A DNA stretch of 64,000 bases from Nymphaea colorata (taxonomy: Eukaryota > Streptophyta > Magnoliopsida > Nymphaeales > Nymphaeaceae), in assembly GCF_008831285.2 (NCBI RefSeq), contig NC_045139.1, positions 602,204-666,203 of the forward strand. The letters run 5' to 3'. The position numbers were made by a program, and so were the translations under genes. The notes below the pieces were generated by a model. The model was not told the origin of the DNA, ran no database searches, and saw only the letters and a program-made list of their open reading frames with translations. Positions 1 to 64,000 of this stretch are shown piece after piece; the stretch's first letter is position 1, and each line of letters opens with the position of its first letter.

Positions 1-55
1 GCACCTCCCTTTGAGTGTCTTGAAGAACACCCACGAGCTATCCCTGCATCTTTTC

Positions 56-76
56 ATGCCAAAATCTCAATTTTAA
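56..76 (+). CDS. Short upstream ORF in bZIP leader
   Basis: Six-codon ORF (MPKSQF, stop TAA) in the region upstream of the bZIP. It matters only if the transcript starts to its left, which cannot be decided because the promoter is not recognisable inside the window. It resembles no conserved uORF peptide I know. Confidence 0.3.
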   Translation: MPKSQF

Positions 77-326
77 GAAGATTTTGTGCTTCAGTAACTT
101 CTGCCCACATCCCTTGTGTGGTTCTTCTGCCTTTTGAGACCTTCAGGTACAAATCTGGGTTTCTCTGAAGGTGGTGACAAAACCTTGGGTTCTTGCAGGA
201 GTTTCTTTGTGGGTGTTCTCCCAAATTTTTGCAAGAAGAGGTGCTGAGCGCCCGTAGAGGGATCTCTCTCTTCAAGCCCTTCCCTTTCCTTCCCCACTCT
301 CACGGATCACCATACCCTGGTTCTTA

Positions 327-359
327 ATGGTTCTACTTCATGATACAGTTATTATCTGA
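327..359 (+). CDS. Upstream ORF overlapping the sucrose-control uORF start
   Basis: Ten-codon ORF (MVLLHDTVII, stop TGA at 357-359) whose 3' part overlaps the first start codon (340) of the conserved uORF in another frame. A ribosome that initiates here ends past AUG 340 but before AUG 379. Use of this ORF would therefore favour the shorter form of the conserved peptide. S1 bZIP leaders in other plants also carry several overlapping uORFs. Its function here is inferred from layout only. Confidence 0.45.
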   Translation: MVLLHDTVII

Positions 360-465
360 ACTCCTTCTTTCCGGGTTTATGATCAATTCAACCTTGAGGC
401 GCAGGACCCATCTTGTTCAGTCATTTTCAGTTGTGTTCCTTTACTGGTTCTACGTTTTTTCATGA
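340..465 (+). CDS. Conserved sucrose-control (SC) peptide uORF of S1 bZIP
   Basis: This uORF encodes 41 residues from AUG 340, or 28 residues from the in-frame AUG 379, and stops with TGA at 463-465. The C-terminal part reads THLVQSFSVVF followed directly by LYWFYVFS. This is the hallmark of the sucrose-control peptide uORF found ahead of group S1 bZIP genes such as Arabidopsis bZIP11. In that family the nascent peptide stalls the ribosome when sucrose is high and so represses translation of the main ORF (established knowledge). The two in-frame starts also match the family arrangement as I recall it. The main bZIP start lies 209 bases downstream of the uORF stop in a different frame. High confidence for identity; regulation in this species is inferred. 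Confidence 0.95.
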   Translation: MIQLLSELLLSGFMINSTLRRRTHLVQSFSVVFLYWFYVFS

Positions 466-470
466 ACTAA
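462..470 (+). CDS. Minimal uORF (M-N-stop) overlapping the SC uORF stop
   Basis: The stop of the SC uORF is embedded in the tetranucleotide ATGA. The ATG at 462 opens a two-codon ORF (M, N, then TAA at 468-470). Such a stop/start overlap could permit reinitiation or act as a further brake before the main start. Directly visible in the sequence; function not shown. Confidence 0.4.
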   Translation: MN

Positions 471-673
471 TCGTCATCTCTGAACAATCGGGGTTCTGCT
501 GCCCTCAAGTTTACTTTTTTTTTCTAGCAGTAGTAGGAAGAATAAATCGAGTCCTAAACTGTATATATACGTACCTATATATCCATAAAATCCTGCTGAA
601 TTTTCCTTCTTCATCTGAGAAAAACAAAATCCATAAAGAAAAAAAGGGAGGAGAAAGAGATATTCAGAGATTC

Positions 674-1132
674 ATGGCTTCCAACAGCACCAGTCCTACG
701 ATCTCGACGACGTCTTCAAGCGGCAATTCTGAGGAAGATCTGCAGCAGAAGATGGACGAGAGGAGACAGAAGAGGATGCTTTCTAACCGCGAATCCGCAA
801 GGAGGTCGCGTATGCGGAAGCAGAAGCATTTGGATGATCTCATGGCCCAAGTGACCCTCCTTAGGAATGAGAACAACCAGATTCTCTCCAGGATGCACGT
901 CACCACCCAGCACTATCTGAGCCTAGAGGCAGAGAACGCCACCCTCAGAGCCCAGATCATGGAGCTCACTGCCAGGTTGCAGAGCCTCACAGAAATGCTG
1001 GGTTACATGCAGGACCTCAGTGGGTTCTGCATGGACCCAGTAGAGCAGTACCCTGATCCCCTGCTCAGACCTTGGGATGTGCCCCTCATGAACCAACCAA
1101 TCACTGCATCAGCAGATATTTTTCAATACTGA
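674..1132 (+). CDS. Group S1 bZIP transcription factor (bZIP11/44/53 type)
   Basis: Single-exon CDS of 152 aa, starting at ATG 674 (MASNSTSP) and ending TGA. The frame is open upstream to 413 but has no ATG there, so 674 is the start. The basic region fits N-x7-R-x9-L exactly: N38, R46 (ESARRSRMRKQK) and L56. A leucine zipper follows with heptad positions L56, L63, I70, T77, L84, L91, L98 and L105. The small size, Ser-rich N terminus and zipper of about eight heptads are typical of group S1. These factors heterodimerise with group C bZIPs on ACGT elements and reprogram amino-acid and sugar metabolism. The SC-peptide uORF just upstream independently confirms S1 membership and predicts translational repression by sucrose. 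The exact orthologue (bZIP2, 11, 44 or 53) cannot be decided by eye. The 3' UTR probably runs several hundred bases further. Confidence 0.95.
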   Translation: MASNSTSPTISTTSSSGNSEEDLQQKMDERRQKRMLSNRESARRSRMRKQKHLDDLMAQVTLLRNENNQILSRMHVTTQHYLSLEAENATLRAQIMELTARLQSLTEMLGYMQDLSGFCMDPVEQYPDPLLRPWDVPLMNQPITASADIFQY

Positions 1133-2317
1133 TACGTATGTATCATCTGATTGATGTGCATCTTGAGAATTTGGGTGTAATTTTCACCAAAACCAGGAGC
1201 AGATGGGCGTGATCATCTTCTTTTTCACTTTCTTTTTCCTTCTTTTCTCTTTTTGTTAAGAGTTCATGTTATTGTTGCTCTTTTTCTTTGTTGTCTGTGG
1301 TGTTTTCTGGCAGGTGGGTCTTTTTTTTTTTTTTTTTTTTGGCTGTGGTTAGTCTGGTCCTTGGAGCCAAATGATGAAGTTGGTGGGTGTTTTCTCTGAA
1401 GAGCTGCTCTAGTTTCTTCTTCTTCTTCTTCTTCTTCTACCATTTTGGTTGATCTCTCATGAAGAGAAGATGGAAGGGTTTGTCTTGTTTATGACATATA
1501 TATGTACCTCCATGGGGTCTACCATATGCCTGTAGTTGATGTAATGGCGTTGCTTTTATAATGTAATGCAGTCTTTATTACTGTCTCTCGTGTTGAAGTT
1601 GGTGTCTTCTTTTGGTTGATTCCTTGCTCTATTATTGAATCAAAGCTGTCTACTTCGTTTTACAATTAAAAAAATGAAAAAGAAAATGGCCAGGAAAACG
1701 AGGCTGGCGCTTTCTGAAAGTGAACTTGCAGAAGACAAGAAAACAAATTGGTAAAAGTTGGTAAAATGGCGAAGAAGTTTATAAATCAAATCTTATCAAC
1801 AGCAATATTTTTCTGTTTAAATCGGCCAATATTCTATCAACAACATAGCAATGCACTTCAAATTTTGATATTGACAACACCAATTTAAATAACTCCATTG
1901 TCTTCCAATATTTTTCAAAGAAAATGGAGATCAAAAGCTTACGCCATGATCACCTAATGATGGATCAGACTCATTCATTTTTTTTTCTGTATTCTTTTTT
2001 CCCTGAAAGTCGCCATGCATATCTAGAATCTGAAATGACATAAATGATTCTGCTGTCTCTGAAAATATCCAGAAAAGATAATTAGGTATCGTAGGTCCTT
2101 GATCTATCAAGAAGTGGTAAAGCTTATCCTCAAAGAGAAAAAAAAAAAACACAAAAATAATAATACCCAGCAGATATGCATGAGATAACAGTGTTCGAGA
2201 ACTGTCCTCAAAATATTTTTAGGAAATTGAGAAAATGGTATTTTTATAAAAACATGCAACTGTACTGTCTTCGTGTTCATGTAAAGCTCTCTTTGGCTCT
2301 GAAATACACTAGAGAGT

Positions 2318-2371
2318 GTTTGGTAACAGGAACATAGTGTTCCAAAGAACCTAGCATTCTTGTTACCAAAC
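2318..2371. repeat. 54-bp hairpin with 11-bp perfect arms
   Basis: The arms GTTTGGTAACA (2318-2328) and TGTTACCAAAC (2361-2371) are perfect reverse complements, with partial pairing continuing inward. The shape suggests a very short MITE or its remnant. No clear target-site duplication was seen. Confidence 0.6.
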
Positions 2372-2560
2372 GGAGATTAAAAAAACAAAGCTAGTGAATC
2401 AATCTATGTACCAGTAAGTAATACATTTCCCAATTTTTCACGGACCAAAGTTTTTATTTTCTTGCACCAAAAAACAATTATGAAGAAAATGATGCTTCTA
2501 GAAAAAAAAAAAAAGCCTTGCATACTAGGATAAATTCTCTTCACACGCAAAAGTTCGAAA

Positions 2561-2606
<46 letters not shown>
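2561..2606. repeat. (CT)n(TA)n microsatellite
   Basis: A CT tract runs directly into a TA tract. The same CT-to-TA junction recurs at 8656, 21577 and 47634 in this window. Confidence 0.9.
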
Positions 2607-3588
2607 AAAGAAAGAAAGTGTAGTGGACAAAGTTGATCGGTACGCTTTTGTCCCCTAGTGCCAGGTTAATGCGGATCATTAACAGGAGAGGATCAAAATG
2701 TGAGGCACAATAATTGCCAAATGTCACTATCCGGAAAACCTATTTGGCACAAATTTTTTTTCGAGAAAAAGTACATGGAAAACGAATAACAAGTGTGAAA
2801 CCGAAGCAAAACTAAAATATTTTAAATATCAAGAAAAATATGAACCTCACAAAGTCAAATCACAGCGTCACGTGAAGATCGTAGCGATATTTTTAAAATT
2901 TGATTAATAAGTTCCGTTCTCGAAATCGCGATATTTCAAGAAAAAGTAGAGATATCTGTGGATCTTCTTTTCCCTGGAATTTGCACACAGCCTTGAAGGT
3001 CGAGAACATGGTACGGGGCACCAACTATTATAACAAAGAGTTTGGAAATATAAAGTGGAGTTTGTCCGAGAAATTCCCGGATTTCAAGAACGGGAAATCC
3101 AATCATTTTCGGATTTCTATGAAGCCGGCACATCAACTGGAAATATAATTCACATGATCAGATTTCTGAGATTACAAGTTGGCATTCTTTATGTACAACT
3201 ATACACACACATGCTTGTCTGCAAAAGCACACACATGCACGTGCACGTGCGCGCTCTCGCACACATGCACCTGCACAGATGTACCCAGACAAAACGAAGA
3301 CACAATTATAACGTTGAAGTTACGAGTTCGACTAAGAGTCTACAATCTCTCAAAAATTCAAAATCAGCGGGCCAGTAAGGTTAGAAATTAATATATAGAA
3401 TCCAAACAATAATGTTCATAATTACTAATTAGAGGAAAAGTGGTTGAATTCAAGTTGCTTTCATGAAGAACATTGATTCTTTTACCACCAAATGCTTCGT
3501 ACTATAAGAGTTGTTCTAAACTTAAAAAATTTAATCGCAAAAGTACATATTTCTTTAATTTCAATCAGATTCATTAATCTGTTATAAG

Positions 3589-3590
<2 letters not shown>

Positions 3591-3630
<40 letters not shown>
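3591..3630. repeat. (AC)n microsatellite
   Basis: Twenty uninterrupted AC units. Confidence 0.95.
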
Positions 3631-3632
<2 letters not shown>

Positions 3633-4797
3633 GATATTATAAAATGATGTAAAAGTCACAACTTGATTATACAACAAATTACGTATATTGTTTGAAAAGA
3701 AGAATAATAAGCTTGCACATGAAAATTTGTGAACAATATCAAGTTGATCTAATAGTTCATAATCAGTTTATGTAGTCTTTATATTTGTTCAATCCACTTA
3801 CTGAATATACACTGTAATATAATATAATATGAGAGAGAGAGCCTACTGAATTTCTGAGTTGTTCAAAATAAACTTCATAAGATTTTTATTTAACAAAAAT
3901 GGAGAAATATTTAAGTCGGATATTTCTTCTTCTTTTTTTCTTTTATGGGGTTTAGTGCAACAAAAAGGATCTTCTGTTCATCTGCTTTCAATCAGTTGCA
4001 CAATGGATTCAACTCGACAAGAAAAAAGAAATTAAGTTTGCACTAAAAGATCCCCACAGAACTCAGTTGTTGAAAATGAAAAGCGGGAATTTAATGGCCC
4101 AAAGGTCAGCATCTGCACCGCATGACAGCAACTGAACCAAGTCACTTAAATCAGAAGAAGAAGAAAAATGAAATAAAATTTACAACTGTGTGAATTCTTA
4201 CAGAAAGAGAAATGTTCTTGTTGGTCCAACCCCATGATCAAAGAAAAAGCAGAAAAAAGAAAGCGAAGGAAACCCATAATTTCACATACAGCAACACAAT
4301 ACAGAAACTTTTTGGGGAGACAATGCTTGTGACCTAACCCGTTGAAAGATATGTTCCCAATTAATTACTCAAGCCGTCTTCTGATATATGGTTGAATGAT
4401 TCTTATTAGTTTACGTTAACTGCTTAACTTTTGGCGAAATAATAAGAAAGTGCTCAATCTTCAAAATTGTCCGACTACCCACTTGAAATAAACAAATACA
4501 TGAGAATAGATATTCGACAAAAAAAATTTCGAAACTTGAGTCCTCTGTTCACAAAAAAGAAAAAAAAAAAAAGGTCTAATTCTGTGAAATATCCTTTTAT
4601 CTCTTCATCTTCAGAGGAGAACCAAAATGCCCCACTTGGATTTCAATAATCATCACAATGTAGTTTCAATAATGATAACAATGGTAAGCAATTCTCATGC
4701 TGATGCAAGATCATTAAATGATTGTTCCTGCTTTTGAGTTGTTTAATTAATTATTCTTTTCTTCTTTGTTTCATTTCAACTACATAATTGACCCCAT

Positions 4798-4798
4798 G

Positions 4799-4866
<68 letters not shown>

Positions 4867-4967
4867 ATGAGAAATCCTCAGACCATCTGAATCTCAATTC
4901 AATCACTACTGCCTGATGCAATGTATTGGGTGGCATACTATGAGAAACCAAACTTGGGCAGAGAGAT

Positions 4968-5000
<33 letters not shown>
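4798..5000. repeat. (GT)n(TA)n and second (TA)n microsatellite
   Basis: A short GT tract is followed by about 28 TA units to 4864, then unique DNA, then a second TA tract at 4970-5000. Confidence 0.9.
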
Positions 5001-5005
<5 letters not shown>

Positions 5006-6730
5006 AAGAAGAAAGAGACATGGACATGATGTTCCATTGGAATCCACACGAAACTTTGGGCAAACTGGTAGGCAAAGGTTGACCTTTTTTTTTTTCTTTA
5101 TAAAGGTATCTGACATCGGCGGTTGTGACCATGTAGCAGCTTCAAAATATGTGTGCTTCAAAGACTCTTGCTTCTAGGGGCAAAATTAGCTCACGGCAAG
5201 TCTCCATACCCAATTATTCTAGTTCGCGCCGCTGAAATGTCGTAAGTAATGCTCCAATATTCTCCTCTGTGTGTCACAAATATTGTTCTCAAGAAAATAC
5301 TCGTGAGATTTTTTTTTTTTTTAGCATTTTTTTGTGAAGTTCTTTTTCTTGAAAAAAACTTGGAAAATCTCAACTATTTTTTTAAAAAATAAAAAACCTA
5401 GAAAAAATCTAAAAATTAAAAAAAAAAATACTAAAATCTTGAAAAAAATCACAATACAATTGCTAGATCTTGAAAATACCACGATTTTTTTCTTATTTTT
5501 TCATTTTGTTTGATTTCCTTGTTCGCAAGATTTTCAAAAATTTTGTGACATCTATGACACTGTGGTGTATGTGTTGTTAAAATTATCTTTGTCCAATACC
5601 CAACGACTTCATGTGCTTAACCACAAAGTCTTTTATCACGCTCAATCAATAGAAATCATGATATCAGAATCCTGCTTGGACCACTTGATACTGAGAAAGC
5701 AATATGCCAAGATTCATTAAATTTCTATGATTTTTGTGTGGTCGGAGCACTAGAAAGGAGCATATCTTTAAGCAGAGCCGGTAAATATGATTGGCCCCAG
5801 CCTCATAATTAACATAGATCTACCTTCTCTCTAGACTATTTAAACCGCTGGTGGTCCAATCTTAGCAGTTAGCGGTCCAATCTTGTTCTGAGGGGGCCAT
5901 GTGAACAAAGGAACTATCCCTTATCAACCTGCCTCACTTTTACCTATCTCTCTTTCTCTCTCTAGAGAGTTTGTTTTCTTCATTATTCAAATGCTCAAAA
6001 AGGTCCAAGTACATTTTTATGTGATATTATCATTCTTTCGGTGATGGTTTACAGACAGAAGCTCTTAACTCTTTCTTAAGTTATCAAAGAAAAGATAACT
6101 GCTTGCATGGCATCTTCGGACAGTGGTGATAAGATGACAGATTCAAAAGCAATTGCCGTATTAATGCCGAATTCTTTTACACAGGATTAATTAAATACCA
6201 TTAAACAGTTTATGCTTTCTTTTACTTCTTGGTTCTCTTACATCGCCAGTTCAGTTTACAATACCATTAAACAGAGGCAGTAAATTTTTTTCTGTCGAAA
6301 AGGAATGTGGCATTAGTAAGGGGATTGTTTTCGAGAGAATCAACATATTGTATGCATTTTCAAGTAGCCTTCCCTATGGTCTTGAGCTCTTTTTGATAAC
6401 TTCATTTTCATTGTCAGATGTTAGAAAGAATGATGAAACGGGAAAATGGTTAAAACCTATTGTCTAGATCAGACTTTATGAGTTGAAAAAATCAAGACTG
6501 TTCATTTTGAAACTCTCAAAGTTGATCTGACATTTGATCTTTCGTGATTAATTATTTTGCTAGGTCAATAGATGTAGACATTTTTTTTGCATCAATCATT
6601 AGTGTTAGATTTGTATATACATATATGTTGATGTTATCACCTAAACATAATATATGTTGATGTTATCACCTAAACATAAGGAGATCCTCTAACATGCCTA
6701 ATTGAAATTTGTAACTCATTTTATCCATTA

Positions 6731-6875
6731 GGCAATGGGAGGTATAACAAACTGCCGCATGAATCTGTCCTAAAGATCAAAGCAAATTAATAAAGTACTA
6801 TAACATATTGTTTGATGAATCAGTTTCAATTTTTAAAATAAATTCATGAAACAGTTTGTTACTATTTTCATTGCC
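6731..6875. repeat. MITE-like imperfect inverted repeat
   Basis: The left arm (from GGCAATGGGAGG, 6731) and the reverse complement of the right arm (ending CATTGCC, 6875) align over roughly 50 bases, sharing GGCAATG, TAACAAACTG and CATGAAT. This gives a hairpin of about 145 bp. A partial relative with TTCATGAAACA and TGTTAC motifs lies near 7750-7840. No target-site duplication was resolved. Confidence 0.5.
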
Positions 6876-8655
6876 AAACAGCCCGTTATGATATATTTTA
6901 CCGTCTGGATATCTGAACCTAGCTGAGATATCGCACAATAAAAAAAACTAAACGTCTTTGATTTGCTAATACATAGAGTGCGAGGTTTTTCTGGAAATTC
7001 AGTCACTGAAAATCCCGGATTTATGAAAGAACAAACTTTTAAGACAATCAAACATGCCCTACTTAGAGAAGAGTGCAGGTTAAGGACTATGGTGATAAAA
7101 GGTAATCACGTGAAAAAGAATATGGAATCTGATACGCCAATGTACTACCCAAGAAAGAGAAATTAAAGTCCAAAACAAAAAAAAAAAAAAAAAAAAAAAA
7201 AGAAAAGAAAAAGTGACAAATATATAAACTGATAGGTTTGGTTGTTCTAGTGAGTCCTTATTAGACCAGCACCTAGGGACAGTGGTGCGGAAGCTTTCTC
7301 AATTTCCCTCATTTCAAGAGATGTTCTGATTGTCTGAATCCAACTACAAGTTCAAATATTGTAATCAGAGCATATGCCTTCCATTCTCTGAAAGGCCAAT
7401 AAAATAAACTATTAAATGAGCATGCCTCTTGCCATTGCTGCTGCCCAGTGGAAAGAAGGTGACATCAAAGAGCCATTTTTTTAGTAAGAAAAGGTGCAGT
7501 ACCAAACTCAGTGACGCATTAGATGGCAGAACTATGCATGCTATTTTAATGGCGGAGAAAAGCTAAGTTAGGTGCCCGTGCATGTTTGTCTACTTCTTTG
7601 GCCATAGGCACGCGCAGGGCAGGGAAGAGAGCCGAGCAGCTTGAGCCACAAGAAGAAGTAGTAGATTTCCGAAGAAGGTTATATCTTTAGACCTGTATGC
7701 TTTTGGACATTGGTGCATGAAGGGGTCGTTTGACAACAGTAAAAATATATTACTGTTTCATGTATCTATCCTTAATATTGGGGCAGGTTCATGAAACACT
7801 GTGTTACAGTATCTTATGAATTTGTCTTAATATTTAACAGTTACATATCTCGAAATGACCAAAAAGTCTCAATATTTAACAGTTACATAGTTGCCAATCA
7901 ATCCCGAAATAACCAAAGTCTCGTGATCTATAGAAACATAACCTCTTTGTAGGGACAAAAAGAAAATGGGAAAAAATAATTTTCTAAAATGACTGAAATA
8001 TCCATTTTTTCTTCATAAATAACCAAAATAACCCAAATTACCTGTTTACATTTTTAGGCCGAACATATGCATGCGTGTTCGGGTCTTTTCTTTCCAAAGG
8101 AAAGTACACTTTTAAATGTTGTTTTGAATATCCTTGATTATGTGCATGAAATGCAATAATATAACATCATCTGCATAGATCATCATATATATCAATGTAT
8201 TATTGTAACACATGTAAGAAAACTACAAGAACAAGCCGAGCACATTGGTTTTTTAAGACATGATGGGTTGACAGCGGTTGTTGGGCCATATGTTTCACAG
8301 CACTGTTCTGCTATAGGAGAGGAAGATACTCGAACTACTTAGCTCAATCTGACTTCATTCCTGTTGGTACAGAAGCCCATCCACACACACTTATGGAGAC
8401 AGAAAAGATTTTGACTAAGCAAACTTTGACGTGCTCCTAATCAACAACTCTGTCAGTCTTTCTCTTCATTAGATGCTAAAGTAAGCGCAGCCAACAGAGA
8501 GAGAAAAGAGTAACCATACTGTTATCTATTCTGTGTGAATTATATCTTCTAGTTTGTGTTTCTATCACACCTACCTCTTCCCTTAACATTAAGATGGTAA
8601 TTGCTACAAAAAGTTCAGAAAGGTAGAAAAAGCACGATAGAAGAAGGCACAATTT

Positions 8656-8657
8656 AC

Positions 8658-8752
<95 letters not shown>
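8656..8752. repeat. (CT)n(AT)n(GT)n compound microsatellite
   Basis: Three tracts sit back to back: CT to 8698, AT to 8720, then GT to 8752. It yields a spurious low-complexity open frame on the minus strand. Confidence 0.95.
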
Positions 8753-8755
<3 letters not shown>

Positions 8756-10973
8756 ATATGTTGGGATTGAGTCATTTGATTTTGGGGCTTCAACAAAAGT
8801 GTAAGAGATATCAAGTGTACCCAACAGAAAAGATGTACACTCACATATCCCCTAAAGAATAATAAGCAGATTGTATCTTAAATATGCATTACAGAGACAT
8901 TAAACGAATATTTGGCCTCATGATTGGGCCATTTGAGCCTTCAAAAGGCAGCAATTGTTCGAATTTGAACTCTTAACCACATTGTGTGTGTGCACGCATG
9001 TGTGTCTCTGTTATGTGTGCTTGAGTGGGGGAGAAAGAAAGATCTATCCGCCTCTTATCAGTAGCACAAGGGGACTTAAATGGTTAGCAAAGCATGAATA
9101 TACTTGTGGAGAAACGCATTCCCTTTATGGGAAAGACATATTGCACTCAGCTTAAAGTGAAGATTGTTTACTAGGGATTCCAAGATGAGTACCCAACAAA
9201 GTTTCATCAATAATAAATTCTTAGTTTTATACTTTTTTATGTGGAAGCCAACAAATGTGACTATAATTGTTTAGCACCATCTGTTAGTTGTCTCCTCCAA
9301 CATTATCAGTCTCTGCCTTGCCTATGATATCAACATAAACAATGAATTTGGCCTTTTTACTTTATTACTTGGAACAAGTTGCAGCTTAAGCTTTCCTCTG
9401 CTATCGGCTAGTTAAGCTTGTATTATTAAAGGAAACAAAATAAGAAAAAGGAAGCAGAGTATGTGCTCGTTTTGGCTGGCTAGCTGGATTCAGAGCCATG
9501 GCTAATTTGGAATGCGGTGGTGAAGGTTTAGTGGGTGGTCACTATCGCTAGCGTCTGCTGAAACGATCCCTTCTGTAAAAAAAAGCCACTTCTTAGGTCA
9601 TGACGCCTGCAAATTGATTGCTGCTTTGTCATTCTCTGGTTGTATGATTTCATTTGAAGCCTTTCTTCTTTTTTAATGTCTATGACATAATAGCCTTATT
9701 AAATAACAAAGTTATTGTATTATAAAAGTACAAGAAAAACTGGACTAGCTATCGAGGGGAAGAGATAACCTTTTCCTTCTGTTTTCAGACTGGTAGTGGA
9801 TCAATAAAAGAAGACGAGAGAAAGATGATGCCATATAAATGAGCTACCATCCCACTTTTTCTGATTTTTTTCAGTACATGAAGCTAGCCAGGTGTCTGAT
9901 CATTTCCCTGGGTGGATTTATATAGCTTCTTAAAACATCCAACTACTTGGCCATTAACTAGTCAGATGTTAGGTTTGTGGTTCAATTCAAACGATCAAAG
10001 AAATATTATTACTGAACTGAACCTTCCTAATTACCTTGCATTTAGAACTCAGAATCTATTGGGATCGGACATCAGGCATTTTAAGATGCAAATCCCGAAT
10101 ACAAACTTGAATCTAAATATCAAACCCACTTCCCCAATATTTCTGAACTTCTTTTTCCTATAAAAAGAACTCTTTTTGCCAAGCAAAGATCCGCCCAACT
10201 GGCTAGGGAGTTAGATTTGAGTTCTTCAAGTTGAAGAAAAAGGTCAGGAGTTCAACTGACGGTAGATCTTTATTGGCATGGTGCAGAAGTGACATGCTTA
10301 ATTAGGAGCATCCTGTATGTTGTGTCATGTGTGCTCATACATACTGCTAGATCAGTGCATGAACAATCAGGTACCACAGTGATCACGTGAAGGACCGAAC
10401 TCCAAACATGGCACCCATGACCCACCTACTGTCGATGTATGTCATCAGAACTTCATAAATCAACAAAAGATTTTATAAATCTTCTCACAGAAAAAGGAGA
10501 ACTTTGCTCTGAAATCTTTTTCTGTAATGGCAACTTGTACGAGGTGAAATTTTTCATTCAAAACAGTGACCTGAAATTTTTCACCCATCAATCAAACACT
10601 ACATAAAGTAGACGTCCACCTCCAAAGAAAGGAGTGAGGAAGTGTTCTCTTTATCGGGAGAATTAGCTACTCATAAGCTTCTTTTATTTTGTAGCTTATT
10701 TCTGGCCACTGCCTTACCGCTCTGATCAACATTTTCTGTGTGTTAAGTGAAGAACAGTCCTTTTGCTTCGCGGCTCTGTGTCATGTCAGTCATAAAAGTA
10801 CAGTGCCACACTCTGCTTTTCCTATTTACATGAAGATATCACGACGTGTCTCACGTCTGACCTCAAATGCCATCTTAATCATGTAGCTGTGTTCTATGGC
10901 TTCCTGTTCATCTCTCTCTCTCAATCATTCATCTGGCTAGCTTCCTTTGCTATTCTCTCTCTCGTTCTGGTTC

Positions 10974-11140
10974 TTTGGCTGCAGTACTCTCTTTCTCTCT
11001 CCTTCATTGTCATGTAACTGTGTGTCATTGCTTAATTCCTGTTTATCCCTCTGTCTCACCCTCACCCTCCTCCTTTGGTTGCAGTACTCTCTTTCTCTCT
11101 CCTTCATAGTCATGCAACTGTGTTCCATTGCTCAACTTCT
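10974..11140. repeat. Imperfect tandem repeat, 100-bp period, CT-rich
   Basis: The segment starting TTTGGCTGCAGTACTCTC at 10974 recurs 100 bases later at 11074 with few differences. A more diverged third copy can be seen just upstream around 10877-10925. There is no coding evidence. Confidence 0.75.
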
Positions 11141-12183
11141 CTCTCTCTCCCCCCTCCCCAGTGTAACTGAACATGTGAATATGGTGCTGAATGATTTACG
11201 GAAGACATTGACCAAATATAAATGCAATAATAAATGAAAACATCAGGAATTAACGAACAAATGGTGCAACCAGAGTATATACAAATAATCACACTCACCT
11301 GTACACAATGAAGAAACTGAGTAAATCAAGCAACCCAACGACAAGAAGAACAAACCCTTGGAGTGTACCTCTAAGATCCTAAAAAGTTCAGGACTCAAAA
11401 TTTTGACTGCCCACCTACTAGTCGCATTACTGCCCCAGCCGCTTTGGATCTAAACAAATATCTGTTACTGAGTGCACCTCCTTGTTCTAAGCGGGCAGAA
11501 GAAGAAAAGAATTATATTTCCTTATATTGGTAATTGGCTCAAGATTATGCCATCAAAATTTCCATTCTTGAAATTAGCATTTGCGCCCTTCCTTTGAGAA
11601 GGTGTTAGCTTAACCATGGTTAACCGATCCCATAGTTAAGTTACCATCAAATTCTATTTTACGTTATTCAAAAAATTGCACACAACAATTTATCTCCCTC
11701 CTGTATGTCTTCCAAACTTAATCTCTAACATGGCAAAATCTAATCCAAAATCATTCACCATATTTTAAGTATAATTTGTCTTCCCGTCATCTGTTTTCCC
11801 ATATCCCTCCGGCCTCCAGCATTATATTTCATCAAAAAGTTCATTCCCAGGTTAAAAAGGATTCAGGTAAGCTCAATGAAGAAGTTGAACTCAATTGTTC
11901 AAGAAAGTCAAGAATTCAATAGTGCAGGTGTGTCTCTTCACAGGAGTTGCCTTGAATTTTCTGACATGGGTGTTCTCATGGCAAACTCACTCATAATTCT
12001 CAAGCTAAAACCTGTCCTCATTTTAGAAAAGATACCTGCAATTCAAGTATAACTGAGATTTTGGCCTGGTTCGGATAGAATGGTGAGATAAAGGCAGGTT
12101 CAAGAAACCCACGGACCATATCAGCAGAAATAAAAAAACTTGAGGCCCTTTTTGTCATTTATAAACAAAAGTTAGGGCCTCAA

Positions 12184-14052
12184 ATGAAAGTTATCCTTGC
12201 TTATCCCCATCACGACGGTCTGTCCTTCTCCAACCAGAGAAGGCGGGAGCTCGACCCTCGTCACCCCGCCATGGCCGCGGTCCCGCCGCCACCGGCGAAC
12301 CCCACCACGGTTTCCGCGAAAACAGACCGAGCCGACCTCCTGGAAGCTGTCGAGCTCCTCCGCCGGTGCACCAGTCCGGAGGAAACGCGGCAGCTGCACG
12401 CGCGGCTCGTGAAGGCGGGGCTCTCCGACAACCGGTTCGCCCAGAACCGTCTCACCGCCTCCTGCGCTCTATCCGACGCTCGGTACGCCCTCGAGGTCTT
12501 CGCCCGCTCTGCCTCCCCCAGCCGCTTCATGCGCAACACTGTCGTTCGGGCCCTCGCCGAGTCCGAGTCTCCCGGCGACGCCGTTCGGTTCTACGGCGGT
12601 ACGCACGCCCTCGGCCTCCCGGCGAACCGTTACACTTTTCCGGCGCTTCTCAAGGCATGCGCCCGCCTCCTTGGATTGGAGGAAGGCCGCCAGGCCCACT
12701 GCCACGTCGTCAAGTGGGGCCTGCAGCCTGACGTCCACGTGAGCAACACCCTCATCCACCTTTATGCTAGCTGTGGCCGGTTGACGCAAGCCCGCAAAGT
12801 GTTCGACGAAATGCCTCTGAGAACTGTGGTCTCTTGGAATGCCCTGATCTCCGGCTATGTCCAGAATGGGATGTCCTCGGAGGCGCTCTCGATGTTCCGA
12901 GAAATGCAGATTGAGGGCACTGAGCCGAATGAGGTGACCATGATCGGCGTCTTGACTGCTTGCTCGCATGCAGGTGCACTTGAGCTGGGCAAGTGGGCAC
13001 ATGCTTACATTCGAAGGCGTGGGCTTGGAGTGAGAATTGGTGTGGTAACTGCTCTGATAGATATGTACTCCAAATGTGGGTGCATTGAGAGGGCTGTCGA
13101 GGTTTTTGAGGGGATACCAGATAAGAATATAGTATGCTACACAGCCATGATCAATGGCCTTGCTGTCAATGGCCACGGCGAAAGCGCAGCGGCGCTGTTT
13201 GATAGGATGGTGATGGTCGGCATTAAGCCGGACGAGATCTCATTGATTAGTGTTCTTTGTGCTTGTAGCCACAGTGGTCTGGTGGAAGCTGGGCGACGGT
13301 ACTTCCGCGATCTTCAGAGGAGATACAATGTGGCACCTCAGGTGGAGCACTATGGTTGTATGGTTGATCTCTTGGGAAGGTCCGGCCACCTCGAAGAGGC
13401 ATATGAATTGGTAAAGAACATGCCCTTTGAGCCGAATGCGATTATATGGCGGACATTGCTTGGTGCATGCAAAGTGCACAACAATGTTAAACTGGGGGAG
13501 CTCGTGGTGAAGGAGATCATGATGTTGGAGCCTCACCACCATGGAGACTATGTTCTTCTTTCCAATATATATGCAGCAGCAGGAAGATGGGAGGACGTGT
13601 CTAAGATCAGGAGGGTGATGAAGGACAGGGGAATTGTTAAGACGCCGGGATGCAGTATGATCGAAGTTGGCAACAAAATATATTCTTTCATTGTGAAAGA
13701 CAAATCGCATAGACACTCGGAGGAGATGTACAAGATGCTAGATCAAATGGCACAACGGTTAAGATCAGCAGGTCATGTACCCAATACGTCACTGGTATTG
13801 ATTGATATGGATGAGGAAGAAAAGGAGAATTCGTTGAACTATCATAGTGAGAAAGTGGCGCTTGCGTTTGGGCTCATAAAGACCAGAGCTGGAACTCCGA
13901 TTCGGATAGTGAAGAACCTGCGAGTTTGTGATGACTGTCACTCTGCAATGAAGCTTCTATCTGTTATTTATGAACGAGAAATTACAGTTCGGGACCGAAA
14001 TAGGTTCCACCATTTCAGAGGAGGAGTTTGTTCTTGTGGAGACTATTGGTGA
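12184..14052 (+). CDS. PLS-class pentatricopeptide repeat protein with DYW deaminase domain
   Basis: Intronless 622-aa ORF. An alternative start at M30 (MAAVPPPP, base 12271) is possible. A GC-rich N-terminal segment is followed by P, L and S type PPR motifs from about residue 110 to 450 (for example VVSWNALISGYVQNG and VTALIDMYSKCG). E/E+ motifs come next, with the PG box PGCSMIEV near 488-495. The C-terminal DYW domain has the deaminase signature H554-S-E556, C582-x2-C585 with H586, then CSCGDYW at the very end. PPR-DYW proteins bind specific organelle transcripts and carry out C-to-U editing. Plastid or mitochondrial targeting is therefore expected, though the N terminus is not a textbook transit peptide. 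All catalytic and zinc residues I can check are present, so it looks functional. The RNA target cannot be read from sequence. The first ~500 bases are clearly GC-richer than the rest. Confidence 0.95.
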   Translation: MKVILAYPHHDGLSFSNQRRRELDPRHPAMAAVPPPPANPTTVSAKTDRADLLEAVELLRRCTSPEETRQLHARLVKAGLSDNRFAQNRLTASCALSDARYALEVFARSASPSRFMRNTVVRALAESESPGDAVRFYGGTHALGLPANRYTFPALLKACARLLGLEEGRQAHCHVVKWGLQPDVHVSNTLIHLYASCGRLTQARKVFDEMPLRTVVSWNALISGYVQNGMSSEALSMFREMQIEGTEPNEVTMIGVLTACSHAGALELGKWAHAYIRRRGLGVRIGVVTALIDMYSKCGCIERAVEVFEGIPDKNIVCYTAMINGLAVNGHGESAAALFDRMVMVGIKPDEISLISVLCACSHSGLVEAGRRYFRDLQRRYNVAPQVEHYGCMVDLLGRSGHLEEAYELVKNMPFEPNAIIWRTLLGACKVHNNVKLGELVVKEIMMLEPHHHGDYVLLSNIYAAAGRWEDVSKIRRVMKDRGIVKTPGCSMIEVGNKIYSFIVKDKSHRHSEEMYKMLDQMAQRLRSAGHVPNTSLVLIDMDEEEKENSLNYHSEKVALAFGLIKTRAGTPIRIVKNLRVCDDCHSAMKLLSVIYEREITVRDRNRFHHFRGGVCSCGDYW

Positions 14053-16000
14053 GGTAGTCTATGGAGGTTTTGTCTTATCTCCTTGAGAAATGGCGCAAGA
14101 TTTTTCAGTGAATTTCTTCATTGATTCGCCAAACCTCTTACGTTGCCAATGCTTATTACTATCGCAGCCATTTGGAAAAGATCACTTGCTGCACGGTCAA
14201 GTTTAAAAGCTTATCCGTTATTTGATCATCTGATCTTAATGGTACTACCATCACGTGCCACTCAGAACATTGCGAACTACGTGAACCTCACTATTTCTGA
14301 AATTGCTAATATGGTTCATGAACTTGCTTGCACGTCACTCTTAGCAAATCCAAAAGTATTTGTTGACACCCAGCCAATTCTCCGTCGATAACCAGTCAGA
14401 AACATCAAATGTTAAAATTCTTGACATGCTTGGATGAAGCAAGATTTTATTAATGCTCAGACAGTTGCTCAGAATGATTCAACGTGCAACCTTGAATCAA
14501 AGGCCTTAGCATGGTTTTGGTTCCTCTGCTGGTAGGAGCCTATGAGCATAGTCTAGGAAAGGTGAAAATCACCAGCACGAACATTGTTCCACAACGTGTA
14601 AACCAAAAACAAATTGTTAAACGTCTTTACATGGTGCAAATAGAGGAATAGGTGAAATTGCTGCTGTCCATCTCCTCCCGTCTATCAGCTCCCTGCATAA
14701 TTTCTTGATTCTGCTTCCTCTTTGTCACCTAGATCAATACCAAACCAGTAGGCACAATTCCAAATCATCGGTCAACTTTCTTCACATAATCAAAGGAAAC
14801 TCGTATACAAGATTTTGGACGTTTTAATGCTACGAGCAGGAAAAAATTAGGACTCCCCTTTGAGGAATGGTTGTCGTCCCTCCAACTATTTCTGGTAGTA
14901 GGAACAATTTTATGCCCATTATTGACCAATAAGAGAATTATCTGAAGAGCATCAACTATTTGTATTACTGCAACATCCAAGTAAAAACAAAAAAAAAACT
15001 ACAAAAGAGCAGTCTAATATAACTTTTCTTGGCCATGCACTATAACAAACGTTCTAGGAAATTACAGTAAAACATCATTGACGATGACTAACAAGGGGTA
15101 CATGATGTCATAATTCTGATTTTCAACAGGGAAAAGAATTCTCTACATTCTTCATTCATCTTTCCAGGAATGATACTGACAGTCCCTGTAAGGAGGAACA
15201 CGAGGCCGGTAGTCTTGCCTGAGCTAATTTCAAGGATTTAGACAACCCATCAATTTCCTTGGTTAACATGTAAATTTCTTCTGCTTGCTTCTTAGTTGCC
15301 ACTTGCTCTATGATCCTGCACTAGCCATGTATAATAGTCACAACCATGTGGCGACAGATTAGCATCATAATGGTCTTAGTACATTGTCCGGTTGTGTTTC
15401 GAGCCATTGGGTGATAAAGCAGGCAACTAGAGAAAACAATGAGGATATCTTTTGTGTCATGGCAAGTAATGTAAAAGTAATCAATAGCTTCAGTGTAGGT
15501 GTTCAGGTGCTGCACGCAGCTCCACTCTTTTCAGAAGATGAAAGCAGATGTACAACAAATGTATGAATAAGGACATCAACGACTAAGCAAACACAATCAC
15601 TTAACAAGCCTTTCTCTCCAGGCAAGGAGTGACCGTTTTCTGAAGCACCATGATATATGTGTGGTAGCTCTGACTAGGTCGAAAGGTGAAATCTTATGGA
15701 ATTAGGCAAAGATCATGACTATGATTGCCATATCAGTTATATGGTTTGGACGAACACGTACATAGGAAGAACATGTCCAGTTTTGAAACTCTTTGGTCTC
15801 AATGATCTAATTTTGAAGGCAAAAGGCAAAACATGAACAGGATGAGCAAACTTCAGGGTACCAACCCAGGGAAATCCTTCAAGCATACATAAACATATTG
15901 ATAAATAGAATTTTGAAATGCTAGAAAACTCAAGGAGAAGCTGCAAACGTCCAAGATCAACTTTGTGAGGAAATTCTTGCAAGTGAAGGAAACCCCTGAA
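14053..16000. other. Spacer between convergent PPR and UBE3D-like genes
   Basis: This stretch contains the presumed 3' UTRs of both convergent genes. The small open frames in it look random. No repeat structure or RNA gene was recognised. Confidence 0.5.
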
Positions 16001-19000
16001 TCAAGAGTTTCTGAAAAGACATGGGAAGTAAAAAGATAGAAACGGTTGAAACAAGATATTTCCATGAGAATCCTTATTCTTAAGAAATCTGATAGACCAT
16101 TCGTTAACAACCTTAGAAAAACTCAGAGGTTGATGGTGACACATAAAAGAGAATATGTCCTATACCTTAAGAATAAATATTAGCAATAACGAATGCTGTT
16201 TACTATTTGATATTTAACTTCTGATGTCTTATCTGGTGGCCTGCCTTTCTCTAAACTACAAGGTGGAATCATACCAAAATAAGGCCTGGTGAATGACTCA
16301 CCTTGAATCGGATTCTCCTGAGTTAGTATAATCATAAAATAACACCTTTATCATAGGTTGCAAAACTGGCATAGATCCAGGACCTTGGGATTCATTGTCT
16401 GCATCCCACAAAGATCCTGTACAACACCAGGCTTCTGAATTTAAAAGGATAAGGTGCAGCCTTCGAGCTTTTGTGTTGACATCCCTGACCACAGTATGAA
16501 ATGACAGTTCATCGGCAGCACTTTCTAGCAACTGACTTGAAAACATCCTTTGACATGTGTGTTGCCTGTTCAGAAAGAAACAACTAAGCATCAATAGATT
16601 AAGTTCCCATGCTCTATCCATTACCAGCCAAATGCCTAAAAGCAGATGTTGTAATTGGTATCCTTTTGTGCTAAGTTACAATGGAAACTCAAACGAGGTA
16701 TCAATAGGTTATGGTTTGAATGGTTGTTGAATGACCTCAAAGTCCGAATCTAAGGGGCCCAAAAAAGCTCTTTATCAGTTTATCTATAATGGATCAACCA
16801 GAGAAATAATTCCCCAACCATCCAATATATGCTACAGTAATTTGCATGAAGATTCATGACAAAGAATGAGGAAACAGGTGAAAGAATAGAATCCTAGACC
16901 ATGTGAAGTATGTATTAGTTATTTGACAAAAAAAAAATTACCGGAATAGATCTTCTAGCCCACCACAAATATTGCTGGTCGAAATGTGACATTTGAACAA
17001 GCGAATACCATTGTCCAATGGCACATTCTGATCCCTGTCAGTAGGATATGTTCCAACCAGAGACGAACACTGAAAACAGAGAAACTCAACCCACTCAACA
17101 GAATTTGCATCACTGGAACTTTTAACTATGAATCCACTACCAAGCGAGCCACTGTAGAATCTTCCCTTCTCATTCTGGAGCTTAATGTTGGCCCCACAAC
17201 AGTACTCTGTTGTGTGTGTACTCAAACTTCTGCTGCTTAATTTGTCACATGATTTGTTCGCACAACAAGACTCTTTCGGAAAGCCACCATAGTCTGTTGA
17301 TTTGCAAATCTGTTCTTCCAGATTATGGCCTGACCTGTCTCCCGAGATACCAACATAAGCATTAGTGCCTGTATGCTCAAGGAAATGAGCAACCACACTA
17401 TTCTGCTCAAGACATACAATTGAATCTTGTGCCGTATGGTCCTCCAGCTGTGTGTTAGAAGAGTCATCTATTTTAGAAGGACAGACCAACCAGTCGCTAG
17501 AACCCAATCTTCTTGTTTCTGCTTCCAGATTTTTGAATTTCGCTTCATCAACAGTCAAAAGGTTGCTTACTCTAGCATCGAGCCTTTTGGGTTTAGCTTC
17601 TGAATCTTCATGGAAGTTCCCTTCGTTGATATTCAAGCACTTACACATTTTAGCAGTGTCATCAATGTCCTCTGATGATATATCACTGCATGATTTCCGC
17701 ATACTAGCATCCACTCTCTTCACTACTGATTTTTCATTGTCATATGGATTGTCTTTTGTTTTACATGGCACAATCTGCTGTTTGCAATTGTCAATCTCAA
17801 AGCCTGCAGTATCTTCCATATAAATAATCACGGACGAGTTATCAACAGCACAAACATCCACTTGACATGTAGAAGCACGTTCATATGCAGTTGCCAGTTT
17901 CTCGCTTGCACCACCAAACGAGCAACAACAAGCTCCGAACCAGTTGTCAGCAGCCTCCCGCCAATTCACAGAAGGAACCTCCGTAAATGCCCTGCAAGAG
18001 CAACCACATAAATCCAGGCCAGCATGGTTGGGCACATGCATGGAAGCACGCAGCAGCAGTTAAGGAGAATTCTAAGCTACCACTTAGAGAAATATGTGAT
18101 CAAAAAGAAGTTCAGCACCTGAAAGATCTCTTTGTTAGCTTCGCGGAGCAGCTCTTGCAGTAAAAGTCTACTTCTTTCATAGACGAAAGATCTTTTACAT
18201 CTACATCCAGCCATTGAAGAAAGTGATAAAAATTAGTAAAATCTATTTGGAGATTTACCAAACAAAGTTCTGAGACGTCGAACTAACATACCACGCGTAA
18301 GAACGACTGTGATAATAGTGCTGAACTGAAAATACAAAAAATAACAATGTATACATCTTGAAGCTTAATCACATTTCGTTAATGACTCTTTTACATGTCA
18401 AATTCACAAGAAGTCATACCGTAAGTACTGAAGCAGGCGACAGGCAAGTTAAGATCCGCCAAACTAGACTTAGTCGGGTAACCATCAAAATATCTAAGAA
18501 ATGATATCTAAGGAATATGCATGATAAACAGGACCTGGAAAGATACTAAAGAGCACATGTTCATGATGCTAACGGAAACGGTTTTGTTAAGCCCTTGAAT
18601 AAAACCACCATGGGAGGCTCTATCCATTCTCAACCAAGAACAGTACATCCGCCCTAAATCCTTTTATCTGAAACCCTAAGCCCTATAGAAAGAGACGATG
18701 CTCACCATTTTCCAAACGGAAAGGCGTCGGGAAATCGCCATTCTCGCCGCCAACCTCCCCAGAGTCGGAAACCGACGCGAGGTCCGCAACCAGGGGGTGG
18801 TCGACCGGGAGGAGCAGGGTCGTCTTGACCTGGATATGGTCGTCCATGGCCACGCAATGCAGTGGTGCGTCGTGGTCGACGACAACCGGAGGGAGGGGTA
18901 CCCTCACTGAGAAAGGGACGGCGCCGCCGCCGTTCTGCTGGGTCTGGGACTCCACCCATCTGAGATGGACAGTCCAGCGGCCGTGGCGCGACCAATCAAG

Positions 19001-19132
19001 GGCTGCGGTGAGCTGTTGACACTGGCTGGAGGGGGAGAGGAGCGAGCAAGAGAGGAAGAGCCGCAGGGCTCCGATGTGGGAGAGGGCCTCCCACGTGTAG
19101 TCCCACCGGCGAGGGCATTTCGGGGAACACAT
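16001..19132 (-). CDS. UBE3D: UBE3D-like HECT-like E2-binding protein (five exons)
   Basis: Minus-strand exons: 19132-18706, 18200-18119, 17991-16942, 16565-16302, 16121-16001. They total 1944 nt, in phase throughout, 647 aa. All introns are GT-AG. The N terminus has RRWDYTWEALSHIGALRLFL, followed by a VPLPPVVVDHD/LLLPVDHP segment. Exon 2 gives FYCKSC (C157, C160). Exon 3 opens with VPSVNWREAADNWFGACCC, a Cys-rich core typical of the plant E2C-binding/UBE3D family (HECT_2). A long, less conserved acidic/polar insert follows, then exon 4 with RRLHLILLNSEAW. Family members bind E2 enzymes and are described as E3-type ubiquitin ligases. The last exon (FSKVVNEWSIRF...) is placed by phase and splice signal only; its C terminus does not clearly match what I know of the family, so the end may be wrong. 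The start is the first ATG of exon 1. Confidence 0.85.
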
Positions 19133-21575
19133 AGTTGGGAAAGAGCCCCTCCAGGAAACGGCTTCTCAAAAATCTTGCGCGCCTGATATTCTTCTAGTGA
19201 GTGTTTTTCCTCCTAAGAGCTCGTGAAGTTACGATTTTATACATACTTCATTCACCATTTTCCCCAACTAAAAGCGGGTGTTAAAACTGGGCGGAGGGAA
19301 CGTCAAAGGCTGTTCGGTTTCAAATTTAAAGACAATCTGTCTCATGAATCAAACAATATGAAATTCCTCCCTTCAAAATATATCTTCTATTTCAATTTAT
19401 GTTAAATGCGTGCCCCAACTTTTTGACAAGATAATTTAACTGAGACGGGCCATCCAGTGGAACTTGTCTCGAATAACTTCACCAGGGTGCAAACATACCC
19501 ACAAAGGGAAAGGCTTAGACCAGCGGGATTCATCTTGGGTCCGAGGAAAAATCTTATGTCTTCTGCTCCTGAAAGTAATGCAGTTTCTCGTAAAAAGAAA
19601 AAGACTTTTTCTAAATTCAGCTCAAAGGAACTCTTATTATAGTGGATATAGCTGTTTGATTAGCAACTGCTTGTCCTTCTAGGCCTGAATTCAGATTTTG
19701 ATTCTGCATCTGATTTAGAACCATATCCTTCTAATAGCGAAGAAAAGCTGATGGTTATCTGCAGCCCATTTACATCATCAAGAAAAAAAGGGCATTTCCA
19801 AATCCAATATATATTTAACTGCCATGTGTTGGACCTGAGCGTTTACATGTAATCCATGTTGAAGAAGGATGTTATAATAATTAAGTTGGTATATGCATCC
19901 ATATAGGTGTGTATTTTGTGTGTTACAAAGTATTGATACAAAATCCTTTCCCTGAAACCACATCCTTCAAAAATGTTCAACAAACCTCAATCCAAGCAAT
20001 ACTTGAAATGCACATGACATCTCATATACAAAAATTCTCTTCTCCAACACTCTAAATGAATATCAAACCCTTTTGCTCAAAATCTCTAGATATCAGTAAC
20101 ATGTCATTATTTAGTCCTTGCTATTCTAATTGTTTCTTTTGAATGTCATTACATAGACAAACCTACAAATAATGAACTGTACTGAGACGTTCTTATAGAT
20201 GTTTCTGTGTGTATTCCGTGGCATCTCTCTCTCTCTCTTGCTTTGTGTGTGCCTGTGCGAGCTGGGGCCTGGTAGATCGTTGCCAGATCATGCCAGGTGA
20301 TGCATTTGAAGTGTTCCTTTTTCACTTGAAGAACTTGAAAGAATCTGAATTTGGTAGGGACTAGGAGCAGGTGCAGCCAAGAACACAAAACACCAAAACC
20401 ATAATAGAACCATCTACCTGCAACCCCTACTTTTATGTAATCTTGTCTCTCTGTGTGTGGCTTAATTGCTTCAATGAATCATAAGTTTCAATTTTGCAAT
20501 CAAGCTTCATTGATGTCAGGATGCTTTGAAAATGGTCAGAATGACACATCGGATTCAACTTGTATATTAATAAAGAAAATGTGGATCTTGTGACACATGA
20601 TCAAATTAGTATAATGGTTGCTTATGTTTATGTAAATAAATAAAAGAGCATTACAAGTAATAGATTGTGTTTAGTAAAATGAAGTTCACGTTTATCATCT
20701 CTCAAAGGGGCTTAGTTGCCACATGGTTAACTATGAGTTGATTTTCATGTACGCCACAAATTGTCAAGCTGAGGCTCTAAGTATGAGACCAGAGAGCGCA
20801 GCTGCGCAGGTGGTAAAAGGAGGAGTGAAGATCCTTAAGCTCCAACATTACCACTTTGCATCCTTTGTTTTCTGTGTTACTTTGGCATACAACAGTAGGT
20901 GAGGCCCTTTATGAAATTTTTGCTTGAAAGAAAAAATCCATTTAGTGGTTCTGTTTTGAGAAGATTTTCTAGTTATCAGGGAAAGAACACATGAAATTTT
21001 AGCAGTACATCTAAAGAGCTTTGTCAGTCGTCAACTCAGACTCAGTATGATGAGAATTATGTTACAGAGTAGTCTAATAGAGAACAATGAACGGAGGGTC
21101 CAGCCAACTGCGAATTCATCAACGTCTCTGATGTGGGTTCTATGGACAATTTGCTGATGTGGGTTGTATGGGGAGAGCAAAAATTATCTTGTAAAAAAAT
21201 GGACAAAAGAGATGCTAAAGCAAAAATCTGCCTCTTTCGACAGGAATAGGAAAACAATTTGGCAAAAAGATTTGTTCTTAGCTATCAACGGGGGCCCAAA
21301 GGTCTGGCGAAGCGCTCACCAAAGTGCACAGAGTCCAGCGGCAACCCGGGGCCTCTTCTTGGCCCACGTCCGTGTATCGCCAACTGGTGCTACTCTTCTT
21401 TCTTCCACAACGACGCTGACCACATTTATGCCTGCCATGTATTGGCAAATTAAAGAACACCGAAGTTGAAGACCAAAAACTCCATCTAATCGCTAATCTA
21501 CATAGACCTTGCCGTTCATTCATACAGCGGCACTTCCCATCTTCTTCCTACCCATCAGAAAAAAAGTTGGTTGTT

Positions 21576-21651
<76 letters not shown>

Positions 21652-21836
21652 GTGGCATCAGATAGCTTGATCTCTCTTCCCCTCCCCCTACACACACGCG
21701 CGCACAGAGGGAAAAAATGCCCATTTTGGTTTCAGAGTGAGAAGAAGGAAAATTCAGACTTTTGCACTTGTTAGTATCTGATTATTTTTGTGCGATCAGG
21801 CCTCTAGATTTGTGATCTGGTGGACAATCGGGCGCC
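19133..21836. other. Divergent intergenic region between UBE3D-like and DnaJ genes
   Basis: The two genes diverge from this 2.7-kb segment, so it should hold both promoters. It has a GC-rich patch at about 21290-21420 and a CT/TA microsatellite just before the DnaJ start. A stretch near 20780-20850 has a weak tRNA-like or SINE-like look that I could not substantiate. No coding exon was recognised. Confidence 0.5.
21577..21651. repeat. (CT)n(TA)n microsatellite in DnaJ promoter or leader
   Basis: A CT tract to 21613 passes into a TA tract ending ATATATG at 21651. It lies ~190 bases before the DnaJ start codon, so it could be in the core promoter or the 5' UTR. Two very short ATG-initiated frames follow between it and the main start. 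Confidence 0.9.
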
Positions 21837-24800
21837 ATGGTGAAGGAGACGGAGTACTATGACATATTGGGCGTGTCTCAGGATGCGTCCCCCGCTGACA
21901 TCAAGAAAGCTTACTACATTAAGGTTTTCAATGCCCACATAGCCAAGCTCCCTTTTTCTTCTTCTTCCGCTATAGAAAGTCGCGTTCTAAACGCTGAGAT
22001 ATTGTGTGATTTTGGAGAATTTTCGATCTCCTAAGGTGATTACAACCATTTTTTCCGTTCAGGAATGGGAACTTATTGAACCTCTTTCTTTATTTTGTTC
22101 TAAGAACCTAAGCTACTCTTTATATGTCTTTAGTAGTAATATAGATGCTAATTGAGTCCACTGCAACTTCCTTCTTGTGCTTCATTGCTTTACTACTGGA
22201 AGTTTATCTTGTTTTCTGCTTTGTTTTCCTATTTTTCTTATCTAGTTTTTTCTTTAATTTATCTCCGATGGGTGTTTTTGTGTTAAGTTTCCAAGACACT
22301 GCCTTCTTTGATGTTACTGGCTTGATAAAACACAGAGCAGGCGTATAGAACCTTTGCCCTATAGGAAACATTAGATGGCTCGGCAAACTCAGCTGGCTTC
22401 TTTGGTAGAAGATGGTGGCTTGTTGCTTAGAATTGAGGTTTAAAAGTATTTTGTTTATCTCAAAGCTTCTCTGAAGGGTGTATCTTGAAGCTCAGACGGT
22501 TTCATAAGTTGTATTTAGAGGAATATGCAACTTATATGTCATATGCAGAACTGTTCAACTCCAAGGTTGTAACTGTGCTACTTGGTCATTCCTATTTGGA
22601 TGCAGTGGTGTTTGACGTTGGATGACATTGGTACTCGAACACTTTGTATTTTCTAATTGTGAACTTCAGCATTTCGACCATCATACTTGTCTACAGGTTT
22701 CTCATTAAGACCACGTTACTATTGCTCCTTATTGGATTTCAGATTTTTACGAGACATTTGAGTCATACAGCAATATACTTCTGTGTTTATCTGCTTTTAA
22801 TTGAGGGCATGTTTGAAAGGGGGGCATAATGCTCCTTTGATAGCATTCTTCCCTGTTTCCGTCATAGGTGTGATCGAAATAATGGGGTCACTGTAACAAT
22901 GACGCCCTCCACCACGATCGAATGGGTGAGTAGGATAGATATATACAATCTCTCTCAGAGTATTTCTGCACCATTGAAAGGCCCTGAAGCTTCTCGAAGC
23001 CTTCAACTTGACCCTCAGGAAGCCTGTTTTGGGACCATGATGTAGCTCTTTTTTTTTTTTTCCTCAGCTCATAGAACTTCATGAGAAACTCGCTCTGAAA
23101 ATGAGAAGTTTACTTCTTCTAGTTTAGCTTCCTTGATAAGATAAATTCCTTTCTCCTGTAAAACAAACTGCAATTTTGTTTTTCTGTAGCATCCTAATAA
23201 AAAAAAAATTAGCTACATAAATTCTTCATTCACATTAGTGTCCTAAACACTTTTCCATCACATTAATCCTACTAATAATCTTTTGTTCACTGAATGAGCC
23301 ATTTGTGTGACCTACCGACCTTTCTTCCATTTTTATGTATTCTTGTTATGAATATTCTGTTCATTTTATATTTGATTATGCTCCAAGATTTATAACGCTT
23401 GGTACATAGTGCTGTTCTTTATGGTTTGTTATTCAGACAGATCCTGTTTCCTCTCCTTTTGGTCCATCTGTGCATCCTTCCAAAACACTAGCCACTTTCT
23501 GAGTATGAAGGCAAAGAGTATGATTCGTTATGGATCTTTCGTTCATCAAAATGAATAATTTATGATTTATCTTTTAGAGTCTTCTATGGTCCTTCTAAGC
23601 TGTTGCATTCATGTGATTCCAATGTTATTTGATATAGATGGAAGGTTTGGGTCAGCGACATACTTTATTTATCACAAATTGAAGTCCAGGAACTAAGATT
23701 TGTCCATTGACTGTGCAGGCAAGGTTGGTGCACCCTGACAAAAACCCTGGTGATCCTGAAGCAGCTCATAATTTTCAGGTAATTCAGTTATCTCAATTTA
23801 AATTTCATTTGAGAAATTTCTTTTTACATAAATGACAAAAATTCTCATGAATTATTGTTCAAAATGTGATCAATTATTAAGATAAAATGGGAAATTTGTT
23901 GTTGCAACTTTGAAGCTAGAAATAAGTTAATGAAAAAAGGTGTCTGAAAAATCAAGGCAACCTAGCAACCTAATGTAGGCTAAAGGAATCTCTGCGATGA
24001 GCATGAAGCATTAAGTAGTAAGGGGATAGTCATAGTAGTGTTCTAAGAGAACCAGACATACCCAAGCCTACTCATTTTTATGTCAAGCTCATGCTTCTTC
24101 ATTATTATTTCAAAATGACTAAGCCATAAGTTCTAGTTATGCTATGGAAACTTGTGTCATTGTTCGGATGGTGTCTTATCTTAAGGCTTTCACCTACGAA
24201 GCGCATCTAATTATTGTTTGATCATGAAAAGGTACTTGGGGAAGCATATCAAGTCCTAAGTGATCCAGAAAAACGTGAATATTATGACAAGCATGGAAAG
24301 GCAGGTGTATCACAGTTAAGTATGCATTCTGAATGACCTTTTAGTGTGCCTATTATTTGTGCCTGGCGTACAATGCAATGCACTGTACAGATTTTTTTTT
24401 CACTAATTATTAGTCAATCTTCTAACTTCTAAGGCATCATGATCTCATCTGAGCAATTCACTCTGCAATATTGTGGGTTCCAGAGAATCCTTTGTAGATC
24501 CTGCTGCAGTATTTGGCATGCTTTTTGGAAGTGACTATTTTGAAGACTATGTTGGTCAATTGGCTTTAGCTTCAATTGCTTCGATGGAAGTTGAAAATGA
24601 ACCACAAGCACTTGCACAGAAGAAGCAAATGGTCACTGACAAGCTGAAGGTAATAATCCCTTTCAATCTAACCCTTTCACTTTAAGAGAATGGCGTTGTT
24701 TGGTTTGATTAGTTCCAAAAGTAGTGAAACAGATTCATGATGATGCACAAATTAATAATTCCACATTTTATTAATTTTCCCTAGTTGGTCTATTTTAAAA

Positions 24801-27800
24801 TATAGACCTAGCAAAGTTTTACCTATTCTCGGAAACAGTAATTGCTGCTATGGAAATATTTCACCAGTTAATGAAGCTTCTTTTTTCTTTTGGAGAAAAA
24901 GAGAATTTGATCTAGATTTTTTTTTTCTCCATGTAGGAAATCCAAAAGAAAAGAGAAGAAAAACTTACTCAGTTATTGAAGGATCGGCTTCAGCCATATG
25001 TCGACAATAGGAAGGAAGAGTTTGTGGAACAAGCAAAGGCAGAAGCTCGTCGTCTCTCAGAGGCTGGTAAGTTGAATGAAAGAATTCAGTTTTGCTCGTA
25101 TATGTTAATGTAGTGAAAAATGTTTCATCTATCAAATAGCAAGTGATTGTACTTCTACACTTCGTTTGATTAATGAATGAAATGTGCATTGATTGGATGG
25201 TCAGTCTTTGTTGGCTGTTTCCATCTGTGATCGGTCAAGGCTCCTCACAAAGGTTGAGTCTGCTACCACGTCTCATTGTTGTGGTATTGTTAGTCTTTTT
25301 ACCATCGACATTGCCAAACATTTATCAAATTTGTTTACCATGTGCAGAGTAAATGTTGCAGTGTCAGTTTCCCTTATATTAGTTCACCTTCAGTCAAGAC
25401 TTGTGGAAATGATTTAGCCAACCATAAAAATGTTAGTCTATCTTCCCTTCTATTAGTTCATCTTCAGTCAAAACTTCTGGAAATGGATTCAGCCAACCAT
25501 AAAAATGGCAGTCTATCTTGTTTAGGGAAACTTCATTGAGACGTTAACTGACAAACATCATAGAGCATATAATAATGGTCAGTAGTCATATGACAAGAAG
25601 CACTAGAACTTGAAAGTGACCAAAACATGCCCACTTGGGGTCAATAAACCAGAAGGGCCGCAACCAAAAGGTCCACTTTAGGAGATGTGGATATTGTCAG
25701 TTGACTGAATAATGTCTTCACAAACCTACTCTAGAAAATAAAATACTGTCTTAGAGGATAGGTGATTTAGTGAACTAGTGGATACGTAAAATATGTTTAC
25801 ATAAATTTTTGTCAAGCACAATTTTGTTTTTCACTAATAAGTTACAAGCTGATGGTTCTGGATAAGTCACGCTTGTTCCGAAAAAAAACTAGAAGAAGAT
25901 GATCAAAGGCAGAAAACCAAGTCACAGCATGCTGACATCAGGAATTGAACGAATCTTGCTTCTGTAGATGAATAATGCACAGAGTGTATAGTATGCCAGT
26001 TGTAGGCAAAGCCATAGTAAACAGGATAACTGGGACATTTTCAATTAAAGATACATTGAATGATGAGAATTCAGATGGATGGTTACATTTATTAACTTCA
26101 TCTTTCAGCAAGTTGACACTACCTTATGGTATTATATTTGAAGGAAATTGCCATTATTTACTTTTCTTGCATTGACTCGCAAGAAGAGTCATTGGTTTAA
26201 CATCCTTAGCACTGCTTCATCAGCATATAAAGCACAAACATTTATAACCTCACTAGGGCCTTTTGATGAATATCCGCTACTAATTTCAAAAAAAGAAAAG
26301 AGGACTTTGGAATTCTTCTTCTCCATTAATGCTCTATCATCAATTTGATTTGCATACCTTTGTTTCAACTTTCAAGCTATCCATTGTTGTTCATTTTTTG
26401 GCTTCTTTCGTCCTTAGCTTTTGGGGAGGCTATGCTGCACACAATTGGCTATATATACACGAGGCAATCTGCAAGGCATCTGGGGAAGAACATTCTGTTT
26501 ATGGGCGTCCCTTATTTGGCAGAATGGGTGAGAGACAAAGGTCATCTTGTGAAGTCTCAAGTTATTGCTGCATCAGGTGATCTCTTGTTCTCCTTCTTTG
26601 GCATAGATTTTTGTGGTAAAAGAAAATGATAACTAGTATATTCACATTTATATTTTGCATTGTCCATGTTCTCCAAAATTGTGTAGGTGCCGTGTCATTG
26701 ATTCAGATACAGGAGGAGATGAAGAAGTTAGAGCAAGGTGAAAACCCAGAGGAGAATATATTGAAACAGATTGAGGAAAAGAAAGGCGCAATGCTCAGTT
26801 CTCTTTGGAAAATCAATGTTGTTGACATCGAGAGAACTCTTGCACATGTCTGTTATGCAGTAAGTAAAAAGAGATTTTCTTTTAGAAAATGATCCACCCA
26901 AGGAGGTACCTGCTATTGTCTTCATCTTAGAATCCATATACTGACATATATTGAAAATTCTTGTGGTTAAACAACTTGATGTAGATTTGTAACCCATTCA
27001 TAAGGAAACTAAGTTTTCTTTGTTAAGAAGTCACTATCCCTAGGAAAAATCTGATAAAATTGGAAGGATACAGCCTAAGAGAATTGCCAAGAAATAACTT
27101 AGGGGGTCACTACGTGACTATGGTTTAGAATTCAGTAACAAATACAAAGTCAGCCTAACGAAGTTGTCCACTTAACATTGATGAGGCCATGAGGATCATG
27201 TGTAACAAACTCTGTACTTGTGGTCATATGGCAAATTTTTGCTTCGTATGGTAAAAAACGGGCCTAGGCAGGTGAGTCGCAATCTAGGCTCCTTGACTGT
27301 GGTACTCGTGCCCCAAAAGAAAATTTACAATTCTATTCCATTCTAACCTTTTTTCTTTTTGGCTTTCAAGTGAATGTGCTTTCATTTTCTTTACACTTTA
27401 CTGTTGATTGCCCCTGGCAGGTTCTTCATGATACTACCGTTTCAAAAGACATTTTGAACTTGCGAGCTAAAGCATTAAAGAAGCTGGGAACAATCTTCCA
27501 GGTACCTTTCTGTTTCCTTTTTATTCCATGCTGGGCACCTTACGAAGGGCATTGTACGTGAACATGCACCTGTTGCCCAAAAGTTGGGGGTGGAGGAGGG
27601 GGAACAGATGTTCCTTCATACTGTAACTAGTAATTGTACTATGTAGCCTGCCCATTACAGCTTCCTTCGGCACATGGTGGCCATCTGGAATCTTAGGTCC
27701 ACGGATAAATATTCAGATGGTATTCACTACTTGTGTCACAGTATCTTTCAAATTGACTATGTTTCTGAGAAAGCGACGTATTAACTGTGCGGATGAAAAG

Positions 27801-28058
27801 GAGAGGAAATTTTTTGTGTCTACTCAAATTCTTTCATTTATGAAATTTTTTATTATGACATCATCTCTGGTTAATCTGAGACTTATCTTGGAATACCTCC
27901 CTCTTTCTCTCACATGTGCCCACTGCACTTGTGCTAGATGAATAACTGTTCACATGTAATGTTTTCTATAGGGTGCAAAGGACCTCTATAGGAGGGACAA
28001 TAGCCTGCGACATGAAAATGACACACAGGGCTCCGAGGGAACATCATCAAGCAAGTGA
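21837..28058 (+). CDS. DnaJ/Hsp40 chaperone of plant dnaJ10 type with DnaJ-X domain (nine exons)
   Basis: Exons: 21837-21923, 23719-23778, 24232-24314, 24484-24649, 24937-25066, 26418-26576, 26687-26859, 27421-27501, 27972-28058. They total 1026 nt, in phase, 341 aa. All introns are GT-AG. The J domain covers residues 1-70: [24 protein letters not shown], then the HPD motif (H34-P-D36), then [18 protein letters not shown]. It is followed by [20 protein letters not shown] and a Lys/Glu-rich, probably coiled segment ([19 protein letters not shown]). The conserved C-terminal X domain includes [15 protein letters not shown] and [19 protein letters not shown]. The J domain stimulates Hsp70 ATPase. 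This type lacks the G/F-rich and zinc-finger regions (type III). It is somewhat shorter than the Arabidopsis members I know (about 380-400 aa). Start: first ATG in good context at GCGCCATGG. Confidence 0.93.
25361..25510. repeat. Imperfect 74-bp tandem duplication in DnaJ intron 5
   Basis: The block with TTAGTTCACCTTCAGTCAAG is repeated 74 bases later as TTAGTTCATCTTCAGTCAAA. Both copies end in AGCCAACCATAAAAATG. It lies wholly within intron 5 (25067-26417). Confidence 0.8.
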
Positions 28059-29112
28059 TGACATCGACAAGCAAGGATCCCTGTAACTCATACGGCAGCA
28101 TCCTACTCCTGTAACTACATACGGCAGCATTCCTAAAATGTACCTTTCTAGATGGAGGAGACTGCAGGAAATTTTATGGATTGAACGCTTCTGCGTGTAA
28201 CTTGGTGATCCCCAGGGTGCTTGATAAATTTTCTATACTGGTTTTTGCCCAAGCTCTTGACTTCACGGAGTCATTGGTGGTCAGGTTGTGTGACTATTTT
28301 TACAGGAGATTGGCTTTTTCGAAATAAAACAACGATTTCCTTGCTTGATGAGAAAATCCCAATAAGTTATCCAATGTTAAGGTCTCAGCGACTTAAATTG
28401 CATATTACCCTCAAAGCAGGTGCACTCATACACCTGCTTGTCCAACGACATAATTGTACCACCAGCCAACAGAATCCCAATTCCAAATCACAACTGAAGA
28501 CCGGAGGGCCATGTTTCTTGTTACAAAATTTGCAGCTATTGAATCAGCGGGCACCCTTGTTTACGTGAATGCACGAATAGCTTGTTTTGCGGGATAAAGC
28601 TCTTTAGCGGGATCAACTTTGAATTTTCTATTGGCTTCCGCTCAATTAACTGGAATATTTAGCAGGACTGGAAATCTCACGATGGCAGTCGCAGAGATTA
28701 TAGACTTCAACAGGGGTGGTCCTCCCACTGCTTCCAGCCTAAGAAATACATCACATACCGTTAATGAAGGTGGCAAGGTCTATACATGCCAATCTTTCAT
28801 AGAGAGAGAAAGACAGAGAGAGCAGCAAGGTCTATACATGCCAATCTTTCATAGAGAGAGAAAGACAGAGAGAGCAGCTTATTTAATAAAATATCTTCAA
28901 AATTGATGTGAAAAGGATTTGCTGCAATTAAAAATAGCGCCTCAATTGACATACAGCAGTAAACCTGGGAACACTTTTCAAGCAAGATTTGCAACCTTTT
29001 TCATGCATCTATACCTTTTCCTAACAAGTTACACTCTACAAAATTTTATAGATTCCTTCATGCCATATTACAAAAATAAATGAATAAATAAACCAAGACA
29101 AAAAAAAAATGT
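28059..29112. other. Convergent 3' spacer between DnaJ and PWP1 genes
   Basis: About 1.05 kb holding the 3' UTRs of both genes. Apart from the 52-bp duplication at 28774-28877 nothing else was recognised. Confidence 0.6.
28774..28877. repeat. Perfect 52-bp tandem duplication
   Basis: Bases 28774-28825 and 28826-28877 are identical, each starting CAAGGTCTATACATGCC and ending in GAGAGAGCAG. Two perfect copies suggest a recent duplication or polymorphic minisatellite. Confidence 0.92.
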
Positions 29113-32100
29113 TCACTTTGCTTTGCTAATACTTGTATTTGAAGACGTGTCCCATACCTGAAATTACAAACAAAATCATTTCATTAACATGATATAATGA
29201 AGATAGTTATTTCAATTATATAGGAAAAGGTAATTGCAGCCCAGCAGTCATTCGATTAAGAGGTGCTTTCCAGTATCGTTCCCCAGTTTAAGGAACTATG
29301 TATCCTGACCGCACCCTACGAAGCTAAGCTGCATTTATTGTTAAGAGTTGTTCTTGCAAATAAGGCCCTTCCTACTCACCTTCAGTTTCCCCTTGGAACC
29401 TCCTATGGCCAGCAGAGAAGGGCTATCTTCTGAGAATGCAAGTGTGAAAACAGCCCCCTGAAAATTTCAACCAGAAAGTTGATAGCCATGTCAGATATCA
29501 CATTACAACACAATAATGCGCCTAGAATCATGAAAATGGGAAGAAAAGAAAAGACCCAAATCGTAATTTTGCAACAAAAAGGCCACAAAATATATCCCAA
29601 TGCAATGTCTTCTTTTGATTATCAAGCATTATATTTTAAGAGTACAAATTCCTTGCTTTTTTTTCCCTTATTTGATGGAGTATTTCAGCAAATGAATGAT
29701 GTCCTTGATATTTCCTGTTAGCTCCAGTAGCTGCTACTATCTCCAATTTGCAAGAAACTACATGTCATGATTGAAGATCACGTTCAGACTTTGGCACTTA
29801 CAACTTCAGATTTCCAGGATCCAACACATGATGGTTGATTGTTTGATATATTCCACAACTTCACCTAAATTCATCAACAAGAACTATTAGTAAATGGGAA
29901 AACATGTTTAGATCCTAAATTTCACAAAGCAGAAATGAGAAACACACACCGTCTTATCTGTTGATCCAGTTGCTAGTAGCTGAAACAAAAGGGAACCATG
30001 AGATACTTGTCACAGACAAAAAATTAGGAGATAAAAGATTCAAGGAGATCAAGAGGATAACATACATTAGCTATAGATGGATTATACGAGACTGCACAGA
30101 CAGCTTTATCATGTGCATGTAAGGTGAAACTTGGTTTGAGACAAGAATCTGAATTAGTTGCAGCAGCTCGAATGTCGAAAGACTGAACTGTACCATCTTC
30201 TATACTAACCTGAATACAACAAAAGTGCCATTATGAAATGCTGTGGACTTTCTTTTTCCTTTTTAACTTGAACCAAAATATTACCAATGTACTTCAAATA
30301 GAACTGGACATAACGATAAACCAAGTAGTCATATGTTCAATAAGAACTGCATACAGGATGACACAAAGCAGGAGCAAGTAAATGTTCACGTATGCATAAT
30401 CAACTTAGAAGAACGTTTTCATGAAACAAATGGGCTTTTTTTTCTTTTAACAGGTTCAAAATTGTTACCACAAATGAGTGAGCTGTGTGAGGATCCCAGG
30501 CAATGCTTTCAACATCAGCTGGCACAGACCATCGGACACCAGCATGTGATGGGGCCCTCATGTCCATCTGCATATAATATAAAATAACTGTGAAGATGCG
30601 CAAAAAATATAATATATTCTAAGGCAGTTACACTGATTATACTGAAATTGGACCTTTCATAGCAAGAAGACTGGCTAGAGTACATGATGGTGTTTGCATG
30701 ATCTCTCTTCCTCTCTCTCTCTCTCTCTCTCTCTCCCCCTCTCTCTCTCTCATGTATTAATAACAAAACAACCAGTAATTTCTAGAAAGAGTATGTCAAC
30801 AAATGAGAGTAATGAAAAACTTTGAACACAAAAGGGTAAGTTTCATCATGTGTTCTGTTGCCTCACCATGACTACAGTGCGATCAAATGAACCACTTAAA
30901 AGAACAGTTGATTGGTGACAATTCCACGCAACAGATTGCACCTATAATTTTAGCCAACCAGATAATAAAAGAATTAGCACTTCATAGTTCTGATTTAAGC
31001 AATCTCATGATACAGTTTAAATACATCACTTCACCCGAACCAATAACAGAAATTAGCACATGGAGAACTCTTGCTTAAGTTCAAGTACAAAATTCACAGT
31101 CTTTCACTCAGAATCTGTGAACCTGAAAAGTAGTTAATTTTCCACATAAGATGAGAAAAGTCGTTCATGTGGGAAAAAACCAGTAAGGATTAAGGAACAT
31201 ATGGGAGCACCTGTAGTCACAGATGTAGCACTGCAGGTGCATTGCGCATCGAGCATGTAAACCACACAAGCAAACATTGAAGCACATGTAGTGCCTCACC
31301 ACATGGACGTACTACAGGAACAGATGCAATATGAAGGTTTATATAAAAATGCAAATTTCAAAACGCAAAAAAAATGGATGCATCTGAATATGAATTTCCA
31401 AATTGCTATGTACACATAATAAGCATAACATTATTAGAATTAAAAGCTCCAAAATCAAGTTAAATCTCAAGAATATGAGTTGTTAAACAATAAGGATCAA
31501 CAAATATTAACCAAATCATGAGTCAAAACACCAAATGGACACGCTCTCATGCATATCCTGCATGTTTATTTGCCTTCTACAGTCTCACAGTAACAATGGT
31601 AGAATGCTTTATCATATGACATAGAAGTAGACATCAGAAGAAGGAAATATATGATTTGATATTTTAATAATGCAGTGAATGAAACTAAGGTGTTAAAGCC
31701 TGCCTTATCTGAGTGATGTTGTAATGTATTTGCACATTTTCCCGAGACAATGTCCCAAATCTTGATGGACTTATCAGCACTTGTACTGGCTAGAAGATTC
31801 CTAACAGTAGAAACAGACATCAATACTTGAACCGTTCCTGTGAAATTTAAAGGAGCTCATCTTGGTATCAGAAACCACCTGAATTCTTTGTTCCATGCCA
31901 AACTCAAGACTGAATCTGTATGACTATCTTCTTTGTATGTAATGGAAGCCTGAAAGAATCCATCAACAGGAATGAAACAAGATGCAAAACTAGATTCAGC
32001 AGGTCAGTAAAGGTATGATGGAATACAATACACATGCATCTAATCAACTAAGTGTGCTTCTCCAAAAGAGGAAGCTGTAAAGGAAAAAATTAAGCCAAAC

Positions 32101-32218
32101 AAACTCCTTAAATTTAAAACTTTTTCATTGCATATGACTCACAGAAACTGTTCTTAGAAAGCAGGTGCATAGGCACATAGCCACAAAAAACACACACACA
32201 AATGTGTGTGTACACATA

Positions 32219-32275
<57 letters not shown>

Positions 32276-35200
32276 ATGCAATGCAATAACTTGCAAACTT
32301 TCCAATTCAGGAAAAAACACCAATCAAAAAGTGGATAAGGATTCTAGGAGATGGTCCTAAGACTCCTAACCAATGTTGTAAAAAGCGTATCGTAAGGCGT
32401 ATCGGTCGGGCTTTAAGATACGCCGTATCGTAACGTATCGTAAATTTTAAAAAAATAATAATAATAAATCAGAAAAAAATTAAAAAAAAATCAAAAAATT
32501 CATAAAAAATCAGAAAAAATTAAAAATAATAAATTCTTCATAGAAAACATGGTTTAGTCTTTTAGATAATGATAGACTTATTATTTTGCTAAATGCTATA
32601 AACTTACACGTTCACGGTTCATCATTCATACTTCATAGACATCAAAATTCATAACAATAGCATTCTTTTTCATCTTTATCTTCATGGTTTAAAAAAAACC
32701 ATTTCCTCTCAATGGGAATCATCCACCCATGCACAAATCCATGGTTTAATAGATGATTTCACGGTGACAATCGATGATTTCACAATGGAAATCGATGATT
32801 TCACAATGGAAATCAATGATTTCCCTCTAAAACGGTACAATCTATAGATTAGAAATGAGGAAGGGGTGGGTTTTTATAAAAAAAACTCGAAAAAATGGGG
32901 TTCAAGTCTCCTTTTTAGAAATCAGCCCGTATCGTACGATACGGGCCGTATCGCACCGTATTGTACGATACGGGGGCCCGTATCGCACGTATCGTACGAT
33001 ACAGGTACGATACACCCCCATTTGCGATACAAGGGGTGTATCGTATCGTATGTTGCAAACGATACGATACGTATCGTACAATACGGCCCCGTATCGTACG
33101 ATACGGCCCCGTATCGTACGATACGTACAACACTGCTCCTAACACATCAATTAAATCATTAACCTCAAAGAAGATATCTGACAGGATCGCAGGAATATTT
33201 GATGTATATAAAGAGAAGAGTTTAGTAGGAAACAAAAAACATATACAACGTAAGAGGAAATATCATAAAAGAGAGATCAATCCCAATAACAACTGTGATC
33301 AATTCCCAAACTCTTTAGCGTCTATGACTCCATGGAGACATAAACTAGCCTTTAACCATTTTTAAGAAGCTAACATACAAATTTTTCAAGTAATTGAAGC
33401 TAGATTTATAAAGGTAAAAGGTGAACAACAAATCCACAGGAAAAAAACTAAGATCCAATTATGGTGGCAAGAACCTTAGTTGTACCTCTTTTTTCTTTTT
33501 CTTTTTCTTCTTGTCCTTGCTAGACTTGTCAGACTTTGGTTGCTTTAATGTCCCTCCTAGTGTCATAAATGGCTGAACTTCATCAACCTAGAACATCACA
33601 TAGAGGAAACCACATGCACATTGTTTCGGTACAGCCTATGTGTGGAAGAATATTACAGAAATAAACATTCAAACCAGTTATATATGGAAAGAGAGTTTAT
33701 CATTTGAACAAAAAAAAAAAAATAAGAAGAGACATTGGTCTACTTGCCAGGTCAAGATCCCAAATTTCAATTCCTGGTTCCATTGATCCAATGGCAATAA
33801 AATTTCCTGAAATAAAAAAAGTAACATCAAAATAATCAGTCTGTTTTGACATGTAAAGACCAGAGACTATTAACCAGAAACTAACAAATATGTATGACAG
33901 GAGACAGAAGTGAAGTGCATGGAGAAGGTAACAAATAATCATGGAACAAGTTCACCAGTAACCACATACAGCAAAGTTTCTTTAATGATTTTACAATTAG
34001 TCAGACAGACTCAGCAGATGGTTGGACAGATTAATTGGATACAAAAGAAATGCCAATACTGCCTACTGCTCTTGTTGTTGCTATGATCAATATATAATGT
34101 TAGATATTACGATGAAAAAATTGTTGACCACGAAAGAAACCAAAATAAAAAATAAATTCTGTAACAGAAAAAATATATATGAATTTTACTGAAGGATCTG
34201 ATGGACATGCACCAACATGATTATGAACTTTTCCTTATAAACAAACTCACAAATCCATCTGGATTATTAGTAACACTAACACACCAATGACCAGTGGACA
34301 TGCCAACAATGTACAAAAGCTTGAAGAAACCCATGGCAAGCTGAAACCGACCCCTGAGTACATAAATTTCTTGTCTACACACTGAAGCAATCACTGGAAC
34401 CACAATAAAACTCCAGCCAAAATACTAACCTTTGTCTCCACCTTTGAGGTTGCAATCAAGCCAGGCTGTGCAAAGGGGAAAGGATGGCAGAAATATTTCA
34501 TGATGCACAAACAAATTTGGTTTGCCATCTTCTGTATCTTCCTCAAGGATATATATCTGTATACCCATAATTTCAAGCAGAGGAGACCTTAGCTCAAAGC
34601 CAATGGCATAGAGACAGCCAAAAAAATAGCCTAAGGTTGCTTTTCAGGATCTGATCACATCATATCTTGCATTTTACAAAAGAAAAAACAATACTCCCAT
34701 AAAAGATGAGGTTAATCCATAAAAACAAACGTGATACATACCTTCAGAAGATTGACATCATCCTCATTACAAGCACAAACTATAACACAATCTGAAGGCA
34801 GTATTCTCCTGTCCTCTTCTTCTTCTTCATCCTCATCCTAAATATGCAATAACATATCTTACTGCAATGTGTTTAAAGATAAGAGGATATGAGTATCAAC
34901 TAAAAAAGTTCACCAGAGAAATGCTTACATTTTTGTCTTGCAGATACGGATCCATGACATTGCTTGGATAATAGAGATTCCCAGACAGTGTTCCACTACT
35001 AAACAAGTCTACACCTGAAGATACATTGAATGTTCTCTAATCATAGATTTACAGATGAAACCATCACAACAGGATGGATGCAACTAGATTCATTATAGGC
35101 AGGTATTTATAGAAACATGTTTTGCTAAAGGGTACCTTCATCCTCATCGTCATAGTTATCCATGTCAAGCTCTCTTAGGCCATCAGTTATGTCTTCAAAA

Positions 35201-36652
35201 TTTCCAGTAGAACCTTTGTAGCCAGAAGACTTTCCAAGGGCATCAGCTGCTGCTAATGCATTTGAAACCTCATCAGTGGACTTTGTTGCATCAATGTTCA
35301 TCTCTTCATCTTCTCCATCTTCACTTTCCTCACTGACTTATACACAAGACCGAAACTGAACAAATTGTTAGAGTCTTGGACATTAACAAAAAGAATGAAA
35401 TATAAAGAGACAGCTCATCTGCATTTTCATAGAATTGAATCCAATTTAGACATAAAAGAGAAATGATGAAGTACCAAAAGAAAAGTCCGTCAACCATTCA
35501 TTTCACTTCTCATGTTCATAATTCTTGTCAAATGTAAGATAGTGTAAGTGTGTAACTAAAGCTAAACACCTTGAACCTTGGATTGATAAACTGTCAAAAG
35601 TATTAACAGCAATAAGCTAAATGAAGACATGCAAAAATAAGACAATGTACCAGCAGTATAGTTAATTTGAACTCATATCCGTAAAGAAATTTCCAGATCA
35701 ATTCAAAGAGGTAATAGAACTTCTTAGCATAGGTGCAACAAAGCGAGGAATTTATTTTTCTACACTTCAATTCCAAAAGCAATTACTTTCTTGAGGGTTG
35801 CTTGAAACTTGCTTACATATGCAGAGAACTGAGAAGTGGCTAACTTGCATTATAAAAGTATAACAGATTTCCTCGACTCGCCTCTGTCTCAAATAAATGG
35901 GAGCATACAATTTTCCTCCAAGAAAGGTAACGGAGTCCAGATATGTCAGAAAATCACAGAAAAGCCAATGAAAATGAGGTATGAATAGAAACCTGATTTT
36001 GAAGTAAAATATTTGGATTGGCACTTTGATAATGACAACATGTCACGATCTCATGTAATTTTTCCAAGTCCAAAAGAACAACCTTCAGTATGCTGTGCCA
36101 ATGTGTCAACTGAACCGTGTAAACCAACACTCAGCTGAGTAAGCTCTGGTGATTCCCATAGCCAACCTGAGCATGCACCGATTTCTAGAGGAGCCAATTG
36201 AATAATTTTTTCAACCAAAAAAAGCACGAATTATTTGAGTCTTGAAGCTTATATAAGTATTATGAGCTTATTAAACAGTACAAAGTTAGCTCATGTAGTG
36301 AGATGATTTAACAGCCCGTTTCTAGAAAATCAATCATGAGTATAGTCTGTAATGTTCGATTTCAATGCAGAAAGAGATTCAACTGCTATCCACTCACATC
36401 TCAATTCCACAAACCATCAAAGGCCGCAGTAACTTGCTCTGGGTTTCACATGAACATATTCAAGACAAAGAAAGCCAAACGATCAAAAGCAATAGCATTT
36501 AAGAATCAACCGATAGTGAAGCAATGTGTTCACCTGGCCGCTAAAGCACCGGACTTCAAAAGCTCTTCAATTTCTTCTTTCGTTGGCGGCTCCGCAGCGT
36601 CAGCAATCGCCTTGGCGACCCCTTTCGGCACCCAAGACAACGCTGAGATCAT
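29113..36652 (-). CDS. PWP1: PWP1 (periodic tryptophan protein 1) WD40 ribosome-biogenesis factor (sixteen exons)
   Basis: Minus-strand exons: 36652-36534, 35332-35136, 35014-34929, 34837-34742, 34556-34430, 33806-33748, 33587-33486, 31949-31879, 31800-31704, 30941-30867, 30567-30469, 30209-30066, 29979-29950, 29864-29802, 29457-29380, 29157-29113. They total 1488 nt, in phase, 495 aa. The N terminus MISALSWVPKGVAKAIAD is the PWP1 hallmark, followed by acidic stretches and then FPLCTAWLDCNLKGGDKG, MEPGIEIWDLDL and a Lys-rich linker. WD40 repeats include LASTSADKSIKIWDI, LLSGSFDRTVVM, VESIAWDPH, LLATGSTDKTVKLW and LAIGGSKGKLKVWDT. PWP1 is nucleolar and promotes rDNA transcription and pre-rRNA processing. 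Introns 6 and 9 appear to use GC donors, and intron 7 contains a hAT-like insertion. Length matches the family. The start codon is preceded by a likely 5' UTR intron. Confidence 0.94.
30702..30751. repeat. (CT)n microsatellite in PWP1 intron 10
   Basis: An interrupted CT tract with one CCCCC break, located between exons 10 and 11 of the PWP1 gene. Confidence 0.9.
32188..32273. repeat. (CA)n and (TA)n microsatellite in PWP1 intron 7
   Basis: A short CA/TG run is followed by about 26 AT units, ~100 bases before the hAT-like element in the same intron. Confidence 0.9.
32371..33135. mobile_element. Non-autonomous hAT-like element (765 bp) inside PWP1 intron 7
   Basis: The element starts CAATGTTGTAAAAAGCGTAT and ends TACGTACAACACTG, giving terminal inverted repeats of the form CA(A/G)TGTTGTA. 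It is flanked by a perfect 8-bp duplication, CTCCTAAC, at 32363-32370 and 33136-33143. CA-starting inverted repeats and an 8-bp duplication are the hAT superfamily signature. It encodes no transposase. The interior is A/T-rich, with a ~22-bp repeat around AATCGATGATTTCACA at 32770-32825. Near the 3' end lies a dense palindromic array of CGTATCGTACGATACG units (32927-33125). It sits in an intron in antisense or neutral position and does not disturb the coding exons. Confidence 0.88.
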
Positions 36653-36672
36653 TTTCACGAAGCACTAGCGCT

Positions 36673-36931
36673 CTACAAAGAACGAAACAAACAACGACCA
36701 ATCAATCGACAACCCACGAAAAAAACAAAAAATCAACTTTTACAATGAAACGCCCATAAATAAAGATATCTCCGCAGGACGCGAGCAAAACAGAGTCGAC
36801 GTGAATAATGCATCAACCCGACCCAATGCATTGCCCAGACTACATTCCGACGACGAACTTTAGAAAGAACAAAGAAAACAGAAACAGAAACGCGAAATAC
36901 GACAAACTAAAGGTAGGATTCGAGGCTTTAC
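36673..36931 (-). other. Predicted 5' UTR intron of PWP1 gene
   Basis: On the minus strand, CCTG|GTAAAG at 36932/36931 and TTTGTAG|AG ending at 36673 could be donor and acceptor of a leader intron 20 bases ahead of the ATG. Based on splice-site look only. AAACCCTA, a telo-box common in promoters of ribosome-related genes, occurs near 37136 on the plus strand. Confidence 0.4.
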
Positions 36932-38822
36932 CAGGAAAACCGTTGCTTCGACCACTTAAATCAACTGGGTAAGCTGCGGCTTCCCACGTCGTGTTCCGAT
37001 CATGCCACGAGTGCGACCGGTGGAAGCTGCTGTTAGGTTGAAACGCAAGAAAGAAGAGGATGCTCTGTAGAGAGGACTCGCAGAGGAAACAGAGAGAGAA
37101 GAGGAGAGGGAGGGAGAGAGAGAGAGAGAGAACTAAAACCCTAAAATCAGGAACTTTCAAGTTCACAATCTGACATCTAAAGACAGACAAAAAACCTGAA
37201 GCCGTAAAATCCTCCTCGTATAAATCAAGTCTACAGAGTCGAAGCGGATCAGGCAAAACCGATTCATTTGGTAGAAACAGTACTACGTATCAGTTTTAAT
37301 TACTTTTTAACTATTTAATATTTTTATTATTTTTAACCAAATTTTCGATTTATTTATCTTGAATATTATTTTTTTAAGCAACCGATTCGGTTGAGTAGGT
37401 AAATCAATCGGTTCACCGAGTCGGTACCAATTCCGTCCCAGAACCGATTTAATTTCGCAATAGTGCACTAACATTTGTTGATTTCTGGTGGGTTTCCCAA
37501 CATATGACCTCCTCTGCTAAATAAATTCCATCTTAACAACACTTGAATTTGAATTGAATTAGCATAAAACCTCACATTGTAAAAGTTGTTTATCCAAAAT
37601 AATTACATGTTCTTTTGTCATGTGTTGTCAAATATAGAAATTTTTTGTTTTTTGAATTGTGAAATATCACAAACTTTTACTAAGTATACACAAATATTTA
37701 TATTATATATTATTCAGTTTAGTTGATGAAAAACCAAATTTGAAGTCCCAACATGTTTACATTATTCATCTATTTATAGAAAAAATGCACTATAAGAATT
37801 TATGACCTAATATCATGAATTGAACCGGCTAGGTATTTCGGTCAGTTTAGTAATTCAGTGAATTAGTTGTAAACTGTCAAATGATATTTAATAAATATAA
37901 TACGCGGCTAAATGAAAAAATGTAAAATAAATAAAAATATAATAATAAAAATGATATTTGATATGCCTGCCACTCAATAGAATCAGTTTATCACATATTT
38001 AATTTGTAGGTAACACTAATTGCAGGTAAATCTGAGGCTTGTTTAAAAAAAGAACGAATATAATAGTCATTTTAAATAGGAACATGAGCCGATTAGATTT
38101 GAATCAAATGTACATTTAATATCTGATTTGTCGAATGTTCAAATATCCAGGTTTGAATACAATAAAGACAAGTTTATACTATATACAAGTCCGATTTTCA
38201 GATATAGAATATGAATCCAATCCGATCCAATTTTTATGTTCAGATCCCATTCAAATTCAACTTTTAAATACACAACTGATCTGAACTACAATATAATACA
38301 CTCAGAACCAACTTTCATGACATATGAATGTTGGATATAGAATTTTTATTTAAAACAACTCTGAACCCAATTGGGTTTTTTTTTTTAAATCAAATCTAAA
38401 TCCGATCGAATGTCATGTTTTAAATTTTGCTCTGAATTATATGTTAATTTTTTTCCACATCCTGTTTTTTGGTAGCAGTTTGTTGGGTAGATATCTGATC
38501 TAAATTCAAACCTTATATATATGTGTGTGGAGTGTGTGTGTGTGCATGCGCACCTGTGGATGTGTGTGTGTTGGGGGGTTCATGCTGGCTGGCAGACAGC
38601 AACTAAAACCATATATTATCAAAAAATGTGCAACCATTAAGTTTATTCACTCACTCAATCGAGCTACGCACATCAGCAGAACAAATTATTTAACAAAGGG
38701 AATTAGTTAGCAACCATACTTTTGTGGGTATCTCATGGATTGTTGAATCGATCAACCCTCAATATATATTCAAGTTGAATAGTTTCAAGGCAGCACCAAG
38801 AAGGTTGATCATTACTCAATGA

Positions 38823-39032
38823 TCATGGCGTCACAGAAACAATCTCAGAAGCAAAGTCTTTCACCGAAAGCATCAAAGAAGTTAATGGATTCTCATCGGG
38901 AGCTTTGCTGGCATATACAGCGCATGCTCTGCGCAGCATCATACTCTCAGCCTGGTTGTAGTCATCATGAAATTTCTTTCTTTTGGCCCATTGAGCTTTC
39001 ATGTCAAACCTTAGAGAGAGAGATGCCACCAA
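38823..39032 (-). pseudogene. Possible coding fragment of unknown family
   Basis: A 69-codon frame contains WAKRKKFHDDYNQAESMM and LRRACAVYASKAPDENP, a composition more like a real protein than the low-complexity frames around it. No flanking exons, domain or start context support a live gene. It could be a decayed gene or transposon fragment, or chance. I do not recognise it. Confidence 0.2.
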
Positions 39033-41000
39033 CTTGTTTCTTTACTGGGTTACAGAATTATTCTGCGCACGTTTGCTTACTGAATTGGGCAGCACCGAGA
39101 CTGGCACGCCTTTGACTGACAACATCTCACACTCATGAGAGACAGAGGAAGAAGAGAGTCACAGCGTTACTCATGAAGAAGGTACAACAGAAAGAAGGGA
39201 TCCAATGATCATTGGACCAACAGACAAACCTGCAGAATCAAAGGGAACACAAGTGCTGTCCAACCAAGGCTACTCCTTTCCCTGCCTTTAAAGATATGGT
39301 AGTTAGAGAGAGAGAGAGGATGGATATACTGAGAATTTGTTCCTTAAAGGATGGTAGTCAAAGAGAGAAAGAGAGAGCATATCTGACAATTTCTTGACAG
39401 AAAAGTGCAGAAGAAGAAGAAGAAGCTTCACATTAAAGAATTCCCAATCTCCCCATTTCACTTTCTGCGGTTACCATTTGTATAGAAAGACAAGCTATGA
39501 TATGTGGATTCAACAAGGGTGTAAATGTAATCATCAAAAACATGCAGCTTCTGAATGTTCAAAAAAATTCAATTACAGAAGAGATGAACTAGAGATGAGC
39601 CAGTGAATCAAAGAGGAAATACCCTTTCTTCCATGAGCATCAGATCGAGTCATATTGCATATTTGAGACAAGTTTTGTTTCTTGGCCAATCTACTTCTAG
39701 GATCTACCCCTTTGTTTTCTTCTCTCTAGAACGTTGAACATGACCATGCTGATATTCCATTTCACCTACCAAAGGGGACATTCATGAAACATATGGAATT
39801 CAATTTTCTTTTGAAAAGAAACAGGGATGTGATGATGCGTGAAACAGAGCAGGGATGTGAATTCAATTTCTTCTGAAAAAAAAAATGGAGCGAGTTTCCT
39901 GGTAGTTCTGCTCAGGATTCTACATAATTGGCACCATGGATCACTCACCTACCCCATAAGAAACAGAGAGAAAGATTAACTAAATTAATCGCTAAAAGGA
40001 AAAGAGCCTTGACTAAACGCACACGCGCGCACGCACACATATATATAAAGGCTGGGAGAGATACTTGATCCTAACAGCTATAAGAACTAGTTAATGTTGG
40101 ACATTTAATAAAGATAGAGAGAGCGATTATGATCAATTTTTTCAGTTGTCCCAACATTAGGTTGACTCCATAGTGCTTGGTCTTTATCATGCTTACTACT
40201 CATGTTTCTTATATGACATATTATATAAGTTATACCAACTAATTTGCTAAATGATTTTTAAGGTTTTTTTCTCAAGATGAATGCAAAATCTCCAAAGATG
40301 GGGCGTTAAAAATTCAAGAAAATTTAACGATTAAATCAATTTTTACGAGCTGAAAAAATAAATTGTATAATTTCTCATTAAATCTTTTAATCAGACAATT
40401 TTGCATAATATTTTACATTCATTCGGTTGTCATATCATTGCGTTTGACGAAAACAAATTAAAAACAATGGAAAAGGGTGGAAAGCCATTAACCAGGCCGA
40501 TAGAGTGAACGGCTAAGTCTAAGTTGCTTACGTATTCAATCTATGAACCAGTACCTGTGAAATCAGGAAAAAAAAAATCATAAATGGTGCATTTACATTT
40601 TATTCAAACTTTTAGGTGGTTTAATGGAATTGTCAGCGAACGTTAAAAAGGAGTATATTTTTTTTTTTCAAAAAGAAAAACAAACGACTTTTTAGATTTT
40701 TTTTTTTTTTAAATTCGCGGGCCTGTGCACCTCGGCCTCCATTTGGGTCCACCTTTGCTGTGAAAGAAAGGAAAAAGATGTGCATATGTTTACATAAAAA
40801 CTGGGAAGAAAAAAATAAAGTAAAAAGGGTTCTGTTCTTCCTGTCGAACAATAAAAGTTGTATGGACTGCCCTAACAGTAACATTCTGTCTCTCTTTTCC
40901 AAAAGAAGTGGTCACCCCAAGATTCGGACTTTCATCCCCATCTCTGTCTCTCTCTAACTTATTGTTTATGTTGTATAATGTAAAAGCTCTCCTCCCTTGC

Positions 41001-41068
41001 CTGGTGGGTTCGGTGCGCCTGGTTGAGTCGGTGGCTGGTGGGTTCGGTGCACCTGGTTGAGTCGGTAG
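41001..41068. repeat. 34-bp tandem duplication
   Basis: CTGGTGGGTTCGGTGCGCCT and the following GGTTGAGTCGGTGG are repeated 34 bases on with a G-to-A change. No function apparent. Confidence 0.75.
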
Positions 41069-41808
41069 TAGGTAGGCGGCCAGTCACTGTTTCAAATTTT
41101 GATAACGTTAGCCCTTGTATATATATTTAGAGTTTACGGCAAGCGACAAAGCCTCTCAAGTTTGTTCCCCCAATTAATGAAATTGAAAGAAGAAAGCTCT
41201 CTCTTTCTCTCTACCACTTACTATTCATGTTATTTAATGTAAAGGCCTGATTCAGTCAGTTCCAAATTGCAAGTGCTCTTTGCTAAATCAAGTTGCAGCT
41301 GGATTGAATTTAGGGGCATCCACATGAGTTCTGCTTGTTCTTCACTAATCAACTAAAAGTCAGGTGAAAGGAAGACATCCAACTTCCAAGCCATGTGCAT
41401 TGACAGTCTGCAATAATGACTGCAAAAGAAGCAAAGCCTCTTTCTTATATGAAACCAAAGGGAGGAACATCAATGAAGTCAAACCCATTTTTTGGGACAA
41501 GAAATTAAATACAATTCAAAGGCGAGCATGCTTCTTCAGCAAATAAAACAAGTGTCATCTCAAGTGGGGAGCAGGTGGCAAGAGGACATTTGTGAATGAT
41601 TTCGACTCCATGATGTTGGATTGAGTTTGAAAATCTCAATTTCCACAGTGGAGCTTTCTCATGGTGTTGTCATCAAAAAGCATGGTGGTCAAAGTTTACC
41701 TCCTGTTGATGTCTCTGGGCGTGGACACAATAAGCAAATGTTCCTTATTCTCACCGGTGGAGTCAGAAACTTTTACGAAAGGGCACCAACCAAGTGCCCG
41801 GTCTCTGG

Positions 41809-42314
41809 TAAGGGTGAATACGAGCCCGAGTTTAGTCAGCTCGAACTCGGCTCGACTAATGAAACCTCGAGCTCGAGAATAGCTTGATGAAAGTAGCTCA
41901 AGCTCGACTCGGCAGTTATGTGTTGAGCTCCAGCTCAACTCGATTAAGGCTCGAAAAACTCGTTTGAATAGAATTGATATTCATCGTTACGTATTGAGCT
42001 CGAGCTCGACTTGATTAAGGCTTGATAAACTCGTTTGAATAGAATTGTTATTCATCGTTACGTGTTGAGCTCGAGCTCGACTTGATTACGGTTCGACAAA
42101 CTCGTAAACTCGTTTGAATATATCGACTTGAGTAAGGGTTGACAAACTTGATGAGGGCTCAAACTCGACTCGGCAGTTAGCTGTTGAGCTCGAACTCAAC
42201 TCGATTATTTGATGAGCCGACTCATGAACTCAGACTCGACTCGTTAAGCAAAAGATTTGGCTCAAACTGGTTCACGAGTCGGGCTCGAGTGGCTCGGCTC
42301 GTTGTTCACCCCTA
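41809..42314. mobile_element. Non-autonomous hAT-like element, copy 1 (506 bp)
   Basis: Begins TAAGGGTGAATACGAGCC and ends CGTTGTTCACCCCTA, so the termini are inverted repeats. Flanking 8-mers GTCTCTGG (41801-41808) and ATCTCTGG (42315-42322) match at seven of eight bases, as expected for an aged 8-bp target duplication. The interior is a set of ~70-bp imperfect tandem units built on GAGCTCGAGCTCGACT and ACTCGTTTGAATAGAATTG. It has no coding capacity for a transposase. It is related to the copy at 42726. Confidence 0.85.
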
Positions 42315-42725
42315 ATCTCTGGCTTAGGCCACCGCATGTGACTGAACCTAGGTCGAGTTGTGTCACAATCAAGGATGCATGGGGCTCCTATACCAATGAA
42401 TTAACTGCAACTAAAAGAAAAATATAAATTAAGTGTGCTTCCATCAGCCAATTGGTCATAAATATTTATTTTCTTGATCGTGCATGAATGCCAAGAGTTT
42501 GATGATTATTCTACCGATCATAAGTGGAAGAACAAAAGAGAATCAAATTAAGCCAAGAGATTTATTTCTGGCACAAAGTCTCATTCAATGCCCCATGTAG
42601 ATACCTAGCAAGTTGATTAAATGTATGCACAACCAATCCAAAAAATAGTTTTGAAGCTAAACATAAATTTAACATGCAGAGTAATAGTAATCAATTAATG
42701 CAACAAAATTGGTAAAACTCTTGAG

Positions 42726-43211
42726 TAGGGGTGAACACGAGCCCGGGTTCAGTAAGCTCGAGCTTGGCTCGACTAATGAAACCTCGAGCTCGACTCAATT
42801 AAGACTCGAGAAACTCATTTGAATAGAATTGATATTCATAGTTACGTGTTGAGCTCGAGCTCGACTCAATTAAGACTCGAGAAACTCGTTTGAATAGAAT
42901 TGATACTCATCATTATGTGTTGAGCTCGAGTTCGACTCGATTAAGGCTTGACAAACTCGTTTAAATAGAATTGATATTCATCGTTACCTGTTGAGCTCAA
43001 ACTCAACTCAATTAGGGATCGACAAACTCGTAAACTCGTTTGAATATATCGACTTGATTAAGGGTCGAGATCAACTCAGTAGTTACGTGTTGAGCTCGAA
43101 CTGAACTCAATTATTTGAACGAGTCGACTCATAAACTCGAGCTTGACTCATTAAGCAAATGACTCGGCTTGAAAGTTGAGCTTGAGTAGCTTAACTTGTT
43201 GTTCACCCCTA
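42726..43211. mobile_element. Non-autonomous hAT-like element, copy 2 (486 bp)
   Basis: Begins TAGGGGTGAACACGAGCC and ends TTGTTGTTCACCCCTA, in the same orientation as copy 1. Flanks CTCTTGAG (42718-42725) and TTCTTGAG (43212-43219) match at seven of eight bases. The internal ~70-bp units are shared with copy 1, including the AATTGATATTCATCGTTAC segment. Its different flanking duplication shows an independent insertion rather than a segmental copy. Confidence 0.86.
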
Positions 43212-45951
43212 TTCTTGAGATCATCTCCTCTGCCAATAACACCGCAACGAGAAGTTATCTTTAGATTTTGAATTCGCGACATCTGGTCAAGCGTAACAGT
43301 ATCTGGATGGATTAACTTTCAATATCTTACTTGATATAGGTTGATGAATGTCCACTAAGACACATACAACTTTAACCACAGGATAACCCAGAATATATAT
43401 AGTTGTCAAGTTGCTATTAAACAATGGCATAATGGGCAAGGGCAGATTGCGCAATGTTGGGCACTAGCTGTTCTTGATGGTGATAGTGCTTAGTTCTGTA
43501 GGTCAAAAACAGTAACAACTTCCCAATAATCAAAGTTCTATAACTAGAGCCTCGGCTAGAGATCAGCAATCCTCCTTGTGCAAGATCATAAGATCTTAGC
43601 TCATTCATCACCCTAACATCAAATACGGGCCGTCAATCTTGTAGATCGACGGCCAACAATGGTGGGTTTACCAACATCTGTTCTCAAGGCACCATTCACC
43701 ATTTGATGCAATTGTTAAATAGAAAGCACCCACTTTGAGAAAGTCGCCATGTTTAAAAAACCAAAGTGGTACCTCTTTATTCCCCACTATTGTCTTATAA
43801 TGGGCAGCTGGTGCCATGTCCTTGTCCTCAACATTAATTCCAAGCATTAGTCATCCATAAAAGTCATTTTGCATCAGATAAACAATGGGAACAAGTGTCC
43901 CAATGTGCTCTCATCAACCTTATATTCCTTGGTTCACTATTATGTGCACTAGCATTGCATAATATTTTAGGGAACAACAGTGCTCTTTTCATCAAAAGAC
44001 TACTTATGTGCTCTTTCCCTTTGGCAACTTGTGTTGAAAGGGACACTGCAACCTGTAGAAAGGACCCAAAGGGCTAAATAATATGTGGCCTATGCCATAG
44101 ACTTAATAATAATGCAAGAGTACACGACACCAACATGATTTTTAGGGAAGAGGATGACATAATGCTCTGTTTAGGATGATGAAGAAGATGCACACATTAG
44201 GTTCATTTATTCAAATTGAATTCAAAGTTTTGAGAAGGCAAGATACGAAATGATACGTGAGATATTTTGACTGAATTTGGCATTCAATTACTTAAATAGA
44301 CCGTCTTCGGGCTTCTAGCTGTATATTAAATGAGTCAAATTAATGCGTGAGATATGTGAATTCCTATGTATAAAACGAGTTTGGAGTACACTTTTCTTGA
44401 CAAAATCTTTAGAGATTTTCCATAGTAATTTCAAATTATTTGTAAAATTTTAAGATTGTTATTAAATATTTTAAATATTTAGTATGAATTTTTAAATAAA
44501 TATTTAACAAATCGCCCAATAGTGGCTATATGAGTCCATAATGCTGGAAATGTCATTCACATTGATACTGACTACACTGATTTGCCGTGCAATTCATAAA
44601 GTTTTGGATGGTAAATGTCTATGTCAATTGATCCCAACGTGCGGAGACCGGATGGCATGTTCAGGATAATTCAACAATATTTACTTATAACTGGGAAAAT
44701 AAATGAAACGGAAAAACAGTTAATTAAACAAATCACGACAAATTAATATATCTCTTAGGATCAAATATTGCTGAAAATACAACCATGGCTACAGGATCTC
44801 CAGTCACTTTAAACTTGAGATGAATTTCTCCAAAATCTAAAATCGATGGACTTTGATATCAGTAAACAGTAATCCTGCGGTTTAACTTAGTACCAATTAA
44901 ATTTTTACCTTTTATCATCGAATTCGACCGTTTTTCATTGTATTTAGATTATTTAAACTCGAATTGCTCATCCCCGCTTCCAATGTCTACCATGATATTG
45001 GACAATGAATGTTCATCGTTGTTGCCAATGGTGTTTTTCCAATATAAATATATATATTTATTTATTTATTTCCGGGAGAAAAGAGAATGTTCTTCACAGT
45101 TGAATTTAGGTTCATCAACAGCCAATCCCAGACTTAAAAAATAAATAAAATAAGAAGAATGGCGTAATGCCATCCTCAGAGTTATTCCTGTTTCGTGGTC
45201 AAATGACAAGATTTATAGCTACCGTCATCATTTTTATTATTGTTATTTTTCTATGGGTAGTACCGCTAGTAATAATAATTTAGATGACGTTCATATTTAG
45301 TATATCAATATTTCTCAACGGATTTATTGGCACATAGATGAATCCCATAACTCCAGTTCTCGGCTTGAGGGTTGACAATCTCCAGGAAGTGGAGTGCAAG
45401 GAAGCTCTTGTTTGATGGTTTGGTAGATTCAGAGGGAGTGAAGCAAAAGAAAAGAAAAGAAAAAAAACTCCATCATGAATCACACACATATATATTGTTT
45501 CAACGCAAAACAAAAAAATATTTTATATTAAAGTGTGCTTCTCGAAAAGAAAAAAAATTCTGGAAAAAGTTTAATTTTGATTTATTTATCAAGAAAGAGA
45601 AGGAATCTGTTTTTCGGGATATTAATTTGTTGACATATTTGAAAAACTGATAACGTGCGAGTCTAGTCATCAAAAGCAAAGCACGCTCGGCCTTGCCTTT
45701 TAATAGAAAACGAACGCAGAGGGAAAATGGAAGCCCATCTTCGCGTTTTCAACTTCAATGAAGTCGTTATCACAAATTATTTTTAAAGGGAAGAAGGTGG
45801 TGAGCCTAACATGTAGGGAGATTTCGATCGGGGATGAGATCGGATCGAAAATTGAAGCATTTATATGAGAAAGCAACCGCGGTTTCTGTCTCTGATTTTT
45901 TAAAGGCGAGTGTTATTCTGTTGCCGCTTCGAAGTGATCGAGTAACAACCG

Positions 45952-47191
45952 ATGACGGGATCCATGGCTCTCAGGGGAGTGATCACCTTGATTTTCTTCG
46001 TTCTCGTCTCCTCATCGTTCCTTCTTCCTTATGCAGGTGAGTTTCTGAAGCTTGTTTATTGCATTCACATATTCATTTCCAGAAAGATTCTCAACGCTAG
46101 AATACAACACAGATGACAGAATCAAGTTGGCATCATGTAAGATGCGACCAAGTTCCTGAAATTCAAAGATTTTTTGATAAGTCCTGCAGAATTTTTGAAC
46201 TTTTCTGTTGGAAGCTTGATCGAAGTTTTTGAAAATTTTGTGTTTCTACGTGATGCCGGTTCCATATCTAGTTAATACCAAACGATGGCCATCCTCGTTT
46301 GCGTGCTACGAACAAAAATTCGTGGGGCTTCCGATTAATTTTACAGGAATGTGCTATTTCTGCAGATAAATTTCGTATTCGGCAATTGAGTTTAAGATGG
46401 GTCTCCATGCTTTCTGCTAATCGTAGTTCTTGATTCTGTTGCTGCATGTTTAAGTTCTTGATTTCCAACTCAAACTGTTACTGCACGTTCCTCCTGAATT
46501 TCTGCGTAGCTGTTTCCTGCCTATGTATGCTGTTACTGTTCCACCATGAGCTCCACAGAAAATATTGAAATATTTACGTTTCATCTTATATACATGAGAT
46601 CTTCTGTAGCCTGAAGCTTGTTACGGTATAAAAATATAAAGATTAAAGAGTGACAATTTCCATTGTTCTCTTGCAGGTGGACGTCCAATATTCATAACTG
46701 AGCTGGCCGCAGAGATTACAGAAGTGGAGGAGGTATCTATCTCTTGAGAATATTCATAGGCACATATTCTCATCTACGTTAAAGATAGATAGATGAGGAT
46801 TGTCTGCTTTCTCTTCAAAAATTAAACTGCCCGAATTGTTTCACTGCAACTTCGATCTAGAGGGAGAGAGACAGAGAGATTGAAGAAATATTTGCTGTTT
46901 GGTTGATGATTTTTCTACATATGAAATTGAATTATAACTACACAAAACTGATGAATCTCTTCGGTTTTCGCTTCAATTTTTCAAATTTACTTTGCCTTCC
47001 CATGCCAATGCTCCTGCTGAACTAACAAGAAGTACTTAAACTTGTGTCAGGAAGCATTATCTGCGGGATCCCAACATGATGGAAGCGACGGGATCCACCA
47101 AAGAATGCTGAGAGTAAAAACAAACGACTATGGCAGTTATGATCCTTCACCAACGTTTGTGAGGCCTCCCTTCAAGCTCATACCAAACTGA
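45952..47191 (+). CDS. CIF: CIF-type (Casparian strip integrity factor) sulfated peptide precursor (three exons)
   Basis: Exons: 45952-46036, 46677-46732, 47051-47191, all GT-AG and in phase, giving 93 aa. The second in-frame ATG at 45964 gives 89 aa and an equally good signal peptide. The N terminus (MALRG, then VITLIFFVLVSSSFLLPYA) is a clear secretion signal. A variable acidic/polar middle (AAEITEVEE) follows, and the protein ends in a 21-residue mature-peptide region at 47126-47188: DYGSYDPSPT followed by FVRPPFKLIPN. The DYG start and the PPFKLIPN end are those of Arabidopsis CIF1 and CIF2. There the DY tyrosine is sulfated by TPST, and the peptide signals through SGN3/GSO1-type receptor kinases to seal diffusion barriers (endodermal Casparian strip, with relatives acting in embryo cuticle and pollen wall). 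The precursor carries RML upstream of the peptide, and N precedes DY. Family identity is strong; which barrier it serves is not known from sequence. Confidence 0.93.
47126..47188 (+). other. Predicted mature CIF peptide coding segment
   Basis: Codes for the last 21 residues of the precursor, starting at D-Y (sulfation site) and ending at the C-terminal Asn before the stop. A second tyrosine stands at mature position 5 (GSYDP). Confidence 0.88.
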
Positions 47192-47633
47192 TAATGGAGG
47201 TCGTAGCTAGACTCCGGCCATGATCATCAAAGTTGGTAGAAATATTATGCAGGTGCTTGAGCACATATATACATATATAAAGATATATATAAGCATACAT
47301 ATATATATCAGCTTATGTGGATAGTCGAGGGCTTATGTGGACATAGTTTGCTATTGAATAAATGTATCTTCCACCCTATGAATGTTACATAAATCCAGCG
47401 AAAGAAGCATGTACAAGGACATACATCCTGCATATACATGCATATGTTATGTTAGAGAAAGAAATAGAGAGAGAGAAAGCTGGGCAGCCGCATGCGAAGC
47501 AAGCACAAGCTCTGTTTGAAGTAGCCTGGACCTGCTTTAACGGGCATATAAAAGCAAAAGGTAGGCATGCGAAGAATCTATGTAATTTCCCACCTGTTAA
47601 AGAGCATCTTCATCCGCTTTCTGGACATCACAT

Positions 47634-47680
47634 TCTCTCTCTCTCTCTCTCTCCACACACACACACATATATATATATAT
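47634..47680. repeat. (CT)n(CA)n(TA)n compound microsatellite
   Basis: Three dinucleotide tracts in succession, about 450 bases after the CIF stop codon. Confidence 0.9.
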
Positions 47681-48020
47681 TCAAGCAGAGAAGAAAAGAG
47701 GTAACTATCTTCTAGACTTCATGAGGATTATATGGGCTGCCAAGCAGCCAATGTTAAGGTGATCAGATGGTGGAAATGAAGTTGTAAATATAAAAGTAAA
47801 ACAATTTTTTTAGGAGTATGAAATACCCAAAAAATGAGGAAAGATAGACAAAGAAATAGAAAAAAAATGACTTTCCTTCAATGAAATCTCATATCTCATT
47901 AGAGAAGAATCATAAGACTCTTGAAATTAATAGTTTGACTTCTCTCTTTTTGCACTTTAATCTCTGCCATCTAATTTCTTTAAAATCAACAACCCAGATA
48001 ATAATCCCTATCAATATCTG

Positions 48021-48064
48021 ATATATATATATATATATATATAGATAGAGAGAGAGAGAGAGAG
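48021..48064. repeat. (TA)n(GA)n microsatellite
   Basis: A TA tract joined to a GA tract and then a short AAG run. Confidence 0.9.
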
Positions 48065-51000
48065 AAGAAGAAGAAGAAATTGGTTGGTACCTGACTCTTA
48101 GGTGCAAAACTTATAAAATATAATCTTGGTTGTTGATCTTTAAAAGATGAAAAGTTAAGAGAAAATTAAAGAGAGAAAAAAACGATAAGATATTTTAGTC
48201 ATCTAGCATTTATTAACAAATTTTTCTCTATGATTTCCTCTTAGTCTTTTATCTTGAAAAAATCAATGGCCAAAGTCATTCTTTACGGTCATGCACCTCA
48301 AGGTCAAGTACCTACCAATTTATATGTATGTATATATATATATGAGAGAGAGAGAAGGAGGGGGAAAGGTGTGACTAATTATGATCTTTAATTAGATGAT
48401 GCTTAAACCAAATTCTTGACTTGGTATTGGTGGCAAAACCTATTTTTCAAACCAAAACTGGGTTTTGTGTTTTTCTTGAATGACCTAAAGACCAGTTCTA
48501 GAAAAGTGGAAGAAGGCGAGACTTTACATCTCCCATGAGCTTCTCTCTAACAACCTAACTACGTTTTCAAATTAAATTCCAGAAAATAAGTAACAAACTT
48601 AGGTGTTCCTTACCAAGAGTATTAGGCAGTGTCTTGTGTCAGTCAAATTAATATTGGACCCCAAGATATGTCATCATCTTTTTCGAAGTACTTTAATTCC
48701 CTTCGCAAATGCACTCCATCTATTGGCCTTTTCCCCTTTCTTAGGGGGTTTAGACTGTGCCATCTCAACTACACCACTCGACTCAATGGCTTGGAGAACT
48801 GTCATTCATATGTCATACATAGAGTCATTGACATATAACTTTGCATGTTAACAAGGGAAAATAAAGTTACCCAGCTAGTGCATCATCATACGTAAGAGTT
48901 GTGAGGATTTGATTTTGCGTATACATGAATACAAATATGCAAAACATATACATAGAGAGACAAAATATTAAGTATCTGACCCTTAGGAGCAAGACTTGTA
49001 GAATCAGGTTGGCTGTCCATCTTTTAAAGATGAAAGGCTGATAGAAAATCAAGGAAAATTTTGTTAATTAACATTAGATGACTAAAATATTATTTATCCT
49101 TTTTTTTTTCCTTGATTTTATCTCAGTCTTCCATCTTAAAAAGATTGCCAACATGACTCTTTATAGGGCTTGCAGTTATATATATATCTATGTGCGTGTG
49201 TGTATGTATATATATTATTTTCACTTATATTCCTCTTTGCCTGCCTAACAGTTTTATATCTTGATCCTTGCTTCCCCTACCTCGTTTTGTTTTCTATGTT
49301 GCTTCTTGTATTTATCTTCTTCCCTTCTAATTATTTATTAAGGCTTTGACATCCCCTTAATTTTGATTAGAAAAATGAAATCCCCCTAATATTGGGAAAA
49401 GGGTTAAAGTTAATTTTATGCATTTTGATATGAAATGATTTCACATGGTGACTGAAACAAACAACATCGAGGCAATTGTTGCTTTAAATGAGGACAAGAC
49501 TTCAATACCCGGGCCAAGTTTGAAGTTTTTTTTCTCTCAATTACTCCAATATTAAAGAAGGGGAAGGAATTTTTTTTTATATAATAATTAAAACAAGGTT
49601 TTGATATCGAAGTTCACAACATGTAAGATCAAAGCCAAACAAAGAGAATGTTACATGCTGCATACTGTGATTCAGAAATTTTGTCTCATCCCCAGAATTA
49701 ATAAGATTGTTTATTCCTCCTTTTCATAAGGTTAGTCAATTAACGAATACAAACATGACATGATGGGGTAATATGTTCAAAGCCAACTGAAGGGTAGGTG
49801 AAGGAATAAAAGACAGTGACATGTTTGATTAAAATAGATATCATACCTAAGCTAGAAAGATAGTTAATGAGCAATTGCCAACCGGAATCAAATTCTTTTT
49901 TATAATCTACATAGATTGTATTCTGCTGCATGTCAACGGATCAGATTTGGATCAAGCGATTATGACCAAAGTACTTCAAAAAAGTCGAACCGGATTTGGA
50001 TTTATGAAATCACCACATCCGATTAGATTCAGATTCAGTTTTAAATAAAATATCCAACCAGATTTGGGTTTCAATGTGAGTTCGATGTCAAATAAATAGC
50101 TTATATCCAATATCCATACTTCTAAAAGTTGAATCTTAACATATCATGGTGCAATTCAGATTTGGGTATGTACCCAAAAGTTGGATTCAAGATTCAGATG
50201 TGAAAGTAAGAGTTAGAAAAGTTTTAAAATCGGATTTAGATATAGTATAAACCTTTTTTTTTTTTTTGAATTTGTATTGGTGTCCTTTTTCTGAATCTAA
50301 ATATGGTATGATAAAGTGTATATCCAATTTGAATCCAATCTTCTGATGTCTCTAGCCTAACTTATCCTATGGATTCTGGATATTTTGTTTACGATATTTT
50401 GGAGAATTGATCTCATCCTACATAGAATCCTTCTCATCCCAGATGTAAAATCCAACCTTATGCAAACATTTCTAATGCAAAGTGTTACAAGGAACAAATT
50501 TAACATTAAATCTGATTCTTTAATTTGGAAACAATAGTTCTTTGAGATTCAGGAGAAAGAAAAAGACTTCCGTTTTCACTGGAATGGTGAGAACTCTTCC
50601 TGCTCCCCTGATAATGTAGATATAGGCCTGCCTAATTCTAACTTGCGACCGGATAGTGTACATAGTGAATCTATATATTTCCAAATTTAAGCCTGCACGA
50701 ACTGGAGGTTAAGTATATAAAACAAAGGTTTAAATGATATAATTCACTTACACATATATTAGAATATGAGCATATTTAAATGTGAGCACTTGTATATAAT
50801 AATCTCAACTATCTTACTGATATACAATAATCTATATATTACTTTTATGAGTTATTGTGAGTTGGTAATTCCTTTTGACTAAGCATTATTCGTAACTATA
50901 GATTTTACATGATCTAAAAGTTTAACTAACACTTAAAAATTTGGCGTGTATATATATATATATATATATAGATATGTCAGATTTGGCTTTCCAAATGATA

Positions 51001-51495
51001 CAATCAGATCTGCAACCAGTTTTCATTTCGGATTTGGGCTCCGAACTGCACAGATTAAGATCCTATTTTCTTGCCAGGAGCCAATCGAATGGGTTTGAAC
51101 TTGATCCAGTAATGGGATAAATTTGATCCGGTTATTAACTTCATATGAATGTGCCATATGAAATTTGCCTTTGATTTCCTAGATATAGAAAACATTGTAT
51201 GTGGAAGAATACCACGTTTGGAGATTTTATTCTACCTTCTCGTGTTTGTTATAATTGGCAGAGCATGTTTCTCTTTTCCAATGTCCAGGATTTCTTCTCA
51301 TTTTCCAACTCCTAGATATTCCCCGAATCCCAATTTCAGGATATAAATTATCTAGTTCCAGTTATATAAGCTGGATCCAGATCAGAAAGGGTTGGATCTT
51401 GGACCCGTTTGTATGTCCCGGAACCGCCTTAAGCACGAAAAGAAGGCCACCGTGTTCCAGAACCCTCACTGCCTCTGTGTTTGAGAGAGAGAGAG

Positions 51496-54400
51496 ATGAA
51501 GACGACGAGGGGAGAAGAAGTAGTGGATGGTGATCTTCCAGAAACCAAAAAGCGGAAGTTGGTTCATGAGAATGACGAAAATGGTGAAGATGTTAATGCT
51601 GTAAGCAACTCTCTTCTCCCACTTGCTTCTTACCTCGACGACGACGACGATGAAGACGACGAACAAGAAGACCGGGGAGGAAGAAGAGAGGAGGACGGAG
51701 AGGAAGAAGAGGATGAGGAAGATTTATACGAGGATGGCTCCAATCGCGGCTATCGGCTTCGGCAGATTGAGGTCCGCCGAGATTGCCCTTACCTCGATAC
51801 CGTCAATCGCCAGGTTACTCGAGTCTTCACTTTCTTTCCAGTCCCTCGTTTTTTGCTTCTTCGGCTTATCCATGCATTTAGTCTACTGGAAATTTGGTAG
51901 AAAGAATACCAATTGGTTCTTTATGGTGATGGTGATTTCTTTCTTTGAAATTTAATCGATCTTCGTGCAATCTTTTGGTATGATTTACACTCAGGAGCAG
52001 TTTTATTGATCAATTTGTGGCTATGTCGGCACTACTCTACTTTGTTTACATCCCTGGTGACCACCCATAAGGTGGGGAGTTGCTGGTTTAGTGATTTGGA
52101 CAGAATGATATTCATGGAATACTTGTAAATTGGAGATACACTGTATAAAAATGCTCATTTTGGGTGTTAATTCATTTGAAGTCGAATAAGAAAACGTTGT
52201 CTAATTCCCGCTCTAATTTTTTGTTTTTCAGGTGTTAGATTTTGATTTTGAGAAGTTTTGCTCAGTTTCTTTGTCGAACTTGAACGTTTACGCGTGTTTG
52301 GTTTGTGGGAAGTATTACCAAGGAAGAGGGCGGAATTCGCATGCTTATACTCATAGCCTTGAAGCAGGTCACCATGTTTATATAAATTTGAGAACAGAGA
52401 GAGTGTATTGTCTTCCAGACGGCTATGAAGTCAATGATCCGTCATTGGATGACATTCGCCATGTCCTTAACCCAAGGTAAAGCATCACTTTGACTCAAAT
52501 TTGTCTTCTGTTTATATCAGTCTCCGTCTTCTTTCTTCCTACGGTCCTACCTGAGATGACGTTAGATGAATCGTCCACTTATCAATAGTTTTGCCATTCA
52601 GTCTTCTCATGATTGTAGCTTTCAAATGATTTATTAGTGAAGTAATGTAAATGGATGTGGTCACTTTGCGTTGGTTGGTGGAACGTACTATAACCCATGG
52701 ATTAATAGAGATTCGGGTCATTGGGCATAATTTTGATTCTCTACAGCCTTCTTCAGAGAACATTTCTGATCTCTTTAGCACATGGAGGGTGCTGCCAGAC
52801 GAGAGAGCTCGTCTCACTTTCCTCCATATTCATGCCTGCAGGATTTGTTCCAAGTCACTTTTATGAGTTCCTCCCAAACTTATATCGATGGCAAGTGCGC
52901 AAGGTTGATATGCACATGTGCACATAATGTCGATGACTTCAGCATTAACATCATAATGAGCAGAGTGCATATGTATATTTGCAAATCAGACACATGATTT
53001 GTTCATGTTTGGCAATGATCCATCAGGTGTTGTATGCATATCTGAATCATGTCAAAACTGTCCATATTTTAGGGCATTGTTGGGAGCAGGATTGAGATGG
53101 AGATAGGAATGAAATGAAAGATGGAGATAGTTGTGGTTATGTCAACAATATCATATTAAGGAAGTAGTTGAACATGGTTCCTTTGCTTTCATCTCCACTC
53201 TCATCTATGTTCACTCCCAAACTATGAACTCAAAACTCAAACGCCTGGAAAATGAATGTGGTGGATGAAAAGCTCTCTAAATTTCCTTCAAATTCTTGTC
53301 TCACCTTTCATTTCTAGCTCATATGCAAAATGTGAATTTTTTTCTGGCCTGTCTGATGGATAGAGGTTAAGCGATCACCCAATTGCATATATGCCATGGT
53401 TCCAGAATATTATCTTTAGAGCCATTTCTTTATGAAATTGAGCAATTGATTTATTGGATAAGCACATGACAATGTCCACATGTTCTCACTTAAGCTTGGA
53501 ATTCCAGTTTTTTTTTTCCCCTCTGATAGACAGTGTTGAGGAGCACACCACTGGACAAGCATAACTATTGCCAAGCATTAGATTATGGATGAGTTGGATT
53601 TATATCAGTCACATCTTTCAAATATATGTACACCATGCAATCAACAAACATGATGTAGATTGTAGAATGAGCAGCCAAAGGATAAGTTCAAAATAAATAA
53701 TATTGGATTATGTGATGTTGCTTTGGTCTAATTATTCGTGTTGGCACTTATTCCATTATTGAAGTTGGTCCATATTATGTAATTAAAAACATAGTCAGTT
53801 GTTAAATTGCCATCCTGATCTATTTGGCGTGATAAGTTTTCTTTTCAACATAACAAATACCACATGTTCCTACACAGCATATTGAAAAAAGGAGCTGCTC
53901 AAGAGGAAGGTGCGCTGTTTGACATCTGGAACTAATTTCTGCAACTATTTAGCCTGTAAGGATAGCTTAAAAGAAAGAGAATGTTTCCTAGGGTTGCTTT
54001 CACCGGTTGGACGTTGTTATGAATTTTGGCATTTCTTTAGGAGTTTGGAGAAAAAATGTCTTAAGTCCACTGAATTTTCCTTGCAAGTTGGATCAAGGCT
54101 GGTTTCTTATTTTGAATGTTTTTTTTAGGTTGATATATGACTTCTATGAAGCAACTCCTATTTTTTCACTTTAAGGATCTCTTTAAGTCAATTTCCAATC
54201 AGAATAAGCATATGGATCCAATTGTTAGGATTATTTTCTAATACCCCAATACTTATAATAACAAATTAGTAGTGAAAGAAATTATTCCTTTTTTTTTTAT
54301 GTGGATGAGAAGACCAACTACCATCGTTTTGTCATCTGACTGGGCAAATAACTGATTGAAATCCATAGCATCTTTCACCAGGTGATTAAAACTCCATGCA

Positions 54401-56866
54401 CTCCCTTTCAGTGGAGGGTATATCAAGGGTTTTAGTAACAGGAGGTCTGCCAAAATTATCACATTGGTATGCCTGGACACATGGACATACCCATTGTGAT
54501 AAGTGTTCAGTATAATTTCCACATAAGGGGAATACAAAATCGAGTAATCGCCTGCCAATTTCAGGCTGATTGTTGGAATGCTTTCCTGGATGTGCATACT
54601 GCATTGACACAAACAAAATGAGGATAAAGTTGAAGTGTTACTGTTACTTAGCTGATGTTATTTGCCAGTACAGGTTTGCCCCTGAACAGGTTGAACAAAT
54701 AGACAAAAATAAGCTGTGGTCACGAGCGCTTGATGGTTCTGATTATCTTCCTGGAATGGTGAGTTCTGTTTCCATCCGCCTTTTGCTTTAAAAATGTAAA
54801 ATTTTGCAGGTTGTAGCTTTTGTCTTAAGCTTCTTATGGGGTGCTATTGTTTTCCTTACTCCAGGTGGGTCTCAACAACATAAAGGAAACTGATTTCGTT
54901 AATGTCACTATTCAGTCTCTGATGCGTGTTACACCTTTAAGGAACTTCTTTCTAATTCGTGAGAATTATGAACGTTGCAAATCACCACTTGTTCACCGTT
55001 TTGGTGAACTAACACGCAAAATCTGGCATCCCAAAAATTTTAAGGGACAGGTCTGTGGGTCATCATTCCATAGAGTACTAGCTTTTCTATATAAAACCTG
55101 AGTTTGCCTTTACTTAAATTTTGAATGTCTCCGCAGGTTAGCCCTCACGAGTTCTTGCAGGCAGTTATGAAAGCTAGTAAAAAACGATTTCGAATAGGTG
55201 TCCAGTCTGATCCAGTGGAGTTCATGTCTTGGCTACTTAATACACTGCATAAAGATCTGGGCGGCTCAAAAAAACCTAACAGTAGCATTATATATAAGTG
55301 TTTTCAGGTAAGCTGCCAGCATTTCTCAGAAATTCTTTTTCATTGAAGTACTTGTATTTATTTTTATGCTTCTTTTTTGTTCTTTCATCTGAGCCAGTCA
55401 TTTGCAACAGGGGGAGCTGGAAGTTGTGAAAGAAATTCACAAAAAACTATCTTCTGAGAAAAGGGAAAACTCAGAGCAGCAAAATGATGACGCCACCATG
55501 GAGGATGAATTAGAAAATGGCCATGTTGTTGTGGAAAAGAGCAAAATGCCCTTCTTGATGCTTGGACTTGATTTGCCTCCCCCTCCTTTATTTAAGGACG
55601 TGATGGAAAAGAATATAATCCCACAGGTTTGGAAGCATATGCGTTTGATGTATTTCAATTACATAGCCTTGGAGGAAGGGAGGATCTCGTACTTGCATGC
55701 ATGCATGTTTGGGAGACCGTCAAGAATTATATGGTTTGGATTTTTTATATTTAACAAGCATGTGCATTTGGGTTTTGGCAAACCTCCAAGGAATATCTGC
55801 TTGAATCATTTCATACTTTACATGATTTTGCATTTAGAAAACCCTCAAGTGGTGTCTTGTAGTTTCCTCCTGTCTGGTTAGCATGATTTGTTCTTCCAAC
55901 TTTGTGGCAGGGGGAGAGTGGGAGTACGTCTGTGTGTCTCATTCTTAACATGCATGTTCATTTGGAAAACCTTTAAAAGGCACCTGGTGGATCCCTTTTC
56001 TTACTAGGATGATTAGTTCCTGAATATTCTAACTTCTTGGCCAAGAAGTTTGTTTAAGTTACACTTTGCATACACTGGATGACTTATATCACATTGCACC
56101 ATAGCACTCAGCTAGTGCTTAATCTTCAGCAATATTTGAATTTTTGTTCCTCGCATACAGGAGACATTAATTAAGATCATGTGTTTTTCAGGTTCCTCTG
56201 TTTAGCATACTGAAGAAATTTGATGGAGAATCTGTTACTGAAGTAGTGCGGCCATGCATAGCAAGAATGCGGTACCGTGTCATAAAGCTGCCTCAATATC
56301 TAATTTTGCATATGCGCCGCTTCACAAACAATAATTTCTTCATTGAAAAGAATCCAACCCTTGGTTAGTGTTCCCTTCATGCATTTAATGGATGCATCAC
56401 GTGTTCAACTTGGTTACAGTTGTTTTTCTCTGCTTGAAAGTTTTACGAAATTACAAAGTTGTGTTGTTGCATGACAGTTAACTTCCCTGTGAAGAACCTT
56501 GAATTGAAAGACTACATTCCCCTACCCTCTCCTAAAGACAACAAGAAGTTGCGATCAAAATATGATCTCATTGCGAACATCGTTCACGATGGCAAGCCAG
56601 GGGCAGGATTCTATAGAGTATTTGTTCAAAGAAAATCCGAAGAACTATGGTGTGAATCATTTTCTTTGGATTTGGAAAACTTTTTATTTTTTAAGCAAAA
56701 AGACAACTGTTGATTCAAATATTTTATTGTTTTCAGGTATGAAATGCAAGATCTTCATGTAGCTGAAACTCTTCCACAGATGGTGGCACTATCTGAGGCA
56801 TACATGCAGATCTACGAGCAACAGCAGCCACTGGAGCAGCAGAATGGACCGCAGCATCAGTATTGA
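51496..56866 (+). CDS. USP39: USP39-type U4/U6.U5 tri-snRNP protein, inactive ubiquitin-peptidase fold (nine exons)
   Basis: Exons: 51496-51813, 52232-52476, 54674-54758, 54865-55050, 55137-55307, 55411-55626, 56192-56363, 56478-56649, 56737-56866. They total 1695 nt, in phase, 564 aa, almost exactly the usual length. The N terminus is strongly acidic (DDDDDEDDEQED). A zinc-finger UBP domain spans about 90-180 with C116, C128-x2-C131 and H143/H147/H153. The peptidase-like domain begins at GLNNIKETDF, where D226 occupies the position of the catalytic Cys in active USPs. The His box is also lost (GAGFYRVFVQRK). It ends EMQDLHVAETLPQMVALSEAYMQIYE. Family members are non-catalytic and needed for tri-snRNP assembly and splicing (yeast Sad1p, human USP39). 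Between exons 6 and 7 a readthrough frame is open for a while but is intronic. Start: first ATG of the frame, after a GA run. Confidence 0.95.
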
Positions 56867-59800
56867 AGCTGGGATTGCAGATTTTTGTGGTGTGCTCTGA
56901 CATCGATGGGCTGTTGCTCCAGAGCAATTGAATGGTCCTGAGAGAAAATCGACGGTGATGTGATTGCAAGGAAGGGATTTGTATCGGCTTATGTTGTTGC
57001 ATCCTCTTTCACTACTGCTTGTCATGACGTCGGAGTCAAAATTTCTTGTGCTACTCGAGATAGGTCCTGGCTCTTGTATTTGGGGTTTCTAAATTGGAGG
57101 TGCCAGTGTAATTCAAATTTTGAACCCATTCAATGGAAATTAATGGATTATATGCTGAGCCTTTGATGTGACAGTGACCAAGTTTCTTTATAGTCAATCA
57201 CGGAATTAATTCATCCACATATCTTCTAATAGAGCTGATACTTATCAGTATCGCATATCTCGGATTCTTCGCAGAATATGCGTTTACGTGTCACTATTAT
57301 TGCTATTGTTTTCAGGACATTCGGCAGTACTCTCTGTTGAAAAAGAAATAAAATGGTACAGAAAGCAACATCTACCGCACATGAGGGAAACTCTCAACGA
57401 ATCAGTCTCAAGACTAATCGTTACAAAGAATCAGTTTCGGGAGTAATCGGTACACAAGTAAGCATGGTAACTCAGGGGAAGTATGTGGTTTTTCAGAGTA
57501 AGCTGTCTGGGATATGGTGCCGACTTGGAATAGAGATCAGAATGTACTGGTGAACATGATGGATAAAAGTTATCTGCATTCTCATGCATGTTATTGAAAT
57601 AAGTAGATACAACCCTATCTTAATTTTCTTCTCCAAACCCAAGCTTCCCTACATGTCAACTGAATATGACCTTGGACTTACTAAATTCCCGTCTCTCTTC
57701 ATTTCCCTATTTCAGATTTGGCTCCTAAGTTGGTATGGATCCTAAATGCTATTTATATACATTATTCATGTTCTGTACTTTTATCATCTACATGTGCATT
57801 ATAGACCTTATATGATGTTTATAGACACTATATGCTTTCTGAATTTTGAAAATCACTTCGAAGACAAGCTTTTCTCTTTGCAGACGAGCAAGCCAGATCA
57901 TAAGAAGCTCATTACTGGTTTGGCTTGCAACAGTTTCACCAGTGGGTGGTCTTTTGACCTCAATGAATGAGCCTGAACATGGTCTATTTGGTTCCTTTAA
58001 CAATTGCAACCACCAAGAAGGTAGGTCAAAGGTAGCTATCAGTTTTGGATGGTTCTAAAGAGGAAGATGCTTGACATTTCAGGATTTTGCACAAGGGAGA
58101 GCATGTTGGAGCCTGTTTATGATGATCTTTGGTTTACCAAATTCTTTGGAGAGTAGGGACAACACCTCCAACCCATGTAGCCCACCTTCCAACAATCTCT
58201 TACAGATGGAAATGAAAGAGGATGAGACTTATACCATTCTGATATTGAAGCAGATGTAACAACCCCACCTTCCTAAGCTCTTTAACTTTAATAATTGATT
58301 AACCACTCCTTGCAACATCATGGGGCAAAAAATGAATGGAATATAGAGGTCTAAGTTCACAGTGTCATCTAAGACAGAGACAGGGAAAAGGTAAGTTGAG
58401 TTAGGTCAAATGGACCCATGATTTGGTCTGCTTTATTTCTTTTGTCTTTAGCTTTTTCTTTCTTTCTTTGCACCTCTGCCCATTGCGGATTAGACCGGGC
58501 TTTGCCTTTTGAACCGGTGACATCCAGTTAACTTGGTTCGATCCTCTAGTCATGTAAAAGTTGATCAAAATGAAAAAAGACCAGCACCAAAATTTCAAAC
58601 TTAACTCAGATGAAAGTGAAGATTGATGACATGTTCATCCAAGCAAAACTGAACCCCTTCTGAAGCTCTTGCAAGTTTCACTTCTTAAACCAATAAGAGA
58701 TACGGCAAAGGAACCCCGTCCAGCCTAAGCTAAGTCACAGTGGTACGTGGGGCCGTACCGGCGTGTACCCGGTACGTTTGGATTGGTTCCGAGTCAGAAC
58801 CAATCAAAACCACAAAAAAAAAACATTGTTTTGTTTTGTTTATGTTTTTTTTATGAGATTATATGTAGGAACTATGAAAGGAACATTGTTTTAATGATGT
58901 GATGATATCAATTTTGTTTTTTTTTTTAAAAATTTAAAATATATAACTATCGTCATACTCTGCTATACCAAGATTAGCGAAAAATGTTGTACCCGTACCC
59001 ATTTTCCCATACGAACACTCGTACCTGTACCCATGCGACAGAACCTGAGTAACTGAAACCATTGAACCCAATAAACAAGCACCAGAGATGTAAAACTCCT
59101 AAAGCCATTCATGTTCGTTGCTGTCTTGTCATGGGAGTTTATAACTTTGTTGAGTGCCTACAAAGGGGGGCCAGGTTGCTTTAATTTTCTAATAGAAAAT
59201 TTTCTAGATAGGGCGATTTGTTCCAATTGGACATGAAAGACAGAGTAATAATTTGCATCTTTTCGATAAACAGTTCACTGATAATAACATGCTGATAAGA
59301 TCAGTACCAACTTTAAGAACAAAGGAAATCAATAAACCTTTTCTCTTTTCTTGTTAGTGGCATCCAAGCATTACCCACACAAGGACCACAAACTAGATTG
59401 CCCCTTTATGGCCCTTTTATCTTACTCAAGAAAAGGATCTGACTCATGCATCACAACCTTGGGAGCTAAGGCAAACTGTAAGGGAGCCACTTTTCTTCTT
59501 TCTTCCTTTTGAAATCAAAAGTGATAAACTACAAGAACTCGCTATGGCCCCAAGAGGTGTGGGGCACCGGCTCAGAGGAATCGCTAGTAGGTGGCTGGTT
59601 CTTGTTTTGAATGGCATGGGCACCACCCTTTACTCTTGCCAATGCATGCTATAACCATGTGGAGGAGGCCAGTAGCCTCTGGATTTATGTTTTCATGCGA
59701 GCAACAAGGTCTCTCGACTTGGGTACAGTATATGTATATATATATACACACTAAAAAGGTTCAATTGGCCTTCATGGGTCATAGAGCACGGAAGGCAGTG

Positions 59801-60741
59801 GTGGCCGCCGGGGCCGGGGCTGCAGTGACCTGGTTCAGTCGGGAGGCCATTGTACAAGACCTATATGTGTTAGAGTGTGAAATTTTTTGTAAGGGCATTT
59901 ATACGATTTTGTCTTTGATGTTTGTAAACCATAGTCACAAAAAAACTTGTTTTTTTGAAACAAACATGATACATTAAATGGCCGCTTAAAACTTAAAAAA
60001 ACCTTAAAATGAAAAAAATCAATGATAAAAACGTGTTTTTTTCAGTTTTTTTCTCACCTATTTTATTCTTCCCTCATTTTTAGTTTTGTAAAATTTTTAA
60101 AAATTTCCAATATTTTTCTCATTTTTTTCAAGTGCACCGTATTATACCGAGCAAAACATTGCCGTTTAAAACTTTGAAATATCATTTGTGGCTATGATAT
60201 TTAAAGGGGGAGGGGTGCGGTTTCTTGTATTTTTTGATTGTTCTGTAATAGTAAAAAAATTTGTGCAGAAGAAAGGGAGCTCGAAGGTTGACCACGCTCT
60301 CGGCTAGGTTTGAGGTGAGCTTGAAATCTTGGTTGGCTCATAACATAGTGAGCACAGTCGGCAGGGAGTAAGAGATTATGTACATGACCTCATCTTGCTG
60401 TCCTTCCGATCTCATGGTTCTACTTTGTTTTAATTAATTTGGCATTGCATGTTTGATTGAAGAACAATTCAGATCCAACTGGCAATATTATATAACTTTT
60501 TGGCATATTTAAATTCAACTATTAATTAGATTCGGCTCAACGTACTCTAAACCAAATCTGAAAGCAGCTATCTCCACTCCATTTAGATCATGTGTGGGAG
60601 AATTTCTCATCTTTCACATCACAATTTCTTATAATTGGACTCTTGGTGTTGAGTGTATGCTGCTGCTTGTTCACATTTATAGGAAACTTTAGCTCACTTC
60701 TATACGCAAGGACAGAAATCTCTCCTTTAGATAAGGAAGAA

Positions 60742-60794
<53 letters not shown>

Positions 60795-62986
60795 GAGAAA
60801 GCCAAACCAGTCGTACCCATTTTCCTTAAAACCTAATGTTCAATCCATTATAACTACACATAAAAATGTCGTTTTCTCAATGTGAAGTAATTTTTTTAAG
60901 TTGACATGGACCATGGTATCAATTTTTTTTTTTTATTATAAAACTTACCTTACATGATTAAAAAATATATAATTTTGATCTCGAAAGGGGTTGGCCAACA
61001 ATAGAATGGGGACCAAGGTTGCCAGTCTTTATTTTGAAATCTTAACTTTGTATTTCAAAAAAGTATATGCAAATTGAAACATAACACGAAAATCATTTGG
61101 TTGCATTGAAGACAAACCTGGTACCTCAAAGGCACGAGGGAAAGAGTAAAGGTTCAGCTCTCAATCGAATGATAGAATTAAATACTCTCACTTGAACATA
61201 TATATCTATATATAATTTTGTAATGTTTTTGACATGAAGATCACACTTATATAATTTTGAAACAAACATATCTTTAAGGCGCGCAAGCAAAAAAGGTTTT
61301 GACAATTTTTTAATGTCATATAATATGTTATCTTCAAGTTAAGAAAGCATCATTTTTATGTGTACTTGTAACGTTTTGATTAATGATCACAATCTTGTAA
61401 TATATTTCATGAAAAGTAAACAGTATATATATATATGCTTTGACCATTTTACAAACTCTTTTGCTGGGAATAATAAGAAAACTGAGGGGTATATAATATG
61501 GTAAAATTAAATTATAGAAAAAGAGAGAGAAAGAGACATGCAAGGCCACATGCTTTGACTTATTGGTACGATCGACTCACGCTTGACTCGATATCAAATC
61601 CAAATAAAGTAGATTTGGGCATGGATCTGTCACAAATTTGACATTTATTTGAATGAATTAAGCTTAGTTTAGTTCCAAACGACAGTTCTATGAAGAAATT
61701 AAAACGAAAGCGCTTCGAACACATTGCATATAATAAAGCAAAAAAGAAAGAAGTCAACAAAAGAATGTATCAGGACACGATTTTCCTATGTACTAAGTCA
61801 AAATAATTCGGCCCAATTATGACATGGTTCCGTGAATTCCACCATGTTTAATATCCTCTTTTCTCCCCAACTTCTCTCATTTTTTATATTTCTCACAAAA
61901 TGAAACTTGGTATCAATATATTCAACTTGAAGATATATATATATATATATAATCAATGGGGGCCTCTTGGGCTTTGCCCCATTCAAAAAAATATTTAAAA
62001 AAATTTACATATAAATTTTAAAAAACTTGTCTTATATAAAAAATTTGAAAAATCATACGTCAATCAAAATTTAAAAACTTTAATTCTTCAAGAAAATTTT
62101 ATAGATCTGCTGCCGTATGTATAGTCAAGTAGATCGGATTTTATAACGGGTCATACTGAACACAATATGGATCTGGATATATTTATGTAATTACTTTATG
62201 TACAATCTAGTCGAGTATAACAACAAAATTTTGATCCGGTTCGATTCAAACCCAAAAAATCTCTCTTTCTTGGATTCAGTTAAAAAAAAAACAAACCCAC
62301 TCCAATTATTAATTGGAGCGGATACGGCATATGTTTTTTTTAGATATCGAATTTTTTATGAACAATCGAATCCGATTCCATGTAGAAGAATTAAGATCGG
62401 TCTCATATCTCTAATATTCTTATCCGTGTATAATTCCAAATCGAGTCACACAATATCTCAATAGCCGTACAATTAAATAGGGTTAGAAAGATGCATTTAT
62501 TGCGCCCGCGCGACCAAATCGCCTTGGAGTTCTTATCCTTTATAGCAAATAAAGACAATATACATTCGACTCTTCATGTAAACTTCAGACATGTAATTAA
62601 TATAGATAAATTCAATTTTCTTAATTACTGGAAGGCAAACTTAATATTAAATTTATGTGGAAAAAAAATTATCCTGTTCAAACAAAAGAAAAAGAAAAGA
62701 AAAATCTCATGCTACCAAACCGTGGATTTGAGATCCACGGTCGTAATCAAACACGACCTAAAAAAAGGCGAAAAAGAGACAGGAAAATGAAAAAAAGACA
62801 AGGAAAATGGTGTGAACATGTCACGTGATATGTCAAGGCAACCTTACCTCTAATAGTGATTATGCCAAAAATTTCAATTCCTTACTTTGGAATTTTGAAT
62901 TTATATTCTTCTAAATATTATTTAATTTTCAAAGTTCTTTTTGGGCAACTTGGTCAAAGACTGAACTTTACACAAGTCAAAGCAAA

Positions 62987-63018
<32 letters not shown>

Positions 63019-63558
63019 TAACAAGCACTGTTTCCAATGTGCGCAGATCATCAGATTTTGAAAACTTTTACATAACTAGCAGGAAAATAAATTAAAGGAA
63101 ATGTTAAAGGCATCGTTGTCAAAATCGGTCGGTGAATTGAATGAGCAAGGCTACCAGTTTACTAAATCAACTAATTGACTCATTCATGCGAGACGGTACT
63201 GAATTTGACAAGAAATAATTTTAAACATAAGTGATTACTATAATTAATTAATTATAAAATTCATTAAAATATTAACTAAATAGGAAAACAGTGAGGGATA
63301 ACACTTTTAGTGGCGGTTTTAATTCTTCCTCTTATTTATTCTTGACAAAGACTGCATGTGAAGTACATTATGACACCAACAACACCTTCTAACATATATT
63401 CATCATATTATTAAATGAATTATTATTTCTCGTTTAATTTTTTTGCGTTAACAAAAAAAAAAATAAATTTTCTACACAAAAGCAAATGATCTGCTGTTTA
63501 ATTCACTTAAAAAGAATAAATAAAAATTCCAAAAAATGAAGAAAAAGCTTTATTTTCC
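56867..63558. other. Gene-poor region after USP39
   Basis: USP39 3' UTR to about 57.2 kb, then A/T-rich sequence. A repeat-like stretch of GGTACG/GTACCC motifs lies at ~58730-59040, next to a poly-T/A core, and looks like a decayed non-autonomous element without clear ends. TA microsatellites occur at 60743-60794, ~61935-61951 and 62987-63019. Open frames are short and unconvincing. Confidence 0.5.
60743..60794. repeat. (TA)n microsatellite
   Basis: About 25 TA units with a single TATTA interruption near the end. Confidence 0.9.
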
Positions 63559-63700
63559 GACGTGGCAGGATGCCAGGGACTCCGAGACCGTGACACGGAC
63601 GACCCGATCCACCCCGTCAACACGGACGGCGGATGTACGGCCGTGAGAATCGAGCGGACCAGAACGGCCCTATAAATACCTTCCAACCCTCCTCTTCCCT
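63559..63700 (+). promoter_or_regulatory. TATA promoter of a gene extending past the window
   Basis: A GC-rich island interrupts the A/T-rich spacer. GACGTGGC (63559-63566), a G-box/ABRE-type ACGT element, stands about 110 bases before a clean TATA box TATAAATA at 63671-63678. A pyrimidine-rich CTCTTCCCTCTCCC stretch follows ~20-30 bases later and is the likely start-site region. No other gene within the window can use this plus-strand promoter. Confidence 0.7.
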
Positions 63701-64000
63701 CTCCCGCTTCCAATCTCTCTCTCTCCTTGTCTTCAATTCTCGCTTATTTTATTTTTTATTTTAAAAAGGAGGAAAATAATAGAGAAGGAAGGAGAGGTGT
63801 TTTCTCTTTGGCAACTCGTCGGCCGTCGCTTGTTCCTTTCTCCCCCACCCCCTCACTTCCTCAAACCCTAAGAGAGAGAAATAAGAGAGAGGTAAGAGTC
63901 AATATTCCTTCACGATCTGTAGTTTTTATTTTTATTTTTCTTCTCTTGGGTCTTCATCGTTACATTTGTTATTTTATTGAGCGGATTTTTCGCTGCAGTC
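63700..64000 (+). other. Probable 5' UTR with leader intron of the next gene (partial)
   Basis: Pyrimidine-rich leader, then AAACCCTAA (telo-box, about 63863-63871). A likely donor follows, GAGAG|GTAAGA at 63891/63892, and a possible acceptor CGCTGCAG ends at 63998. A CT-rich leader, telo-box and first intron in the 5' UTR are common in highly expressed translation or housekeeping genes. The coding region is not in the window, so no product can be named. Confidence 0.5.

Follow-up and report, generated by a model that had tools for sequence, protein, structure and literature searches.

A CIF1/2-type peptide gene of Nymphaea colorata with tyrosine at position 5 of the mature peptide

The window, a 64,000-nucleotide stretch of Nymphaea colorata DNA, contains a three-exon gene which, judged by its sequence, is an ordinary CIF1/2-type family member, with a likeness far beyond chance. 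The encoded peptide is very probably a ligand that reports gaps in the Casparian strip to SGN3/GSO1 in the manner of CIF1 and CIF2, sulfated on Tyr2, carrying Tyr5 as a plain variant residue and derived from an apparently single-copy gene.

Gene model and mature peptide

The predicted CIF gene is located on the forward strand, beginning with the ATG at 45952, with a second in-frame ATG at 45964, and terminating with the TGA at 47189-47191. At 45943, three codons before the ATG, an in-frame stop bounds the start. Exon 1 (45952-46036, 85 nt), delimited by translation and splice sites, contains the start codon, the signal-like stretch MTGSMALRGVITLIFFVLVSSSFLLPYA and the first base of a split Gly codon, and is followed by intron 1 (46037-46676), a GT-AG intron of 640 nt in phase 1. 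Exon 2 (46677-46732, 56 nt) supplies the remaining bases of the split Gly codon and the propeptide stretch GRPIFITELAAEITEVEE, and is separated by intron 2 (46733-47050, 318 nt, phase 0, GT-AG) from exon 3 (47051-47191, 141 nt including the TGA), which encodes the remainder of the propeptide, EALSAGSQHDGSDGIHQRMLRVKTN, and the mature peptide. The boundaries predicted from the sequence are CAG/GTGAGT...TTGCAG/GTG for intron 1 and GAG/GTATCT...TGTCAG/GAA for intron 2. Joining of the three exons generates a 93-aa precursor, MTGSMALRGVITLIFFVLVSSSFLLPYAGGRPIFITELAAEITEVEEEALSAGSQHDGSDGIHQRMLRVKTNDYGSYDPSPTFVRPPFKLIPN, without a stop or frame problem. Downstream, a motif scan detected AATAAA at 47357-47362 (+), a consensus match and possible polyadenylation signal. 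The peptide and the coordinates of the earlier note (45952-47191, three exons) were exact, as was its picture of a small, intron-split gene, the precursor of about 90 aa proposed there being 93 aa by translation.

The precursor N-terminus is hydrophobic, the top 15-mer starting at residue 10 with a mean Kyte-Doolittle value of 2.55, and it is the sole precursor region exceeding 1.5. Both this N-terminus and the precursor size agree with those of CIF1/2-type precursors, which are ∼80-100 aa in length with a signal peptide. Within intron 1, ∼108 bases at 46306-46413 are 79% identical to locus L002 (G000:C1:43237169-43237277, E 2.7e-16), perhaps reflecting a dispersed repeat; this DNA match (query 355-462) is contained in the intron, outside the exons.

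The mature peptide, DYGSYDPSPTFVRPPFKLIPN (47126-47188, forward strand), corresponds to precursor residues 73-93 of 93 and runs straight into the stop codon. It starts DYGSYDPSPT, with Tyr at positions 2 and 5, and ends PPFKLIPN. As in CIF1/2-type peptides, a DY sulfation motif opens the mature sequence (DYG at 47126) and the 21 residues with their PPFKLIPN ending occupy the extreme C-terminus of the precursor. Assignment of the peptide is based on its match to CIF2 and its identity to published CIF1/2-type peptides. In a phmmer search the 21-mer aligned with CIF2 in PDB 6s6q (chain C) over all 21 positions with an E of 3e-6, the sole match up to E 10, and 13/21 columns are invariant across the window peptide and four published CIF1/2-type peptides.

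Among these four, soybean GmXAP3 (Glyma.13G201100, Glyma.12G235600; a CIF homologue, DYGRYDPSPSLSKPPFKLIPN, as printed in PMC9369194) is identical to the window peptide at 16/21 positions, including Tyr2, Tyr5, Asp6 and PPFKLIPN, the window having Ser4, Thr10, Phe11, Val12 and Arg13 where soybean has Arg4, Ser10, Leu11, Ser12 and Lys13. Tomato SlCIF1 (Solyc01g109895, DYGRYDPTPALSKPPFKLIPN, as printed in PMC9028419) is identical at 15/21 positions, Tyr5 and Asp6 among them, with the six differences falling at positions 4, 8, 10, 11, 12 and 13. Arabidopsis CIF2 (At4g34600, DYGHSSPKPKLVRPPFKLIPN; PDB 6s6q chain C) likewise shares 15/21 residues together with its length and C-terminus, its His4, Ser5, Ser6, Lys8, Lys10 and Leu11 corresponding to Ser, Tyr, Asp, Ser, Thr and Phe in the window. 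CIF1 of Arabidopsis (At2g16385, DYGNNSPSPRLERPPFKLIPN) also reaches 15/21, its own residues at the differing positions being Asn4, Asn5, Ser6, Arg10, Leu11 and Glu12.

The likeness is well outside the range produced by chance. Scored against the four published peptides the 21-mer reached 89.0; when this stretch was scrambled, the best remaining place in the window scored 24.25, and 200 first-order Markov windows scored in the same way gave a mean of 23.1 and a maximum of 36.5. A nucleotide pattern encoding PPFK-x-IPN plus TRR is found at a single place in the window and in 0/100 shuffles. The CIF2 match and a score far above the simulated maximum thus bear out the initial proposal of a CIF-family gene. 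An open frame arising by chance, or a pseudogene in decay, would be compatible with a gene model that is a sequence-only prediction, and with a precursor for which Pfam returned no family match up to E 10. However, neither would be expected to give a peptide score so far beyond the simulated windows, nor to combine three exons, GT-AG introns and a hydrophobic N-terminus with the absence of any stop or frameshift, and we regard a non-working gene as highly improbable.

Tyrosine at position 5

In the earlier note the second tyrosine was considered unusual, possibly marking a ligand that is CIF3/CIF4-like or specific to the lineage. Its statement that CIF1 and CIF2 lack Tyr5 was correct, as position 5 in the Arabidopsis peptides printed in PMC11534595 is Asn in CIF1, Ser in CIF2, Trp in CIF3 and CIF4, and Pro in TWS1. 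However, Tyr5 is present in soybean GmXAP3 (PMC9369194) and tomato SlCIF1 (PMC9028419), both printed with DYGRYDP. Tyr5 thus occurs in 2/7 of the published mature peptides compared, these being both of the non-Arabidopsis ones, in a limited sample that depends on which sequences are printed in papers, DYGRYDP having itself been among the literature queries. Tyr5 is not special, since the soybean and tomato peptides also carry it, and the ideas that it is unusual or marks a lineage-specific ligand did not hold. As both published non-Arabidopsis CIF1/2-type peptides compared have Tyr5, the Asn and Ser of Arabidopsis may be derived. The strings DYGSYDP, DYGSYDPS and GSYDPSP were not found in a search of the literature restricted to main texts, and the phrase 'second tyrosine' was not found among the papers listed by a text search with SGN3 and related terms.

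The N-terminal DY is shared with Arabidopsis CIF3, CIF4 and TWS1. In favour of a ligand of the CIF3/CIF4 (pollen wall) or TWS1 (embryo cuticle) kind, the Trp that CIF3 and CIF4 have at position 5 is, like Tyr, aromatic (PMC11534595). The C-termini argue against both. The last four residues are PIPH in CIF3, PVPH in CIF4 and PIEH in TWS1, as printed in PMC11534595, and according to the text of PMC13082318 the CIF3 and CIF4 precursors, unlike those of CIF1 and CIF2, have C-terminal extensions, TWS1 also being cut at its C-terminus. In contrast, the window peptide ends IPN at the stop, with neither a terminal His nor an extension to be cleaved, and its PPFKLIPN placed directly at the stop is the C-terminus of CIF1/CIF2. 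On this basis a CIF3/CIF4-like identity was rejected, Tyr5 is no sign of one given Trp5 and the different C-termini of those peptides, and the probability of either type of ligand is very small.

A further alternative is that Ser4, replacing Arg beside Tyr5-Asp6, turns Tyr5 into a second TPST site, resulting in a doubly sulfated CIF with altered SGN3/GSO1 binding. Replacement of an acidic neighbour (-1 or +1) of the tyrosine reportedly lowers TPST activity (a review citing a 1992 study). Asp follows Tyr5 in the window, soybean and tomato peptides as printed, whereas the preceding residue is Ser in the window and Arg in the other two. Asp6 could therefore favour TPST, and Ser4 in place of Arg makes the local charge around Tyr5 less unfavourable for sulfation. 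Yet the soybean and tomato peptides contain the same Tyr5-Asp6, and only Tyr2 is listed as sulfated in either. The GmXAP3 forms given by mass spectrometry in PMC9369194 have sulfate on Tyr2 or none, a Tyr5 sulfate never being listed there; the Tyr2 sulfate belongs to a form of 17 residues, and the complete 21-mer is printed with hydroxyprolines at 9 and 14 and no sulfate. The representative form of SlCIF1 in PMC9028419 is sulfated on Tyr2 with Tyr5 plain, from a search that permitted sulfation on Tyr, Ser or Thr. In addition, CIFs are described with one sulfated tyrosine in PMC13082318. Double sulfation is disfavoured by this peptidomics of two relatives in which only the Tyr2 sulfate is listed, and Asp6 together with Ser4 leaves a small opening for what we consider an unlikely modification. 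Because sulfate is easily lost during mass spectrometry, assignment of the site is imperfect. For the family or its relatives, a single sulfated tyrosine is described together with two hydroxyprolines. By analogy, a single sulfotyrosine at Tyr2, together with hydroxyprolines, is expected on the mature peptide.

Copy number and surroundings

The genome searched was that of the same assembly, comprising 407,766,735 bases in 783 contigs. The exon-3 protein detected itself and one weak match (L004, E 4.2) in this 408-Mb genome, in a search that scored the best first-look candidates only and whose sensitivity for a divergent 21-mer was without a positive control. The weak match has neither DYG nor a CIF ending and was rejected as a second CIF, being a chance match. 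The sole genome match of the CIF3 peptide (L005, E 5.37), an Arg/Pro-rich frame without DY, was dropped, and the CIF4 peptide returned no match in the same genome, again without a positive control. A nucleotide pattern encoding DYG-x-[Tyr or Phe]-[Asp or Asn]-P-x-P, which misses CIFs whose fifth residue differs, recovered the window gene alone, the reversed control pattern giving 4 matches. Within the window a second CIF gene was likewise rejected, as the precursor, run by tblastn with E values up to 10, hit the three exons of its own gene and a single 9-aa stretch by chance, and the best other peptide score was at chance level. By these searches the CIF1/2-type gene is apparently single-copy in its own genome. 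Pfam PF03567, used as a stand-in for TPST, produced no match, the same profile detecting 0/14 controls.

Other features were observed elsewhere in the window, the neighbouring frames being consistent with plant DNA. A 657-aa open frame at 12079-14049 (+) contains PPR repeats, an E motif and, at its C-terminus, a DYW deaminase domain by Pfam, and is presumably a protein of the organelle RNA-editing type. An open frame at 398-1129 (+) has a bZIP transcription-factor domain (Pfam), and those at 54829-55098 and 56438-56710 (+) match ubiquitin carboxyl-terminal hydrolase (PF00443), the latter frame narrowly missing the curated cut-off; we take these two as possibly belonging to a USP39/SAD1-like gene. 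Similarity to WD40 beta-propellers, below curated cut-offs, was detected in an open frame at 31569-31856 (-), and 5/10 of the window open frames scanned had no Pfam match. At 32831-33362 several frames are open, with translations in which YRTIR and RIVRY, among others, recur, pointing to a tandem repeat of short period. No hit was obtained in the window with Rfam at its gathering cut-off or in a tRNA scan. Of the candidate stretches obtained by comparison with the bacterial/archaeal (430) and viral (19) collections, 0 were confirmed. The window was also scanned for YIYT[QH], since in Liriodendron a PSK gene reportedly neighbours two CIF genes (PMC13074997); the sole match, at 59737, reads VYVYIYTH-stop and was taken as chance.

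Proposed role of the peptide

In the accounts given by PMC10827307 and PMC11534595, CIF1 and CIF2 originate in the stele, escape where the Casparian strip is interrupted and activate endodermal SGN3/GSO1, and the same system is described in rice with OsCIF1a/b and OsCIF2. Binding is said to become ∼100- to 1000-fold weaker once the sulfate is lost (PMC13074997). In tomato, SlCIF1, with its Tyr5, is reported to be expressed in roots only, as determined by qPCR (PMC9028419), and the single tomato CIF1/2 homologue is described as having a vascular reporter pattern like that of the Arabidopsis CIFs, the Casparian strip being interrupted in SlSGN3 mutants (PMC11757151). SlCIF1 and this homologue are taken here as one gene, the gene numbers printed in the two papers differing slightly.

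Peptides of the CIF1/2 type are characterised by root-stele expression and by binding and activation of SGN3/GSO1 or GSO2. From these relatives we infer how the window CIF may be processed, modified, expressed and perceived. The precursor would be secreted, with TPST sulfating Tyr2 in the DY motif, some prolines being hydroxylated and a protease cleaving ahead of DY. With the stop codon immediately after the peptide, no C-terminal cut would be required. The 21-mer would be produced in the root stele, would leak via gaps in the Casparian strip and would bind SGN3/GSO1 and a SERK co-receptor on endodermal cells, receptor activation then leading to lignin deposition until the gap is closed. Tyr5 would carry no sulfate and would be one of the ordinary variant residues in the CIF family.

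The gene is a further, apparently single-copy representative of the CIF1/2 type, and the comparison corrects the view of Tyr5 as an oddity. Because the peptide in the solved structure is Arabidopsis CIF2, which lacks Tyr5, the variation at this position provides a small, testable point concerning which CIF residues matter for the receptor.
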